Of a DNA stretch of 64,000 nt, positions 1-64,000 are shown piece by piece. The stretch lies in assembly GCA_028871345.1 (NCBI GenBank), contig JAGWNK010000008.1, forward strand, positions 1 to 64,000. Direction: 5' to 3'. The position numbers and the translations under genes are program-made. Positions within the stretch are counted from its first letter, which is position 1; each line of letters begins with the position of its first letter. The notes under the pieces are model-generated. The model had not been told where the DNA came from, did not search any database, and worked only from the letters and a program-made list of their open reading frames with translations. This DNA is from Alphaproteobacteria bacterium (GTDB lineage Bacteria; Pseudomonadota; Alphaproteobacteria; Micropepsales; Micropepsaceae).

Positions 1-740
1 TCCGCCACCAGCTCCTCGAACGCATACTTCTTGCTGCCGAACACGCCGCCGAGATCACGGCCGAGGCGGGACGGATGGCCGCTGGCGTGCCCCAGTTCGT
101 GCAGGGCGGTTCGGTGCCAGTTGATCGGCTCGAAATAGGCCTGCGGCGGCGGGACCATGACGAAGTCCGGGCCCGGCGCGTAGAAGGCGCGATTGCCGCC
201 GATGCGGAAGTCGACGCCGGTCGCCCGGATCAGCGCTTCGACCTTGGGTTCGATCAGTCCCGGCAGCGGCGGTGGCGCGACGGCCGCAACGTCGGCCGGA
301 AGGTTTTCGCATTGGGCGGCATTGAAGACGGTGAACCGCTTCAGGAATGGGATGGCGGCCGCTTCCTCGCCGGTCTCGCGGGCGCGTCGCTTTTCGTCCT
401 CGGGTGTGAAGCGGTCGGCATAGACGACGGTGGTGCCGTGCTCGCCCTTGCGTACATTGCCGCCGAGCGAGAGCGCCTGGCGAAAGGTCAGCCAGCTCTG
501 GGTGGGGAGACCGTGCTCGATCACGGCGCCCCAGAGGATCAGGACGTTGATGCCCGAATATTGCCGGCCGGTCGCGGCGTTCTTCGGCATGGCGAGCGGC
601 GCCTTCGCCGCCGCCGTCCCCCAGGGCTGGACCCAGGGCACGCGGCCGGCCTCCAGCTCGGCGATGATCTTGCCGGTGATTTCATCATAGAGGTTCGCCC
701 GGTCGTGGCCGGGGCGAGCCGAAGCGGTCTTGCTGGACAT
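1..740 (-). CDS. ArdC-like antirestriction protein, zincin-type metallopeptidase (C-terminus off the window)
   Basis: The gene runs off the left edge, leaving 246 residues from an ATG at 740 with GGAGA six bases upstream. The N-terminal part (about residues 10-130) looks like the ArdC ssDNA-binding domain (DUF1738): it begins with a DRANLYDEIT-type helix and has the W-x-x-PW segment and a later LRKGEHG-like turn. Around residue 220 the HELGHASGH stretch gives the HExxH zinc-peptidase motif of the metallopeptidase domain. ArdC proteins are carried by plasmids and integrative elements and counter host restriction on entry of DNA. The full family length is about 300 residues, so only a short C-terminal part is missing. 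Confidence 0.88.
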   Translation of the reverse strand, partial: MSSKTASARPGHDRANLYDEITGKIIAELEAGRVPWVQPWGTAAAKAPLAMPKNAATGRQYSGINVLILWGAVIEHGLPTQSWLTFRQALSLGGNVRKGEHGTTVVYADRFTPEDEKRRARETGEEAAAIPFLKRFTVFNAAQCENLPADVAAVAPPPLPGLIEPKVEALIRATGVDFRIGGNRAFYAPGPDFVMVPPPQAYFEPINWHRTALHELGHASGHPSRLGRDLGGVFGSKKYAFEELVA

Positions 741-1090
741 CGCGGATCTCCGCGACGGGCGCCGGAGGCCTCTCCTCCAGTCCTCAACCCGTCACGGCGA
801 ACCCAGTCCGCACTCTCACTCTAAGGGGGGCGTTGCGGGGGGACCTCCCCGCAGAAGGGGGTGTGCCGGCGACTGCGGCGCCGGCCAGGGGGAAGGCTTT
901 CCCCTCAAGGACTTAACCTGCGTGGACCTTTCGGTAAGTCCCAATCTGCGGGCCGGTGACTTCCAATCAGCCGGAGAGCCGGAAACCCTGAAAGCCGGCC
1001 ATATGCTTCCACGGATTTGCGCGGTAGGAGGACTGTCCTTGACGACGGCGCAATGCAACCCTATCTTTGGGGTCATATTAGGAGGTGCGA
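741..1090. other. Intergenic region between ardC and the DUF433 antitoxin
   Basis: This 350-bp gap separates two divergent genes. It holds a GC-rich palindrome (835-852) with no T-run on either strand, so I do not call it a terminator. At its right end is the promoter of the toxin-antitoxin pair. I see no credible coding frame and no RNA gene. Confidence 0.5.
1039..1067 (+). promoter_or_regulatory. Sigma-70-type promoter of the DUF433/PIN toxin-antitoxin operon
   Basis: TTGACG (1039-1044) and TATCTT (1062-1067) are separated by exactly 17 bp. A strong Shine-Dalgarno (AGGAGG, 1080-1085) follows five bases before the ATG at 1091. This leaves a very short leader. Confidence 0.6.
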
Positions 1091-1693
1091 ATGGCTCATA
1101 CCGCCCAATTCACCGCTGCCGAAGCCGCGTTCGTTCTGCGCGAACCCGTCCGGGCCGTAAAGAAGGCCCTGGACGCCGGTCCTGTCCGTCCGGTGCTGCT
1201 GCGCCGCGCGGGAGCGTCCGTGCGGGCGATCGAATGGCGCGATCTCTTCTATCTCTATGCCGTGCGGGCGCTGCGCGATGAACTCACGCCCAAGGCGCGC
1301 ACGGACTTCTACGAGGCGCTGCAGCGGGCGCCGGTCGAGCATCACGACGAAGTCCGGTTCGGACGATTTCGGATTTCGGTCAGCGATCTGGTCAAGGAGG
1401 TTGAGCGGCGCACGACCGATCTCACTGCGCTCGCCGACAAGGTCGAGTTTCGGGCTGACGGCGAGCCGATGCTGAAGGGCACGTCCACCGAGGTCTATCG
1501 CATCGCCGCCTTGCTCGAAGGCGGGGCCCCGATCGAGCAGGTGCTGGAGGACTACCCATCGCTGTCACGCAATCAGGTCGAGACGGCCCAGGCCTATGCG
1601 GAAGCCTATCCCAAGGCGGGCCGGCCCTATCCGCGCACTAGCGTCAAGCGGGCGCTGCAAGGCGCGGGACTGGAAGCGCTCGATGACGGCTGA
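1091..1693 (+). CDS. DUF433-containing antitoxin of a VapBC-like pair
   Basis: The product is 200 residues. The C-terminal half (about residues 110-185) is a DUF433 domain: it contains the GEPMLKGT segment followed by a helical IEQVLEDYPSLSRNQVE region typical of this helix-turn-helix antitoxin family. The N-terminal half resembles a MerR-like binding region. An in-frame GTG at 1085 overlaps the Shine-Dalgarno, so the ATG at 1091 is preferred. The gene ends 15 bp before a PIN-domain toxin gene, so the two form an operon. It should neutralise the toxin and probably represses its own promoter, by analogy with other pairs. Confidence 0.8.
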   Translation: MAHTAQFTAAEAAFVLREPVRAVKKALDAGPVRPVLLRRAGASVRAIEWRDLFYLYAVRALRDELTPKARTDFYEALQRAPVEHHDEVRFGRFRISVSDLVKEVERRTTDLTALADKVEFRADGEPMLKGTSTEVYRIAALLEGGAPIEQVLEDYPSLSRNQVETAQAYAEAYPKAGRPYPRTSVKRALQGAGLEALDDG

Positions 1694-1708
1694 TAGCAAC
1701 GCAGGCGC

Positions 1709-2134
1709 ATGAAGTATTTGCTCGACACAAACGTCTTGCGCGAACTCGGCAAGACCTCGCCGCACAAGAATGTCGCTGCCTGGCTGAAGAGCGTTGACGA
1801 CGCCGATCTCGCAATCAGCGCGCTCACGGTGCGCGAGATCACCAAGGGTGTCGCCAAGCTGAGAAAGACGAAGCCCGAAACAGCGGCGGCATTGAACGCC
1901 ACTGTCACGGTGATCTTCGATGCGTTCGAGGAGCGAATTTTGCCGATCGACCGGGCGGTCGCCGCGGCATGGGGCGAGGCGCTCGGGGAGAGCGAGAAGC
2001 ATGTTGATGACGCAGGCCTTGCCGCGACCGCGCGCGTGCATGATCTGATCGTCGTCACGCGCAACGTCAAGGATTTCACGGACCGAGGCGTGACGCTGTT
2101 CGATCCGTTCAAGACCGTTCGCCAAAGGGCTTAG
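1709..2134 (+). CDS. PIN-domain ribonuclease toxin (VapC-like)
   Basis: The product is 141 residues with a complete PIN-type acidic set: D6 in the LLDTN start, E43 in VREIT, D100/D101 in the HVDDAGLAATA helix and D122 in NVKDF. These residues coordinate Mg2+ for RNA cleavage in the VapC family. It follows the DUF433 antitoxin by 15 bp. Its stop codon overlaps the last codon of an antisense integrase remnant at 2131. Target RNA cannot be inferred. The pair may stabilise the island. Confidence 0.88.
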   Translation: MKYLLDTNVLRELGKTSPHKNVAAWLKSVDDADLAISALTVREITKGVAKLRKTKPETAAALNATVTVIFDAFEERILPIDRAVAAAWGEALGESEKHVDDAGLAATARVHDLIVVTRNVKDFTDRGVTLFDPFKTVRQRA

Positions 2135-2226
2135 GCCGCGAGGCGATGCTCTTCCGTCGCCTCGGCGCTCTCATCCTCTTCAGAGGCCTTACGCAGGAAG
2201 CAAGTGAGCGCCGCTTTACGAAACGC
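2131..2226 (-). pseudogene. Remnant of a tyrosine recombinase C-terminus
   Basis: On the - strand the last ~30 codons read FRKAALTCFLRKA, then an acidic tail ending EEHRLAA and a stop. The intact integrase at 18136 ends in SRKAALARFLRKA, then an acidic tail ending EEERRLAA. At DNA level the best match is about 36 bp (2186-2221 against about 18183-18217) with only a few differences. The frame stays open up to about 2340, but the rest does not resemble an integrase and has no catalytic residues. I read it as the 3' scrap of a second integrase. The remaining part of the 2135-2431 gap shows no other gene. Confidence 0.6.
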
Positions 2227-2431
2227 GGTCCAGCCGAGCCTCAAGGCTGCCCCGATCTGAAGTCCGATATCCCCGACCAATGACGTATACACGCCGCCCA
2301 GAAATGGAACATTCTGGCGGCATTCAGGCGGGAAGTGATGCTATCATGCCACAATCGACTCAAGCGCTGGTGGTGTATGAACGAGGATGGTCGTCCTTAC
2401 GAGCGCCGGATAGAGTGTTTCGGGAGGGGGA

Positions 2432-4264
2432 ATGTCGGTAACCGGGGCGAGTCGTTGGATTAGGTTTCTTCGGAACTACGGTCCGATTCCGACCAATGAC
2501 AATATGTATGACGAATCGATCCAGCGGGCGCTCAGGCGCCACAAGATCGAACCCCTTGTTTTGCCAGCACAATTCCTCGGAGATGTTCTCGATAACCTTC
2601 GCTCGGATGCGCCGCGGTCAGAAATTCTGACGGGGACAGCCGGGGACGGGAAAACCTATCACTGCCGGGAAGCGTGGCTGCGACTCGGCGGATCCGACAG
2701 CGCCTGGAACACCGGGGACAAGATCCAGAGGCTCCAACTCGCCGCCCGCGAACTCGTCGTCGTCAAGGACCTGAGCGAACTGCGCGCGGAAGAGAGCGCC
2801 GCGCTGTTGGCCGACATGGCCCGGGATGTGACCTCGCCCGCACCTGAACGCATCTATCTCATCGCCGCAAATCATGGGCAGCTTCTGGAGAAGCTGAAGG
2901 CAGCTCCGCAGGCGCCGGATCTTCAGGCGATGATACGCGCCGTCGAAGAACTCCTCGTCACGGGCGAGAATCCGGACCCCGAGGTTCGGCTCAATTTGCG
3001 CGATTTGAGCCAGGCACCGGCGTCGCAAATGATCCGAACGATCATTGCGGCGATGACGACGCATCCGGGTTGGGACCAATGCGAGGCATGTCCGATCCGG
3101 ACTGCGCAGACCTGTCCGATCTGGGAGAACCGCGCACGGCTCCAAGGCGAGTCGGACGCGGGACTTCTTCAGCAGCGCCTCACCGCGCTTGTCGAGTTGA
3201 GCGAACAGAATGGCATTCATTTCCCTGTCCGACAGCTTCTGGCGCTTGTGGCGAATATTCTACTGGGCCATCCAGATGCGCCGGACGGTTTGATGTCGTG
3301 TTCGGATGTTCCCGACGTTCTGGCGAATGGATCGCTCGATCAGGCAAGCGTCTATCGCAATATCTTTGGCGAGAACTTGAAGCCGCGGCGCGCCGAAAAG
3401 TCCGATCTTTTTCGCAAGCTCAACGCCTTTGGCATCGGCGGCGAGACGAGCAACCGAGTAGACAATTTGCTGGTGTACGGGGCCGACGATCCGGCGCTGG
3501 AAGCGCCATATCGCGATCTCGTCCTCAATGACTCTGTCTATGGCGGCACCGTGGCCTACACGCGGGCGCAACGATCCTATCTCGAGGGAAGTGACGCGGG
3601 CGCACGCGAAGAGTTTCTGCCGCGCCTGCGTGCGCAACGGCAGCGAATGTTTTTCGTGCTTCCCGAGGCGCGCGAGAGCGAATTCGACCTGTGGGATTTG
3701 ACGGTCTTTCGCTATGGCGGATTGTATCTCGATGTCGCAGCGCGTCTGAGGGCCGGCACCGCGCTTCCGCGGCGGGTCATGCCAATGATCATGCGCGGCC
3801 TCAACCGCGTCTTCACCGGGATGCTTGTGCAGAATCAGGATGAATTGGTGCTCGCCACCTCGGGCAGCCATTCCCAATCGAAGACGAGCCCGTTGCTGGA
3901 CGAGTTGATTTCGGTGCCGCGCCAGGGCGGCGAGGAAGCGGTGTTGGCAACGAGCGTCCGAGGCGGTATCGCGCTGAGCGTCCGCCTATCGCGCGGGGAT
4001 GATCCTGGTCCCGTCGGGCTGGCTTTGACGCCGACGCGCTTTGAGTTCCTGGGACGGGTCGCCGAAGGTGCTCTGCCAAGTAGCTTCTCGCTCGAATGCC
4101 ATGAAGATCTGCTGGCGTTCAAAGCAAAACTTCTCAGCGCGACGGAGCGCCGTCGCGTGCTTGACGAGGACGAGCCGGCTTCCGCCGGTGAACTGGTCCT
4201 GCGGTTCATCGAGCTGGGGAGCGACGGTCGCGCGTCACCCCGGCGCGTCACGGTAAGGACCTAA
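2432..4264 (+). CDS. sspF: PT-dependent restriction protein, SspF/DptF-like P-loop ATPase
   Basis: The product is 610 residues. An N-terminal block (residues 13-27) has the RFLRNYGPIP...NMYDE signature seen in DptF-type proteins. A Walker A loop follows at residues 68-75 (GTAGDGKT), and a cysteine cluster at C217-x2-C220-x7-C228 (CEAC...CPIW) looks like a metal-binding knuckle. In PT-based systems F, G and H act together to damage DNA that lacks the modification. The ATG at 2432 has a GGGAGGGG ribosome site. It is the first of three tightly packed genes (5-bp gap, then a 4-bp overlap). The name sspF follows from pairing with sspABCD; it could equally be called dptF/dndF. Confidence 0.75.
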   Translation: MSVTGASRWIRFLRNYGPIPTNDNMYDESIQRALRRHKIEPLVLPAQFLGDVLDNLRSDAPRSEILTGTAGDGKTYHCREAWLRLGGSDSAWNTGDKIQRLQLAARELVVVKDLSELRAEESAALLADMARDVTSPAPERIYLIAANHGQLLEKLKAAPQAPDLQAMIRAVEELLVTGENPDPEVRLNLRDLSQAPASQMIRTIIAAMTTHPGWDQCEACPIRTAQTCPIWENRARLQGESDAGLLQQRLTALVELSEQNGIHFPVRQLLALVANILLGHPDAPDGLMSCSDVPDVLANGSLDQASVYRNIFGENLKPRRAEKSDLFRKLNAFGIGGETSNRVDNLLVYGADDPALEAPYRDLVLNDSVYGGTVAYTRAQRSYLEGSDAGAREEFLPRLRAQRQRMFFVLPEARESEFDLWDLTVFRYGGLYLDVAARLRAGTALPRRVMPMIMRGLNRVFTGMLVQNQDELVLATSGSHSQSKTSPLLDELISVPRQGGEEAVLATSVRGGIALSVRLSRGDDPGPVGLALTPTRFEFLGRVAEGALPSSFSLECHEDLLAFKAKLLSATERRRVLDEDEPASAGELVLRFIELGSDGRASPRRVTVRT

Positions 4265-4269
4265 GCTCC

Positions 4270-5814
4270 ATGGAAGTCTTGGCGAAGCCGTTCGGGTATG
4301 AAGATCGCACTGGCCCGGAGATGTGGATCGACGAGGCTATCTGGGGCCATCGTCTTCACGACGAGCAATCGCCCTGGCTGACTCTCCTCGAATTCTTGTG
4401 CGTTCTCCATGCGGAGAACGGTCAGACACGCGCCTTAACAGAGACGCGCATCAATGAATTATCCTACAAACCGCAGACGCAGCTTCGCTTGCGCAATCTG
4501 CTTTTCAACAATCCGCACATGACGACCGTACTCGCCTCGGAACAGTCCGACGAGGCGATGTGGGCGACATGGCTACCCCTGATGACCGAAAGTGCAGGCG
4601 GGTTGGATAGGCCGGATTTTGCCTACCTGCGTGATCGCTTCGAGACCTTCCAGGACTTCGCCTCCGTCGTTTCCTTCCTGCAGAGTTCCGCGATCGAAGG
4701 GGGCAGCAATAAACGATGGAGTTCCAAGTTCGTCTTTCCCTTCGGAACGAGCGCGCTCTACGAGGATGTCAGTGTCACTGCTACCGGCGTGGCCACGGAT
4801 CGCCGCTTTTTCGCTCGCACCGGCGAAATCCTCTACCTCATGCTTTGCAGAAGCAGCAGAGCCGCTGAACTCCGAGAGCGTTTGGATCGGCGAATCCTGA
4901 AGGTCGACGCACCCTACGACGGACTCATCAAGGCGTTGCAGGGCGATGTCCAGTTCGCTCGGCAGGAGCGTGCCGGTGCCTATCTGCCGTGCGCGTCTCA
5001 CCCAACGTTCGATCGGTTGGCAGAGGATTGGATCGCGATCCTAGACCTGCAAATCCCGGCGTATGACGCTATTCCTCATATCGTCACGATGACGGGACTC
5101 CATCTCATCCTCTATCAGCTCCAACGTTCGACGGAAGTTCTGGCGCAGCAGGATACCATTACTTTGGTTTGCGAGATCGTGTCGCCGAAACGGTCGGTGG
5201 TGCGGGACCTGTCGGCCGATTCCTTCCAGGGCAACAACGCGCTGCCGCAGCAGGCGCTCGAACGCTTCATTCGAGAGATCGTCGCAACGCCTGAATGGCG
5301 CGCGGCCTTGCAATCTGACGAGCCGGGACCGAACGCAGCAGAGCTTCTGTCCAAGACATTCGATTGGCCCGACCTGGACGATGCCGACGAAGCGCAAGGA
5401 CAACCCGCGGAATTGCTGGAGGAGCTCGTCCGGCGCGCGATCGTTCGCCATAAGCAGCATGTGGGCAAAGTCCACGCGACCTGGGCGCGCTTGATCGGGC
5501 TGTCGTCGCGGCGGGCCAGCCGGCGCGTGCGTTACGCGCCAACGGACCGTTTGCTGAAGACGCTTGTGGTGTGTTGCGTCGAGCGGCGATTGGAGTTCAA
5601 GGATTTCCTCGTTCTCCTCCACGATCGCTACGGATTGGTGATTGGCGATCAGCAGGCGCGGCGATACATCGATGCGGGCTCGGCTGATCAGGAGGATTTT
5701 TCGGACAACGCGCGACGCCTGGAAGAGCGGTTGGCGAGCCTCGGGTTGTTGAAGCGGCTGTCGGATTCCTGCGCCTATGTCGAAAACCCATTCCAGAGGA
5801 GTGCGCAATCATGA
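4270..5814 (+). CDS. sspG: PT-dependent restriction protein, SspG/DptG-like
   Basis: The product is 514 residues with no Walker motif, no membrane segment and no recognisable catalytic triad. The assignment rests on position: it sits five bases after the F gene and overlaps the H gene by four bases (ATGA), as DptG does in dnd and ssp restriction operons. The C-terminal 130 residues (from about 380) are strongly basic (HVGKVHATWARL...RRASRRVRY) and end in a region that could be winged-helix-like, which would suit DNA contact. This is inference. It is longer than typical DptG proteins. Confidence 0.6.
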   Translation: MEVLAKPFGYEDRTGPEMWIDEAIWGHRLHDEQSPWLTLLEFLCVLHAENGQTRALTETRINELSYKPQTQLRLRNLLFNNPHMTTVLASEQSDEAMWATWLPLMTESAGGLDRPDFAYLRDRFETFQDFASVVSFLQSSAIEGGSNKRWSSKFVFPFGTSALYEDVSVTATGVATDRRFFARTGEILYLMLCRSSRAAELRERLDRRILKVDAPYDGLIKALQGDVQFARQERAGAYLPCASHPTFDRLAEDWIAILDLQIPAYDAIPHIVTMTGLHLILYQLQRSTEVLAQQDTITLVCEIVSPKRSVVRDLSADSFQGNNALPQQALERFIREIVATPEWRAALQSDEPGPNAAELLSKTFDWPDLDDADEAQGQPAELLEELVRRAIVRHKQHVGKVHATWARLIGLSSRRASRRVRYAPTDRLLKTLVVCCVERRLEFKDFLVLLHDRYGLVIGDQQARRYIDAGSADQEDFSDNARRLEERLASLGLLKRLSDSCAYVENPFQRSAQS

Positions 5815-8800
5815 ACGCCTCCGAACTATTGGGGGCCGTTGGCGCAGCGTCGCTGCGGGAACGCTTGACAAACGAGTCGGAAGGCGACGGCCTCGCGCGC
5901 TTCATGCTCGACAGGCTAACCGGGCAGCAAGTCGCGGCCGTGGTGCAAGCGCTTCTTCTGGATGCCGAGACGGCGAAGAAAGTCAAAATCGCTGTGCCGC
6001 GCGATCTCGTGGCGGCCTTCGGCCTGCCGGAGTCTGTGATCACCGATGAGCGCACGGTCGCGCTCCGCCATGCGGAATGCGACCGTCCGGCGCTGCTGCT
6101 CGCGAATACCGATGACGATCAGGGCGCGTCACTGCAAGACGTGACGCTGCTTGGCGCCAAGCAGCTCACGGAAGAGCCGCGGCTGTGGGTGGAGGCGGCT
6201 GCCGCCGGGCTTGGTCTGCCGGAAAGCCAGCTTGAGATTTGGCAAGCTGCTTTGCGTGGCCTCGCGGCCGCGGAAGACTGGACGCTGCATCAGGTCTCCA
6301 ATTACGTCGAGCTCACCCGTCGCGTGATCGCGGATGACTCGAAGCCTCTGCTGGAGGCGCTTGGTTGGGCGCTGCCGGCACTGCAATTGCCGCGTGACTC
6401 GGGCTACTTCCTGGCTATTCGCGCGAAAGACCAGGCGCTCCCGGCACGCTGGAAGAAGCTCTTCGACAAACTGGTCACTGATCGCCGTCCGCTGTTGCTC
6501 AAGCAGAGGCCGCCGCGCCAGTTGATCGAAGCCGAGGAGTTGCGAACCCAATTCGAGACGGTGCGGGACGATATTCCGCCCGCGGCGCATGCCACCATCG
6601 AAGCGTTCATCAATGCTCCGCCAAGTTGGCGGGATGAAGCGGCCGCGCTGGCGGAGCTCGAATGGGAAGCCGACGGGGTCCTTCAGGTCTTCTCCGGCTT
6701 AAGGCAGAAAAAGACCAGCTTGGCCGAAGAAACGATTCAATTCTTTGAGTTCGAACTGCCGGACCGCCTAAGCGACATCGACAAGGAATATCTGAAGCAA
6801 CTCAAGGAATCGAAATCGCACAAAGAGCCGCGCGACGACGATCGCGATTTCTTCGAAGCCCACCGCGAAGAACTCGGGCAGGATCGCTCCCTCCGCGCGA
6901 AGTGGGAGCGTTTTATCTTCGGCCGCCCGATCGAATGCACCGACCTGCTTGAAGGCTTGTTGCGTGCTCTCGAACGGCTCTACGGACAGGCGGGCGCGCT
7001 TGGCGCTGTTCGATCGCTTGAGATCAGGACGACGCGGCGGACCAAAGCGCAATGGCTCGAACTGAATGCGGATGTCGCGACGTCGTTCGCTGTGCGCTAC
7101 CGTGGATTGCCCGCATTGATGGGCGGTGCAGTGAAATGGGACACGTCACATCTCTTCGAGTATGAGGCGCTGCTCGAGGCGGCATCGCGGCGCAAAAAGT
7201 ACAAGCGTAACGTGTCGGTTTCCCGGACGAGTCTACAGATCAAGCTCGACATCACGTTGAAGATCGGCGATGGCGCTCTGGCCGACCGTACGACCGTCCA
7301 ACTCATCTGGATGGGGCGGCCGGACGGAATTGGCTTGGAGTTGCGCGACGACCTCGATCGGCTCCTCAAGCGTCCGCTGACCCGCTCAAGCGTGGCGCGA
7401 CAACCCGTTAGCCGAAAGGGCTCGCTTCAATCCGTGTCATTGAGCGATGTCGCGACGCTACAGCCCGCCTACCGGCAGGACTCCGGGTCGTTGATCCCGA
7501 AATCGGACCCAGCTTACGATGTTGGGCGGCAATTTCCGAAGGCGCTCAAGGCTGCGGCGAACGGCCGATTGAGTGGCGAATCTGCCGCCGCTGTTGGTGC
7601 GGCCTGGGAGAGTTTCGCCGCAGCATATGCGACCGCAATCGAAGGCTGGCGTCAAAACGGTCTGGCCGATCCAGCACTGTTGGTTCAAGCCGAACATTAT
7701 GGGGCGCTCCTGCGGGCGCTTGGCCAGCACGCGCCCGGCGATCTCAATCGGCAGGAACTCTGGGAGCCGGTTCTGTCGCTGGGATGCGTCGCCGTCACGG
7801 GCGGCGCTCCCTCCGCGATCATTGCTCCCTGGCATCCGTTGCGGTTGGCGGCGAGTACGGTGAAGGCGCGCAGCGTGGCAGGCCTTGCCGCGCATCTGCT
7901 TACCGCCGAGCAAATCAATTTCGGAGATTCCCGTCTCTTCTTCGCCGATTTGCGCGCGGAACTGGCTCACCCCTTCTATCCCGAGGTTGCTGTCGGCTAT
8001 CACGGCGCGGAGCCGGTCCTGCTGGCGGAGACGAGCACACTTAACGACTACAGCTTGATGGAGCGCCCTGTACGGGACCCGGCGGAAGCGGCCACTGATG
8101 TCGATCCGCGCGAGGCGGCAGGCCAGATTCGTGGCCTCCTGGAGCGCTACCTCGATCTGCAGCCGCACGAACGATCGAACCTGAGCATCATGCTTTACAA
8201 TTGCGACGCGGCCGGTTTGCCCTTCGCCACCGTCAACGCGCTCGGCTCCGTCCACGACGAAGATGAGATGCACTGTAACGTGCTCGTACGGCATCGCGAC
8301 CGTCCGAAACTCAACCGAATCTACAAGGAATTGCTCGAAGGCTCCGAAGCCGATCCCGACGCACTTGTCGTCAGCGAGACCTCACGCAATTTCATGTCGA
8401 AGCTGCGGATCGGCGTCATGTTGGACGGCGGCGCCACGCCTTCCGCCGACTACCGCAGCGTCGATCTCGCTTTTCTTCATGATGTCGTCTCAAGACAGGC
8501 AAAGGAAGCGTGGTTCTCCGTTCCGGCGTCCGCAACGGCCCCAAATCTCCTCGATCATGTACCCGCACGCTGGTCCTATCGCCGCGTGACGGCGGAAGAC
8601 GAGTTGAAGGCAACCAATTACCTGGCGTGCCCGAGGCAACCGGCTGCGGGTTGGGCGTATCTCGACGCGATCGCTGACGTGGTTCGGCGGCAATCGCATG
8701 GCGCGAACGAACACGTTCTGCCGGCGCGCCAGATCTCGTTTCAGGATCAGGGCCTGAAGGCGATGTTTGACGAAGTGCATGGGCTGGCGGAATGGGTCGC

Positions 8801-11165
8801 GACCTATGACGACTTGCTCGACAAGCGCCAGTTGGCCGCCCAAGGCATCAATGTGATCCGCTATCGGCGTCAGCGGACACATGGCCGAAACATGATTGTG
8901 TCGTCGACATCGGAACTGCGCATCCTGCAGGTCTTGGTTCGGCGGCGGCTCGCAGAATTGAGCCTGGGACTCCCCGACGAACGGCTCTCAGCGCTGGCAC
9001 AACGGATGATTGACGATGCTTGCAGCATTTCGGGCGATATCGTTCTGCGCGCTGCGAAGCGTGGTGTATCGGCGGGTGAGCTCATCGGGTTGGTCTTAAG
9101 CCGTGCGTTGATCGCCGAGGAGTTCGGTGCGCAGGCGACGGTTGCCTGGTTCTTACTGGATGACTACGCGGAATGGCTTGGTCAGCGTGAGCAAGGGATT
9201 GCGGATATTCTGGCGCTGAGCGTAGGCCGGGATGCCGGTGGCGCCACAACCTTGCGCGCGGTGGTGACCGAGGCAAAGTATGTCGGCTTGGACGGGGCAG
9301 CCGAGGCACGACGGACCTCCAAGCAGCAGCTTCGCCACACCGTCCAGCGCATCGAGGAGGCGCTGTTCGGTGATCCCGGACGATTGGATCGGGATTTGTG
9401 GCTTTCGCGGATCGCCGATTTGCTGCTCGATGGGACGACGGCGCTGGGCCAGTCGGATGCGCTGGAAGCGGTGCGGGACGGCATCCGTCAAGGCGTCACG
9501 ACCATCGACCTTCGCGGATATTCTCATATTTTCATTTCTGGGCTTGCTGAACCGGCGGGTTCCGGAGAGCAGGAACCGATCCCCGATGTGCCGCACGGGC
9601 TGCAGGAGATCTTCACGCGTGAAGATTTGCGCAATCTTCTCAAAGCCTATGAGGCTCGGACAGCGCTGGCCGGTTTGCGAAGGGGATTGGGTGAGCAGCA
9701 TCCTTGGGAAGAAACCGAATTTCGCAGCCCCGCGCCGAGAGTGAACTGGACCAGCCAGCTTGAAAGCACTGCGGGTTCGGGTGGCGCCGCGGCACCGAGG
9801 CCAAAGCCGGGTCCGCGGGGCACGCCGAAGGCGACGAAGGCGCTTGAGCCAAAAGTTGAGCCCGCTGAAGCCGAACCTGCGTCTGCCGAACAGGCCGAAC
9901 AGGTCGAACCGGCAGCCGAAGCCGCCGATACGCCAAAACCGGAACAAGGCCGAGACATCGCGTCGTTGATCGAGGCGCGGGCGCTGCAGCGGTCTTCGGT
10001 ATCCGAAGCTGAAGGGTCCTGGCTCGATGGCACGGCGCAGAAGTTGCGCACCGCATTGTTGGGATACGGGTTGCAGGCGAAGATTCTCGGCACGCGTCTG
10101 ACGCCGAACGCGGCGCTGATCCGGTTCATGGGCTCAGATCGACTCCGGGTGGAAGATATCGAGTCCAAGCAGTCGGCGCTTCTGACGACGCACGGTCTTC
10201 GCCTCGTTGCGATCTCGCCCTTGCCGGGCGAGATCGTCGTCGCGGTGGCGCGTCCGCAACGCCAGACCGTATCTTTGTGGGACGTGTGGGCGCGGCGGGA
10301 GTTGAACCGCAACGCTGCCGGTTTGAACACGTCATTCGTGGTGGGCTTGCGCGAGCTTGATGGAGAGATTCTTTATCTCAATCTCGGCTCGGCCTTTGGC
10401 GGCGCCCAGCAACACGAGCCGCATACCCTGGTTGCAGGCGCGACGGGTAGTGGCAAGTCGGTGCTTATCCAGGGTCTTATTCTCGATATTGCCGCGACCA
10501 ACTCGAGTGCGTTGGCACAAATCATCCTGATCGATCCCAAGCTGGGGGTCGACTACGCCGCGGTCGACCGCCTACCTCACATTCCGGGCGGTATCGTCGT
10601 TGATCAAACGCGCGCGAAGGAAGAACTCGAACGCCTCGTGGGCGAGATGGAGCGGCGTTATGAGCTTTTCCGTGCGCATAGCGTTCGCGACCTGAGAGCC
10701 TTCAATGTCGCGGTAGCTCCAGCCGATCGCTTGCCCATGTTGTTTCTGGTCCACGACGAATTCGCAGAATGGATGTTGACGGAAGACTACAAGGAAGCCG
10801 TGGCGGCAAATGTACAGCGCCTGGGTGTAAAGGCCCGCGCAGCGGGCATTCATCTCATCTTCGCGGCGCAACGCCCTGACGTGAACGTCATGCCAATGCA
10901 ATTGCGGGACAACCTGGGCAACCGGTTGATCTTGAAGGTGGCCAGCGTCGGCACCTCTGAGATCGCTCTGGGTGTGAAAGGTGCGGAGTCGCTATTGGGC
11001 CTTGGCCATTTGGCGGCGCGGCTCAATGGTGAGCCCGGTATCGTCTTTGCCCAAGCGCCATTTCTATCGGACGAGGATATAGAGCGCGCTGTGGAGGCGA
11101 TCATTCACGGCGATGAGAATGCCGCCCGAGAAGCCGGCGAACGCGAGGTTGTGCCCGCGGTGTGA
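5811..11165 (+). CDS. sspH: PT-dependent restriction protein, SspH/DptH-like HerA/FtsK translocase
   Basis: This 1784-residue protein ends in a HerA/FtsK-type motor: Walker A at 1543-1550 (GATGSGKS) and Walker B at about 1644-1650 (LFLVHDE), followed by an AAQRPD sensor-like strand. A proline/alanine/glutamate-rich linker covers roughly residues 1325-1390. Before it, D1132 (DILALSV) and E1154-x-K1156 (VVTEAKYV) are arranged like a PD-(D/E)xK nuclease core. The N-terminal 1000 residues are unassigned. DptH-type proteins are the helicase/translocase of the FGH restriction complex. The start ATG overlaps the stop of the G gene, indicating coupled translation. It converges on the sspD operon with only 47 bp between stops. 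Confidence 0.8.
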   Translation: MNASELLGAVGAASLRERLTNESEGDGLARFMLDRLTGQQVAAVVQALLLDAETAKKVKIAVPRDLVAAFGLPESVITDERTVALRHAECDRPALLLANTDDDQGASLQDVTLLGAKQLTEEPRLWVEAAAAGLGLPESQLEIWQAALRGLAAAEDWTLHQVSNYVELTRRVIADDSKPLLEALGWALPALQLPRDSGYFLAIRAKDQALPARWKKLFDKLVTDRRPLLLKQRPPRQLIEAEELRTQFETVRDDIPPAAHATIEAFINAPPSWRDEAAALAELEWEADGVLQVFSGLRQKKTSLAEETIQFFEFELPDRLSDIDKEYLKQLKESKSHKEPRDDDRDFFEAHREELGQDRSLRAKWERFIFGRPIECTDLLEGLLRALERLYGQAGALGAVRSLEIRTTRRTKAQWLELNADVATSFAVRYRGLPALMGGAVKWDTSHLFEYEALLEAASRRKKYKRNVSVSRTSLQIKLDITLKIGDGALADRTTVQLIWMGRPDGIGLELRDDLDRLLKRPLTRSSVARQPVSRKGSLQSVSLSDVATLQPAYRQDSGSLIPKSDPAYDVGRQFPKALKAAANGRLSGESAAAVGAAWESFAAAYATAIEGWRQNGLADPALLVQAEHYGALLRALGQHAPGDLNRQELWEPVLSLGCVAVTGGAPSAIIAPWHPLRLAASTVKARSVAGLAAHLLTAEQINFGDSRLFFADLRAELAHPFYPEVAVGYHGAEPVLLAETSTLNDYSLMERPVRDPAEAATDVDPREAAGQIRGLLERYLDLQPHERSNLSIMLYNCDAAGLPFATVNALGSVHDEDEMHCNVLVRHRDRPKLNRIYKELLEGSEADPDALVVSETSRNFMSKLRIGVMLDGGATPSADYRSVDLAFLHDVVSRQAKEAWFSVPASATAPNLLDHVPARWSYRRVTAEDELKATNYLACPRQPAAGWAYLDAIADVVRRQSHGANEHVLPARQISFQDQGLKAMFDEVHGLAEWVATYDDLLDKRQLAAQGINVIRYRRQRTHGRNMIVSSTSELRILQVLVRRRLAELSLGLPDERLSALAQRMIDDACSISGDIVLRAAKRGVSAGELIGLVLSRALIAEEFGAQATVAWFLLDDYAEWLGQREQGIADILALSVGRDAGGATTLRAVVTEAKYVGLDGAAEARRTSKQQLRHTVQRIEEALFGDPGRLDRDLWLSRIADLLLDGTTALGQSDALEAVRDGIRQGVTTIDLRGYSHIFISGLAEPAGSGEQEPIPDVPHGLQEIFTREDLRNLLKAYEARTALAGLRRGLGEQHPWEETEFRSPAPRVNWTSQLESTAGSGGAAAPRPKPGPRGTPKATKALEPKVEPAEAEPASAEQAEQVEPAAEAADTPKPEQGRDIASLIEARALQRSSVSEAEGSWLDGTAQKLRTALLGYGLQAKILGTRLTPNAALIRFMGSDRLRVEDIESKQSALLTTHGLRLVAISPLPGEIVVAVARPQRQTVSLWDVWARRELNRNAAGLNTSFVVGLRELDGEILYLNLGSAFGGAQQHEPHTLVAGATGSGKSVLIQGLILDIAATNSSALAQIILIDPKLGVDYAAVDRLPHIPGGIVVDQTRAKEELERLVGEMERRYELFRAHSVRDLRAFNVAVAPADRLPMLFLVHDEFAEWMLTEDYKEAVAANVQRLGVKARAAGIHLIFAAQRPDVNVMPMQLRDNLGNRLILKVASVGTSEIALGVKGAESLLGLGHLAARLNGEPGIVFAQAPFLSDEDIERAVEAIIHGDENAAREAGEREVVPAV

Positions 11166-11168
11166 CGC

Positions 11169-11180
11169 TCGTGATCACGA
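11169..11180. repeat. 12-bp perfect palindrome between converging sspH and membrane gene
   Basis: The sequence TCGTGATCACGA is a perfect inverted repeat in the 47-bp gap between the two stop codons. It has no T-run, so it is at best a weak bidirectional pause. A modification-site role is not supported by anything visible. Confidence 0.3.
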
Positions 11181-11212
11181 AACGGAACCTCGGCGCACCT
11201 AGTAGCGAGTGT

Positions 11213-11602
11213 CTACCTGTGCGCGGCGTAGAAGACACCGAGAAGGGAGACCAATGCGGCCGCCCAAAGAAGAAGCTCAACCGTAACGATCGTCGAGGGC
11301 AGACATGATGGCTTGATGGAGACTTTCATGTCCCCGTCCATCGTGTTGAGATTGTCGATGTAAGAATTGAACGCCATCCGAAAGCGCTGCATCACGTTGA
11401 CGAAGCAGATACTCGCAACCGCTGCAAAGGCAAAAACGGCGCAGGAAATCCATTTATCTTTTTCGAGATTGAGAACGGCAAAATACCAAAGGCCGCCCAA
11501 AATGGCCGTGAACATGGGCGGGATTTTATAAAGGATGTCGTTCATCGAACGGAAATGGGCGTATTGCTCCTTGTAGATATCCACCCGTGAGATGTCGGTC
11601 AT
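11213..11602 (-). CDS. Small integral membrane protein at the end of the ssp operon
   Basis: The product is 129 residues and I do not recognise the family. An N-terminal polar helix of about 25 residues is followed by two hydrophobic spans (about residues 28-47 and 51-72), a polar stretch with an RFRMAFNSYI helix, and a third span near the C-terminus (about 104-127). It begins 18 bp after the sspD stop on the same strand, so it is probably cotranscribed. The ATG at 11602 is preferred over an upstream TTG at 11614. Layout is loosely reminiscent of SLATT-type 2TM effector proteins, but similarity cannot be shown by eye. It could be a membrane effector, an anchor or a passenger. Confidence 0.7.
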   Translation of the reverse strand: MTDISRVDIYKEQYAHFRSMNDILYKIPPMFTAILGGLWYFAVLNLEKDKWISCAVFAFAAVASICFVNVMQRFRMAFNSYIDNLNTMDGDMKVSIKPSCLPSTIVTVELLLWAAALVSLLGVFYAAHR

Positions 11603-11620
11603 GGCGCGCCCCAAATGTTC

Positions 11621-12445
11621 TTATTTATGACAAATCAAGCAACCCGCGCCGTCGTCCTCGAATAGCACTTCGTCGACGAGCTCTTCCGGCCTTAGTGCAT
11701 TCGGGCGTCGGCGTGCTTTCAGGCGGTCCAATCTTGCCTGGTGCTCGCGCTCGATCTGTTCGACCCGCTTTGGTTCCGCGAGCTCGTCGAGCGACTCCCG
11801 GTCGCTCCAGGTGAACGGCGAACCGTGTTCTAGCGCATTCTTTTCATAGCGCTTGGCCTCTTCGAATGCGTCCGGATGCTCCCTCATGAGGTTCACCCAT
11901 TCGATCTTCTGCTGGAAGAAGCAAAACGTGCAGCCGCTGCGTGATCGCCAGCGATAATACTCGGGTAGTCCGACGCCGGCCGCGTCCAGCAGATCGATGA
12001 CGCCTTTTTTGTCGATGCCGCGTTCCCGCAAAGGCAATACGACACGAAGATTCGGATGTGTTGCGGTCAGACCTTCGCGATGGGGTTCGTCTGAGCGTAT
12101 TGCGACATAGCTAAAGATCGTCGTGCCTGCGTCCAGGTCCGGACGAATCCATCGTTCAAACGGCCGCAGTTTGAGCTGTCGCGTACACCAGCGCGTTCGC
12201 GGGGACGGAAGGAAGTTGTTGTACTCTCGCAGCCAGAAGTCGAAGTCACGGTCCGGATTGAGACGCTGGATCGGTGCGCCAAGGAAGCCTTCTAGCCGCC
12301 CCAGGAAATCGTAGACTTCCGGTAGTTCTTTGCCGGTGTCGGTGAAGAAATATTCCAGCGACAGGTCCGGTCGGGTTTGGCGCATCAACACCGCGAGCGC
12401 GGCGCTATCCCGGCCGCCGGAAATTCCTAGAACATGCCGCTCCAT
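11621..12445 (-). CDS. sspD: PT modification protein SspD, PAPS-reductase-like ATP pyrophosphatase
   Basis: The product is 274 residues. A PP-loop at residues 9-14 (SGGRDS) binds and cleaves ATP in the adenine-nucleotide alpha-hydrolase superfamily. C87-TRQLK is the conserved CT-x3-K-type element, and C172-x2-C175 (GCTFCFF) is a likely metal or Fe-S pair. The extreme C-terminus carries another pair, C269-x2-C272 (GCLICHK). SspD and DndC-type proteins activate the DNA phosphate so that sulfur can be inserted. It starts 3 bp after the sspC stop. I prefer SspD to DndC because the partners are SspB (DUF4007) and SspC, with no dndE or SMC-like dndD present. Confidence 0.85.
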   Translation of the reverse strand: MERHVLGISGGRDSAALAVLMRQTRPDLSLEYFFTDTGKELPEVYDFLGRLEGFLGAPIQRLNPDRDFDFWLREYNNFLPSPRTRWCTRQLKLRPFERWIRPDLDAGTTIFSYVAIRSDEPHREGLTATHPNLRVVLPLRERGIDKKGVIDLLDAAGVGLPEYYRWRSRSGCTFCFFQQKIEWVNLMREHPDAFEEAKRYEKNALEHGSPFTWSDRESLDELAEPKRVEQIEREHQARLDRLKARRRPNALRPEELVDEVLFEDDGAGCLICHK

Positions 12446-12448
12446 CCG

Positions 12449-15400
12449 CTAACCCGCCTTTTTCATGCGCGCTTCGCGAGGCGCCAATGTATCAAGACCC
12501 GTCTCGGCCAAAGCCGCTAAGACGACATTGCGATCAGCGCCTGATTGCGTGAGGACTTTGTGAAGTGCCTGCGCGAGCGCCGTAACTTTCGGTCGATCCC
12601 GTTCGGCGATTTCGAATTCCTCGACGAACTCCTGGCCGGCTTCGCCGGTGCCAATGATGAGGGCCATCGCCTCGCGCGTAGGATGTCGACCCTTGACGCG
12701 TGCCAGCGTTTCGGCACGGCGAAACTTCAGGGCAAAGTCGGCGAGCGCCAGTGCGGCTTGGTCGGGATCACGGTCCGTCCATTCCCGCGGCGGACGATTG
12801 ATCGCAAGGCTGGCAATCGCCTCCAGCTCTGAAACGTCTCCACGATAGGTCGCCAGCCGGCCGGCAAATGCGTCAACGCGCAGATCGCCGGTGAGGTCCG
12901 CGACGACCAGCGCGCGCTCGTGAAGCTCGGCGAAGTCGTCTTGCGTTTGGCCTAACGCGCCTAACATTTTCTGCGATAGATCAGCCATCATTTTGGGGTA
13001 GGCCGCACTCAATTCGCGGAGCGCCGTCTCGATGCCGGTTGCGGTCGCCTGGGCATCGCTTTCGCCGAATATTGTGGGGATGTCGACGAAGAGCGCCTTG
13101 TGCGGATCGTCTGCCCGCAGCAGGACGTGGCGTACCTCGGCAGTCGCTGGCGAAAGGCTGAGAGTCTTTTGTGTCCAAGGGGGCAGATCGCGTGCAAAGC
13201 GAACTAAACGCCGTGCAACCTCCAGCGGATCTGGTGGACAGGCTTGGCCTGTCGCTTTCTTCACCGCGCGCGCGACACCATCGAGGATCGCTCCACGGAA
13301 GGCGTCCACATCCACCCGGCGCAACGCGACAAGGTCTTCGTCCTGCAGCAGGATATCGACGAGATAGTCGTCGATCTCCGCCTGGAACTTGCCTTCCCCG
13401 TAAAGCGCAAAACGATGGCGGTTGGCCATGATGAACGCGAGCGCCAAAAGTGGCATGAGCCCGCGGCGGATTCCAAAGGGTGGCGCTGCCCAAAGGTGAT
13501 AGAGACGGCCGAGCGGGACGGGGCCATGGTCGCCGGCGAACAACGCCTCGGCCGCTTCCCAAGAAGGCTTGTATGTCTGGCCGACCCGGCTGTTGGTAGG
13601 CTTGCTGAAACCATAGGACTCGCCGGATTTGTGGTGCAGTCCCGCAGCGGCGATTACCGTGGCATACAGTCCGCGCTCGACGGGAAAGCCTTCGATTCCA
13701 AGCGCAGGTTTGTCGGGTGCTGAAATCATTGCGTGCATCAGGGCGCGAACCCCGGCCTGGGTATTGCTGGATGGCCTTTCACGATTGACGAGCTCGCTGT
13801 GAACGCGCGGCGCCTGGTTGAACCGTCGATCGGCGAGATCCGAAGCAAGGCGCGAGAGACTCGCACCGGCAGGTAAGTCGATACGCTCGCCGGCGACATG
13901 CCAATCGGCGTTGGCAAATCCCGCGCGCAGTTCTTCGTCGAGCTCCGCAGACACCGCCGCGATCCGTGCTGCGATCTCGCGGCGGGCCACGCTGTCGCCG
14001 TCGAGCTCGGGACGGCTCGTGCGAACCGCTTCAAGCGCGATGAGCTCGCTTCCCAGGTCGCGGAGTCGCCATGCGTTGCGCGGCAGGCCCATGGCGATCA
14101 GTTGTTCGCTCGCTCGCTCCGATGCCGCGTGGCAATTCGCCAGAGCTGCTTTTCGCTGCTCCTCCGCGGTTGGGATGGCCAAGATGAAATGGCCTGCGGC
14201 ATCGCCGGCCCGATCGGCGATGCGGCCAAGGTCCGCGAGATGGACAAGCTCGGTCTGGAACCACCGCAGGCTGCCTGTCTCATGGTAATGGCGTTTGGCC
14301 AGGACGGGCTGGAGACCGACGAGGCGTGCGAGACGCCCTAGGTCGAGGCCGGAGGCTTGGGCGGCAGCGGAAGCTACCGCCCCGTCGATATCGAAATCAC
14401 TGCCGGCATAGATCGCCCATGCGTCCAAATGTTTCCGGAATACAGCGATCGACCATCGCTCTAACTCGCTCAACGCGGCGTCAATTGCGCTTGCTTCGGC
14501 GTCAGGGACGCAAGCTGTGAGAGTTGCTCGATCTGCCGCCAAGCCCGAGCCGTTACGAAACATGTCTATCAACGCAATGGATTTCGCGAGCCTGACATGA
14601 AGCGCGGTCCCGCGCGCTTCGCAGCGCTCAATGGCATCGGCGCCCTGCGCCCAACGATGGCTATCGTTCGACGCCAGTATCGCAGGCTCCAGATTGATCC
14701 GCAGATAGTCCCAAAAGCGGTCGGGACCAAAAAGCTCACGCGCGGCAGCGGGCATCTCGCGGAGAAAATCCTGAAAGCCTCCAGGTTCGGCAGAAGCCAG
14801 AAAGCCGAACACGCTGCGCTCGTTTTGGCCGAAACGCCGACGGGACATCGGGCCAAGCACGACGGCTGTGACCGGGTGCAGTGGCCAGCATTTGTCCAAG
14901 CGGGCTGCTAGATCGGCTGGTGTGCCAGGACGCCGCGAGCGGATCGACTGCGCGATAGCCTCAACGGAATGAGCCGTTTCGGCATGACGATGCTCGGATA
15001 CGATAGCGCGGCCCAACAGGTCGACAACTTCGTCTACGCCCGCGATCAGCGGCACGTCCGAAAACCGGCCCTGGATCTTCGCCCATTCGTCGCGCGCTTC
15101 GCGGCCAAGGCGGCTCGCATATTGCTCGAAGGCCTGGTGCAAAATTCCGACGACGACAAGGCGTCCGCGCGCACGCGATGCAGCTTCGGCAAGTTCCTGG
15201 AAGAAATAGATATCGGCGCCGTCTGCCGCGGCACCTTCCAGGAATTTTCCCATCTCATCGATAATCAGCAAGACGCCATCGCGTGGTCGCGCGTCCGCCT
15301 CTTGCACAAGCCGCTCGATGAGTTCGCGCGGACTCTTTACTTCGTGTCTGGGCCGGCCGCGCGTCGCGCCGTCGCGCCGTCGCGCCTGCTCCAGGGCGGA

Positions 15401-15784
15401 GGCGATGTCGCTAACCGGATCGCCACGACGGCCAACAACTGGCACGACCAGCCAGCCGTCTCGGCTTGGTTGGTAAGCTTCCAGCAGATCTTGCGCGACG
15501 CCCGGCCCAAGCGCGCCCGTCGCGGCGGCACGTATTGCGCCCTTCGGTCCGAGCAAGCCAGCCAGGCCCACTGCCAAACTCGATTTGCCGCCGCCGTAAG
15601 GACCGGTCCATGTGAATGCGCGTTGCGCAGTCTGCGTGATCTGGCTTGCCATACCCCGAAGGCCATCGGCAGCGGAGCGCTGACAAACAAATCCCTGCAG
15701 CGCGTCCACGCGTGCGAGATCGCTGTCCAGCCTGATGGACCGTTGAAACCGACGCGCGATGGAGACGTGATCGGCGAGTGTCAT
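12449..15784 (-). CDS. sspC: PT modification protein SspC, large P-loop ATPase
   Basis: The product is 1111 residues from an ATG at 15784 that overlaps the sspB stop (ATGA); the frame stays open further upstream but that part overlaps sspB. Walker A is at 61-68 (GPYGGGKS) and Walker B at 171-177 (VLLIIDE). The remaining about 930 residues are helical and have no motif I can name. SspC-family ATPases work with SspB and SspD in single-stranded phosphorothioation. Placement between sspB and sspD with overlaps of a few bases supports the assignment. Confidence 0.82.
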   Translation of the reverse strand: MTLADHVSIARRFQRSIRLDSDLARVDALQGFVCQRSAADGLRGMASQITQTAQRAFTWTGPYGGGKSSLAVGLAGLLGPKGAIRAAATGALGPGVAQDLLEAYQPSRDGWLVVPVVGRRGDPVSDIASALEQARRRDGATRGRPRHEVKSPRELIERLVQEADARPRDGVLLIIDEMGKFLEGAAADGADIYFFQELAEAASRARGRLVVVGILHQAFEQYASRLGREARDEWAKIQGRFSDVPLIAGVDEVVDLLGRAIVSEHRHAETAHSVEAIAQSIRSRRPGTPADLAARLDKCWPLHPVTAVVLGPMSRRRFGQNERSVFGFLASAEPGGFQDFLREMPAAARELFGPDRFWDYLRINLEPAILASNDSHRWAQGADAIERCEARGTALHVRLAKSIALIDMFRNGSGLAADRATLTACVPDAEASAIDAALSELERWSIAVFRKHLDAWAIYAGSDFDIDGAVASAAAQASGLDLGRLARLVGLQPVLAKRHYHETGSLRWFQTELVHLADLGRIADRAGDAAGHFILAIPTAEEQRKAALANCHAASERASEQLIAMGLPRNAWRLRDLGSELIALEAVRTSRPELDGDSVARREIAARIAAVSAELDEELRAGFANADWHVAGERIDLPAGASLSRLASDLADRRFNQAPRVHSELVNRERPSSNTQAGVRALMHAMISAPDKPALGIEGFPVERGLYATVIAAAGLHHKSGESYGFSKPTNSRVGQTYKPSWEAAEALFAGDHGPVPLGRLYHLWAAPPFGIRRGLMPLLALAFIMANRHRFALYGEGKFQAEIDDYLVDILLQDEDLVALRRVDVDAFRGAILDGVARAVKKATGQACPPDPLEVARRLVRFARDLPPWTQKTLSLSPATAEVRHVLLRADDPHKALFVDIPTIFGESDAQATATGIETALRELSAAYPKMMADLSQKMLGALGQTQDDFAELHERALVVADLTGDLRVDAFAGRLATYRGDVSELEAIASLAINRPPREWTDRDPDQAALALADFALKFRRAETLARVKGRHPTREAMALIIGTGEAGQEFVEEFEIAERDRPKVTALAQALHKVLTQSGADRNVVLAALAETGLDTLAPREARMKKAG

Positions 15785-16719
15785 GCGGCCCGCCGCTTGT
15801 CGTTTTCGGCTCGATACGCACAGGCCAGAAGCCCAAGCGGATTGGAGATCGGCTTGACCCGGAGGACCTGACGGACGCCTGCGGTGTCCGACCACACGAT
15901 GCGGCCGCGCGTCACGTCTTCCATCGCGGTCAAGCGCTCGACAACGGAGTTTTCATCGAGTTTGAAGACGCGGCCCGGGGAGCCCGGCTCGTAGGCGATT
16001 GCCTCGACGGAGAGCGTGGCCGCGTTTGGAGCATGCCGATTCCAAAAAGCGTTCAGCGCATAGGCAAATACGCCATCGGGGAGACTTGGTTTTGGACCAC
16101 GCCGAAATTCGTAGAGCCGACCCGCGACCGGGCGGATGAGACCGAGCTCAGCCAAGACGGGCTCCAACGCGTCTTCGCCAGCGACCTTGTCAACGCGGGG
16201 GACGTAACTGCGAATGAAGCATTCGACGTCTCGCGTCACGGTTTTCTCGGCAATGCGCGACCATTGGCGCGCGCGGGCGTATTGCAGAATCGACGTGCTC
16301 AAGGCGTCATGGTCGAATGTCTGCGCCGCCAAATGATTGAAGGCCCAATACCACGTGGTGGTCATCTTTGGATCGCCGGCGACCTGCCATTGGACGAGCC
16401 AAGCGGTCGCGGGCCTTTCCATGTAGGGATCCCACGGGCGGTCGCCGCCGAACAGGTTTTGACCAAGTTCGGTCGCTCCGACCCGTGTTCCCTTTTCCTC
16501 GATGATGTCGCAGGCAAGCGCCCAATGACGAATCGCGAGGGCCATGTTTTTTCCCACGCCAAATGTCACGATCGATTCGGGACTGCTGAAGATGGTCCGG
16601 GCCGCGCCGGATGCGACGGCATCAAAGGCCTTGCGCAGCCAAAGATGCCTCAGAGGGAAAGTCTCGTGCCCCGAGAACTGTCCCTTGAATTCGTTGTCTG
16701 TGATCGGCCCCCGTAGCAT
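15781..16719 (-). CDS. sspB: PT modification protein SspB, DUF4007 family
   Basis: The product is 312 residues with both hallmarks of DUF4007: an N-terminal FSGHETFPLRHLWLRKA block (15-31) and FGVGKNM at 53-59. In described Ssp systems SspB is the DNA nicking component needed for sulfur insertion on one strand. The gene begins the sspBCD run; its stop overlaps sspC by 4 bp. It lies 79 bp downstream of sspA on the same strand, so all four genes could share one transcript, although a second promoter in the gap is possible. Confidence 0.88.
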   Translation of the reverse strand: MLRGPITDNEFKGQFSGHETFPLRHLWLRKAFDAVASGAARTIFSSPESIVTFGVGKNMALAIRHWALACDIIEEKGTRVGATELGQNLFGGDRPWDPYMERPATAWLVQWQVAGDPKMTTTWYWAFNHLAAQTFDHDALSTSILQYARARQWSRIAEKTVTRDVECFIRSYVPRVDKVAGEDALEPVLAELGLIRPVAGRLYEFRRGPKPSLPDGVFAYALNAFWNRHAPNAATLSVEAIAYEPGSPGRVFKLDENSVVERLTAMEDVTRGRIVWSDTAGVRQVLRVKPISNPLGLLACAYRAENDKRRAA

Positions 16720-16798
16720 CCGGTCATGCTACTGGATGGATCGTCCAGGAGCAAGACGGAATCGGACGCGGATGCAACCTTCCGGTTATTGCCGTAGG

Positions 16799-17974
16799 CT
16801 ACGCTGCCGTGGTTTCCAACGCCTCGGCCTCGCGGATACGGTTCACCGTCTCCGCAAGGCGTTCGGCTACCCTCTCGATTTCGGCGCGGGCGTTAAAGCG
16901 GCCGAAGCCGATGCGCAGTGTGCTCGCTGCGTCGGATTCGCTCAGGCCAATAGCCAACAGGACATGCGAGGGCTGCAAGACGCCGGCGCTGCACGCAGCG
17001 TTCGTCGACAGGGCAATGTCCGGCTGCAACGCCCCGACGATCCGATCGGCGTCGCATCCCGGAAACGTCATGCTGAGATTGCCGGGAAGGCGTCGATTCC
17101 GATCGCCATTCACGCGAGCATCAGGACAGCGCGCGAGAACAAGATCGAGGAAGACGTTGCTGAGCGCGGTGGCGGCTTGCGCATCCCGCTCGAACTCTTC
17201 GCGCGCAATGGCGCAAGCCGCGCCGAAAGCGACGCACAAAGACGGAGAAATGGTTCCGGACCGAAAGCCACGTTCTTGGCCGCCGCCCCAGAATAGCGGT
17301 TCCGGAACGACAGGACTTTCCTCGGAGATATAGAGCGCTCCTACACCGATGGGGGCGTAAATCTTGTGGCCGGACAAGCTCATCAGGTCGACGCCGCTCG
17401 CACGGACGTCGACAGCCACCTTTCCCGCCGCTTGCGCCGCGTCGGTATGGAAGACTATGGCGCGTGATCGGCAGAGCGTGGCGATGTCCTCGATCGGTTG
17501 CAGCACACCAATCTCGTTGTTCGCCGTCATGATCGAGACAAGACAGGTCTCTTCCGTAATCGCCGCTTCGAGCGTCGCGATATCGAGGAGGCCATTGGGG
17601 CCGACGGGCAAGATGTCCACCCGAAATCCGTTGCGCGCCAGATAGTCCGCGGTCTCCAGGACGCATTTGTGTTCTGTTGCGCAGGTGACGATGTGGTTGC
17701 CGCGGCGACGAGACGATCGCGCCACGCCCTGAAGAGCGAGGTTATTCGCTTCGGTCGCTCCGGAAGTGAAGACAATCTCTTGCGGACGCGCACCGATCAG
17801 CGCAGCGACTTTCGCGCGCGCATCGTCCACCGCCCTTGCGGCGCGCCGCCCAACGAAATGCTCCGAATGCGGATTTCCAACGAAGCTCGTTTCGAGGAAC
17901 GGCAACATGGCATCACGCACGCGCGGATCGGTGGGCGTCGTGGCTTGATTGTCGAGGTAAATCGAATCGGGCAT
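16799..17974 (-). CDS. sspA: Cysteine desulfurase SspA (IscS/NifS-like)
   Basis: The product is 391 residues with the class V aminotransferase pattern. YLDNQATTP is at the N-terminus, H102 in the CATEHK block stacks on the cofactor, H203-K204 (SGHK) gives the pyridoxal phosphate lysine, and C328 in NAACSAG is the persulfide-forming cysteine. It would draw sulfur from cysteine and pass it to SspD. Clustering with sspBCD indicates a dedicated role rather than general Fe-S assembly, though the two cannot be separated by sequence alone. The ATG at 17974 follows a GAGGGGG ribosome site. Confidence 0.88.
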   Translation of the reverse strand: MPDSIYLDNQATTPTDPRVRDAMLPFLETSFVGNPHSEHFVGRRAARAVDDARAKVAALIGARPQEIVFTSGATEANNLALQGVARSSRRRGNHIVTCATEHKCVLETADYLARNGFRVDILPVGPNGLLDIATLEAAITEETCLVSIMTANNEIGVLQPIEDIATLCRSRAIVFHTDAAQAAGKVAVDVRASGVDLMSLSGHKIYAPIGVGALYISEESPVVPEPLFWGGGQERGFRSGTISPSLCVAFGAACAIAREEFERDAQAATALSNVFLDLVLARCPDARVNGDRNRRLPGNLSMTFPGCDADRIVGALQPDIALSTNAACSAGVLQPSHVLLAIGLSESDAASTLRIGFGRFNARAEIERVAERLAETVNRIREAEALETTAA

Positions 17975-18038
17975 CGCACCCCCTCATGGCTTCCGGAATT
18001 GATGGCGGTTGGTGCGGAAATAGGCAAGTGTTCTTTTT

Positions 18039-18130
18039 TTGTTCTCACGCATTGGCCGCCGTTGGCTCCGAGCTTATCAGCTCGGTGTCATCGCATTCTA
18101 CGAACTCATCAAGAATGCCTTCGAAGCCGG
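18039..18130 (+). pseudogene. Fragment of a GHKL-type ATPase N-terminus
   Basis: In the gap between sspA and the integrase, the + strand reads RAYQLGVIAFYELIKNAFEAGS after a possible start at 18039 (split: RAYQLGVIAF, YELIKNAFEAGS). The ELIKN-x-x-EA block looks like the N-box of Bergerat-fold ATPases (usual form E-L-x-x-N-x-x-D-A). The frame then runs into integrase 3' sequence, and no later GHKL motif follows. I read it as the 5' scrap of a lost gene, possibly another defence ATPase. The same interval must contain the sspA promoter. A 7-bp hairpin (18068-18085) lies within it. Confidence 0.4.
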
Positions 18131-18135
18131 TTCGG

Positions 18136-19491
18136 CTAAGCGGCGAGACGCCTTTCCTCTTCGTGCTCTATTTCTTCTCCGGCGGCCTTGCGCAGGAAGC
18201 GTGCGAGCGCCGCTTTCCGAGAAGCTCGGTCGAGCGCATAGGCAGTCTGCTTGAACTCCTTTCCATCCAACAAACCTTCGATGTAGCCGGCGATCGTATC
18301 CGCCGCCATGATCAGCGCCGTGTCGAGCGTGTGAATATATTTACTCGTCACCGATCCCTTGGCGTGTCCGATCAAGGCTGCAATCGTAACTTCCGTGAAT
18401 CCTAAATCATTGCCAATGCTGGCGAAGCTGTGTCGCAGGACGTGGGGCGTGACGTCGGACAAGGGAGAGTTCCTGAACAGTTGCCTCCAGTGGTTGGGGA
18501 AGCCGCCGAAGGCGTTGTCCTCGCCATAGCCCGGAAAGACATAGGAGCCGGTGCGCGTCTTCCGGTGCGCTTCGAGAAACTCGACCACAGGGAGCCCGAT
18601 CGGACGAATTGAGATGCCCTCCTTGCTGTTGACCAGGCGCAGACAACTCGCGTCCGTATCGGTTTCCGTCCACTTCAGCCCGATGATCTCGCTGCGGCGT
18701 GAGCCGGTCAGCGCGATCTGGCGGATGATCCCGACCGTAGTGACGTACTTCTCCTTTTTCTCGGCGGCCCGCAGCATCTCGCCCAAAATCCGATATTCAT
18801 CGTCCGTGAGCCGTCGGCTGCGCACATTGTCCTTGGGCTTCTTCAGCCCATGAGCAGGATTGGTCGTGATGATGCCGGCATCGACAGCATAGGTAAGAAT
18901 GCCGCCGAACAGCCCGATGGTTCGCGTTGCGGTGCCTGCCCCGCCTCGAACGATAGCTTTGCCTCGCAGCTTCTCGGTCTTGACCGAGATGCGCGTCTTG
19001 CCGGCCATAACGTCCTTGAGCACCTTGTTGATGTCGGCCTTGGTGAGATCCTTGACCCGTCGAGTCCCGATCAGCGGGATGATGTGGCGGTGGATTCGTC
19101 CGATGTCGCTGGCGATCGTGCCCGGCTTCTTCGGCCGTCCGCCTTTGCCAAGAATGAGGCCCGCGTTCAGGTCATTCAGGTAGAGGGTGCAGAGTTCCTT
19201 GACCGTGACCGCCTTGTGGTCGAGCTGGCGTTCCTCGGCGGGATTGTCACCCTGAGCGACCCGACCTAACTGGACTTTCGCCTCCTGCCGCGCGGCCTCT
19301 GCGGTCCAGACGCCATGCAAACCGATCGTATAGCGACGCGAACGGCCCAACGATCGATACTGGATGACATAGCTGCGCTTGCCGGACGTGAAGACGCGCA
19401 GGCCGAAACCTGGTAGTTCATCGTCCCAGATGACGTAATCCTTGTCGCGCGTCTCGCTGGCGTCGACGACCCTTTTCGTGAGCTTAGTCAT
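18136..19491 (-). CDS. Tyrosine-type site-specific recombinase (island integrase)
   Basis: The product is 451 residues from the ATG at 19491 (a TTG six codons upstream is less likely). It has the DUF4102-like N-terminal arm-binding domain, a SAM-like core-binding domain, and a catalytic domain with R265 (LTGSRRSE), H350-x-x-R353-H (PHVLRH), H376 (IGHAK) and nucleophile Y385 (SKYIH). All catalytic residues are present, so it should be active. It lies about 180 bp from the tRNA-Arg 3' fragment, which is its attachment site. Its C-terminal 30 codons have a degraded relative at 2131-2226. Confidence 0.93.
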   Translation of the reverse strand: MTKLTKRVVDASETRDKDYVIWDDELPGFGLRVFTSGKRSYVIQYRSLGRSRRYTIGLHGVWTAEAARQEAKVQLGRVAQGDNPAEERQLDHKAVTVKELCTLYLNDLNAGLILGKGGRPKKPGTIASDIGRIHRHIIPLIGTRRVKDLTKADINKVLKDVMAGKTRISVKTEKLRGKAIVRGGAGTATRTIGLFGGILTYAVDAGIITTNPAHGLKKPKDNVRSRRLTDDEYRILGEMLRAAEKKEKYVTTVGIIRQIALTGSRRSEIIGLKWTETDTDASCLRLVNSKEGISIRPIGLPVVEFLEAHRKTRTGSYVFPGYGEDNAFGGFPNHWRQLFRNSPLSDVTPHVLRHSFASIGNDLGFTEVTIAALIGHAKGSVTSKYIHTLDTALIMAADTIAGYIEGLLDGKEFKQTAYALDRASRKAALARFLRKAAGEEIEHEEERRLAA

Positions 19492-19670
19492 GGGGATTCT
19501 CCCATCCAAACCCCCGCTTTCGCGTAAGCACCACGTAAGCAGCCGGACGCAAATCGAGGCGTATCTGAGGATACGTCAGAGAAGCCTCGATTTCAAATTT
19601 ATAAGTGATCTCAGTAGCATAGCGCATTGGAGCGAAACCTGTCGAACTGCATCGTAGGACAGGCTAAATT

Positions 19671-19715
19671 CTCCGAAGGCAGAGGTCACAGGTTCGAATC
19701 CTGTCGGGTGCGCCA
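19671..19715 (+). repeat. Attachment-site half: 3' portion of tRNA-Arg(CCG)
   Basis: This 45-bp stretch is the tRNA from anticodon-loop position 32 to CCA: loop with anticodon CCG at 19673-19675, anticodon stem 3' side GGCAG, variable loop, T arm ACAGG-TTCGAAT-CCTGT, acceptor 3' strand CGGGTGC, discriminator G and CCA. The matching 5' half (acceptor GCACCCG and D arm) is absent; element DNA precedes it. Recombination therefore crossed in the anticodon loop, and the intact tRNA must be at the island's other end. It is not a functional tRNA gene here. Confidence 0.88.
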
Positions 19716-19829
19716 GTTCCCGCCGTGATGTGAAGTACTCATTCTGCGGCGGCGGCCCGCCCTCGCGCCGGCGCCGGTTTACCGGTAGCATTTCTGAGCC
19801 TGCGCTGATCGATTCGAGACGTTGCGTCC

Positions 19830-20879
19830 TTGAAACACCCGTCGTCATCCTCCGGCAGTTCGGACGCCCAGAAGCCCGCCAGCATCTACGACGTCGCCAA
19901 ACGCGCGGGCGTCTCGATCAAGACCGTGTCGCGGGTGGTCAACCGGCAGTCCAACGTCAGCGAAGCCACCCGCACGCGGGTGCTGGCCGCGGTCGAAGCC
20001 TTGTCCTACAGGCCCAACATCTTCGCCCGCGGGCTGGCGAGCGAGAAATCGTTCCTCATCGGCCTGCTCTACGACAACCCGTCGGCCGGCTATGTCGCCG
20101 CCTTGCAGCTCGGCGTGCTGTCGCGCTGCCGCGACGAGGGCTACCACCTGATCGTGGAGTCGCTCGACGCGCAGAGCCCGCAGCTCAGCGCCCAGGTGCA
20201 TTCGCTGGTGACGGAATCCTCGCTGCACGGCGTCATCCTGACGCCGCCCTTGTGCGACCTGCCCGCCGTGATCGAGGCCTTGAAGCGGGCCAACACGCCG
20301 TTCGTGCGCATCGCGCCAGAAAAGCCGCTGGCGGGCGCCTCCGACGTGCGCATCGACGACCACAAGGCCGCCTACGACATGACGGCCTATCTCATCGGGC
20401 TCGGCCACAAGCGCATCGGGTTCATCAAAGGTCATCCCGATCACGGCGCCGCCAACGCACGCTTCGAGGGCTACCGCGCGGCGCTGGCCCATGCCGGGCT
20501 GCCGTTCATCGAGGAGATCTGCGTGCAGGGTTTCTTCTCCTACCAGTCCGGCATGGAGGCGGGCGAACGCCTCTTGTCGCTCAAGCGCCGGCCGACGGCG
20601 ATCTTCGCGGGCAATGACGACATGGCGGCGGCCGTGCTGGCGGCGTCGCAGCGCTTCAATCTAAAAATCCCGCAGCAATTGTCGGTGGCGGGCTTCGACG
20701 ATTCGCTCGTCGCCCAGGTGGTATGGCCGCGGCTGACCACCTGTCGCCAGCCCATCCGCGAGATGGCCGAGGCGGCCGTCGCCATGCTCATCCAGAAGTC
20801 CAGCGACGAGGCCAGCTTCGAACGCCACCTGGACCACGAACTAGTGGTGCGCGAATCGACCGCGCCGCCATCGGCCTAG
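19830..20879 (+). CDS. LacI-family transcriptional regulator
   Basis: The product is 349 residues if it starts at the TTG at 19830; no ATG or GTG lies closer to the DNA-binding domain. The helix-turn-helix is at about residues 18-40 (IYDVAKRAGVSIKTVSRVVN) and is followed by the hinge helix and a periplasmic-binding-protein-like sensor domain (about 70-340) with the ...GHKRIGFI and IFAGND segments of the family. The effector is probably a sugar, but no transporter or catabolic operon lies beside it. It is the first chromosomal gene after the island, about 115 bp from the att site. Confidence 0.88.
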   Translation: MKHPSSSSGSSDAQKPASIYDVAKRAGVSIKTVSRVVNRQSNVSEATRTRVLAAVEALSYRPNIFARGLASEKSFLIGLLYDNPSAGYVAALQLGVLSRCRDEGYHLIVESLDAQSPQLSAQVHSLVTESSLHGVILTPPLCDLPAVIEALKRANTPFVRIAPEKPLAGASDVRIDDHKAAYDMTAYLIGLGHKRIGFIKGHPDHGAANARFEGYRAALAHAGLPFIEEICVQGFFSYQSGMEAGERLLSLKRRPTAIFAGNDDMAAAVLAASQRFNLKIPQQLSVAGFDDSLVAQVVWPRLTTCRQPIREMAEAAVAMLIQKSSDEASFERHLDHELVVRESTAPPSA

Positions 20880-20960
20880 TTGTATTCCCGGTCATCCCAT
20901 ACAAGCTATTGAATCAACAGGGAATATTGCCGCAAAGGGCTCTTGCCCGGCCGCGACAAG

Positions 20961-20993
20961 TTGACGGCAGCGTCGGAAAGCGCTGTCAATTTT
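20961..20993 (+). terminator. Weak intrinsic terminator after the lacI-type gene
   Basis: An imperfect 8-bp stem (TTGACGGC with GCTGTCAA, one G-T pair) with a 13-base loop is followed by TTTT. It sits 80 bp after the regulator stop and could separate it from the sRNA candidate downstream. Confidence 0.35.
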
Positions 20994-20995
20994 GC

Positions 20996-21024
20996 TGGCA
21001 CGTCCATCTGTCCTGCGCTATCAT
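20996..21024 (+). promoter_or_regulatory. Possible promoter of the sRNA candidate
   Basis: TATCAT (21019-21024) is a good -10 hexamer. The best-placed -35 (TGGCAC, 20996-21001) is 17 bp upstream but a poor match to TTGACA. Transcription would begin near 21031. Confidence 0.4.
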
Positions 21025-21030
21025 TTGTGC

Positions 21031-21149
21031 ATCGACGCGGGGGATCGTCCGTGGGTTCCATCCTCGATCCGCTGTGGTGACCGGGCCATGCCCTGTCACT
21101 CCTCCCTGTAGAAGACTTTGGCGGCCCGTCTTGGCGGGCCGCCTTTTTT
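21031..21149 (+). ncRNA. Candidate small RNA with three hairpins and an anti-Shine-Dalgarno loop
   Basis: Between the lacI-type gene (+) and the fRMsr gene (-) there is a strong + strand terminator with no gene in front of it. The predicted ~119-nt transcript folds into hairpin 1 (GGATCG 21042-21047 with CGATCC 21065-21070), hairpin 2 (GTGAC-C-GGGC-CAT-GCCC-T-GTCAC, 21077-21099) and the terminator hairpin. The single-stranded spacer between hairpin 2 and the terminator contains CTCCTCCC (21099-21106), which could pair with ribosome-binding sites. That layout recalls rhizobial anti-SD sRNAs, but homology is not established. I do not recognise it as 6S, 4.5S or tmRNA. Confidence 0.5.
21120..21149 (+). 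terminator. Rho-independent terminator
   Basis: A perfect 9-bp stem (GGCGGCCCG 21120-21128 with CGGGCCGCC 21135-21143), a 6-base loop and six T residues (21144-21149). It ends the sRNA candidate on the + strand. Confidence 0.85.
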
Positions 21150-21163
21150 CTTCCGGAGCAGGA

Positions 21164-21613
21164 TCAATCGCTTGCCGAGACCCAGGCCCGCGCCAGACCC
21201 GTCAGGCCGGCGGCATCGGCCGCGCTGAAGCGCCCCGGCGTGGGGCTGTCGAGGTCGAGCACGCCCACAACCTCGCCGTTGCGGATCAGGGGAACGACGA
21301 CTTCGCTGCGGGAGGCCGTGTCGCACGCGATGTGGCCGGGAAAGGCGTGGACGTCGGCGACGACGATGGCGCGCCGTTCGGCCGCCGCCGTGCCGCAGAC
21401 ACCCTTGCCGATCGCGATGCGGACGCAGGCCGGGCGTCCCTGGAAAGGTCCGAGCACGAGATCATGGCCTTTGCGGAAATAGAATCCCGCCCAGTTCACG
21501 TCGGGCAGTGCCTGCCAGATCAGCGCCGCCAGGTTTGCGGCATTGGCGACGGGATCGCGCTCGCCTTCGAACAGCACCCGCGCCTGCCGTTCCAGGTCGC
21601 CGAAGTCGGTCAT
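21164..21613 (-). CDS. msrC: GAF-domain free methionine-(R)-sulfoxide reductase (fRMsr)
   Basis: The product is 149 residues, a single GAF domain. It has the fRMsr family blocks NWAGFYF, LGPFQGRPACVRI, GVCGTA, VHAFPGHIACD and GVLDLDSP, and the three cysteines expected for catalysis and thioredoxin recycling (in PACVRI, GVCGTA and HIACD). The enzyme reduces free Met-R-sulfoxide in the cytosol. Its ATG overlaps the stop of the membrane-protein gene upstream (ATGA). A protein-bound Met-R-sulfoxide reductase, MsrB, lies one gene further upstream, so this is an oxidative repair cluster. Confidence 0.9.
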   Translation of the reverse strand: MTDFGDLERQARVLFEGERDPVANAANLAALIWQALPDVNWAGFYFRKGHDLVLGPFQGRPACVRIAIGKGVCGTAAAERRAIVVADVHAFPGHIACDTASRSEVVVPLIRNGEVVGVLDLDSPTPGRFSAADAAGLTGLARAWVSASD

Positions 21614-23019
21614 CGCGCGTCCTTCACCTGCACGACCGCCCAGCGATCGGCATATACCCTGTGCCAGCCCGGAAGACCGTCGATGACGGCGATCGCCCCG
21701 TTGGCCGGCGAAAGGATCGCCCAGCGGATGCGATACTTGGCGAGCGTGGCCTGAACCGCCTTCGGGTCGCCGTGCATCATGTCGACATAGCGCGCGATGA
21801 ACGGCCCGCCATAGAGCTCGGCGCGTCCGTCGATGAAAGGACGCAGATCGTTGAAGATCAGGAATCCGCCGAAGGCGTAATCGTTGAGCACCGGCTGGCG
21901 GATCAGGGCGGCCGGGACATGCGCCAGCGCCGTCGCCGGCGTGGCCGGACCATCACTGCGCACCACGGGCACGTAAAGCCGCACGCCGGCCAGGACCGCG
22001 AACAGGGCCGCAAAAACCAGGATCGGACGACGCCGCGTCTGCCATCCCGCCGGCGTCCCCTCGCCCAGCGTCTCCGACAGCGGGCGCGCCAGCACCAGCG
22101 GGCCCACCACCGCCAGCAGCAGAAGATCGCGCACCTGCGCCAGCCCGAGATAGACGAGGCCGAGCAGGACCAGAAGCCGGACAGGCTTGATCTTCACGCC
22201 GCGCGACAGGCAGGCAAAGAGCGCAAAGCCCATCACCAGCACCGGCGGTTCCAAGAGGCGCACATCCAGCGGCCGCCATTCGGTGATCAGATAGAGCTGC
22301 GGGATCGCCATCAGCTTGAACGGGAAGAGAAGACCGTCCAGGCCATGGGGCGTGAGCAGGGCCGCACCCACCGCGAGAACCGCGAACAGGCCCCAATGGC
22401 GCGCGGCCTTGGACCAGGAGCCGTGCTCGACCGCATCTTCGAGCGCCATGGGAATGAGCAAGGCGAGCCCGAAGACGAAGCTCGCATGAATGTTGGCCCA
22501 CACCACCATGAGCGGCAGCAGCCACAAGGGCGGGCGCCGGACAGCTTCCGCCGCGATGATGAGCTCGGCCGCCCAGATCTCGAGCAGCGGCCAGGCCAGA
22601 AGATGAGGCCGCACCAGGAACGTGCCCGTCATGCAGCAGATCGACAGAATGACGGTGACGGTGAGGGCGAGACCGCCCAGCCATCGCGACAGGTGGCGGG
22701 CGAGCGACCAAGCCGCGAATCCCGCGACGATCGCGAACAGCAGGACCAGGCCGTTCCATCCCGCAACGATGTAGGTGAGCGCCATGGCCACTTCGGCCAG
22801 CCATTCATGCGTCAACCAGGGATGGCCGGCGAAGGTGTAGGAGAACGGATCGATGCGCAGGACGGCCCGGTTGTCGAGCATCCAGCGTCCGGCGGCGATG
22901 TGGGTGTAGGTGTCGCCGTCATGCAGCACCGCCGGGGCGAACAGCAGCACGGCAAAAACGGCGAGCGCCGCGGACAACGCGATGTAGCGCGGCTTCAGAA
23001 ACTTTTCTGCGAAGTTCAA
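21610..23019 (-). CDS. Polytopic membrane protein of unknown function
   Basis: About 469 residues if translation starts at the TTG at 23019; the frame is open further up but that part overlaps msrB. The first hydrophobic span is at residues 12-30 and is followed by an HDGDTYTHIAAGRWML loop, then about nine more membrane spans, and a soluble C-terminal domain of about 110 residues. The early extracytoplasmic loop with acidic residues and the later FIDGRAELYG segment resemble GT-C-type glycosyltransferase/mannosyltransferase relatives, but this is only a general likeness. It overlaps the fRMsr start by 4 bp and is probably cotranscribed with it. Confidence 0.75.
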   Translation of the reverse strand: MNFAEKFLKPRYIALSAALAVFAVLLFAPAVLHDGDTYTHIAAGRWMLDNRAVLRIDPFSYTFAGHPWLTHEWLAEVAMALTYIVAGWNGLVLLFAIVAGFAAWSLARHLSRWLGGLALTVTVILSICCMTGTFLVRPHLLAWPLLEIWAAELIIAAEAVRRPPLWLLPLMVVWANIHASFVFGLALLIPMALEDAVEHGSWSKAARHWGLFAVLAVGAALLTPHGLDGLLFPFKLMAIPQLYLITEWRPLDVRLLEPPVLVMGFALFACLSRGVKIKPVRLLVLLGLVYLGLAQVRDLLLLAVVGPLVLARPLSETLGEGTPAGWQTRRRPILVFAALFAVLAGVRLYVPVVRSDGPATPATALAHVPAALIRQPVLNDYAFGGFLIFNDLRPFIDGRAELYGGPFIARYVDMMHGDPKAVQATLAKYRIRWAILSPANGAIAVIDGLPGWHRVYADRWAVVQVKDAR

Positions 23020-23072
23020 GGAACCGTCCCGCGGCAAGGCGGGGTCCTGCCTACGCGCGGGAGCGCCCAGAA

Positions 23073-23495
23073 TCAAGAATCCTCCGACGTCGGGACAAAG
23101 GCGAGGGACGCTCCGTTGAGGCAGTAACGCAGCCCGCGCGGTTTGGGGCCGTCGGGAAACACGTGTCCCAGATGGCCGCCGCAATTGCGGCAGTGAACTT
23201 CGGTGCGCGCCATGAAATGGCTCTTGTCGACCGAGGTCCCCAGCGCGTTTCGCCGCGGATGGGTGAAGCTGGGCCAACCCGATCCGCTGTCGTACTTGGT
23301 GGCGGAATCGAACAGCAGCGCCCCGCAGCCGGCACAGCGATAGACTCCGTCACGATGCTCTTGCAGCAGCAGGCTCGTGCCGGAGGGTTCCGTGCCGTGC
23401 TCGCGCAGGACGTGATAGCGCTCGACGCCCAGGAGTTCGCGCCATTCGTCGTTGGACTTGGCGATCGGGAACAGTGTGTCCGGCTGCTTCGCCAT
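23073..23495 (-). CDS. msrB: Peptide-methionine (R)-S-oxide reductase MsrB
   Basis: The product is 140 residues. Two CxxC pairs (CAGC near residue 54 and CRNC near 103) form the structural zinc site, SGSGWPSF binds substrate, and LRYCLNGASLAF carries the catalytic cysteine near the C-terminus. It repairs Met-R-sulfoxide in proteins with thioredoxin as reductant. There is no fused MsrA domain. No signal peptide is seen, so it is cytosolic. Confidence 0.95.
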   Translation of the reverse strand: MAKQPDTLFPIAKSNDEWRELLGVERYHVLREHGTEPSGTSLLLQEHRDGVYRCAGCGALLFDSATKYDSGSGWPSFTHPRRNALGTSVDKSHFMARTEVHCRNCGGHLGHVFPDGPKPRGLRYCLNGASLAFVPTSEDS

Positions 23496-23505
23496 GCGGA
23501 ACCCG

Positions 23506-24033
23506 TCAACCGCCCGCGTTCGCGATCGCCTGCCGCAGCGTCGCCGTCAGGCGGCCCCTGTTGGAGTACTTCCAGTTCCCCCCGTACCCGACATCGTCGA
23601 TTCGCCAGCCCTGCGCCGTCATGACGAGATACAGCATGTCGGTCCACCGCACCGGCGCATCGTGCCTGTCGTCATAAGTGAGTTCGGCCCTGCAGGTTCC
23701 CGTCCGGCCCTCGGCGCGGCAATCGGCGACGCGCACCGCCGTGGCCCCTTCGTACATCGAGGTGAAGAGATCGCCGTCGACGATCGGTGGCGCGAACTTG
23801 TTGTCCTTTTGGAAGCGGGCCTGCGCTGCCGCGGCCTGGTCGAGCAGCCCGTTGAGTTCCGCCGACAGATATGGGGCGTAGCGGGCCCGCTGCCCCTTGT
23901 CGGGAATGCCGTCGGACGGCTGCGACGCCGTATAGGCGCCGTAGAACCCCTGGGCGACGTCCATCATCGAGGGGCCGGCGGCCGCGGTAGGAGCCAGAAT
24001 CAGGGCCGCGATCAGCCAGGCGATCGTCTTCAC
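23506..24033 (-). CDS. Secreted DUF3828-like protein
   Basis: The product is 175 residues with a Sec signal peptide (residues 1-19, cleavage near TAAAG). The mature part resembles the DUF3828 fold: an N-terminal helix (MMDVAQGFYGAYT), the YAPYLSAELNGLLDQA segment, and C-terminal strands ending in WRIDDVGYGG. The function of the family is unknown. Its ATG overlaps the stop of mscL by 4 bp, so the two are translated together. Confidence 0.75.
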   Translation of the reverse strand: MKTIAWLIAALILAPTAAAGPSMMDVAQGFYGAYTASQPSDGIPDKGQRARYAPYLSAELNGLLDQAAAAQARFQKDNKFAPPIVDGDLFTSMYEGATAVRVADCRAEGRTGTCRAELTYDDRHDAPVRWTDMLYLVMTAQGWRIDDVGYGGNWKYSNRGRLTATLRQAIANAGG

Positions 24034-24446
24034 GGGCGCGCCTTCAGAAGATCACGGATCTCGCGCAGCAGGACGACATCTTCTGGCGGCGGCGGTGGCG
24101 CCGCCGGGGCCGCTTTGGGGGCGAACAGCGTGTTGATCCAGCGCACGAACAGAAAGAGGACGAAGGCCACGATCAGGAAACTGATCGCGGCATTGAGGAA
24201 CTGGCCGTAATTGATGGTGACGGCCCCCGCCTTCGCGGCATCGGCCAGCGTCGCGTAGTTGCCCCCCTTCAGCACGAAGAACAGGTTGCTGAAATCCAGG
24301 CCCCCGGTGACCAGCCCCAAAGGCGGGGTGATGATGTCCTTGACCAGGGAATTCACGACACTGGTGAAGGCGGCGCCGATGATCACACCGATGGCGAGAT
24401 CGATGACATTGCCGCGCAAGGCGAACTTCTTGAATTCGTTGAACAT
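24030..24446 (-). CDS. mscL: Large-conductance mechanosensitive channel MscL
   Basis: The product is 138 residues. It starts with the amphipathic helix [13 protein letters not shown], then TM1 (residues 14-38, [19 protein letters not shown]), a periplasmic loop with [11 protein letters not shown]2 (about 80-102), and a charged cytoplasmic helix after a proline-rich linker (PAAPPPPPE). It opens under membrane tension during osmotic downshock. The start was placed at the ATG at 24446, where the family's usual N-terminus begins. Confidence 0.96.
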
Positions 24447-24763
24447 CGTGCTCTTCCGGGGTGGTCGCCGCGGGCCGCGGCCCTGTTCGGCCTGAGCGGG
24501 CAGTATCTTCGGGGCGGGCAGCCTTATCAACGCCCCGCCGGACGATGCCGGCCCAGCCAGGGGTCGTGAAGGGCCGGAAAGCGTCCCCCGCGACGCGCGA
24601 ATTCGATGTGGGGAAGCGAGGTTCGGTTCGCAAAAGACCGCGCCCGCTTGCAAGAGACGGCTCCTTCCGTATAAGACGCGCCTTCTTTCGGGCCGACCGG
24701 CGTACAGGGCATGCCGTGGCGACCCTCGAAGGCAACCGGGACCCACGTCCCCAGGAGACCCAA
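24447..24763. other. Intergenic region upstream of rpmI
   Basis: This 317-bp gap separates divergent mscL and rpmI. It holds the rpmI promoter at 24648-24675 and an ~80-nt leader. No infC gene is present, although infC often precedes rpmI. No L20-binding leader structure could be recognised by eye. Confidence 0.5.
24648..24675 (+). promoter_or_regulatory. Promoter of rpmI-rplT
   Basis: TTGCAA (24648-24653) and TATAAG (24670-24675) are 16 bp apart, placing a start site near 24682. The rpmI ribosome site AGGAGA is at 24753-24758. Confidence 0.55.
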
Positions 24764-24961
24764 ATGCCCAAACTCAAGACCAAGTCGGGCGCCAAGAAGC
24801 GCTTCAAGCTCACGGCCAAAGGCAAGGTCAAGCACGGCCAGGCCGGCAAGCGCCACCACCTGATCCGCCACACCAACGACCAGATCCGCGACCTGCGCGG
24901 CACCTCGGTGCTGTCGGATTCGGAAACCCAGCGCATCAAGCGCTGGATGCCATACGCGTAA
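24764..24961 (+). CDS. rpmI: 50S ribosomal protein L35
   Basis: The product is 65 residues, very basic, with the family pattern [15 protein letters not shown], a central GKRHHL segment and an IKRWMPYA end. It is a component of the large ribosomal subunit. A clear AGGAGA precedes the ATG. rplT follows after 12 bp, the usual pair. Confidence 0.98.
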
Positions 24962-24973
24962 GGAGGCCACAGC

Positions 24974-25327
24974 ATGTCCCGCGCCCCCCGCGCCGTCCCC
25001 AGCCACGCCCGCCGCAAGCGCGTCTTCAAGGCCGCCAAAGGCTTCTACGGCCGCCGCAAGAACACCATCACGGTGGCCAATGCCGCCGTCGACCGGTCGA
25101 TGCAGCACAACTATATCGGCCGCAAGCTCAAGAAGCGCAATTTCCGCGCCTTGTGGATCCAGCGCATCAACGCTGCCTGCCGTGAACACGGCCTCACCTA
25201 CAGCCGATTTATCAGCGGGCTTCTCAAGGCCGGGATCGCCATCGACCGCAAGGTGCTGGCCGATCTCGCCGTCAAGGAGCCCGCGGCCTTCAAGGCTCTG
25301 GTGGATCAGGTAGGCGTCGAAGCCTAA
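24974..25327 (+). CDS. rplT: 50S ribosomal protein L20
   Basis: The product is 117 residues with the conserved [17 protein letters not shown] segment and [19 protein letters not shown] in the globular C-terminal half. L20 is required early in 50S assembly and represses its own operon in many bacteria. AAGGAGG lies eight bases before the ATG. Confidence 0.98.
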
Positions 25328-25406
25328 GTCGAAGAGACCTCATCGGAGCCGCCGGGGCCTTGGCAGACGTCGAGGTCCGTGATTCAAGCGGTTTCAGAGG
25401 TTTCCC

Positions 25407-26483
25407 ATGACTGACATTGCGATTTTGGAGCGGCAGATTCTCGACGCGGTGACCGCCGCAGGCGACGAGGCCGCGCTCGATGCCGTGCGCGTCTCCGCGC
25501 TCGGCAAGAAGGGCACCGTCAGCGAGCTGTTGAAGTCGCTGGGCGCCATGACGCCCGACGAACGCAAGGCCAACGGCCCCGCCTTCAATTCGCTGCGCGA
25601 CCGCGTGGTCGCGGCAGTCGCCGCGCGCAAGACAGCGCTGGAAGATGCCGCGCTCGACGCCCGCCTGGTCTCCGAGAAGGTCGATGTCACCCTGCCCGTG
25701 CGCCCCGAGCCGCAAGGCAGCATCCACCCGGTGTCGCAGGTGCTGGAGGAAGTGATCGCCATCTTCGCCGATCTGGGCTTTTCGGTCGCCGAAGGCCCTG
25801 ACGTCGAATACGACGACTACAACTTCACCAGGCTCAACATTCCGCCCGATCATCCGGCGCGGCAGATGCACGACACATTCTATGTCGCCAAGCAGGCCGA
25901 CGGTTCGCGCCATGTGCTGCGCACCCATACGTCGCCGGTGCAGGTACGCACCATGCTGAAGCAGAAGCCGCCGATCCGCATCATCTCGCCGGGGCGCACC
26001 TATCGCGTCGATTCCGACGCCACCCATTCGCCGATGTTCCACCAGTTCGAAGGCCTGGTGATCGACGAGGTCACGCATCTGGGCCACCTGAAGTGGACGC
26101 TCGAGGAATTCTGCAAGGCCTTCTTCGAAGTCGACGCGGTCGAGATGCGGGCGCGGCCGAGCTTCTTCCCGTTCACCGAGCCGAGCGTGGAATGGGACTT
26201 GCGCTGCGACCGTTCGGGCGGGCAGATCAAGTTCGGCACCGGCCATGACTGGCTGGAGCTGGCAGGCTCGGGCATGGTCAACCCGCGCGTGCTGGAGAAC
26301 TGCGGCATCGATCCCGCCAGGTATCAGGGCTACGCCTTCGGCGGCGGCATCGACCGGCTCGCCATGCTGAAATACGGCATCCCCGACATCCGCTCGTTCT
26401 TCGAATCCGATCTCAGATGGTTGCGCCATTACGGCTTCGCGGCACTCGACATCCCGACATTGGACGGAGGGTTGAGCCGATGA
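25407..26483 (+). CDS. pheS: Phenylalanyl-tRNA synthetase alpha subunit
   Basis: The product is 358 residues. After an N-terminal coiled-coil (about 1-90) comes the class II catalytic core: motif 2 around the [10 protein letters not shown] and [18 protein letters not shown] segments, and motif 3 at the C-terminus ([14 protein letters not shown]). It charges tRNA-Phe as an alpha2-beta2 tetramer with PheT. Its stop overlaps the pheT ATG (ATGA). Confidence 0.97.
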
Positions 26484-28870
26484 AATTCTCGCTCTCCTGG
26501 CTCAAGGACCATCTGGAGACCGATGCCGCTGCGGCGACCATCGCCGACAAGCTGACGGCCATCGGCCTGGAAGTGGAATCGGTGGAGGACGCCGGCGCGC
26601 GGCTGAAGGAATTCGTGGTCGGCTATGTCGTGCTGGCGGAGAAGCATCCCAATGCCGACCGGCTGCGGCGCTGCCTGGTCGATATCGGCAAGGGCGAGCC
26701 CATCCAGGTGGTGTGCGGCGCACCCAATGCCCGCACCGGCATGAAGGGCGTCTTCGCGCGCGCCGGCGTGGTGATTCCGGTCAGCGGCGAGGTGCTGAAG
26801 GTCGGCACCATCCGCGGCGTCGAATCCCACGGCATGCTGTGCTCGGGGCGCGAGCTGATGCTCTCCGACGATCACGACGGCATCATCGAACTGCCCGAAG
26901 ACGCCGAGGTCGGCGAACCGGCGGCGCATGCGCTCGGCCTCAACGACGCGGTGATCGACGTCGCCATCACGCCCAACCGCGGCGACTGCACCAGCGTCTG
27001 GGGCATCGCGCGCGATCTGGCGGCGGCGGGTCTCGGCAAATTGAAGACGCCGTCCGTCGAACCGGTCGCGGGTCGCTATCCCTGCCCCAAGACCATCACC
27101 CTCGAATTCCCGCCTGAGGCCATCTCGGCCTGTTTGATGTTCGCGGGACGCCTGGTGCGCGGGGTGAAGAACGGCCCGTCGCCGCAATGGGTGCAGGACC
27201 GCCTGAAAGCCATCGGGCTCAGGCCCATCTCGGCGCTGGTCGACGTCACCAATCTCATCAGTTACGACCGCGGCCGCCCCTTGCACGTGTTCGACGCCGA
27301 CAAGCTGAAGGGCAACATGAAGGCGCGCCTCGCCAGGGACGGCGAGCAACTCCTGGCGCTCGACGGGCGGACCTACACGCTCGATTCCGAGATGTGCGTC
27401 ATCGCCGACGAAGCCGCGGCCCACAGCATCGCGGGCGTGATGGGCGGCGAGGACACCGGCTGCACCGCGGCGACCGTCAACGTCTTCATCGAATCGGCCC
27501 TGTTCGACGCCGTGCGCACCGCCGCCACCGGCCGCAAGCTGCAGCTGATGAGCGACGCGCGCTACCGCTTCGAGCGCGGCGTCGATCCGCAATTCGTCGT
27601 GCCGGGACTGGAGCTCGCCACCCGGCTCATCCTCGACTGGTGCGGCGGCGAACCCTCCGAGATCGTCGTGGCGGGCGGCGTTCCCGACCGGCGGCGCGCC
27701 ATCGCGTTCTCGCCCGAGACCGTGCGGCGCCTGGGCGGGCTCGATGTTCCCGATCCCGAGATCATTCGCATACTGACGAAACTCGGCTTCGCGGTTTCCG
27801 GCGAGGCGCCCCATCAGGTCACCGCGCCCTCGTGGCGCAGCGACATCGACGGCCCGGCCGACCTGGTCGAGGAAGTCGTGCGCATCTACGGCCTCGAACA
27901 TGTGCCGTCGGTGCCGATGACGCGGCCCAACGCCATTGCGCGCCCCGTCCTGACGCCGGCGCAGAAGCGCACGCGCCTGGTGCGCCGCGCGCTGGCGGTG
28001 CGCGGCTTCAACGAGACGATCTCCTTCAGCTTCATTCCGCGCGCCACCGCCGCGTTGTTCGGCGGCGGCGACGAGGCACGCCAGCTCGAGAATCCCATCG
28101 CGGCGGACCTCGACGCCCTGCGCCCTTCGCTGCTGCCCTCGCTCCTGGCGGCGGCGGCCAAGAACCAGGCGCGCGGCTTCGCCGATCAGATGCTGTTCGA
28201 GACCGGCGCCGCCTTCCAGAGCGGCATGCCCGGTGCGCAGCAGACGGCGGCGGCGGGACTGCGCCTCGGCAACGGCGTGCGCAGCTGGACGAAAGCCACC
28301 CATCCTGCCGACGTGTTCGACGCCAAGGCCGACATGCTGGCGCTGCTCGAAGCGGCCATGGGCGCGCCGATGACCGCGCCGATCAAGGCCGGTGCGCCCG
28401 CCTGGTACCATCCCGGACGCTCGGGCACCCTGGCGCTGGGCAAGACCGTGCTCGCCGTGTTCGGGGAGATCCATCCCAAGGTGCTGGCGCATTTCGACAT
28501 GAAAGGCCCGGCGGCGGCCTTCGAGGTCGTTCTCGAGGCCATCCCGGAATCGAAGTCGAAGGGCAAGTCGGCGTTCTCGCCTTCGCCCTACCAGGCGGTG
28601 GAACGCGATTTCGCCTTCGTGGTCGACGCGAAGGTAACGGCGGACGAAGTGGTGCGGGCGGTCAAATCGGCCGAGCGCGCGCTGATCGAGGCCGTATCGG
28701 TGTTCGATCTCTACGAAGGCAAAGGCGTCCCCGAAGGCAGGAAATCGCTCGCCGTGTCGGTGCGCCTGCAGCCGCGCGAGGGAACCCTGACCGACGCGGA
28801 AATCGAGGCCGCGGCGCAGAAAATCGTCTCGGCGGCCGCCAAGGCGACTGGCGCGGTGCTGCGCTCCTGA
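26480..28870 (+). CDS. pheT: Phenylalanyl-tRNA synthetase beta subunit
   Basis: The product is 796 residues from the ATG at 26480, which overlaps pheS. Domains in order: N-terminal [12 protein letters not shown], a tRNA-binding OB fold (about 40-155), the B3/B4 editing domain (about 200-400), B5, the catalytic-like core, and a C-terminal ferredoxin-fold anticodon-binding domain (about 700-796, [17 protein letters not shown]). Length is normal. Confidence 0.97.
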
Positions 28871-28923
28871 TGTCATAATGGCGCCACCGGCGACCCGGAT
28901 GCTGGGCGTCGCAGGAGGGCGAC

Positions 28924-30075
28924 ATGATCAGGAAGTTCGACGTCGTCATTGTGGGCGGCAGCTTCGCCGGACTGGCCTGCGCGCGCACGGCCGCGCTGCG
29001 CGGGCTCAAGGTCGCGGTGATCGACGCCAAGGCGGAACCGGGCGCGCGGGTCTGCACCACCGGCATCATCGTCAAGGAAGCCTGTGACGATTTCGACTTG
29101 CCTGCGACGCTGATGCGCAAGGTGCGCGGCGTGCGCCTCTACGCCCCTGACGACCGCGCGCTCGACTTGCACGCGCCGGGATATTTCTTCCAGTCGACCG
29201 ATACGCCGGGGCTGATGCGCTGGCTGGCCGGCGAGGCCGAGCGGGCCGGGGCGGAACTTCTCTACGGCCGCAGCTACGAAGGCGCCTTGGAGCACGAACG
29301 CGGCGTGGCGCTGCCCTCGCTGGGCCTGCACGCCGGATTCCTGGTCGGCGCCGACGGCGCCCGCTCGCGCGTGGCGGAGCATTTCGGCCTCGGCCGCAAC
29401 CGGCGCTTCCTGGCGGGTCTCGAGATCGAATGCGAGCCGCTGGAGATCGACGGGCGCTTCCTGCACTGCTTCGCCGACTCCAAGATCGCACCCGGTTACA
29501 TCGCCTGGGCGGTGCCGGGCGTCGGCCTGACGCAGATCGGCGTGGCGGCGCGCCGTCCGGCCAAGCCCGATCTGGGCGGATTGCTGCGTCGTCTCAAGGC
29601 CATCTGCGACGTGCGCGAAATCCGCGTGGTATCGCGGCGCAGCGGCCTCATTCCCACGGGCGGCGTCGTCGGACCCTTGGGAGGCAGGCGCGTCATGCTG
29701 ATCGGCGATGCGGCGGGAACCGTGTCGCCGGTGACCGGCGGCGGCATCCACACTGCGCTGCGTTTCGGGCGGCGCGCGGCGCAGCTCATCTCCGACTATC
29801 TGCGCGACCGCGGTCCGCAACCGGCCAGCGTCTTCGCCCGGGAAGTGCCGCGCTTTCGCATGAAGCTGGCGATGCGCACGCTGCTCGACCTCGCCCCGCC
29901 CAACGTGCTGATCAATGCGGCGCTGATGACCCGGCCGATGCGCAGCCTGGCGCAGCGGCTTTATTTCCACAGCCGCGGCGGCGACCCCGCCGCCTTCGAG
30001 GCCTGGAAACAAGCCTTCGAGCGCGACGAACTGGAAAGCCCGGCGCTGCCGTCCACCAAGCTTCACCTCGTCTGA
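28924..30075 (+). CDS. Geranylgeranyl-reductase-like FAD oxidoreductase
   Basis: The product is 383 residues. A Rossmann GxGxxG variant at the N-terminus (VVIVGGSFAGLACA), a middle GADGARSRVAE block, and MLIGDAAGTVSPVTGGGI near residue 265 are the three FAD motifs of the p-hydroxybenzoate hydroxylase/geranylgeranyl reductase group. The extra SPVTGGGIHTAL stretch favours the geranylgeranyl reductase branch, which hydrogenates isoprenoid chains. The real substrate is unknown. A GCAGGAGGG ribosome site precedes the ATG. Confidence 0.82.
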   Translation: MIRKFDVVIVGGSFAGLACARTAALRGLKVAVIDAKAEPGARVCTTGIIVKEACDDFDLPATLMRKVRGVRLYAPDDRALDLHAPGYFFQSTDTPGLMRWLAGEAERAGAELLYGRSYEGALEHERGVALPSLGLHAGFLVGADGARSRVAEHFGLGRNRRFLAGLEIECEPLEIDGRFLHCFADSKIAPGYIAWAVPGVGLTQIGVAARRPAKPDLGGLLRRLKAICDVREIRVVSRRSGLIPTGGVVGPLGGRRVMLIGDAAGTVSPVTGGGIHTALRFGRRAAQLISDYLRDRGPQPASVFAREVPRFRMKLAMRTLLDLAPPNVLINAALMTRPMRSLAQRLYFHSRGGDPAAFEAWKQAFERDELESPALPSTKLHLV

Positions 30076-30208
30076 TCATGGCAATTCTTGAGACTGCAAA
30101 CACGCCGCAGGCGATGCCTGGGGTCATCGACGTGCCCGTGAACATCGCCCCGACCGGGAGAGGAATCCGACCAGGCGGGTTGCCGATGCCGGCTTCTCAT
30201 TATATCGT

Positions 30209-31405
30209 ATGACGATGTCGAAATCCGATACTGTAAAGACCTTCGGCACCCGCTCCGCCCTCGCCTTCATCGTGTCCTTCGGCATCGTCAGCCTGTTCGC
30301 CGACATGGCGTATGAAGGCATGCGCGGCATCTCCGGACCTTATCTGGCGCTGCTGGGGGCCAGCGGCGCCGCCGTCGGCATCATCGCGGGAACGGGCGAG
30401 CTTGCGGGCTATCTGTTGCGCCTGGGCTCGGCGCGCATCGTGGAACGCACCCGCGCCTACTGGCTCATCGCGCTCCTCGGCTATGTCGTGCAGATGGCGG
30501 CGGTGCCGCTTTTGGCGCTGGCCGGCAACTGGTGGATGGCGGCGGTGCTGATCGTCTTCGAGCGGGCCGGCAAGGCGCTGCGCAATCCCGCCGCCAACAC
30601 CATGATGTCGCGCGCCGGCGAGCATATCGGCCAGGGCTGGGCCTTCGGCCTGCATGAAGCGCTCGACCAGACAGGCGCCATGGTGGGTCCGCTGATCGCG
30701 GCGCTTGTGTTGGCCGAGCACCACCAATACCGCGAGGCGCTGTTGTGGCTGGGCGTTCCCGCCGCCCTGACGATCCTGTGCGTCCTTGTCACCGCCGTGC
30801 GCTTTCCCTATGCCGGCCATGTCAAGCCGACCCATGTGCCCGGCGTTGCGCGGGGATTGTCGCACGCCTTCTGGCTCTACACCGCGAGCGCTTCGCTGTT
30901 CGCCTTCGGCTTCGCCGATTATTCGCTCGCCGCCTATCACTTCGCCAAAGCCGACATCGTCGGCGCCCCCGTCATCCCGATCCTCTACGCCGCCGCCATG
31001 GGATCGGCGGGCGCCGGTTCGCTGCTGTTCGGCCGCTGGTTCGACCGGCGCGGCTTGGCGGTGCTGTTCCCCGGCATCGTGCTGGCGGCCTGCGCCCCGC
31101 CGCTGATGTTCCTCGGCGGGACCGCCGTCGCCATCGCCGGAACCGTGCTTTGGGGCGTGGCGCTGGGGGTGCAGGATGCCATCATGTCGGCGGCGATCGC
31201 CCGGCTTGTCCCCGAACAGCTGCGCGCTCGAGCCTACGGCGTTTTTCCCGCCGTTTACGGCGTCGCCTGGTTCCTGGGCAGCGCGTTGTTGGGCGAACTG
31301 TACGATCATTCGCTGGTGGCGGTGGCCGCGGTCGCGGCGGGGGCGCAGCTCCTGGCGCTTTATCCGCTGCGGCTCGCCATGCGGCGTCAGAACGCCAGCC
31401 AGTAG
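30209..31405 (+). CDS. MFS transporter
   Basis: The product is 398 residues with about 11-12 hydrophobic spans. The family-typical loop between spans 2 and 3 is modified (RLGSARIVERTRAYW). It begins FGIVSLFADMAYEGMRGISGPYL, a signature shared by a subgroup of bacterial MFS proteins. Substrate cannot be inferred. Translation could begin at the ATG at 30209 or 30215. Its 3' end overlaps the convergent secreted-protein gene by 19 bp. Confidence 0.85.
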   Translation: MTMSKSDTVKTFGTRSALAFIVSFGIVSLFADMAYEGMRGISGPYLALLGASGAAVGIIAGTGELAGYLLRLGSARIVERTRAYWLIALLGYVVQMAAVPLLALAGNWWMAAVLIVFERAGKALRNPAANTMMSRAGEHIGQGWAFGLHEALDQTGAMVGPLIAALVLAEHHQYREALLWLGVPAALTILCVLVTAVRFPYAGHVKPTHVPGVARGLSHAFWLYTASASLFAFGFADYSLAAYHFAKADIVGAPVIPILYAAAMGSAGAGSLLFGRWFDRRGLAVLFPGIVLAACAPPLMFLGGTAVAIAGTVLWGVALGVQDAIMSAAIARLVPEQLRARAYGVFPAVYGVAWFLGSALLGELYDHSLVAVAAVAAGAQLLALYPLRLAMRRQNASQ

Positions 31406-32343
31406 GTCAGGACCGGATTCTGCCGTCCGCCGACGAAGCATTCCGCATCAAGATGGTGGTAGCGGATCAGGGCGAGCAGAGCTTCCGCATCGGACTCGCC
31501 TTCAAAGCTCGCGATCCACTGCACGCCGTCGACGATCGTCCAGTGCCGGGCCACCGGCGACAGATGCGTCGTGACGGTGTTGAACAACAGGCAATCGGCG
31601 CCGCCCATGCGTCCCCGGGGAAACGCATCGGCCCTTTTCCAGTAGACCGCCCGGCCGACGCGGCACTGGCGGTCGAAACGGTAATGACGCAGCACGTCCT
31701 GCGCCCGCAGCGCGGTCTGCTCGTCGCCCCCCGCCTCCGCCAGAAGGCGGTTGCCGGCCGTGATCTTCCAGGCGGCGCCCGCTGCGACGGCTTTGACCTC
31801 GCGCGGGTCGAAAGGCTCGCACGCCTCCTTTGGCGCCGGCGAGGTGCCGCTGCGCGCCCCGCCGCCCCAGCCGGTCGCCAGCGCTCCGGGGCGTTCCCAG
31901 TTCTGGCCCAGGGGCCCGGCCCAGGAGGTGCGCTCCAGCGTGCCGGACGCGGCAAAATCGTTCTTGCCCACGCCGTCCTCGTAGTCGGTGAAAACCTCGA
32001 AGGCCATGCGGTCGGGACTCAGCTTGCGGAAGATCATCTGGCGGCGCGCGAATCCCGCGTTGATCACTGCCACGATGGTGTCCACCGCCTCCGATTTCGG
32101 CCCGGTCGTATAGCCCTTGCCGTCGACCTGGCCCCAGTTGCACTCGATGGGATGGCAGTCGCCGAACACCCGCACGCTGACGGTGGTGCCGCCCGCCGGA
32201 CTGATCAGGACATGGGTGATGCCGCTGGGATCGTGGCCGCTGTTCTCCCAGTTGCCGCTGAAATCCTCGACGGCTGCAGGGGCCGACGACGCCGCTAGGG
32301 CCAGCGCGGCCAGGGCCGCAGCGGCCCAGGTCAACCTAGCCAT
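31387..32343 (-). CDS. Secreted protein of unknown function
   Basis: The product is 318 residues from the ATG at 32343, which has a G-rich ribosome site seven bases upstream; an ATG at 32361 lacks one. A signal peptide covers about residues 1-24 (cleavage near SAPAA). The mature N-terminal half looks like a lipocalin-like beta domain ([25 protein letters not shown]), then an acidic linker and a C-terminal all-beta-like part with several cysteines. I do not recognise a catalytic motif. Confidence 0.8.
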
Positions 32344-32483
32344 TTCCGCCCCCCGCTTCATCCTGCGGAGAACATTACGCTTTTGCCCGGCGGCGGGACA
32401 GGGTGGACGCGCCTCTTCCCCGCCGCTATATGCCGCCCCTCCGCTGCGTGGCGCCCATGCCGCCGGGCGGCCTGGAACACCGA

Positions 32484-34286
32484 ATGACCGAGCTTTCGCG
32501 GATCCGAAATTTTTCCATCGTGGCGCACATCGACCACGGCAAGTCGACGCTGGCAGACCGGCTCATTCAGGCCACGGGCGGACTGACCAGCCGCGAGATG
32601 AAGGACCAGGTGCTCGATTCCATGGAGATCGAGCGCGAGCGCGGCATCACCATCAAGGCCCAGACCGTGCGCCTGGAATACAAGGCCGCGGACGGCGAGA
32701 CCTATATCCTCAACCTGATGGACACACCGGGCCATGTCGACTTCGCCTATGAAGTCTCGCGCTGCCTGGCCGCCTGCGAAGGCGCGCTCTTGGTGGTGGA
32801 CGCGTCGCAAGGTGTCGAGGCCCAGACACTGGCCAATGTCTACCAGGCGATCGATGCCGGCCTCGAGATCGTGCCCGTGCTCAACAAGGTCGATCTGCCG
32901 GCCGCCGAGCCCGACCGCATCCGCCAGCAGATCGAGGACGTCATCGGGCTGGACGCCTCCGACGCCATCCCGATCTCGGCCAAGACCGGCCTCAACATCG
33001 ATGCCGTGCTGGAAGCGGTGGTAACGCGGTTGCCGGCGCCGAAAGGAGACGCAACGGCCCCGCTCAAGGCGCTTCTGATCGATTCCTGGTACGACGCCTA
33101 TCTCGGCGTCGTGGTCTTGGTGCGCATCATCGACGGCGAGCTCAGGAAGGGCCAGAAGATCCGCATGATGGCCTCGGGCGCCGCCTATCAGGTGGAGCGC
33201 GCCGGATTCTTCACGCCCAAGCAGGTGCTGATCGACAGCCTCGGCCCCGGCGAGGTCGGCTTCATCACCGCCGCCATCAAGGAAGTGGCCGACACCCATG
33301 TCGGCGACACCATCACCGACGACCGCAAGCCCGCCGACGAGGCCCTGCCCGGCTTCAAGCCGGCGCAGCAGGTGGTGTTCTGCGGCCTGTTCCCGGTCGA
33401 TGCCGCGCGCTTCGAAGATCTGCGCAACGCGCTCGCCAAGCTGCATCTCAACGATGCGAGCTTCACCTATGAAATGGAAACCTCGGCGGCGCTGGGCTTC
33501 GGGTTTCGCTGCGGCTTTCTGGGACTGCTCCATCTGGAGATCATCGAGGAGCGCTTGCAGCGCGAATTCGATCTCGACCTGATCGCCACCGCTCCCTCGG
33601 TGATCTATCGCATCCATCTGACCGACGGCACCATGCTCGAACTGCACAATCCCGCCGACATGCCCGAGGTCACCAAGATCGAAAAGATCGAAGAGCCGTG
33701 GATCCGCGCCACCATCTTCGTGCCGGACGAATATCTGGGCTCGGTGCTGAAGCTGTGCCAGGACCGCCGCGGCGAGCAGATCGAGCTGACCTATGCCGGC
33801 AGCCGCGCCATGGTGGTCTACCGCCTGCCGCTCAACGAGGTGGTGTTCGATTTCTACGACCGGCTGAAGTCGGTCAGCCGCGGCTATGCCAGTTTCGACT
33901 ACCATCTGGAAGGCTATCACGAGGGTGATCTCGTCAAGATGAGCATCCTGGTCAACGAAGAGCCGGTGGATGCGCTCTCGATGATCGTCAATCGCCAGCG
34001 CTCGGAAACCCGCGGCCGCGCCATGTGCGAGAAGCTGAAGGAGCTGATCCCGCGCCATCTCTTCAAGATTCCGATCCAGGCGGCGATCGGCGGCAAGGTC
34101 ATCGCCCGCGAAACCATCTCGGCCCTGCGCAAGGACGTCACCGCCAAGTGCTATGGCGGCGACGTCACCCGCAAGCGCAAGCTCCTCGACAAGCAGAAAG
34201 AGGGCAAGAAGAAGATGCGCCAGTTCGGCAAGGTCGACATCCCTCAGGAAGCCTTCATCGCCGCGCTGAAGATGGACCAGGATTGA
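32484..34286 (+). CDS. lepA: Translation elongation factor 4 (LepA GTPase)
   Basis: The product is 600 residues from the ATG at 32484 ([19 protein letters not shown]); the frame is open to 32403 but lacks homology there. It has the G-domain motifs [13 protein letters not shown] and NKVDLP, domains II and III, the EF-G-like V domain and the unique C-terminal domain that ends [17 protein letters not shown]. It can back-translocate ribosomes. Length fits the family exactly. Confidence 0.97.
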
Positions 34287-34316
34287 ACGGTGGCGCGCCG
34301 CGCTTATGCTGGGGCC

Positions 34317-35141
34317 ATGTTGCGTCAGGTTCCGGATTCGATGGTCAAGGCCGTAGTCGCGAAAATCGACGCGCGGCTGCGCGCCATCGAGGCCGAACAT
34401 CGCGTCGTCATTCCGCTTGCCGTCGAAAGCGGAAGCCGGGCCTGGGGATTTCCGTCGCCGGACAGCGATTACGATTGCCGCTTCCTATACGTGCGCCATG
34501 TCGATGATTACCTTTCGCTGTTCGTCAGGCGGGACGTCATCGAAACGCCGCTCGACGGCGGGCTGGACGTGAACGGCTGGGATCTTGCCAAGGCGCTCAA
34601 GCTGCTGCTGAAGGGCAATGCTGTCGTCATCGAGTGGCTGACCTCGCCCATCGTCTATTGCGGCCGGCCATGGTTTCGCGACGAGTTCCTGGCGCTGGCG
34701 CGGCGCGTGGCGGATCGCGAACTTGTCGCGCGCCATTACCTGCATCTGGGCGAGCGGCAGCGCCATGCCTATTTCGCCGACGACAAGCTGTTCCAGCTGA
34801 AGAAGTTGTTCTATGCCCTGCGACCGGCGGCGGCCCTTCGTTGGCTGCGCCTGCATCCCGGCGAAGCCGTCGCGCCCATGCATTTTCCGACTTTGCTTGC
34901 CGGATGCGGCGCGCCCGACGAAGTCGCAGCCGTGGTTCAGGACCTCATCGCAAGGAAGGCGGTCACGCGCGAACTGGGCCAGGGCAAGTTGCCGGCTTGC
35001 GTTGCGGCATTCATCGATTCGGAATTTGAGACATCCCGCCGCCTGTTTGATGGCGGATCGCGTCCGTCGACGCCTGCCGCGCGGAACGAGGCGCAGCGCT
35101 TCTTTCGCGCCGCGCTTGCGCGCTGCGTCCCATCGGGGTGA
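34317..35141 (+). CDS. YcgL-type predicted nucleotidyltransferase (COG3541)
   Basis: About 274 residues from the ATG at 34317; a GTG at 34290 and an ATG at 34341 are alternatives, and none has a strong ribosome site. The Pol-beta-like site reads VESGSRAWGFPSPDSDYD (about residues 36-55), with the GS and DxD elements of the superfamily. A middle LKGNAVVIEWLTSPIVY segment and a YFADDKLFQLKK helix are typical of the family. Substrates are unknown. It follows lepA by about 30 bp. Confidence 0.78.
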   Translation: MLRQVPDSMVKAVVAKIDARLRAIEAEHRVVIPLAVESGSRAWGFPSPDSDYDCRFLYVRHVDDYLSLFVRRDVIETPLDGGLDVNGWDLAKALKLLLKGNAVVIEWLTSPIVYCGRPWFRDEFLALARRVADRELVARHYLHLGERQRHAYFADDKLFQLKKLFYALRPAAALRWLRLHPGEAVAPMHFPTLLAGCGAPDEVAAVVQDLIARKAVTRELGQGKLPACVAAFIDSEFETSRRLFDGGSRPSTPAARNEAQRFFRAALARCVPSG

Positions 35142-35150
35142 ACACGCCGG

Positions 35151-35438
35151 TCACGCCGCCTTGCGCTTCGGCAGCTTCCTGATCTGCGCGCCCTTCTCCT
35201 GCTCCGCCAGACGCAGCTCATAGAGTTTCTGCATGTTCAGCCACATTTCCGCGCTGGTGCCGAACCAATGGCCGAGCCTGAGCGCCGTATCCGCTGTGAC
35301 GGCGCGCGTCTCGTTGAGGATGCCCGTGATCCGGTTGGTCGGAACGGCCGGCTGCCGGGTTAATTCCGCGGCGCTGATGTGGGCGAGTTCGAGTTCTTCG
35401 CGCAGGATTTCTCCGGGATGGATAGGGGTACGCGCCAT
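35151..35438 (-). CDS. higA: HigA-family antitoxin
   Basis: The product is 95 residues. It starts with the HigA signature HPGEILREELEL and continues with an XRE-type helix-turn-helix (ISAAELTRQPAVPTNRITGILN). It would neutralise a HigB toxin and repress the operon. The adjacent toxin gene (35447-35718) is broken, so this copy may be an orphan antitoxin. The ATG at 35438 follows a GAGGTGAA site. Confidence 0.9.
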   Translation of the reverse strand: MARTPIHPGEILREELELAHISAAELTRQPAVPTNRITGILNETRAVTADTALRLGHWFGTSAEMWLNMQKLYELRLAEQEKGAQIRKLPKRKAA

Positions 35439-35446
35439 GGTTCACC

Positions 35447-35718
35447 TCAATGATAATCGACAATCTCGACCCTGCTCGGGCCGGGAGCACCTTGTTCCCA
35501 TCGAAAGCACAACCGCCATGTTGATCCGGAGGCTCCATAGGCCTTTGCGGTCTCCGCTCAACTTCTCCAGCTTGTTATCGCGAAGCGCCGCCAACTCGGC
35601 GAGGCTCGTAGCCGTTTCCAATCGGAAGAGCCGATTGTCGGCTTGATGCCTCAAACGCCCTGACACGTTCGCCATGCGCGAAACGCCCGGTCCCTGCGTC
35701 CGCGTAGCCCAGGATCAT
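35447..35718 (-). pseudogene. higB: HigB (RelE-fold) toxin gene with two frameshifts
   Basis: Homology to HigB runs through three reading frames. Frame 1 starts at 35718 with MILGYADAGTGRFAHGERV and RAFEA. Frame 2 continues with RLFRLETATSLAELAAL and LEKLSGDRKGLWSLRIN. Frame 3 ends with WRLCFRWEQG and VEIVDYH plus stop, just 8 bp before the higA start. The breaks fall near 35630 and 35535. The full set of HigB blocks is present, so the gene was recently intact. Either it is a true pseudogene or the assembly has two small errors. Confidence 0.8.
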
Positions 35719-35885
35719 GGCAGCGCACCCGCTACTGCGCGTTACGTCAAGCGTAACGATGGCGACGCGAGGATGCGCCCCCTGCACCTGCATGCAACCC
35801 GATCGTGGACCCTGATTCCTGGAGGCGCCCTGCGCAAGACCGCCGCTTTGGTGTATTCTCTCTCCGCGGGAAGAGGGGAAATTCC

Positions 35886-37694
35886 ATGGAAGCACTGGAG
35901 TCGTCGGGGCGTCGCATCTTCCTGGCGCGGCTGATGGTCGGTTTGCTGCAGGGCCTGGCGCTCTACGGCCTCTACTATGCGTTCGAGAACAAGGCCTGGC
36001 CGGCGACCGCCCCGCAGGTCTTCGCGCCGATGGCGCTGGTGGCGCTCTATGTGCCGCTCCTGGTGCTGCAGGCGTTGGGCAATCTGCGCCTGCGCACACT
36101 CCTGGTCTGGACCGCCGTCGCCATAGCGGTCGCGGCGGGCTTTGCCTGGTACGACATCTGGCACGGCTGGCCGGATGCCAACGCTGAGCCCTCGGGCCAG
36201 GTGGTGGTCTTCACCGCCGTGTTTCTTTTCGTCTGCCACGCGCTGATCTCGTGCATCGCCCACGACAGGAAGCTCGTGCCCGACTATTGCACGCTTTTCG
36301 ACGTCGCCTGGAAGCAGGGCGTGCAGCTCGCCATCGCGGGCTGCTTCGTCGGCGCCTTCTGGATCGTCTTGTGGCTGGGCGTCGGCCTGTTCGAGCTTAT
36401 CAAGCTGCATTTCTTCCGCGACTTCATCAATCACGCCTGGTTCGCGATCCCCGTGACCGCCATGGCGGCGGCAGTGTCGATCCACATCACCGATCTGCGC
36501 GCCAATCTGGTGCGCGGCGTGCGCACCCTGGCGCTGATGCTGCTCAGCTGGCTCCTGCCGATCATCGCGCTGATCGCCTTCATGTTCCTCATCGCCCTCG
36601 TCTTCACCGGCCTCAAGCCGCTGTGGGAGACGCGCACGGCGACTGCGCTTCTGCTGGTGGCTGCCGCGCTGCTGGTGATCCTGATCAATGCCGCCTACCA
36701 GGACGGCGACCCCGAGCGCCGGCCGCATCATGTGCTGCGCGTGGCCGGCACGCTGGCCTCGATCGAGCTCGCCTTCGTCGTCGCCATCGCCGCCTATGCT
36801 TTGGGGCTGCGCGTCGACCAGTACGGCTGGACGGTGGACCGCATCGACACCGCCGCCGTGACGCTGATCGCGGTGTGCTTCGCGGTCGGCTATTTCATCG
36901 CCGCGCTGCTGCCGAGCCCGTGGCTGAAGCTGATCGAGACCTGGAATTTCCTCACCACCATCCTGGGCCTCGTTGTGCTGTTCGCGCTCTTCACGCCCAT
37001 CGCCGATCCGCTGCGCATCTCGGTGAACGATCAGATGGCGCGGCTGGAAGCGGGGAAGGTAAAGCCGGAGAAGTTCGATTTTTGGTATTTGCGATGGGAA
37101 GGCGGCCGGTTCGGTCAAAGCGCTCTACACGAACTCAGTAATTCTGGTGACAAAAACATAGCGTCCCGCGCACTGGACACGTTGAACGATCGTGGCCTCC
37201 GTGGCCTATATGCTGGATTTCTACCCAAAAAGCATGGAGCCAAGGATATCGGGGCCGCAGTTACGGTGCATCCCTTGGGCAGGTCATTGCCAGCCACTTT
37301 CGTGGGGCAGAATTGGTTCACAATGACGCCGTTCGACATCGGGATACTGGGCGAGTGTATTTCGGCTGGTTCTGGCGATTCGTGCGATGCGGTTCTTTCA
37401 GACCTCAACGGTGACGGATCGCAGGAAATCATCTTGATCTACACTCGTGGCAAAGCGAGTTGGTCAGCCACGATTTATCATTGGAATGGCAAAGACTGGC
37501 AGGCTGCAGGCAGGATCGATGGAAACCATTGCATGAAACAGCGTGATCTACTCTTAGCGGGCCAATTTAAAGCTGCTCCTCCCCAAGACCCGATCGCGGA
37601 CCTCCAGATCGGATCTGATCGCGTGTCGCCTCAACCCAGCTTCACATCCATGGACACGTGCGGCGGAAAAGATGTTGAGCAGGCAGGCCCGTAG
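35886..37694 (+). CDS. DUF4153 membrane protein
   Basis: The product is 602 residues from the ATG at 35886 (GAGGGGAAA upstream). The first ~395 residues have about ten hydrophobic spans with the DUF4153 pattern (AHDRKLVPDY loop, ...AAYQDGD..., AYALGLRVDQYGWT). The family's soluble C-terminal region starts at about residue 395 (KFDFWYLRWEGGRFG). From about 37090 the DNA is distinctly more A/T-rich, and the C-terminal ~190 residues do not look like the rest. Function is unknown. Confidence 0.8.
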   Translation: MEALESSGRRIFLARLMVGLLQGLALYGLYYAFENKAWPATAPQVFAPMALVALYVPLLVLQALGNLRLRTLLVWTAVAIAVAAGFAWYDIWHGWPDANAEPSGQVVVFTAVFLFVCHALISCIAHDRKLVPDYCTLFDVAWKQGVQLAIAGCFVGAFWIVLWLGVGLFELIKLHFFRDFINHAWFAIPVTAMAAAVSIHITDLRANLVRGVRTLALMLLSWLLPIIALIAFMFLIALVFTGLKPLWETRTATALLLVAAALLVILINAAYQDGDPERRPHHVLRVAGTLASIELAFVVAIAAYALGLRVDQYGWTVDRIDTAAVTLIAVCFAVGYFIAALLPSPWLKLIETWNFLTTILGLVVLFALFTPIADPLRISVNDQMARLEAGKVKPEKFDFWYLRWEGGRFGQSALHELSNSGDKNIASRALDTLNDRGLRGLYAGFLPKKHGAKDIGAAVTVHPLGRSLPATFVGQNWFTMTPFDIGILGECISAGSGDSCDAVLSDLNGDGSQEIILIYTRGKASWSATIYHWNGKDWQAAGRIDGNHCMKQRDLLLAGQFKAAPPQDPIADLQIGSDRVSPQPSFTSMDTCGGKDVEQAGP

Positions 37695-37743
37695 TACAGC
37701 AAGTCGGGTTGGCCGCGCAGACCATTTGCGCTAATCAGGCGCC

Positions 37744-38388
37744 ATGTCCCTTGTTGCCCTGATCGATTATGGCTCCGGAAACCTGCGCTCGGCCGAAAAG
37801 GCTTTGATGCGGGCGGCCTCAGAGCGTGGGCTCTCCAAGCAAATCGTCGTCACCGCCGATCGGGCCGTCGCCGCCAAGGCCGAACGCATCGTGCTGCCGG
37901 GTGTGGGGGCCTTTGCCGACTGCATGAGCGGGTTGCAGGCGCTGCCCGGCATGGTGGAAGCGCTGCGGGAGGCGGTGCTGGATCGGGGTGTGCCGTTCCT
38001 CGGCATCTGCGTCGGCATGCAGCTTTTGGCCGGCGTCGGTCGCGAATTCGGCGACCATGCTGGGCTGGGATGGATTGCGGGCGAAGTCGTGAAGCTCGCC
38101 CCCACCGACCCGTCGCTCAAGATCCCGCATATGGGCTGGAACGAGCTCGCCATCGCCCGCCCTCACCCGCTGTTCGCCGGACTGGGCCCGGGCGCGCACG
38201 CCTATTTCGTGCATTCCTATGTCATCCGGCCCGCGGCGGCGGAGCACGTTCTCGCCACCACGGACTACGGCGGACCATTCGCGGCCGCGGTCGGACGCGA
38301 TAACATCGCCGGCACGCAATTCCATCCCGAGAAGAGCCAGGCCGCCGGCCTCACCCTGCTCGGCAATTTTCTGGAGTGGACGCCGTGA
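37744..38388 (+). CDS. hisH: Imidazole glycerol phosphate synthase glutaminase subunit HisH
   Basis: The product is 214 residues. The class I glutamine amidotransferase triad is visible: nucleophile C89 in FLGICVGMQ, and the H and E of GTQFHPEKS near residue 195. It releases ammonia for HisF in histidine synthesis. hisA follows with a 4-bp overlap (GTGA), but hisF is not in the window, which departs from the usual hisHAF order. Confidence 0.96.
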
Positions 38389-39107
38389 TCCTCTTCCCCG
38401 CCATCGATCTGAAGGACGGACGCTGCGTGCGCCTCAAGCGCGGGGCGATGGACAGCGCCACGGTCTTCAATGACGATCCCGCGGCCCAGGCCGGTGCCTT
38501 TGCCGATGCCGGGTTCCGGTGGCTGCACTGCGTCGATCTCAACGGCGCCTTCGCCGGCCGCTCGGTCAACGCCGACGCCATCAAGGCCATCCGCGCCGCG
38601 GTCGATCTGCCGATTCAGCTGGGCGGCGGCCTGCGCGACATGAAGGGCATCGAATTCTGGCTCGAGGCCGGGATCAACCGGGTCATCCTGGGTACGGTGG
38701 CGCTGACCGATCCCAAGCTGGTCAAGGAAGCGGCGCGCGCCTTCCCCGGCCGGATCGTGGTGGGCGCCGACGCCAGGCACGGGCGCATCGCGACGCGCGG
38801 TTGGGCCGACACCACCGATCTGACGCCGGCCGAGCTGGGCGAGCATTTCGAAGGCGCGGGCGTCGCCGCCATCCTGTTCACCGACGTCGATCGCGACGGC
38901 CTGCTGGAAGGCGTCAATGTACGCGCCACCGTGGCCCTGGCCCGCGCGGTCAGCATTCCGGTCATCGCTTCTGGCGGGGTGTCGGGGATGGCCGATATCG
39001 AAGCCCTGGTCGCAGCCAGGGAGCCCAACATCGAAGGCGTGGTGATCGGCCGGGCGCTGTACGACGGGCGCATCGACGCCGAGGCGGCGCTGGCGACGGC
39101 AGGGTGA
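38385..39107 (+). CDS. hisA: Phosphoribosylformimino-AICAR-P isomerase HisA
   Basis: The product is 240 residues from the GTG at 38385 that overlaps the hisH stop. It is a TIM barrel with D8 (FPAIDLKDG) and the second acid in FTDVDRDG, both catalytic, and phosphate-binding glycine turns (LGGGLRD, ASGGVS). It catalyses the Amadori isomerisation in histidine synthesis. Confidence 0.96.
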
Positions 39108-39201
39108 CGGCGCCTTCAGCCCCTCAAAGCGCGAGGATATACGACGGCGCCCCGCCGCGCAGATTTGGCTTGATATTTCAGGATGTTCGACCGAGTTATA
39201 C

Positions 39202-40047
39202 TCAGCGCTTCAGTTTGCTGATAAGCCCGTCGAGCTGTTCCAGGGTCTTGTAGGAGATGCGGACCTCGCCGCCCTTATCCCCTTTGTGTGAGATCTGAAC
39301 TTTGAGCCCTAACATATTGGAAAGACTATCTTCCAGGTCCCGGATGTTCGGGTCTTCCACAGGTGCCTTGTGAATCTTTGGTTTCTTGGCCGCGGAGCGG
39401 TGCTCGGCCTCGCGCACATTGAGGGCACCCTCGACGATCTCCTTGGCCCGTGCCTCGGCATCGGGCAGGCCGACCAGTGTGCGGGCATGGCCCGCGGTCA
39501 ACCGGCCGTCTCGCACCATGACCTTCACGGGCTCTGGCAGCTTGAGGAGCCGCAGGGTGTTGGCGACATGGGGGCGGCTCTTGCCGACCTCGCCCGCCAG
39601 CTTCTCCTGGGTGTAGCCGAAACGGTCCATCAGCTCCTGATAGGCCGAGGCCTCTTCGATGGCGTTGAGGTCCGCGCGCTGGATGTTCTCGATGATGGCG
39701 AGTTCGAGGGCTTCGCCGTCCGACAGTTCGCGCACCAGGACCGGCACGTCGTGCAGCTTGGCCGCCTGGGCGGCGCGCCAGCGCCGCTCGCCGGCGACGA
39801 TCTCGAAGGCGTCGGTTTGCCCGGCCACGGGGCGCACCAGGATCGGCTGCAGGATGCCCTTCTCCTTCACCGATTGGATCAGGTCGTTGAGATCCTCGTC
39901 GGCGAAGCGCTTGCGCGGCTGGAAACGGTTGGGGCGCAGGAATGCCGTCGGCACGGTGCGCGAGCCGCGCCCGGCGCGCGGTCCCTCCTCGCCGATTAGG
40001 GCCGAGAGTCCGCGGCCCAGGCCGCGATGACGAAGTTCGTCTGCCAT
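39202..40047 (-). CDS. parB: Chromosome partitioning protein ParB
   Basis: The product is 281 residues from the ATG at 40047, six bases after GGGGAGG; an ATG at 40065 that overlaps the parA stop is the alternative. It has an LGRGLSALIG N-terminus, the ParB nuclease-like CTPase domain (about 35-125, with GERRWRAAQ), a helix-turn-helix (YTQEKLAGEVGKSRPHVAN), and a dimerisation C-terminus. It spreads from parS sites, two of which lie nearby at 41.4 and 43.4 kb. Confidence 0.97.
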   Translation of the reverse strand: MADELRHRGLGRGLSALIGEEGPRAGRGSRTVPTAFLRPNRFQPRKRFADEDLNDLIQSVKEKGILQPILVRPVAGQTDAFEIVAGERRWRAAQAAKLHDVPVLVRELSDGEALELAIIENIQRADLNAIEEASAYQELMDRFGYTQEKLAGEVGKSRPHVANTLRLLKLPEPVKVMVRDGRLTAGHARTLVGLPDAEARAKEIVEGALNVREAEHRSAAKKPKIHKAPVEDPNIRDLEDSLSNMLGLKVQISHKGDKGGEVRISYKTLEQLDGLISKLKR

Positions 40048-40061
40048 GCTCGCCTCCCCGC

Positions 40062-40871
40062 TCATGCGGCCGCCCGCGTGCGCTCGCGCTGGATCAGCTC
40101 TCCGGCCAGTTTGATGTAGGCCTGGCTGCCGGGGCAGCGCAGATCATAGACCAGCGCCGGCAGGCCGTGGCTCGGCGCTTCGGAGATGCGCACGTTGCGC
40201 GGAATGACGGTGTTGTAGACCTTCTGCCCCATGTGGCTGCGCACGTCGGCCGCCACCTGATCCGACAATTTGTTGCGACGGTCGAACATGGTCAGCACGA
40301 TGCCCTGGATTTCGAGCGACGGATTGAGGTTTGCGCGCACCAGCTCGATGGTGTTGAGGAGCTGCGTCAGTCCTTCCAGCGCAAAGAACTCGCATTGCAG
40401 CGGCACCACGACGGCATCGGCGGCCACCATGGCGTTGACGGTGAGCAGCGTCAGCGACGGCGGGCAATCGATCAGCGCATAGGAATATGGCGATGATCCG
40501 TGTGCGGAGTATTCTTCCAGCGCTTCCTTCAGTCTCTGGTTGCGCCGCTCCACGCCGATCAGCTCGAGCTCGGCGCCGGACAGATCGACCGTCGACGGCA
40601 CGATGGCGAGCTTGGGAATGCGCGTCGGCTTGATGGCTTCGGCGAGCCTCGCCTGCCCCATCAGCACATCGTAGATGGAAACCTCGCGCTCGCTTCTCGG
40701 GATGCCGAGGCCGGTGGAGGCGTTGCCTTGCGGATCGATGTCAATGACCAGCGTGGGCTCGCCGACGGCCGCGAGCGCCGTGCCGAGGTTGATGGCGGTG
40801 GTGGTCTTGCCGACCCCGCCCTTCTGATTGGCGACAACCAGGACGCGTGGCCGGCGAGGTTCATGGGGCAT
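40062..40871 (-). CDS. parA: Chromosome partitioning ATPase ParA
   Basis: About 269 residues from the ATG at 40871; a TTG at 40877 is nine bases from a GGAGG and is also possible. The deviant Walker A K17-GGVGKTT, the A' IDIDPQGNAS and the GLTQLLNTI region mark it as a Soj/ParA ATPase. It positions ParB-parS complexes after replication. It overlaps the rsmG stop by 11 bp. Confidence 0.97.
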   Translation of the reverse strand: MPHEPRRPRVLVVANQKGGVGKTTTAINLGTALAAVGEPTLVIDIDPQGNASTGLGIPRSEREVSIYDVLMGQARLAEAIKPTRIPKLAIVPSTVDLSGAELELIGVERRNQRLKEALEEYSAHGSSPYSYALIDCPPSLTLLTVNAMVAADAVVVPLQCEFFALEGLTQLLNTIELVRANLNPSLEIQGIVLTMFDRRNKLSDQVAADVRSHMGQKVYNTVIPRNVRISEAPSHGLPALVYDLRCPGSQAYIKLAGELIQRERTRAAA

Positions 40872-41502
40872 GGACAAGATCCCGGACCTCCAGGACGACC
40901 CCGGAAGGGTGCGTCAAGCTCGGATGCTGTTGGACCTTCATCCTCCAAGATTTAGGGACCTCGGTCAATTCAGCCCCCACATTTTGCCCCTTGAGAAACA
41001 GGCAAACCGTCCTTGGCGCGGCGAGAACTTGTGCATATTCAAGGAGCTGGCGCAACGGTGCGCAAGCGCGGGCGGTGACGACGTCGAAGGGTCCCCTCGC
41101 CCGTTCGATGCGTTCGTTGCGGACGTCCACGTCGAGTTTCATGTGCCGGGCCGCGGCTTCCAGGAACTCCGCTTTTTTGCGGATCGATTCGAACAGCGTC
41201 ACCCGGACCCGGCCCTCCAACAGCAAGGCCAGGACCAGGCCGGGGAACCCCGCCCCGCTGCCCAGATCCGCCAATGTCCCGGCTTCCGCCGGAACGAAGG
41301 CCGCGAGCTGGGCGCTGTCGTAGATGTGGCGGTGCCAGACCTCATCCAGCGACGCTTGTGAGACCAAATTGTGCCGGGCGTTCCAATCCGTCAGCACGCC
41401 GACATAAACTTTCAGCCGCGCCAATGTTTCACGTGAAACCGGCAGGGCCGCCGCAAACTCGCTGGGGCCGAACCCTTCAGGCCACCTTTCGGGATTTGAC
41501 AT
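40861..41502 (-). CDS. rsmG: 16S rRNA (guanine-527-N7)-methyltransferase RsmG
   Basis: The product is 213 residues with a SAM-binding [16 protein letters not shown] loop and the family segments [22 protein letters not shown] and [10 protein letters not shown]. It methylates G527 of 16S rRNA. Its 5' end overlaps mnmG by 26 bp. A parS-like palindrome is embedded in codons for VSRET at residues 22-27. Confidence 0.95.
41425..41440. promoter_or_regulatory. parS site 1 (inside rsmG)
   Basis: TGTTTCACGTGAAACC matches the parS consensus palindrome GTTTCACGTGAAAC perfectly in its 14-bp core. It lies about 1.4 kb from parB and is a binding and loading site for ParB. Confidence 0.92.
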
Positions 41503-43357
41503 GCGCGAGCACCAGGGTCAGCGCCGCCGGCGTGACGCCGTCGATGCGCGAAGCTTGTCCGAGGGTGGCCGGGCGGATCGCCCCCAGCTTTTGCGCCGCC
41601 TCGGTCGAAAGGCCGTTCACGGCGCGATAATCGATGTCGTCCGGCAGCCTCAACGCTTCATCGCGGCGGAATGCCAGGATGTCGGCCTCCTGACGGCCCA
41701 GATATCCGGCATAACGGGCGTCGATTTCGAGCTGTTCGACCACGTCGGCCCGCATCTCTGCCAGCTCCGGCCAGATCGCCGTCAACACGGCGAAGTCCAC
41801 GCCCGGAAGACCGAGAAGATCGTGAGCCGACCGCCGGGTACCGTCCAAGCGGATCGCGATGCCGTGCTTCTGGGCTTCGTTGGGCGTCAGGCTGAGATGA
41901 TGCATGCGGGTCCGGGCCTTTTGGAGCGCCGCGGCTTTGGCGGCAAAGGCTTCGGACCGGGGCTTGCCAACGATTCCGGCGCGCGCGAACAACGGCGTCA
42001 GGCGCTGGTCGGCATTGTCGGCCCGCAGGCTGAGACGGTATTCGGCCCGCGATGTGAACATGCGGTAAGGCTCGGAGACACCTTTGGTCACCAGGTCGTC
42101 GATCAAGACACCGATATAGGCCTCGGTGCGGTCCAGCACGACGGGGTCCTGGCCACCGGCGGCACGCGCAGCATTGAGCCCGGCCATCAGTCCTTGGGCC
42201 GCTGCCTCCTCATAGCCGGTGGTGCCATTGATCTGGCCGGCGAAATAGAGCCCCGCGACACGCTTGGTTTCCAGCGACGGCTTGAGCTCGCGCGGGTCCA
42301 CGAAATCGTACTCGATGGCGTAGCCGGGCCGCAGCATGTGGACGCGTTCGAGGCCGGGAATGGTGTGGAGCAGGGCGCTTTGTACGTCCTCGGGCAAGGA
42401 GGTCGAGATGCCGTTGGGATAGATGGTGTCGTTATCCAGGCCTTCCGGTTCCAGGAAGATCTGGTGGCTGTCGCGGTGGGCGAAGCGCACCACTTTGTCC
42501 TCGATGGACGGGCAATAGCGCGGACCAAGGCTCTCGATCTGACCGGAATAGAGCGGCGCTCGGTGCAAATTGGCCGTGATCAGGGCGTGGGTGGCAGCCG
42601 TCGTCCGGGTAATGGCGCAAGCAATCTGCGGCGTTGTGATGGCCCGGGTCAGGAAAGAAAAGGCAGACGGCGGGTCGTCACCTTTCTGAACCTCCAGGCT
42701 CGCCCAATCGATAGTCTTGCCGTCGAGACGGGCCGGCGTGCCAGTCTTGAGCCGCCCCATGGCAAATCCCAGCCCATACAAGGTGTTGGAGAGGCCCATC
42801 GCGGGGGCCTCGACTCGATCACCTTCGAACCGGTGTTGGCCGGCAATGGCGCGGCCGGCAGGAATCTTCCGCTCGCCGCAATGGATCAGGCCTTTGAGAA
42901 AGGTGCCGGTGGTGAGGACCACGGCAGTAGCGGGCAGGGCGGTGCCCTCAGCTGTCCTCACGCCTGCGACCCGGCCGTCTCGCAGGATCAGGTCCTCGGC
43001 GGCGGCCTCGCCGATTTCCAAGCCTCGCGTCTCTTCGAGCGCCGCCTGCATGGCCTGCCGATAAAGCTTGCGGTCGGCCTGGGCCCGCGGTCCGCGCACG
43101 GCGGGGCCCTTGCGCTGGTTGAGCAGCCGAAACTGGATGCCGGCGGCGTCGGCCACCCGGCCCATCAGGCCATCGGCGGCGTCGATCTCGCGGACGAGGT
43201 GGCCTTTGCCCACCCCGCCGATGGCAGGGTTGCACGACATCTCGCCCAAGGTGGCGCGCTTGTGGGTGAGGAGGAGGGTTTTGGCGCCGGCGCGCGCAGA
43301 GACCGCCGCAGCTTCGCAGCCGGCATGGCCTCCTCCGATCACGATGACGTCGAACAT
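41477..43357 (-). CDS. mnmG: tRNA uridine 5-carboxymethylaminomethyl modification enzyme MnmG
   Basis: The product is 626 residues from the ATG at 43357 ([17 protein letters not shown]), which places the FAD-binding GxGxxG at the start; an open frame to 43420 is not conserved. Signature blocks include [10 protein letters not shown] and DGLMGRVAD. With MnmE it modifies the wobble uridine of several tRNAs. The mnmE-mnmG-rsmG-parA-parB order is widely conserved. Confidence 0.97.
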
Positions 43358-43399
43358 AGCCGTTCCATAGGGGAGGGCAGGGACGGCCGCAAGCGCCGA

Positions 43400-43415
43400 T
43401 GTTTCACGGGAAACA
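43400..43415. promoter_or_regulatory. parS-like site 2 (between mnmE and mnmG)
   Basis: TGTTTCACGGGAAACA differs from the consensus core in one base (G for T at position 10). It sits in the 59-bp gap upstream of mnmG, two kilobases from site 1. Confidence 0.75.
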
Positions 43416-43416
43416 A

Positions 43417-44736
43417 TCACTTCCCGATGCAGAAATCGCGGAAGATCACGTCCAGCAAGTCCTCGACGTCGACCTGGCCGGTGACCCGGCCCAAAGCCCG
43501 CAAGGCCAGGCGCAGATCTTCGGCAAACAGCTCCGGTTCGCGCGCCTCGACCGCCCGCTCCAGGGTGGCGGCAGCCTCTTCCAACGCCGCCCGGTGCCTG
43601 GCCCGGGTGATGACCACCGCTTCGCCCGGACGCTCGAGGCAGTCACGGGCCTGCGCCGTCAGGGCCGCGACCAGGGCATCCAACCCTTGGCCTGTCTTCA
43701 GCGAGATCGCTAGTCCTGAACGCCGTTCAGGCCATGGCAAATCAGCTTTGTTCCAGACTACCAAACACTGTTCATTCTTCACCATGTTTTCCGGCAAATC
43801 ACGCCGCGGATCGAGCGCGCTGCCGTCCAACAGAAGCAGTACAAGATCGGCCGCCTCGGCCCGCCCCAGGGCCCGTCGCACGCCTTCCGCTTCGACGGCC
43901 TCAAACACCTGCCGCAGCCCAGCGGTATCGGCCAGGGTCACGGGATAGCCGCCAAAATCGAGGCGCACCTCGATGACGTCCCGGGTCGTGCCGGCCGTTT
44001 CCGAGACGATGGCGACGTCGCGGCCCGCAAGGGCGTTGACCAGCGAGCTCTTGCCGGCATTGGGCGGGCCCAACACGGCCACGAACAGCCCGTCGCGCAC
44101 CAACTCGCCGCGCCGCCCATCCGCCAGCTGCCCCGTGATCGCCCGAAGCGTCCGGACGGTCTCGGCCCTGGTCCTTTCCAGCATATCGGCGGGCAGTTCT
44201 TCCTCGGAAAAATCAATCGCCGCCTCCGCCCAGGCCAGGGTCTGGAGCAGCGATTGCCGCCATTCTTCGATCAGACTGCCGAGTGCGCCGCCAAATTGCC
44301 GCAGGGCTTGGCGCCGTTGCGCCTCGGTCTCCGCATCCACCAGGTCGGCGATGGCTTCGGCCCGAGTCAGATCGAGCTTGCCGTTCTCCACGGCCCGGCG
44401 GGTGAATTCGCCTGGTTCCGCCAAGCGGCAACCGGGCAGGGCACGCAGCGCTGCCAGCAAGGCTTCGACGACCGCGCGCCCGCCATGGACATGCAGTTCA
44501 ACCAGATCCTCGCCCGTGTAGCTCGCCGGCCCAACGAACCACAGGCACAAGGCGCGATCGATCAGGGCGCCGCCGGCCGCCAAATCCCGCAAAACCGCCC
44601 GCCGCGGCTTCGGAAGGCCTTTGTAAGTCAAAGACTTGAGTACGTCCGCCGCCTGCTTGCCGCTGACCCGGATGACCGCCACGCCGGCCCGCCCCAACCC
44701 GCTGGCCAGGGCAAAGATGGTATCTTGATGCTTCAT
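43417..44736 (-). CDS. mnmE: tRNA modification GTPase MnmE
   Basis: The product is 439 residues from the ATG at 44736 ([13 protein letters not shown]). It has the N-terminal folate-binding domain, a helical domain with a GTPase insert (G1 [10 protein letters not shown]2 AGTTRD, G3 DTAG, G4 NKAD), and the terminal CIGK that carries the modifying cysteine. Its start overlaps the stop of the DUF6489 gene (ATGA). Confidence 0.97.
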
Positions 44737-44963
44737 TTCCCCGGCTTGGGATCCTTGCTCACCCGGCTCGCGGCATCCCACAGGAAGCTCTGGAACTTCT
44801 CCATGCCGCCCATCCAGGCCTTCATCATGATTTCCGGGTCGGCCTGCGCCACGCGCTTGCCCAGCTCCTCGACGATGCGGGCGTTGAGGGCCGTGACGTC
44901 GGGCAATCCCATCAGCCGGCGGGCCTCCTCCGGCGACATATCGATCTCGATGTTCAGCTTCAT
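44733..44963 (-). CDS. Small DUF6489-like protein
   Basis: The product is 76 residues: MKLNIEIDMSPEEARRLMGLP, an amphipathic helix and a MMKAWMGGMEKFQSF segment. It resembles short proteins found next to mnmE in alphaproteobacteria (DUF6489) and has no known function. It overlaps mnmE by 4 bp. A long open frame spans this locus on the same strand, but it is the antisense shadow of the thioredoxin-domain gene. Confidence 0.75.
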   Translation of the reverse strand: MKLNIEIDMSPEEARRLMGLPDVTALNARIVEELGKRVAQADPEIMMKAWMGGMEKFQSFLWDAASRVSKDPKPGK

Positions 44964-45083
44964 GCGCGACCGCCTTCCAGCTTGTGAGCGCTTATGTCCC
45001 CGCGCTAAAGGAAGCTTGGTCCAGATCGATCCTTCAACGCAACGTGCGCCCGGACCGTCAGCGCATCGTCGGAAACAACAACA

Positions 45084-47138
45084 ATGGCCAGCAACCGCCT
45101 TGCCGAGGAAACGAGCCCCTATCTTTTGCTGCACAAGGAAAATCCGGTGCACTGGTTTGCCTGGGGCCCGGAAGCCTTCCAGGAAGCCGAAGCCACCGGC
45201 AAGCCGATCCTCTTGTCGATCGGCTACACGGCGTGCCACTGGTGCCACGTGATGAACAAGGAGAGCTTCGCCGACGCCGACACGGCGGCTCTCATGAACG
45301 ACCTCTATGTCAACGTGAAGGTCGACCGCGAAGAGCGTCCCGACATTGATCAGCTCTACCAGTCCGCAGCGCAGATGATGGGCTATCAGGGCGGCTGGCC
45401 GCTCACCATGTTCCTCACGGCGCGCGGCGAGCCCTTCTTCGCCGGTGGCTATTTCCCCAACGAAGAGCGCTTCGGCCAGCCGCCGTTCAAGCGCGTGCTG
45501 GAAGACGTCTCGCGCAAATTCCGCGAACAGGGCGATGTCGTGACCAACGACGCCGCGCGCATCTCCGAGGTGCTGGGCCAGCAATGGACTCGCGATCTGC
45601 GCGGCCCCTTCGACCCGCGGCTGCTCGATGTGCTTTCGGTGCATGTCGCCCAGCGCTTCGACGTCTTCTATGGCGGCCTGACCGGCGCGCCGAAATTCCC
45701 CAACGTGCCGCTGATCGAAGTGCTGTGGCGCGGCTTTCAGCGCACCGGCGCACCCCAGTTCCCGCAGCTGGTGCAGACCACGCTCGACACCATGTGCCTG
45801 TCGGGCATCTACGACCACATCGGCGGCGGCTTCCACCGCTACACGGTCGATGAGCGCTGGCTGGTGCCGCACTTCGAGAAGATGCTGTACGACAACGCCC
45901 TGATGGTCGAGCTGCTGGCCACCATCAGCCAGCACAACCGCGCCCCGCTTTACCGCGCGCGCATCGACGAGACCGTCAACTGGGTGCTGCGCGAGATGAT
46001 GGTGGGCGACGCCTTCGCCTCCGCGATCGACGCCGATGTCAACGGCGAAGAGGGCGCCTACTACATCTGGACCGAAGCCGAGATCGACGCCACGCTGATG
46101 GGCACCTTCGCCCAGCGCTTCAAGGACGTCTATCAGGTACGCGCCGAGGGCAATTTCAACGGCCGCACCATACTCATGCGCACCGGTCCCTTCCCCTATC
46201 CGCTGCCGGAAGCCGACGAGGCACTTCTCAAGCGCCAGCGCGAGCTTCTGCTGGCGGCGCGCCAGCAGACGCGCACGGCGCCGCTGCGCGACGACAAGGT
46301 GCTGGCGGATTGCAACGGCATGATGATCGCGGCGCTGACCCATGCCGGTACGGCGTTCCCCAATCCCGCCTGGGTGCAGGCCGCCGCCAAGGCCTTCGCG
46401 TTCGTCGTCAAGGCGATGGGCGAAGGTGACCGGCTGCACCATTCCTGGCGCGACGGCCGGCGCGGCCATGCGGGCTTTGCCGAAGACTACGCGCAGATGG
46501 CGCGCGCCGCGCTCGCCCTGTGGGAGGCCACCGGCGAGAAGCACTACTTGGACCACGCCAAGAAATGGGCGCTGGTCCTCAACGAGCACTTCTGGGACGG
46601 CCAGTTCGGCGGCTATTGCCAGACGCCCGACGACGGCGCCCCGCTGTTGCACCGCGTGCGCACGGTCTTCGACCAGGCCTCGATGAGCGCCAACGGCACC
46701 ATGATCGGCGTGCTGACGCGCCTGGGGCTGGCCACTGGCGAGACCGGCTACCGCGAACGCGCCGGCGGCATCGTCAACGCCTTTGCCGGCCAGCTCGGCC
46801 AGTCGTTCCTCGCCATGGGAAGCTATCTCAACGGGCTGGAGACCCTCATGGCCGGCCTGCAGATCGTCATCGTCGGTCCCAAGGACAGCGCCAAGACGCA
46901 CGAACTCATCTCCGCCGTCATGGGGCGCAGCCTGCCCAACCGGCTGATGATGGTCGTGGCTCCCGACGAAACGCTGCCCGAGACCCATCCCGCCTTCGGC
47001 AAGAAGATGGAGAACGGCCAGCCCACCGCCTATGTCTGCCAGCATCAGAATTGCTCGGCGCCGATCAGCAACGCGGTGACCCTCAGTCAGGTGCTGCAGT
47101 TGCCGCCACGTCCGCCGCAGAGCACGCGTCCGCAATAG
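45084..47138 (+). CDS. YyaL/SPATA20-type thioredoxin-domain protein
   Basis: The product is 684 residues. The N-terminal ~170 residues are a thioredoxin-like DUF255 domain with the conserved ACHWCHVM active-site region; the rest is an alpha/alpha six-barrel like N-acylglucosamine epimerases (...[25 protein letters not shown]). The biochemical role is unknown. It has no signal peptide, so it is cytosolic. Confidence 0.9.
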
Positions 47139-47197
47139 CCGGACTCGCCAGGCATCGCCGCTCCCGTTAACCTGCGCGGGTCTGAGGGAGCGGCGAC

Positions 47198-47893
47198 ATG
47201 GCGGAGCAGGTCACGATCAAGGGGCCCGACGGATCGTTCGGCGGCTATTTGGCGAAACCGGCCAGCGGCCGCGGTCCGGGCATCGTCGTCATCCAGGAGA
47301 TCTTCGGCGTCAACGCGGTGATGCGCAAGACGGCCGACGCCTATGCGGCCGCGGGATTCTTCGCCCTGGTGCCCGATCTCTTCTGGCGGCTCGAGCCGGG
47401 CGTCGAACTCACCGACCATACCGAAGCGGAATGGCAGAAGGCCTTCGATCTCATGAAGCGCTTCGATGCCGCCACGGGCGTCGAGGACATCCAGGCCTCG
47501 CTCGATCATCTGCGCCATCTGCCGGGGTGCACCGGCAAGGTCGGCGCCGTCGGCTACTGCCTGGGGGGACTGCTCGCCTTTCTCACCGCCACGCGCACCG
47601 ATTCCGACGCCAGCGCCGGGTATTACGGAGTGAACGTGCAGGCCATGCTGGGCGAGGCGGGCGCCATCAAGAAGCCGCTCATGCTGCACATCGCCGCCAA
47701 GGACGAATACACCCCGCCCGAGGCGCGCGAGCAGATCATCGACGCGCTGGCCGGCAATCCGCTGGTGACGGTGCACGTCTATCCCGGGATGGGCCACGCC
47801 TTCGCCCGCCCCGACGGCGAGCATTACGATCGCGCCAATGCGGGTCTCGCCAACGGGCGCACCACCACCTTCTTCCGCCAGCATCTGCATTGA
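47198..47893 (+). CDS. Dienelactone hydrolase family protein
   Basis: The product is 231 residues, an alpha/beta hydrolase with nucleophile C121 (GYCLGG), the aspartate in the AAKDEYTP block and the histidine in GMGHAFARP. The cysteine nucleophile and the N-terminal EIFGVN segment are typical of the DLH family. The natural substrate is unknown. A GAGGGAG ribosome site precedes the ATG. Confidence 0.9.
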   Translation: MAEQVTIKGPDGSFGGYLAKPASGRGPGIVVIQEIFGVNAVMRKTADAYAAAGFFALVPDLFWRLEPGVELTDHTEAEWQKAFDLMKRFDAATGVEDIQASLDHLRHLPGCTGKVGAVGYCLGGLLAFLTATRTDSDASAGYYGVNVQAMLGEAGAIKKPLMLHIAAKDEYTPPEAREQIIDALAGNPLVTVHVYPGMGHAFARPDGEHYDRANAGLANGRTTTFFRQHLH

Positions 47894-47899
47894 GGCTTG

Positions 47900-48097
47900 T
47901 CATTCCACCGCTGTCTTCCCCGCCAGCGGACGCACGTCCTGGACGAGGTGCACCAGCACGCGCCCCGGTTCTTCGATCTGCATCATGTGCGCCGAGTTCT
48001 CGAACCAGACGAACTTCTTCACTGGCGCGCACATCTGCGCGAACCAGTCTGCCGCCACCACCGACGGCGTGGTCTCGTCATGGCGGCGATCGACAAG
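47900..48097 (-). pseudogene. C-terminal remnant of an alpha/beta hydrolase
   Basis: The - strand reads RRHDETTPSVVAADWFAQMC, then KKFVWFENSAHMMQIEEP and a C-terminal tail ending LAGKTAVE and stop. The aspartate (HDETTP) and histidine (SAHMM) of a typical hydrolase triad are present, but the N-terminal two-thirds with the nucleophile serine are gone; upstream sequence to a stop near 48166 has no similarity. The rest of the 47894-48245 gap is leader sequence of the quinone oxidoreductase. Confidence 0.65.
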
Positions 48098-48245
48098 GGC
48101 TCGGGATCGCAGGTGTTTCGCGCTCTCAACAAGAACTTGCCGGTCACTTGTCGGCTATGCGCTTGGCGCAATCGGCGAAATTGCGTCCTTGACTTGGCGA
48201 GCCTGGCGACCATCGTTCGGCCTTGCCCCAAAGGAAATGTGCGCG

Positions 48246-49217
48246 ATGAAAGCCATCCGTTTCGCCAAGACCGGCGGTCCCGAAGTCCTCAGCTACGAAA
48301 CCATCGCCTTGCCGCCGCCCGGCAAGGGCGAAGTCCGTGTGCGCCATACCGCCATCGGCGTGAACTTCATCGACATCTATCACCGCTCTGGACTCTACGC
48401 GGTGCCGCTGCCGTCGGGCCTGGGGCGCGAGGCTGCCGGTACGGTCGAGGCGGTGGGCGAGGAGGTTGCGACCTTCAAACCCGGCGACCGCGTCTGCTAC
48501 TGCACCGGACCGATGGGCGCTTATGGCGAAGCCAACAATGTGGGCGTCGAGGCGCTGCTCAGGTTGCCCGGTTTCATCAGCGACGAGGTGGCCGCCGCGG
48601 CCTTGCTCAAAGGCATGACGGCGCAATACCTGTTGAAGCGCACCTTCGCCGTCCAGAAGGGCCAGACCGTCCTGTTTCATGCGGCGGCGGGCGGCGTCGG
48701 ACTGATCGCGGTGCAGTGGGCCAGACATCTCGGCGCCCGCGTCATCGGCACGGTCGGCTCCGACGACAAGATCGAGCTCGCCAAGGCCAACGGCTGCTGG
48801 CAGGTCTTGAACCTGCGCCAGGATGACTGGGTGGCCAAGGTGCGCGAATGGACGAATGGCGAAGGCGTTCCGGTGGTCTACGATTCCGTGGGCAAGGACA
48901 CCTTCGCGGGCTCGCTCGATTGCCTGGCAATCCGCGGCATGCTGGTCAGCTTCGGCAATTCCTCGGGCGCCGTGCCGACCTTCGAGCCGGCAATCCTCAG
49001 CGCCAAGGGCTCGCTGTATCTCACGCGCCCGACACTGTTCCATTATGCGCGCCCGCCCAGGGAACTGCAGGAGACGGCCGATGATCTCTTCGCGGTGATC
49101 AAGTCGGGCGCCGTCAAGATCATGGTCAATCAGCGCTTCGCGCTGGCCGAGGCCCGCGCCGCGCATGAGGCCTTGGCCTCGCGCCAGACCACGGGGGCGA
49201 CGATCCTAATTCCTTGA
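48246..49217 (+). CDS. NADPH:quinone oxidoreductase (zeta-crystallin type)
   Basis: The product is 323 residues, a zinc-independent medium-chain dehydrogenase. It has the MKAIRFAKTGGPEVL start, the VNFIDIYHRSGLY segment, and a NADPH-binding AAGGVGLIAVQWA loop. It reduces quinones, one electron or two, with NADPH. An ATG at 48237 is an alternative three codons upstream. Confidence 0.93.
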   Translation: MKAIRFAKTGGPEVLSYETIALPPPGKGEVRVRHTAIGVNFIDIYHRSGLYAVPLPSGLGREAAGTVEAVGEEVATFKPGDRVCYCTGPMGAYGEANNVGVEALLRLPGFISDEVAAAALLKGMTAQYLLKRTFAVQKGQTVLFHAAAGGVGLIAVQWARHLGARVIGTVGSDDKIELAKANGCWQVLNLRQDDWVAKVREWTNGEGVPVVYDSVGKDTFAGSLDCLAIRGMLVSFGNSSGAVPTFEPAILSAKGSLYLTRPTLFHYARPPRELQETADDLFAVIKSGAVKIMVNQRFALAEARAAHEALASRQTTGATILIP

Positions 49218-49277
49218 GTTTATTGATATTATGCCGCCAGTTTACCGCCCAGCATTAAAGCTGGTAATCTAGCTGGC

Positions 49278-49484
49278 ATGAATGACATGCGCAAAATCAC
49301 GGTGGAAGTTCCAGAACAAGATCTGGAAAAAGCGCAGGCCTTCACCGGCCAAGGCGTCACTGAAACCGTTCGGGCAGGTTTGAAAAAACTCGCATCAATC
49401 AGGGCACAACAGGAATTGCGCAAACTTCGCGGGAAAGTGAAGTTCTCGATGAGCCTCGATGAGCTGCGCTACGACGACGAATGA
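49278..49484 (+). CDS. VapB-like antitoxin
   Basis: The product is 68 residues. The N-terminal RKITVEVPEQDLEKAQAF segment looks like a ribbon-helix-helix binding domain and the C-terminal half (about 40-68) is a toxin-binding tail. Its stop overlaps the PIN toxin start by 4 bp. The upstream 60 bp is A/T-rich and contains a short CCAGC/GCTGG inverted repeat that could be the operator. Confidence 0.85.
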   Translation: MNDMRKITVEVPEQDLEKAQAFTGQGVTETVRAGLKKLASIRAQQELRKLRGKVKFSMSLDELRYDDE

Positions 49485-49855
49485 TCGCGTGTGATACAAG
49501 TTCACTTGTTGCGTATCTACAAGGCGAAGACGGACCTGACATCGACAAGCTCGATCACGCATTAGCGGCAGGTGAACTCGTTTTGCCGCCTGTTGTGGTG
49601 ACAGAAATTCTCAGCGATCCTGCATCACAGAATGCACTGGCAGCCGCACTGCCGGACGTCAAAGTCCTGGATTTGCCCGATGGATTTTGGGCGCGCGCAG
49701 GGTTCTCACGGCAAACGCTCAAACAGCACGGCTTGAAATGCAAGATCGGTGACACATTGGTCGCCCAATCTTGTATCGATCACGACATATCTCTGATCGC
49801 CCGCGACGGCGATTTTCGGCACTTCGCAAAGTACTGCGGGCTGAAACTCGCTTGA
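49481..49855 (+). CDS. VapC-like PIN-domain toxin
   Basis: The product is 124 residues with D5 (CDTSS), E42 (VTEIL), D91 (IGDTLVA) and D109/D111 (ARDGDF), the acidic PIN centre. It is a ribonuclease toxin paired with the antitoxin just upstream. It is a different subfamily from the toxin at 1709 and belongs to the chromosome, not the island. Confidence 0.9.
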   Translation: MIACDTSSLVAYLQGEDGPDIDKLDHALAAGELVLPPVVVTEILSDPASQNALAAALPDVKVLDLPDGFWARAGFSRQTLKQHGLKCKIGDTLVAQSCIDHDISLIARDGDFRHFAKYCGLKLA

Positions 49856-49913
49856 CCGCCACGATTTGGTGTTCTGTCGATGGGCGAAAGGCCCCGTCAC
49901 ATCGCAACTCGCG

Positions 49914-50511
49914 CTAGCTCAGCGGGCACGCCGCAAATTCCGGCAACGCTTCGGCGCGCCCCGAAAGCTGCGCCAGGAAGGGATGATCGGCTTCCGCCAG
50001 CGCGCCCGGAAGAATGAAATTGGTGAAGCGCCAGGCCACGGCCGCGGTGATGTCGGCTTGCAGCGGCCGCGCACCGAACAGCCAGCCTTCGGTTCCGGCC
50101 ATATCGCGCTCCAGCAGCGCAAAGGCCTGGCGCATCTGCTGCTGAACCCGCTCGAGCCAAGGCCGGTGTTGTCTGTCCTCCGGCCGCAGCGTGGTTTCGT
50201 AATACGCCTGGATGGCCTGCTCCCAGGCCGCCAGCGCCAAGCCGAGGACACGCTGGGACCGCAAAAATCCCGCGGCACCGTGGGCGTGAGCCGGCGTTCT
50301 GCCGGCGCCAGACGCTCCAGATATTCAAGGATCAGACTTGAATCCAGCAGAACGGTTCCGTCATCCGTCACCGGAGTGGGGCCCTGACCACCGGATTGCT
50401 GGCGGCGAACGCGTCGTATTGCCGGAATACCGAGATCTGCTCGTGATCATGCGCCAGCCCCAGCAGCTTCAGGGACACCGCCACCCGCCGCCCATAGGGC
50501 GAATCCATCAT
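49914..50511 (-). pseudogene. Glutathione S-transferase gene with two frameshifts
   Basis: Similarity to a GST crosses three frames. Frame 1 starts at 50511 with MMDSPYGRRVAVSLKLLGL and ends after NPVVRAP. Frame 2 carries TDDGTVLLDSSLILEYLERL. Frame 3 carries LGLALAAWEQAIQ through the C-terminal helical domain. The breaks are near 50382 (next to a run of G) and near 50285. The N-terminal thioredoxin-like site and the C-terminal domain are both preserved, so the damage is recent or reflects assembly errors. Confidence 0.75.
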
Positions 50512-50545
50512 TCCGATCGGACGCTTGGAAGAGCTCCGTGTCGGC

Positions 50546-50571
50546 AAAAGGGGCAGCGTCGCCGCTGCCCC
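50546..50571 (-). terminator. Rho-independent terminator of the rho gene
   Basis: On the - strand a perfect 9-bp stem (GGGGCAGCG with CGCTGCCCC, loop of four) is followed by TTTT. It lies 30 bp after the rho stop codon. Confidence 0.8.
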
Positions 50572-50600
50572 CAGAATTGCATCGCGTCACATGGCATCAA

Positions 50601-51884
50601 TTACGTATTCATGCTCTCGAAGAAGTCGGCATTGTTCTTCGACGAACGCAGCTTGTCGAGCAGGAACTCGATGGCGTCAATGGTGCCCATGGGCGCCAGG
50701 ATGCGCCTGAGGACGTACATCTTGGCCAGCGTGCCCTTGTCGACCAACAGCTCGTCCTTGCGGGTGCCCGAGCGCAGGATGTCGATCGCCGGGAAGACGC
50801 GCTTGTCGGCCACCTTGCGGTCCAGGATGATTTCCGAGTTGCCGGTGCCCTTGAACTCTTCGAAGATCACCTCGTCCATGCGGCTGCCGGTGTCGATCAG
50901 CGCGGTGGCGATGATGGTGAGCGAGCCACCTTCCTCGATGTTGCGCGCCGCGCCGAAGAAGCGCTTCGGCCGCTGCAGGGCGTTGGCGTCGACGCCGCCG
51001 GTCAATACCTTGCCCGAGGAAGGAACCACGGTGTTGTAGGCGCGGCCCAGCCGCGTGATGGAATCGAGCAGGATGACGACGTCGCGCTTGTGCTCGACGA
51101 GGCGCTTGGCCTTCTCGATCACCATCTCGGCGACCTGCACGTGGCGGCTGGCCGGCTCGTCGAAGGTGGACGAGATCACTTCGCCCTTCACCGAGCGCTG
51201 CATGTCGGTGACTTCCTCGGGGCGCTCGTCGATCAACAGCACGATCAGATAGCACTCGGGGTGGTTGGCCGAGATGGCGCGCGCGATGTTCTGCAGGATC
51301 ACCGTCTTGCCGGTGCGCGGCTGGGCGGTGATCAGGGCGCGCTGCCCCATGCCCTGCGGCGACACGATGTCGATGACGCGGCCGGTCTTGTCCTTGATGG
51401 TGGGATCCTCGATCTCCATCTTCAGCCAGCGCGTGGGATAGAGCGGCGTCAGGTTGTCGAAGTGGACCTTGTGCTTGATCTTCTCGGGATCCTCGAAATT
51501 GATCGAGGACACCTTGAGCAACGCGAAATAGCGTTCGCCGTCCTTGGGGCTGCGGATGGGGCCTTCCACCGTGTCGCCGGTGCGCAGGCCGAAGCGGCGA
51601 ATCTGCGACGGGCTGACATAGATGTCGTCGGGGCCGGCGAGATAATTCGATTCCGGGGAGCGCAGGAAGCCGAAGCCGTCCTGCAGGGTTTCGAGCACGC
51701 CGGCGCCGGTGATCTCGACATTGCGGTCCGCCAGCTCCTTGAGGATGGCGAACATCATGTCCTGCTTGCGCATCGAAGAGGCGTTCTCGATCTCGAGCTC
51801 CTCGGCGAAGGAGAGCAGATCGGTGGGACTCTTGGACTTGAGATCCTGCAGCTTCATGGCCTGCAGGCCGCTTTGCACTGTCAT
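50601..51884 (-). CDS. rho: Transcription termination factor Rho
   Basis: The product is 427 residues. It has the N-terminal helix ([19 protein letters not shown]), a cold-shock-like RNA-binding domain (about 55-125, ...[21 protein letters not shown]), the P-loop AQPRTGKT and the Q and R loops of the hexameric ATPase. An alternative start is the methionine at residue 10. It has a 178-nt leader from the promoter at 52062-52090. Confidence 0.97.
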
Positions 51885-52061
51885 GGAGGATTACACCTGG
51901 AACGAACGCTGATGAGGGGTTGCCCGCAAGCCCTGTCATAACGGCCGGCTTGCGAGATTGTTGCTGGAGATCGCTTCGGTCCGCCCGCGGCCTTGACGGC
52001 ATCTACGGTTTGAGCGCTTTGAGGCGCGACCGCTTGCGGGCTTCAATGGGGAACTGCCGTC

Positions 52062-52090
52062 TATATAGCCGCGATTGGCCGCCGTTGCAA
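52062..52090 (-). promoter_or_regulatory. Promoter of rho
   Basis: On the - strand TTGCAA (52085-52090) and TATATA (52062-52067) are exactly 17 bp apart. The transcript would carry about 170 nt of leader. A long leader fits Rho autoregulation by attenuation, known in other bacteria but not demonstrable here. Confidence 0.6.
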
Positions 52091-52121
52091 ATCTTGAAGC
52101 GTGGCTTTTTCGCGACGGTGT

Positions 52122-52565
52122 CTAGAAAGGTTTAACAATCGCCAGAATGACGATGGCAATCATCAACAGGGTCGGCGCCTCGTTCCACAGGCGGAAGAAG
52201 CGCTCGCTGCGCTTGTTGCGACCCTTGGCGAACGCCTTGAACCACAGCGCGTAGGAATGATGCACCCAGGTCATCCCCGCCACCAGGACGAGCTTGAGCT
52301 GGAACCAGTGCGCCGGCCACCAGTCCATCAGCCAGGCCATGGTCAGACCGAGAATCCACACGAGCGTCATCGCCGGGTTCATGATCACCCGCAGAAGGCG
52401 GCGCTCCATGAGCACGAAGCGCTCGTAGTCGGCGTCCCCCGGGCGCGTCTGGGTGTGATAGACGAACAGCCGCGGCAGATAGAACATCCCGCTCATCCAG
52501 GCGATCACGGCAATCACGTGCAGCGCCTTGAGAACGAGATAGTGGTCCAGCAGCAAGGCCTGCAT
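52122..52565 (-). CDS. hemJ: Protoporphyrinogen IX oxidase HemJ
   Basis: The product is 147 residues with four hydrophobic spans and the family's conserved HVIAVIAWMSGMFYLPRLFVYH segment (split: HVIAVIAWMSGM, FYLPRLFVYH), including the heme-ligand-like histidines. HemJ oxidises protoporphyrinogen IX in the membrane. It is 3 bp from hemH. Confidence 0.93.
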   Translation of the reverse strand: MQALLLDHYLVLKALHVIAVIAWMSGMFYLPRLFVYHTQTRPGDADYERFVLMERRLLRVIMNPAMTLVWILGLTMAWLMDWWPAHWFQLKLVLVAGMTWVHHSYALWFKAFAKGRNKRSERFFRLWNEAPTLLMIAIVILAIVKPF

Positions 52566-52568
52566 CGC

Positions 52569-53573
52569 TCAGTTCCTCGCCATGCCGCAGTTCCGGCAAT
52601 CGGGCGCACAGGCCCGCACCGGCGCCTCGCCGGCCAGCCGCTGCGTGATCACCGCGGCCAGTCCGCCGATGAAGTCGGGATGTGCGCTTACCGTGGGTAC
52701 CCTGAGATAGTCCTTCACGCCGGACTCCTGCGCGAGCCTGCCGTATTCGATATCGAGCTCGACCAGGGTCTCAGAATGCTCGGAGACGAACGAGATCGGT
52801 ACCACGATCAGCCCTTTGCCCTCTGCCCCGGCCCGGCGGATCTCCGCGTCGGTCGAAGGGCCTATCCACTTCAAGGGGCCGACCCGGCTTTGGTAGCAGA
52901 CTTGGGCATCGACGCCCGTCAGGCGCTCCGCCAGCGCTGCCGCCGTCTGTTCCACCTGCCGCTGATAGGGGTCGCCGCGGGCAATGATCCGCTCGGGCAG
53001 GCCGTGGGCTGACAGCAGCAAACGATAGGTCACGTCGGGCCGGGCCTTGGCCATGGTCTGGCGCGTCAACGACTCCAGGGCGGTGATGAAGCCGGACTGG
53101 GTGGGATAACAGCAGATTGTGCCGCTGGGCGCGGTGATGCCCGCGGTCTGCGCGGCGCGCCCCCAGTCTTCAAGCGACGAACGGGATGTGGTGGTCGAAT
53201 ACTGGGGGTAGAGCGGCAGCAACACGACGCGGTCCGGCGCCCAGGCCGCCACGGCCCGTGCCGCTTCGTCACTGAAGGGCTTCCAGCAGCGCATGGCGAT
53301 GAAGGCCCGCGCTTCATGCCCGGCGAGCGCCGTTTCCAGGGCCCGGGCTTGCGCCTGGGTTTCCTCGAGGATGGGCGAATGCCCAGCGATCTTGGCGTAT
53401 ATCTCCCGTGCTACGGGTGCGCGCCGCGCGGCGATGAAGCGCGCCAAGGGCCGGCGGATCAGCGCAGGCATCGGCAGGATGGCAGGATCGCTGAACAGGT
53501 TGCGCAAGAATGGCTCGATGGCGTCCGGCGTGTCGGGTCCGCCAAGATTGAACAGCACGACGGCCAGTCTCAC
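52569..53573 (-). CDS. hemH: Ferrochelatase HemH
   Basis: The product is 334 residues from a GTG at 53573 that overlaps the hemE stop. It has the LFNLGGPDTPDAIEPFLRNLF block and SAHGLPERII with the metal-binding histidine. The C-terminal CAPDCRNCGM cysteines suggest a [2Fe-2S] cluster as in several bacterial ferrochelatases. It inserts iron into protoporphyrin IX. Confidence 0.95.
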   Translation of the reverse strand: MRLAVVLFNLGGPDTPDAIEPFLRNLFSDPAILPMPALIRRPLARFIAARRAPVAREIYAKIAGHSPILEETQAQARALETALAGHEARAFIAMRCWKPFSDEAARAVAAWAPDRVVLLPLYPQYSTTTSRSSLEDWGRAAQTAGITAPSGTICCYPTQSGFITALESLTRQTMAKARPDVTYRLLLSAHGLPERIIARGDPYQRQVEQTAAALAERLTGVDAQVCYQSRVGPLKWIGPSTDAEIRRAGAEGKGLIVVPISFVSEHSETLVELDIEYGRLAQESGVKDYLRVPTVSAHPDFIGGLAAVITQRLAGEAPVRACAPDCRNCGMARN

Positions 53574-54592
53574 GAGCTGCCCCGCACCAGCGCAATCAAC
53601 TGTTCCACATGGGCGATCGGCGTTTCCGGCAGGATGCCGTGGCCCAGATTGAAGACGAGCCGGCTGTTGCGCCCGGCCTCCAGGATTGCGGCCACGCCGC
53701 GGGCCAACGCATCGCCGCCTGCCAGCAGGGCCAGGGGATCGAGGTTGCCTTGCAGGGCCACGTCGTCGCCCAGCTTCTCCGCCGCCCAGCCCACGGGGAC
53801 GGCCGTATCCAACGACACCGCGTCCACCCCCGTTTCGCGGGCATAGCGTTCCAGCCCTGCCAGGGTGGCGCCGCGCGGAAATCCGATGATCTTCGCTTCG
53901 GGCAGGACGGCGCGCACCGCGGCCACGACCCGCGCGGTCGGACGCACCACCCAGTCCTTGAAGCCTTGCGGGGTCAGACCGGAGGCCCAGCTGTCGAAGA
54001 TCTGCACGGCGTCCGCCCCCGCCTGCAGTTGCCCCACCAGATGCCGGCTCACCGCATCGACCAGAACGTCTATCAGCTTAGCGAAGCCGGCAGGATCACG
54101 ATAGGCCCACAGCTTGGCCGCCTTCTGCTCGTCGCCCCCGCCGCCCGCCGCCATGTAGGTGGCCAGCGTCCACGGGGCGCCGGCAAAGCCGAGCAAAGCC
54201 GTGTCCGCTCCAAGTGCCGGGCGCACCAGGCGCAGAGTTTCATAGGCCGGCGCCAGCGCCGCCGCCCATGCCTCGTGCGCGCGCTCCAAACCTTGCGTAG
54301 ATGTGATCGTCGGCAGTTTCGGACCGTCGTCGAAAGCGACCTTCAGGCCCAGCGCTGCCGGCACGGTCAGGATGTCCGAGAACAGGATGGCCGCGTCAAA
54401 GCCAAAACGCCGCACCGGCTGCAGAGTCACTTCCGCTGCCAATTCGGGCGTCTGACACATCGTCCAGAACGATCCTGCCTTCTTCCGCGTTTCCTGATAC
54501 TCGGGCAGATAGCGTCCGGCCTGGCGCATCATCCAGAGCGGCGGCGGCACAAAGTTCTTGCCGGAAAGTACACCGATGAGACGGCTCGACAA
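53570..54592 (-). CDS. hemE: Uroporphyrinogen decarboxylase HemE
   Basis: The product is 340 residues from a TTG at 54592, placed by a TAGGAG eight bases upstream. The substrate-binding start PPLWMMRQAGRYLPEY is present, as is GFAGAPWTLATYM. It converts uroporphyrinogen III to coproporphyrinogen III. It heads hemE-hemH-hemJ and flanks the candidate replication origin. Confidence 0.96.
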   Translation of the reverse strand: MSSRLIGVLSGKNFVPPPLWMMRQAGRYLPEYQETRKKAGSFWTMCQTPELAAEVTLQPVRRFGFDAAILFSDILTVPAALGLKVAFDDGPKLPTITSTQGLERAHEAWAAALAPAYETLRLVRPALGADTALLGFAGAPWTLATYMAAGGGGDEQKAAKLWAYRDPAGFAKLIDVLVDAVSRHLVGQLQAGADAVQIFDSWASGLTPQGFKDWVVRPTARVVAAVRAVLPEAKIIGFPRGATLAGLERYARETGVDAVSLDTAVPVGWAAEKLGDDVALQGNLDPLALLAGGDALARGVAAILEAGRNSRLVFNLGHGILPETPIAHVEQLIALVRGSS

Positions 54593-54868
54593 TTCAAGAC
54601 TCCTAGATACTTAAGATTCTGAAGGTGGTGTTTGTCTTGTGGATTGTGGACCAGTCGGGGAGTGCCTTTTCCTGTAGGATGAAATGCGAGCAGACTCAAG
54701 GATATCGGCTTTGGACGCTTTGTGGGGTCGGCGAACCGGGCGGTGAAAAGCGGTGACTCGATCTGTTGCAGGCGCCCACAGTTTGAACACGGCAACGGCT
54801 TCAGGGCATAGTCGCCCCCGTTTGGTGGATGAAATGCGAACCATGGTGGACGGAACGGGAATGGATCT
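54593..54868. other. Candidate chromosomal replication origin (hemE-ppsR gap)
   Basis: In Caulobacter and Rickettsia the origin lies between hemE and the gene named RP001, a DUF299/ppsR homologue. This gap has the same flanks, with genes diverging from it. It contains two DnaA-box-like sites in tandem (TGTGGATTG 54638-54646 and TGTGGACCA 54645-54653; both 2 or more mismatches from TGTGGATAA), and two exact 13-bp direct repeats (GGATGAAATGCGA, 54677-54689 and 54827-54839). I see no CtrA site with two TTAA halves and no obvious A/T-rich unwinding element, so the call rests mainly on synteny. It also holds the hemE and ppsR promoters. Confidence 0.5.
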
Positions 54869-55690
54869 GTGAGCGGGCCGTTTCACCTGCATCTCATTTC
54901 GGATGCCACAGGCGAAACGCTCCACGCCGTGGCAAAGGCGGCGCTGGCGCAATTCCAGGGCGTCACGGTGCACGAACACTCCTACACCCTGGTACGCAGC
55001 GAGCGGCAATTGCTGCGTGCGGTGGATTACATCCGCGATCATCCGGGCCTGGTGCTCTTCACCGTCGTCAATCAGAAGCTGCGCCACGAACTGGTGGCGC
55101 AATGTGCTCTGATGTCGGTGCCGAATTTCGATCTCATGGAAGGCCCGGTGGGCCTCATGCAGCGCTATTTCAACACGCCCATGACGGCGCGTCCCGGCGG
55201 CCAGCATGAGATCGACCAGAAATATCTGCAGCGCATCGAAGCCCTGAACTACACCATCCAGCACGACGACGGACAGGACCTCGACGATCTGGCGGAGGCC
55301 GAGGTCATCCTGGTGGGGGCCAGCCGCACTTCGAAGACGCCGACCTGCGTCTACCTCGCCATCCGCGGCATGCGTGCCGCCAACGTCCCGCTGGTTCTGG
55401 GCATGCCGCCGCCGGCAGTGCTTCTCACTTACACAAAGCCGCTGATCGTGGGATTGTGGGCGTCGCCCGAGCGCTTGGTACAAATTCGCCGCAACCGGCT
55501 TGCCACCATGGGCGCCATGGGCGAAACCGACTATGTCGACCTTGAGAAGGTCCGCCACGAGGTCATGGAGACACGTCGGCTCTACGAACAGCGCGGCTGG
55601 CCTTCGATCGACGTCACGCGCCGCTCGATCGAGGAGACGGCGGCGCAGATTCTCAATCTCCTCTCCGAACGCAAGGGAGAGACGGAATGA
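54869..55690 (+). CDS. ppsR: Pyruvate, phosphate dikinase regulatory kinase/pyrophosphorylase (PSRP, DUF299)
   Basis: The product is 273 residues from a GTG at 54869. It has the family's LHLISDATGETL start and the P-loop-like GASRTSKTPTCVYLA. These proteins phosphorylate PPDK or PEP synthase with ADP and reverse it with phosphate. Its homologue RP001/CC0001 marks the origin in other alphaproteobacteria. maf follows with a 4-bp overlap. Confidence 0.92.
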   Translation: MSGPFHLHLISDATGETLHAVAKAALAQFQGVTVHEHSYTLVRSERQLLRAVDYIRDHPGLVLFTVVNQKLRHELVAQCALMSVPNFDLMEGPVGLMQRYFNTPMTARPGGQHEIDQKYLQRIEALNYTIQHDDGQDLDDLAEAEVILVGASRTSKTPTCVYLAIRGMRAANVPLVLGMPPPAVLLTYTKPLIVGLWASPERLVQIRRNRLATMGAMGETDYVDLEKVRHEVMETRRLYEQRGWPSIDVTRRSIEETAAQILNLLSERKGETE

Positions 55691-56283
55691 CCCCCGTGAT
55701 CCTCGCATCGTCGAGCGCCATTCGCGCCCGTCTGCTGCGCGAAGCCGGCCTCACCTTCGGTGTGCGCCCCGCCCATGTGGACGAAGAGGAGCTGAAGGAA
55801 TCCCTCCTTGTCGAAGGCGCCACTCCGGAAGACGTCGCCGTGGCTCTGGCGGAAGTGAAGGCGGTGCGCGTCTCGGGCGCCGCCGGCGACGCCTTGGTGA
55901 TCGGCGCCGACCAGGTGCTGGTGCTGGATGGCGTGCTCGTCGACAAATGCCAGGACCTGACGGAAGCGCGCGATCTGCTGGCCCGGCTGCGCGGGCGGCG
56001 CCACAGTCTGGTGAGCGCCTGCGCCATCGCCCGCAGCGGGGCGGTGATCTGGCGCACGCGCGAAGCGGCCCAGATGCATATGCGCGCGTTCAGCGACGCC
56101 TTTCTGGACGACTACATCAAACAGGAAGGCCGTCTGCTTCTTTCCTGCGTGGGCTGCTACCAGCTCGAGCGGCGCGGGGCGCAGCTGTTCGACCGCATCG
56201 ACGGCGACACCTTCACGGTGCTTGGACTGCCGCTGCTGCCGCTGCTCGACGCGCTGCGCGAGCACAAGGCGATGCCGTCGTGA
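55687..56283 (+). CDS. maf: Maf-type nucleotide pyrophosphatase
   Basis: The product is 198 residues with the ILASSSAIRARLL substrate segment and the acidic VIGADQVLVLDG block. It hydrolyses non-canonical or pyrimidine nucleoside triphosphates. It overlaps both ppsR and aroE by 4 bp. Confidence 0.93.
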   Translation: MTPVILASSSAIRARLLREAGLTFGVRPAHVDEEELKESLLVEGATPEDVAVALAEVKAVRVSGAAGDALVIGADQVLVLDGVLVDKCQDLTEARDLLARLRGRRHSLVSACAIARSGAVIWRTREAAQMHMRAFSDAFLDDYIKQEGRLLLSCVGCYQLERRGAQLFDRIDGDTFTVLGLPLLPLLDALREHKAMPS

Positions 56284-57131
56284 GTCCGACCGGCGCAGCA
56301 CGTCTCGCAGGCGTGGCGGGCTGGCCGGTTAGCCAGTCGCTGTCTCCGGCCCTGCACGGCCATTGGCTCGCCGAGCACGGGATCGACGGCGCCTATGTGC
56401 CTCTGCCCGTCCGCCCCGACGAATTCGCAGCCGACATCCAGGCTCTGGCCCGCATGGGATTTCGGGGCGTGAATGTCACCGTGCCCCACAAGGAAGCGGC
56501 GTTCGCCTTGGCCGACCGCCTCGATGCGGCGGCGCGCACGGTCGGTGCCGTCAATCTTCTGGTGTTCGACAACGGATTTCAGGGCTGCAACACCGATGTG
56601 TCCGGGCTGCGCGCCGCCCTTGTGGAGGAACTGGGGCGCGATTGCGTCCAGGGGCGCGTGGCCGCCGTGTGGGGTGCGGGCGGCACAGCGCGGGCGGCCG
56701 TCGTCGCCTTGTCGCAGATGGGCGCGTCCGAGATCCGCATCTTCAACCGCACGCCGGCGCGCGCCGAACAGCTGGCGAAGGCGCTGGAGGGCGTGCCGAC
56801 ACCGCTCTCCGCGGCCGGCTACGGGGCCTGGACGGCGCGGCGCGACGGCGTCGCGTTGATCGTGCACGCCACCAGCGCCGGGATGAACGGCAAGGCGTCA
56901 ATCGCCCTGCCGCTCGACGGCCTGGCCTCCGACGCCGCCCTGTGCGACGTGGTCTACAATCCGCTGAAGACCGATCTTCTCGAACGGGCCGCGGCGGCGG
57001 GCTTGCGCACGGTCGACGGCCTGGGGATGCTCATGCATCAGGCGGTGCCGTCGTTTGCGGCGTTCTACGGCATCACACCGCGCGTCACCCCCGCCTTGCG
57101 CGCCGTGTTGGAGAAGGCGTTGCGTGTCTAG
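56280..57131 (+). CDS. aroE: Shikimate dehydrogenase AroE
   Basis: The product is 283 residues from a GTG that overlaps the maf stop. NVTVPHKE holds the catalytic lysine, GCNTDVSG the paired aspartate, and GAGGTARA binds NADPH. It reduces 3-dehydroshikimate in aromatic amino acid synthesis. Confidence 0.95.
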   Translation: MSPTGAARLAGVAGWPVSQSLSPALHGHWLAEHGIDGAYVPLPVRPDEFAADIQALARMGFRGVNVTVPHKEAAFALADRLDAAARTVGAVNLLVFDNGFQGCNTDVSGLRAALVEELGRDCVQGRVAAVWGAGGTARAAVVALSQMGASEIRIFNRTPARAEQLAKALEGVPTPLSAAGYGAWTARRDGVALIVHATSAGMNGKASIALPLDGLASDAALCDVVYNPLKTDLLERAAAAGLRTVDGLGMLMHQAVPSFAAFYGITPRVTPALRAVLEKALRV

Positions 57132-57729
57132 GCCGCTCCTTATCGGTCTCACCGGCTCGATCGGCATGGGCAAGACCGAGACTGCCAGGATGTTCGCCCG
57201 TCTGGGCGTGCCGGTGTACGACGCCGACGCGGTCGTGCACGCGCTCTACGAGACGGGCGGCGGGGCGGTGGACGCCATCGCCGCGGCCTTTCCCGGCGCG
57301 GTGAAGGAGGGGCGCGTCGATCGTCTGGAGCTGGCCGGGCAGGTCGGCGGCGACGAAGAGGCCTTCCGCCGCCTGGAAGCGATCGTGCATCCGCTGGCGG
57401 CCAAGGCGCAGCAGGATTTTCTGGCGGACGCGATCGCCCGGAACGAACCCATGGTCGTGCTCGACATCCCGTTGCTGTTCGAAACCGGCGCCGATGCGCG
57501 CATGGATGCGGTCGTCGTGGTCTCCGCACCCGCCGAGGTCCAGCGCGTACGCGTGCTGTCGCGCCACGGCATGACTCCCGAGCGGCTCGACAACATCCTG
57601 GCCCGCCAGCTGCCCGACGCCGAAAAGCGTGCAAAAGCCCAATTCGTGGTTGAAACCGGCAAAGGGCTCAATCAGGCTTTCGAACAGGTCAAGGCCATCG
57701 TCGCCCAACTGCGGAAGAAGCATGCGTGA
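57124..57729 (+). CDS. coaE: Dephospho-CoA kinase CoaE
   Basis: The product is 201 residues from a GTG at 57124, 8 bp inside aroE. GLTGSIGMGKTET is the P-loop, and VYDADAVVH and DIPLLFETG are the family blocks. It performs the last step of CoA synthesis. It overlaps dnaQ by 8 bp. Confidence 0.95.
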   Translation: MSRPLLIGLTGSIGMGKTETARMFARLGVPVYDADAVVHALYETGGGAVDAIAAAFPGAVKEGRVDRLELAGQVGGDEEAFRRLEAIVHPLAAKAQQDFLADAIARNEPMVVLDIPLLFETGADARMDAVVVVSAPAEVQRVRVLSRHGMTPERLDNILARQLPDAEKRAKAQFVVETGKGLNQAFEQVKAIVAQLRKKHA

Positions 57730-58417
57730 AGTCGTTCTCGATACGGAAACCACCGGTCTCGATCCCGCCGACGGCCACCGCATCATCGAAATCGGCTGTG
57801 TCGAGCTCAACGATCACTTCCCGACCGGGCGCACCTATCAGGTCTATCTCAATCCCGAGCGCGACATGCCTGCCGAGGCCGAACGCGTTCACGGCATCAC
57901 CGGCGCCTTCCTCGCCGACAAGCCGCTGTTCGCCGCCGTCGTCGACAGCCTGCTCGAATTCCTGGGCGACGCGGCCCTGGTGATCCACAACGCCGGGTTC
58001 GACCTGCGCTTCCTGAATGCGGAGCTGGCCCGCCTGGGGAAGGAGCCGCTGTCGCCGGCGCGCGCCATCGACACCATCGAGATCGCCAAGGCGAAGCTGC
58101 CGGGCGTGCGCTATTCGCTCGACGAACTCTGCAAGCGTTTCGCCATCGATCTTTCGGCGCGCGACAAGCACGGCGCTCTGCTCGACGCCTCGCTCACCGC
58201 CCAGCTTTACCTGGAGCTGGTCGGCGGCCGCCAGAAGAAGCTGCTGCTGGCGCCGGCCGATGAGGCCGTCGTGGTGTTCGACGAGAACCGTCCCGCCCGC
58301 CTGCGGCCCGAGCCGCTGTTGCCGCTGCTCACGGCGGCCGAGCGCGAAGCCCACGCCGCGTTCCTTCGCAAGGAACTCGGCGAAGCGGCGGTATGGAGCC
58401 TTTACGCCTCCGGCTGA
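57722..58417 (+). CDS. dnaQ: DNA polymerase III epsilon subunit DnaQ
   Basis: The product is 231 residues from the ATG at 57722. It has the DEDDh exonuclease motifs D7-x-E9 (LDTETTG), HNAGFDLRFLN (Exo II), and KHGALLDA (Exo III). It proofreads for DNA polymerase III. Its 3' end overlaps the convergent secB by 16 bp. Confidence 0.95.
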   Translation: MREVVLDTETTGLDPADGHRIIEIGCVELNDHFPTGRTYQVYLNPERDMPAEAERVHGITGAFLADKPLFAAVVDSLLEFLGDAALVIHNAGFDLRFLNAELARLGKEPLSPARAIDTIEIAKAKLPGVRYSLDELCKRFAIDLSARDKHGALLDASLTAQLYLELVGGRQKKLLLAPADEAVVVFDENRPARLRPEPLLPLLTAAEREAHAAFLRKELGEAAVWSLYASG

Positions 58418-58899
58418 CCGCCGCTGCGCATCTGCTGCATCTGCATCGCCTTGGCGCGATAGAGCGCGGCGAAATCGATGGGCTCGATCATCAGGGGCGG
58501 CATGCCGCCGTCGCGCACGATGTCGGCGACGATGCGCCGGGCGAACGGGAAGAGGATGTGGGGCGCTTCGATCAGCAGCACCTGCTGGCGCACCTCCTCG
58601 GGAATGGCGTGCAGCTGGAAGAGGCCGGCATAGAGAAGCTCGAGCAGGAAGACCGGCTTGTTGTCTTCGCTCTGGGCCGAGATCCGCAGCTTGAGTTCGA
58701 CCTCGTAATGCTCCCGTTCGAGCTGACGGGCCTGCAGGTCCACGCCGAGCTCGATCTGAGGGCGGGCCGTCAGGTTGCCCGGAGCGCTGGGGTTCTCGAA
58801 TGAAAGATCTTTTATGTACTGCCCGATGACTTGCACCCGAGGCGCATCCGCCTCCATGCCGCCATCGCCGCCATTCGGCCCGTTGCCTTGTTCGCTCAT
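58402..58899 (-). CDS. secB: Protein-export chaperone SecB
   Basis: The product is 165 residues with the YIKDLSFENPSAP block near residue 28 and the APHILFPFARRIVADIV segment near 110, both characteristic. It holds preproteins unfolded for SecA. The C-terminal tail is short and polar. It is divergent from timA with a 199-bp gap holding both promoters. Confidence 0.96.
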   Translation of the reverse strand: MSEQGNGPNGGDGGMEADAPRVQVIGQYIKDLSFENPSAPGNLTARPQIELGVDLQARQLEREHYEVELKLRISAQSEDNKPVFLLELLYAGLFQLHAIPEEVRQQVLLIEAPHILFPFARRIVADIVRDGGMPPLMIEPIDFAALYRAKAMQMQQMRSGGQPEA

Positions 58900-59098
58900 C
58901 GTAAACCTTTGGAAATCCGTTGGGCGGGCGCTAGCACGGATTGCGCGCCCGTGACAAGAAGCGGCGCCGCGGCAACCATGGTTGCAGGTTTCGGTCCCCA
59001 TCCCGATATAAGGGGGGTATAGGCTGGACCCGGTGGGTCGGCGGGGTTAGGTTAGATTGTTTCCGCGCGCCACGATGCCGCGGAGAGGTATCGGCGCA

Positions 59099-59758
59099 AT
59101 GCCAGGTTCTCAATTGCTCGAAATCATCCTGTTTGCCAGCATCGCCGGCGTGATCCTGTTCCGTTTGTACACGGTCTTGGGACGCCGGACGGGACATGAA
59201 CGTCCGCCGCAGGACCGTTTCCGTCTGGGCCGCCCGGCCGAGGAAACCGTGGGCGTCCGCCCCAATGCGGCCCGCCTGGCTTCCGCCGAACGTCCGGCCG
59301 ATCCCGTGCAGAGCGGCTTGTTCGACATCCAGCTTGCCGACCGCAGCTTCGACAAGGCGCATTTCCTGACGGGAGCGCGCGCCGCCTACGAGATGATCCT
59401 CACCGCCTTCGCCGGCAATGATCGCGCCATCTTGCGTCCGCTGCTGAACGACGAGGTCTATGCCGCCTTCGAGACGGCCATGAAGGGACGCGAAGAGCGC
59501 GGCGAGAAGGTCACGCTGACCTTTGTCGGCTTCAAGGACGTCAAGATCATCGCCGCCGCACTCAAGAACCGCACCGCCGAGGTCACCATCGCCTTCGGCG
59601 CGCAACTGATCTCCGCCACCACCGATGCCAAGGGCGCCGTGATCGACGGCGACATCAAGTCGGTGCGCGACGTGACCGACGTGTGGACCTTCGCGCGCGA
59701 CACCCGCGCCCACGACCCCAACTGGATCCTGGTCGCCACCTCCGGTGAGCAGCTCTGA
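59099..59758 (+). CDS. Tim44/TimA-family membrane adaptor
   Basis: The product is 219 residues from the ATG at 59099. A single N-terminal membrane span (about 8-25) is followed by an R/P-rich linker and a Tim44-like domain (about 75-215, FLTGARAAYEMILTAFAGND). Alphaproteobacterial TimA is the relative of mitochondrial Tim44, a membrane-bound adaptor. It overlaps mltA by 14 bp. Confidence 0.88.
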   Translation: MPGSQLLEIILFASIAGVILFRLYTVLGRRTGHERPPQDRFRLGRPAEETVGVRPNAARLASAERPADPVQSGLFDIQLADRSFDKAHFLTGARAAYEMILTAFAGNDRAILRPLLNDEVYAAFETAMKGREERGEKVTLTFVGFKDVKIIAAALKNRTAEVTIAFGAQLISATTDAKGAVIDGDIKSVRDVTDVWTFARDTRAHDPNWILVATSGEQL

Positions 59759-60956
59759 GGTGCGCAAGCGGCCGATCGTCGTTGCGGCCGGCCTTCTTCT
59801 CGTTCTGATCGCTTTCGGCGTGTGGTGGCTGACGCGCCCGCCGCTGCCCGGCCCGTTGCGGCTGACCAGGCTGTCCTTCGCCCAGCTTCCCGGCTGGTCC
59901 GCCGGCAACACCGCTCCCGCGCTGGAGGCCTTGCGCAGATCTTGCGGCGCGCTCGCTGCGAAAGCCGCGCCCGATCCCATGGGCGGGATCTATGCCGGCA
60001 CTGTCGGCGACTGGCGCGCGCCTTGTGCCGCCGCGGCCACGGCCAAGGACGCCCGCGCCTTCTTCGAACAGTGGTTCGTGCCGTTCCGGGTGAGCGCCGG
60101 CGATGTGCCCGATGCGCTTTTCACCGGCTATTACGAGCCGCAGATCGCCGGCAGCCCCACGCTGCATGGCGCCTTCCGGTATCCGGTCTATGATACGCCC
60201 GGCGATCTCATCAGCGTCGATCTGGGGCAGTTCCGCCCGTCGCTGAAGGGCGAATCCATCGCCGGGCGCCTCGAAGGCCATCGTTTGGTGCCGTACCCGA
60301 GCCGTGCCGACATCGATGCGCGCGGCCTCAAGACCGCGCATGTCCTGTTCTATACCGACGATCCGATCGCGCTGTTCTTCCTGCACATCCAGGGCTCCGG
60401 GCGGGTGCGCTTCGACGACGGGCGCCTGGCGCGTGTCACCTACGCGGCGCAGAACGGCCAAGTCTACACCGCCATCGGCCGCGAGCTCGTGGCGCGCGGC
60501 GTGCCCAGACAGGGCATGTCGCTGCAGGTGATCCGGGCCTGGCTGAAGTCCCATCCGCAGGACGCCCGGCAGGTGATGGAGAGCGACGCGTCCTACGTCT
60601 TCTTCAAGGAGGAGCCTTTGGGCGATCCGGCGCTCGGCGCCAAAGGCGCCGAAGGCGTGGCGCTGACGCCGCGCACCAGCATCGCCGTCGATCCGCGCCT
60701 GCACGCCTTCGCCACACCGTTCTACATTGCGACCGAGCTGCCCGGCGGGCAGGCCTTCAACCGGCTTGCGGTGGCGCAGGACGTCGGCGGCGCCATCCGC
60801 GGACCCGCCCGCGCCGACATCTTCTTCGGGGTCGGCGCCGAGGCCGAGCGCCTGGCCGGCGGCATGAACCACACGGGCCTGATGGTGGCGCTGTTGCCCA
60901 AGAGCGTGGCGGCGCGCCTGAAGGACGTCACGGATTTCCCGTCGAGTCCTCGATGA
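59745..60956 (+). CDS. mltA: Membrane-bound lytic murein transglycosylase A (MltA)
   Basis: The product is 403 residues from a GTG at 59745. An N-terminal hydrophobic anchor (about 9-30) lacks a lipobox cysteine. The MltA domain has FTGYYEPQIAGS near residue 125 and the C-terminal 3D domain has ARADIFFGVGAEAERLAG with the catalytic aspartate. It cleaves peptidoglycan glycan strands. Confidence 0.93.
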   Translation: MSSSEVRKRPIVVAAGLLLVLIAFGVWWLTRPPLPGPLRLTRLSFAQLPGWSAGNTAPALEALRRSCGALAAKAAPDPMGGIYAGTVGDWRAPCAAAATAKDARAFFEQWFVPFRVSAGDVPDALFTGYYEPQIAGSPTLHGAFRYPVYDTPGDLISVDLGQFRPSLKGESIAGRLEGHRLVPYPSRADIDARGLKTAHVLFYTDDPIALFFLHIQGSGRVRFDDGRLARVTYAAQNGQVYTAIGRELVARGVPRQGMSLQVIRAWLKSHPQDARQVMESDASYVFFKEEPLGDPALGAKGAEGVALTPRTSIAVDPRLHAFATPFYIATELPGGQAFNRLAVAQDVGGAIRGPARADIFFGVGAEAERLAGGMNHTGLMVALLPKSVAARLKDVTDFPSSPR

Positions 60957-61435
60957 GCCGCCGCCAGACCACCAAGGAGGAGCGTGAGCTGTTCCACGCC
61001 GTGGCCAAGGGTGCGGCCCTGGCGCCCGCGGCCGTGTCGGCGGCGAAACCCAAGCCGAAGCCGAAAGCGAAAACGGCCGGCGGCGTCGATGCCGGCACTG
61101 CGCGCAAGCTGGCGCGCGGCGAGCTCGATGCGGACGCCAAGCTTGATCTGCATGGTCTCAGCGAAGCGGCGGCGCATCGCGCCCTGGCGAATTTCGTGCA
61201 GAACGCCCACCGGCGCGGGGCGCGGCTGCTCCTGATCGTCACCGGCAAGGGGGCGCGCGATCCCGATGCGCCGTTCGACCTCGAATTCGCGGGCCGGTCG
61301 CGGGGCGTGCTGAAGACCATGGTGCCGCGCTGGCTGGACGAGCCGCCGCTGGCGGGCTCAATCGTGCTCAAGCGCCCGGCCCACCGCCGCCATGGCGGGG
61401 ATGGCGCGCTGTATGTCTATTTGCGGAAACGCTGA
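60953..61435 (+). CDS. Smr-domain protein
   Basis: The product is 160 residues. A basic lysine/proline-rich linker (about 30-42, KPKPKPKAK) precedes the Smr domain (about 62-158) with LDLHGLSEAAAHRAL, the LLIVTGKG loop and the VPRWL block. Smr domains bind or nick nucleic acids. It overlaps mltA by 4 bp. Confidence 0.92.
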   Translation: MSRRQTTKEERELFHAVAKGAALAPAAVSAAKPKPKPKAKTAGGVDAGTARKLARGELDADAKLDLHGLSEAAAHRALANFVQNAHRRGARLLLIVTGKGARDPDAPFDLEFAGRSRGVLKTMVPRWLDEPPLAGSIVLKRPAHRRHGGDGALYVYLRKR

Positions 61436-61486
61436 ATTTCCTGCGCGGTTTACGGGGCGTGCCGCCGAAGGCGTGGGAGGCAGACG

Positions 61487-62479
61487 CTACAGCAGCCCGG
61501 CCTTGGCCGCGAGAGCCTCCAGCGAGGTCTCGGGGCGGGCGCCGTAATGCGAGATCACTTCCGCCGCCGCCATCGCCCCCAGCTTGCCGCACGTGGCCAG
61601 GCTCTTGTGCCGCACATGGCCGAACAGGAATCCCGCCGCGAACTGGTCGCCGGCGCCCGTGGTGTCGATGACCTTCTCCACCGGCGCCGCATCGATGACG
61701 TGGATCTCGCCGCCGCCCGTCACGACGCAGCCCTTGGCCGAGCGCGTCAGCGCGGCGAGCCCGTTCCACTGCCCGAAGCGCTGCAGCGCCTCGTCGAAGG
61801 CGTCGACTTCGAACAGCGCCTTGGCCTCTTCTTCGTTGGCGAAGACGATGTCGAGATCGTTGCCCAGGAGCTCGAGGAAATCGTCACGGTAGCGTCCGAC
61901 GCAGAACGGATCGGACAGCGTGAACGCCACCTGGGTGCCGGCTTTCTTGGCGATGGCGATGGCCTTTTGCGAGGCGGCGCGCGCCGAAGGCGAATCCCAC
62001 AGGTAGCCTTCGATGTAGAGCACGCTGGCCGAAGCGACGTGCGATGGGTCGATGTCGTCGGGCGACAGCTCGCGGGCGGCGCCGAGATGGGTGTTCATGC
62101 TGCGCTGGCCGTCGGGGGCCACGGCGATCAGGCTGCAGGCGGTGGGCGGGCCGTCCGGCACCGGCGTCGCCGCAAAGCTCACGCCGTTGTCCTTCAGGCT
62201 GGCGGCGAAGGTTTCGCCCAGCCGGTCGGTCTTCACCCGGCCGAGAAAGAGTGGACGACCGCCTAGCGACGCCAGTCCCGCCATGGTGTTGGCGGCCGAG
62301 CCGCCGGCGGCTTCGCGGCGTTCGCCGAACGCATGGTAGAGCTGGTTGGCGCGATATTCGTCGATCAGCGTCATCACGCCTTTGGCGATCTTGTGGGTGA
62401 GAAGGAAGGCGTCATCGACGGGCGCCAGCACATCGACGATGGCGTTGCCCATGGCCATGACATCGAAATCGCGCGCCAT
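61487..62479 (-). CDS. PfkB-family kinase, adenosine-kinase-like
   Basis: The product is 330 residues from the ATG at 62479 (MARDFDVMAMGNAIVDVLA). The GGSAANTMAGLASLGG block is the substrate lid, and DTTGAGDQFAAGFLFG holds the anion hole and catalytic aspartate. The overall pattern fits the alphaproteobacterial adenosine kinase group, but the sugar substrate is not certain. Confidence 0.85.
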   Translation of the reverse strand: MARDFDVMAMGNAIVDVLAPVDDAFLLTHKIAKGVMTLIDEYRANQLYHAFGERREAAGGSAANTMAGLASLGGRPLFLGRVKTDRLGETFAASLKDNGVSFAATPVPDGPPTACSLIAVAPDGQRSMNTHLGAARELSPDDIDPSHVASASVLYIEGYLWDSPSARAASQKAIAIAKKAGTQVAFTLSDPFCVGRYRDDFLELLGNDLDIVFANEEEAKALFEVDAFDEALQRFGQWNGLAALTRSAKGCVVTGGGEIHVIDAAPVEKVIDTTGAGDQFAAGFLFGHVRHKSLATCGKLGAMAAAEVISHYGARPETSLEALAAKAGLL

Positions 62480-62526
62480 ATGGTCCCCGGGAAATGGGTC
62501 TATAATGGGCTTAACGGAGCCCTGCC

Positions 62527-63192
62527 GTGTTCGCAAGCCTGCGTAAAGCCGCGAAACTGCTGGTCGATCCGGCGCTGCTGGGCGCCGTCCTGGTGTCGCT
62601 GCTGCTGGCCCTGGCGCTCTATGCGGGCCTCTTCTTCGCCGCCGAGTACGCCATCCGCCAGCTGCCCACGCTGGGGCTGCCCTGGGTCAATGCCGCGCTC
62701 GCCGTTCTGACTCCGATCGCCTTGATTCTACTGGTATTCTTCCTGGGCGCGCCGATGGCCGCCCTGTTCGCTTCGCTCTATCTCGACCGGTTGGCGGGGC
62801 GCATCGAGGCGCGCTGGTATCCCGCCGATCCCAAGGGCGGCGCCCCGGTCCTCAGCTTCTTCGGCGGCCTCGAACTGGCGGCGGTGGTCATTGGCGTCGA
62901 CCTCGTTCTGCTGCCGGCCGACATGGCCGCGCCGGGAATCGCCGAATTCGCCACGCTGGTGATCAACGGCTGGTTGCTGGGCCGGGAATATTTCGAGCTG
63001 GTGGCGCGACGCCATCTGTCGCGCAGCGCCGCCCATGCCTTGCGCCGCCGCCATCCGCTTGGCGTGTTCGGTGCCGGCCTCATCCTTTCGCTCTTGAGCG
63101 CCGTCCCGCTCGCCAATCTGGCGGCCCCCTTGCTCGGAGTGGGAATGATGGTCCATGTCTTCAAGCGCTTCGCCCATGAGGATCGCGCATGA
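62527..63192 (+). CDS. EI24/CysZ-like membrane protein
   Basis: The product is 221 residues from a GTG at 62527. It has about five hydrophobic spans (12-40, 53-87, 110-128, 133-148, 178-210) and the family pattern around GWLLGREYFELVARRHLS. CysZ relatives carry sulfate, but no cys genes are nearby. It overlaps the lipoprotein gene by 4 bp. Confidence 0.82.
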   Translation: MFASLRKAAKLLVDPALLGAVLVSLLLALALYAGLFFAAEYAIRQLPTLGLPWVNAALAVLTPIALILLVFFLGAPMAALFASLYLDRLAGRIEARWYPADPKGGAPVLSFFGGLELAAVVIGVDLVLLPADMAAPGIAEFATLVINGWLLGREYFELVARRHLSRSAAHALRRRHPLGVFGAGLILSLLSAVPLANLAAPLLGVGMMVHVFKRFAHEDRA

Positions 63193-63548
63193 AACGGATG
63201 GTCGTCGCCTTGAGCATCGCTCTTTTCGCCGCCGGCTGCGCCACGCGCCCCGCCGCGGTAACGCCCGCCGTGCCGTTGCCGCCCTCCCCGCCGCCGGGGG
63301 AGCCCGCCGGCATCGTCGGGCTGTCGTCGACCGATCTCGCCGCGGCGTTCGGCAAGCCCAGCTTCGTGCGCAAGGAGAACGGCTCGGAGATGTGGCGTTA
63401 CGACGGGGCGAGCTGCCACGCCTTCTTCTTCCTCTATCCCGCCGGCGGCGGCGAAGTGGTGCGCCACGTCGAAACCAGCCCGCGCGGCGCCCAGATCGCG
63501 GCCGACGTCAACTGCCTCGCCGCCTTGCGGGGCCAGCCGCTTTCGTGA
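63189..63548 (+). CDS. Small lipoprotein
   Basis: The product is 119 residues with a lipobox (LFAAGC, cysteine at residue 17) after a short signal. A proline-rich linker precedes a small domain with GLSSTDLAAAFGKPSF, which resembles the SmpA/OmlA-like fold by pattern only. Role unknown. Its 3' end overlaps the convergent nth by 41 bp. Confidence 0.82.
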   Translation: MKRMVVALSIALFAAGCATRPAAVTPAVPLPPSPPPGEPAGIVGLSSTDLAAAFGKPSFVRKENGSEMWRYDGASCHAFFFLYPAGGGEVVRHVETSPRGAQIAADVNCLAALRGQPLS

Positions 63549-64000
63549 CCGGCTTGGTCTTGTCGGGATAGCGGCACAGGTCCTTCACCACGCAATCCGG
63601 GCATTTCGGCAGGCGCGCCACGCAGACATAGCGGCCGTGCAGGATCAGCCAGTGATGGGCGTGTTGCAGATATTCGTCGGGCACCACGGCGAGGAGAGCG
63701 TCCTCCACTTCGCGCGGCGTCTTGCCCGGCGCCAGGCCGGTGCGGTTGGCGACGCGGAAGATGTGGGTGTCGACCGCAATGGTCTTCTCGCCGAAGGCGA
63801 CGTTGAGGACGACGTTGGCGGTCTTGCGCCCGACGCCCGGCAATTCTTCCAGCGCTTCGCGTGCGCGCGGCACCTTTCCGCCGTGCCGTTCGGCCAGGAT
63901 CTTCGACAGCGCGATGACGTTCTTGGCCTTGCCCTTATAGAGCCCGATGGTCTTGATATACGCCGACAGCCCCGTCTCCCCCAGCGCCAGCATCTTCTGC
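63508..64000 (-). CDS. nth: Endonuclease III (N-terminus off the window)
   Basis: About 164 residues are visible; the start lies beyond the right edge. The helix-hairpin-helix ELPGVGRKTANVVL, with the catalytic lysine, is followed by the catalytic aspartate in VDTHIFRVANRTG and four cysteines for a [4Fe-4S] cluster (CVARLPKCPDCVVKDLC). It removes oxidised pyrimidines from DNA. Confidence 0.96.
   Translation of the reverse strand, partial: QKMLALGETGLSAYIKTIGLYKGKAKNVIALSKILAERHGGKVPRAREALEELPGVGRKTANVVLNVAFGEKTIAVDTHIFRVANRTGLAPGKTPREVEDALLAVVPDEYLQHAHHWLILHGRYVCVARLPKCPDCVVKDLCRYPDKTKPVTKAAGPARRRGS

Follow-up and report, generated by a model that had tools for sequence, protein, structure and literature searches.

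The question raised by this locus is where an alphaproteobacterium of an uncharacterised genus begins to copy its chromosome, and whether the gap between hemE and ppsR is that place, as the original prediction proposed. The window, i.e., the whole stretch of DNA analysed, comprises bases 1-64000 of a 105,402-bp contig (C34) in a 3.91-Mb genome that is assembled in 113 contigs and is 99.94% complete. The gap and its flanking genes are the following:

54593-54868, no strand: hemE-ppsR intergenic gap, 276 bp, proposed chromosome origin (oriC), delimited by Pfam matches on its flanks; G+C 0.536 against 0.646 in the window
53570-54592, minus strand: hemE, uroporphyrinogen decarboxylase (PF01208, E 2.4e-106)
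54869-55690, plus strand: ppsR, alias RP001 or COG1806, kinase-pyrophosphorylase (Kinase-PPPase; PF03618, E 2.6e-87)

With a probability of about 0.9, this gap serves as the chromosomal origin, which would be of the hemE-ppsR type known from alphaproteobacteria. We infer initiation within it from its location, the gene order, the sole parS-like sites of the genome lying nearby, a conserved module that is single and linked to ppsR, and the axis that base composition indicates in three complete relatives. By Pfam, the genes to the left are rho, UPF0093 (hemJ-like), hemH and hemE, and those to the right are ppsR, maf, coaE and secB. The predicted flanks, hemE on the minus and ppsR on the plus strand, and the predicted gene order are thereby borne out, and both are shared with the hemE/COG1806 origins described for Caulobacter, Rickettsia and other alphaproteobacteria (PMC1914354). 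Position beside hemE or COG1806/ppsR is among the origin criteria of that source, which does not require all of them to hold together. A+T enrichment is another, and is evident in the gap relative to the two references used, the window and the contig (G+C 0.659). At 276 bp the gap is shorter than the more than 400 bp given for R. prowazekii and C. crescentus (PMC1914354).

The surroundings also contain a partition locus:

39202-40065, minus strand: parB (PF02195, PF17762)
40062-40877, minus strand: parA (PF13614)
41425-41440, plus strand: parS-like site, 1 mismatch
43400-43415, plus strand: parS-like site, 1 mismatch

The expectation that parAB and two parS sites would lie 11-15 kb away holds for the genes, identified by Pfam 13.7-15.4 kb leftward of the gap, and for the sites, 11.2-13.2 kb from it, with the qualification that each site deviates at one position. 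At up to 2 mismatches the genome has no parS-like site besides these two, and shuffled sequences contained none. Both lie inside, and near the 5' ends of, ORFs that read by eye as gidB-like (40861-41502, minus strand) and mnmG-like (41477-43420, minus strand), respectively. Among 22 hand-chosen relatives, with distances computed by hand, parS is 9.7-18.5 kb from the conserved module (18 of 19 in the genus) or from ppsR (3 of 3 in sister genera), i.e., in 21/22; in the exception, G253, module and parS are on separate contigs. The sites of G016 carry 2 mismatches. Since 6/22 relatives also have a 2-mismatch site elsewhere and a reversed control pattern matches in four, single 2-mismatch sites mean little.

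Conservation within the gap is concentrated at its hemE end, where the following elements were recognised:

54591-54658, plus strand: conserved 68-bp module of the origin, made up of boxes and a presumed unwinding element (model R1, E 4.5e-11)
54589-54618, no strand: AT-rich stretch of 30 bp (30% G+C), where unwinding is presumed to begin
54598-54602, no strand: GANTC (CcrM-type methylation) site 1
54615-54619, no strand: GANTC site 2
54616-54633, plus strand: three-base-periodic tract (ATT CTG AAG GTG GTG TTT), an eroded copy of the genus repeat ATGATGAAGATGATG that departs from the strict DnaA-trio pattern
54638-54646, minus strand: DnaA-box-like site 1, CAATCCACA, 2 mismatches to TTATNCACA
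54645-54653, minus strand: DnaA-box-like site 2, TGGTCCACA, which differs at 1 position from the Caulobacter G-box TGATCCACA (as given in PMC4285127)
54693-54701, plus strand: second conserved motif GACTCAAGG, with GANTC site 3 (genus alignment)
54755-54759, no strand: GANTC site 4

In the 24 other same-genus genomes first drawn, ppsR is always present (24/24) and hemE adjoins in 20. Aligned with the window's own, these gaps read AAGACTCCTA(GAATC) - TAAGGATGATGAAGATGATG - TTAGGGC - TGTGAATTGTGGA on the hemE side. The module consists of two GANTC sites, an AT-rich stretch, a three-base-periodic tract and tandem TGTGGA cores. A sequence-only model of 66 positions, R1, was built from 26 genus elements with the window's own excluded. 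Applied to the own 3.9-Mb genome, where 150 of the 612 candidates from a first look were scored, it matches at positions 54591-54658 (E 4.5e-11) and nowhere else at E<=10. Conservation among close relatives, a further criterion of PMC1914354, is seen in the genus at large: exactly one match at E<=0.001 occurs in 66 of 69 genomes, namely the own genome, the 24 G-handle genomes that fed the model and 41 of the 44 others. The three without a match (G229, G231 and G238) have no ppsR match either, and most likely lack the ppsR contig.

Of the 41 R1-matching genomes whose elements had not entered the model through G handles, 26 had their locus checked. In all 26 the start of ppsR comes 146-234 bp after the module, and hemE adjoins in 19, one of the other seven (L182) ending at the contig end. 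Two loci taken from named records, L033 and L034, did feed R1 and may be of the same species as two of the checked genomes; the module of L206 is identical to that of L033. In L008, L009, L017 and L024 hemE does not adjoin either, and the gene beside the module reads by eye like hemH. Because the module is kept before ppsR where hemE is not adjoining, it tracks ppsR and is not merely a hemE leader.

At E<=0.001 R1 matched 0/13 sister-genus genomes, and in a small search two of the 12 sister genomes with ppsR gave weak matches (L282, E 1.6e-4; L283, E 0.088); by eye, sister genera show a similar layout in other letters. Class-wide, 77/190 genomes (the own and two more of the genus among them) match at E<=0.1. 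Most of those outside the genus are chance-level hits, but the two best of them, in G137 and G068 (E about 5e-4), are next to hemE. The R1 model is thus close to genus-specific, in which the module differs from the other hemE/COG1806 origins. A score for "WWG units plus box", devised after viewing the sequences, reaches the 95% shuffle level in 27/27 genus gaps forward and 1/27 reverse; since the class difference is small (37/78 forward vs 27/78 reverse), the layout is claimed for the genus only. Of the 110 loci collected, 88 have hemE adjoining; unit and motif scoring used 105 (L032, L071, L091, L093 and L103 left out), and GANTC counts used 87 of the 88, with L032 dropped as a copy of L007 and L034 set apart.

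Beyond the boxes, GACTCAAGG extends to the nearly palindromic TCAAGNNCTTG at 8/9 or better in 15/27 genus gaps, the window's own not among them, compared with a mean of 0.9 and a maximum of 3 in mononucleotide shuffles. In the class the longer form occurs in 12/78 gaps (shuffles: mean 3.6, maximum 8), with a Bradyrhizobium-type form CTCAAAGGCTTGCGCA; examples are L005, L018 and L022, and L059, L063 and L087. It is possibly the binding site of a protein. Caulobacteraceae gaps, for their part, show GGCTCAAGCC on the hemE side (by eye).

All 21 genus gaps with adjacent hemE, the own included, have GANTC in their first 150 bp; together these gaps hold 51 sites vs 13.6 (sd 3.9) in shuffles, although they are related sequences and hence not independent cases, and four control patterns are not enriched. 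In the class, 47/65 gaps contain GANTC, with 76 sites vs 46.4 (sd 6.1) in shuffles. The window's gap holds 4, vs 0.58 expected from the window (P 0.003), a number also reached by 29/1000 composition-matched gap shuffles and elsewhere in the window by stretches of the same length. A CcrM-like enzyme is encoded in the genome, with a RAMA-domain match (E 1.1e-19) inside a 363-aa ORF that by eye carries DPPYNLQL. Enriched sites and an encoded enzyme are what a CcrM-methylated origin would have, and methylation of the gap is a prediction. Because GANTC sites of the Caulobacter origin are already on record (PMC3973325), this is an extension and not a discovery. In Bradyrhizobium- and Rhodopseudomonas-type loci (L059, L061-L065, L078, L080, L087, L089) no hemE lies within about 3 kb upstream of ppsR, and by eye these loci keep a GANTC cluster (e.g., AAGAATCTTAGATTCTTAAGG followed by GAGTC) ahead of a box that resembles GTGGATTG.

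The same features might be read as gene regulation, the conserved stretch doing no more than supply hemE and ppsR with divergent promoters and leaders, with GANTC serving CcrM/GcrA-controlled transcription and the origin lying elsewhere. Both the module and the AT-rich stretch at 54589-54618 do overlap the hemE start and AGGAGTCTT, the probable hemE ribosome-binding site, and the overlap with the hemE start would by itself conserve part of the module; CcrM methylation of GANTC is also recorded to affect transcription in Caulobacter (PMC3973325). Yet the module still stands 146-234 bp before ppsR where hemE does not adjoin (6/25 testable loci, and also the four with the hemH-like neighbour), parS and the skew axis coincide with the gap, and a consensus scan, which is weak evidence, found no sigma-70-like promoter in 54300-55200, so that this reading is very unlikely. 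Five other 30-bp stretches of the window equal or undercut the 0.30 G+C of the one at 54589. A small ORF at 49481-49855, PIN-domain (VapC-type)-like by eye, sits next to an AT-rich stretch at about 49200-49500.

Base composition bears on the polarity of the chromosome around the gap. Cumulative GC skew was tried as an origin locator on the own contig, G007 and G002, and was set aside as weak and contradictory: on the own contig (105 kb) the best V falls at 54,500, but only 40-65 kb is testable, G002 (260 kb) is mildly in favour and G007 (320 kb) is not supportive. In the complete genus genomes G215, G243 and G244, sampled by 20 windows of 20 kb each, raw GC skew at the site agrees in G215 (p 0.021), is slightly negative and not significant in G244 (p 0.79) and is reversed in G243 (p 0.9986). 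Because raw GC skew in the relatives is weak and of mixed sign, GC skew alone would not have settled the origin position. At third codon positions, the T-over-A skew of leading genes exceeds that of lagging genes at the site in 6/6 data sets; the difference is small in the own genome (0.033, on a short contig) and in G002 (0.030), and its permutation p is 0/2000 in G215, 0.006 in G243 and 0.0065 in G244. Gene-corrected GC3 skew is positive in 3/6 data sets and negative in 3/6 (own, G243, G244). At hemE-ppsR it is reversed in G243 (two-sided p 0.0025), reversed without significance in G244 (p 0.0985) and of the usual sign in G215, and the T/A polarity is the same in G243:C1 and G244:C1 (L222-L261) and G215:C1 (L262-L281). 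GC polarity seems to differ within one genus.

When the skews are combined, the axis has its peak at the site in two of these genomes, G215 and G244, whereas in G243 it is displaced by 125-250 kb; the composition axis is supported at about 0.25-Mb resolution. As regards the GC-skew shift listed in PMC1914354, the relatives' axis and the T/A skew agree and GC polarity is mixed. The polarity of the origin rests on T/A skew, gene orientation and parS, with a small leading-strand gene excess (0.50-0.58). Strand-biased 5- to 8-mers yielded no shared motif and no usable signal (6- to 8-mers trained on one relative and tested on another).

The position of dnaA could be taken to suggest a different polarity, in which replication starts near dnaA and hemE-ppsR lies near the terminus. 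In the own genome dnaA is on another contig, with a transposase-like ORF (by eye; L147:4046-5416) just downstream; in G215, G243 and G244 it lies 0.28-0.35 Mb from the point opposite hemE-ppsR, and the GC3 polarity at the site is terminus-like in G243 (two-sided p 0.0025), with a non-significant tendency the same way in G244 (p 0.0985). This arrangement is nevertheless extremely unlikely, as T/A skew, gene orientation and parS have the opposite polarity, the skews become smaller in size in 3/3 of these genomes when the origin is placed at dnaA, and a dnaA away from ori has been reported for Rhodospirillales and Sphingomonadales (PMC8116508).

The hemE-ppsR origin remains the preferred reading in spite of what the gap lacks. 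The DnaA-box-like sites offered as a clue lose their force, in that three sites at 2 mismatches from TTATNCACA are present and 255/1000 shuffles reach three. The admitted weakness, the lack of clear consensus boxes, is real: TTWTNCACA at 0 or 1 mismatch does not occur in 54593-54868, the consensus box TTATNCACA being one of the PMC1914354 criteria. It is no strong objection, because the Caulobacter origin Cori itself relies on weak DnaA boxes (PMC4468827). At 54638, two TGTGGA cores are spaced by seven bases, an unusual arrangement that 0/1000 shuffles of the gap reproduced; the pattern was picked post hoc after viewing the sequence, and with the looser core TGTGG the window has one further such pair, at 10276. 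The original prediction had also pointed to 13-bp direct repeats:

54677-54689, plus strand: 13-bp direct repeat GGATGAAATGCGA, copy 1, not clearly conserved
54827-54839, plus strand: 13-bp direct repeat GGATGAAATGCGA, copy 2

The repeat is there, and an exact 13-mer repeat arose in only 1/1000 dinucleotide shuffles. A role as iteron was rejected, conservation not being clear in the genus alignment, where by eye the repeat is at best partly retained in the nearest species. The gap resembles C. crescentus Cori in its hemE-COG1806/ppsR position, weak DnaA boxes, GANTC and nearby parS (PMC1914354, PMC4468827, PMC4285127, PMC3973325), and differs from it, and from the CtrA/IHF-controlled Cori subtype, in having no CtrA site (TTAA-N7-TTAA) at <=2 mismatches and no IHF site (WATCAN5WTR) at <=1 mismatch. 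Against an origin there are thus the missing consensus DnaA, CtrA and IHF sites, the mixed GC polarity, the small leading-strand excess and the overlap with the hemE start.

Three-base-periodic tracts beside DnaA boxes bring to mind the basal unwinding system (BUS; PMC8287927, PMC10721633), which in B. subtilis is composed of DnaA-boxes, spacer and DnaA-trios. The module shares with it tandem co-oriented box-like sites, a short spacer and a three-base-periodic tract, and differs in the trios themselves. Over 53 genus elements, the own included, 3'-TAG-5' is by the published search rule the commonest trio (90) vs 5 for the BUS consensus 3'-GAT-5'; read as units, 5'-ATG accounts for 117/265 and TAG for 8. 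In the 27/65 class gaps that score well, TTG (39) and TAG (37) lead among 135 units. Three or more NAN trios, the published search rule, are found in 33/53 genus elements, and the window's own tract has at most 1, and so falls outside the BUS definition of at least 3 trios set off from the box by a spacer of up to 16 bp.

This erosion raises the thought that in this species alone the origin in the gap has decayed and another site has taken over. Its tract has at most one consecutive NAN trio where 33/53 elements have at least three, and its R1 score of 44.2 bits ranks 52nd of 66; the whole module still matches at E 4.5e-11, however, and parS is close, with no other copy at <=2 mismatches, which leaves such a decay an almost negligible probability.

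The unusual trios invite comparison with DnaA itself. In B. subtilis, Asn187 of DnaA contacts the middle adenine (PMC10721633). By alignment, the corresponding position is Arg218 in the own DnaA (numbered by hand); it is Arg in 5/5 genus DnaA (own and L294-L297) and Asn in the sole sister-genus DnaA compared (L298 of G257, in whose origin the units look by eye to be of the TGG/TAG type). The GGRDHTT motif, which belongs to the box-reading domain IV of DnaA, is intact. The genus proteins (own L147:2320-3774 and L294-L297) carry DLQHICRSTATASEFLYT where most aligned DnaA have a DIQFLAGKExTQEEFFHT-like stretch, and the alignment points to strong divergence of this region within the AAA+ domain. 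Origin melting might have been re-coded in the genus, the DnaA-gripped strand offering 3'-TAG/GTA-5' instead of 3'-GAT-5' and DnaA having changed alongside, with an Arg donor that may now read a keto base, but we regard this as unlikely. Elsewhere the Asn187 position is variable (Tyr in Paracoccus, Phe in Sphingomonas, Trp in rhizobia, Gln in E. coli), the comparison covers a single sister, the register in which the repeat is read is ambiguous and the own tract is eroded. An apparently exclusive co-variation of DnaA residue and repeat weakened as more DnaA proteins were added; because the position varies so widely, a specific residue-repeat pairing is a hypothesis only.

In the proposed mechanism, DnaA-ATP would bind the tandem weak boxes at 54638-54653, and a DnaA filament would grow from there to the left, along a single strand of the adjacent stretch (about 54596-54633), which is AT-rich and three-base-periodic. 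The filament would melt this stretch, helicases would load and forks would depart both ways, after which ParB on the parS sites 11-13 kb leftward would move the copied origins apart. New and old origins may be told apart by CcrM methylation of the GANTC sites that lie within the unwinding stretch and next to it. In E. coli oriC, GATC sites lie inside the 13-mer unwinding stretch; the module likewise has methylation sites within the presumed unwinding stretch, with GANTC/CcrM in the place of GATC/Dam.

In all, this is an ordinary, well-supported alphaproteobacterial origin without recognisable CtrA/IHF sites and with a genus-specific presumed unwinding sequence. Among the titles and abstracts listed by searches that covered few subscription papers, none describes a GANTC-plus-trio module in Alphaproteobacteria, which is no proof of absence from the literature. 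The finding places the origin in an uncharacterised genus and provides, in the 66-position R1, a means of finding it in fragmentary assemblies (41 of 44 non-training genomes). It is also a case in which searching for consensus DnaA boxes would fail to find the origin. If it is true that the repeat and the base-reading residue of DnaA co-vary, the class would offer natural variants for testing the strand choice of DnaA.
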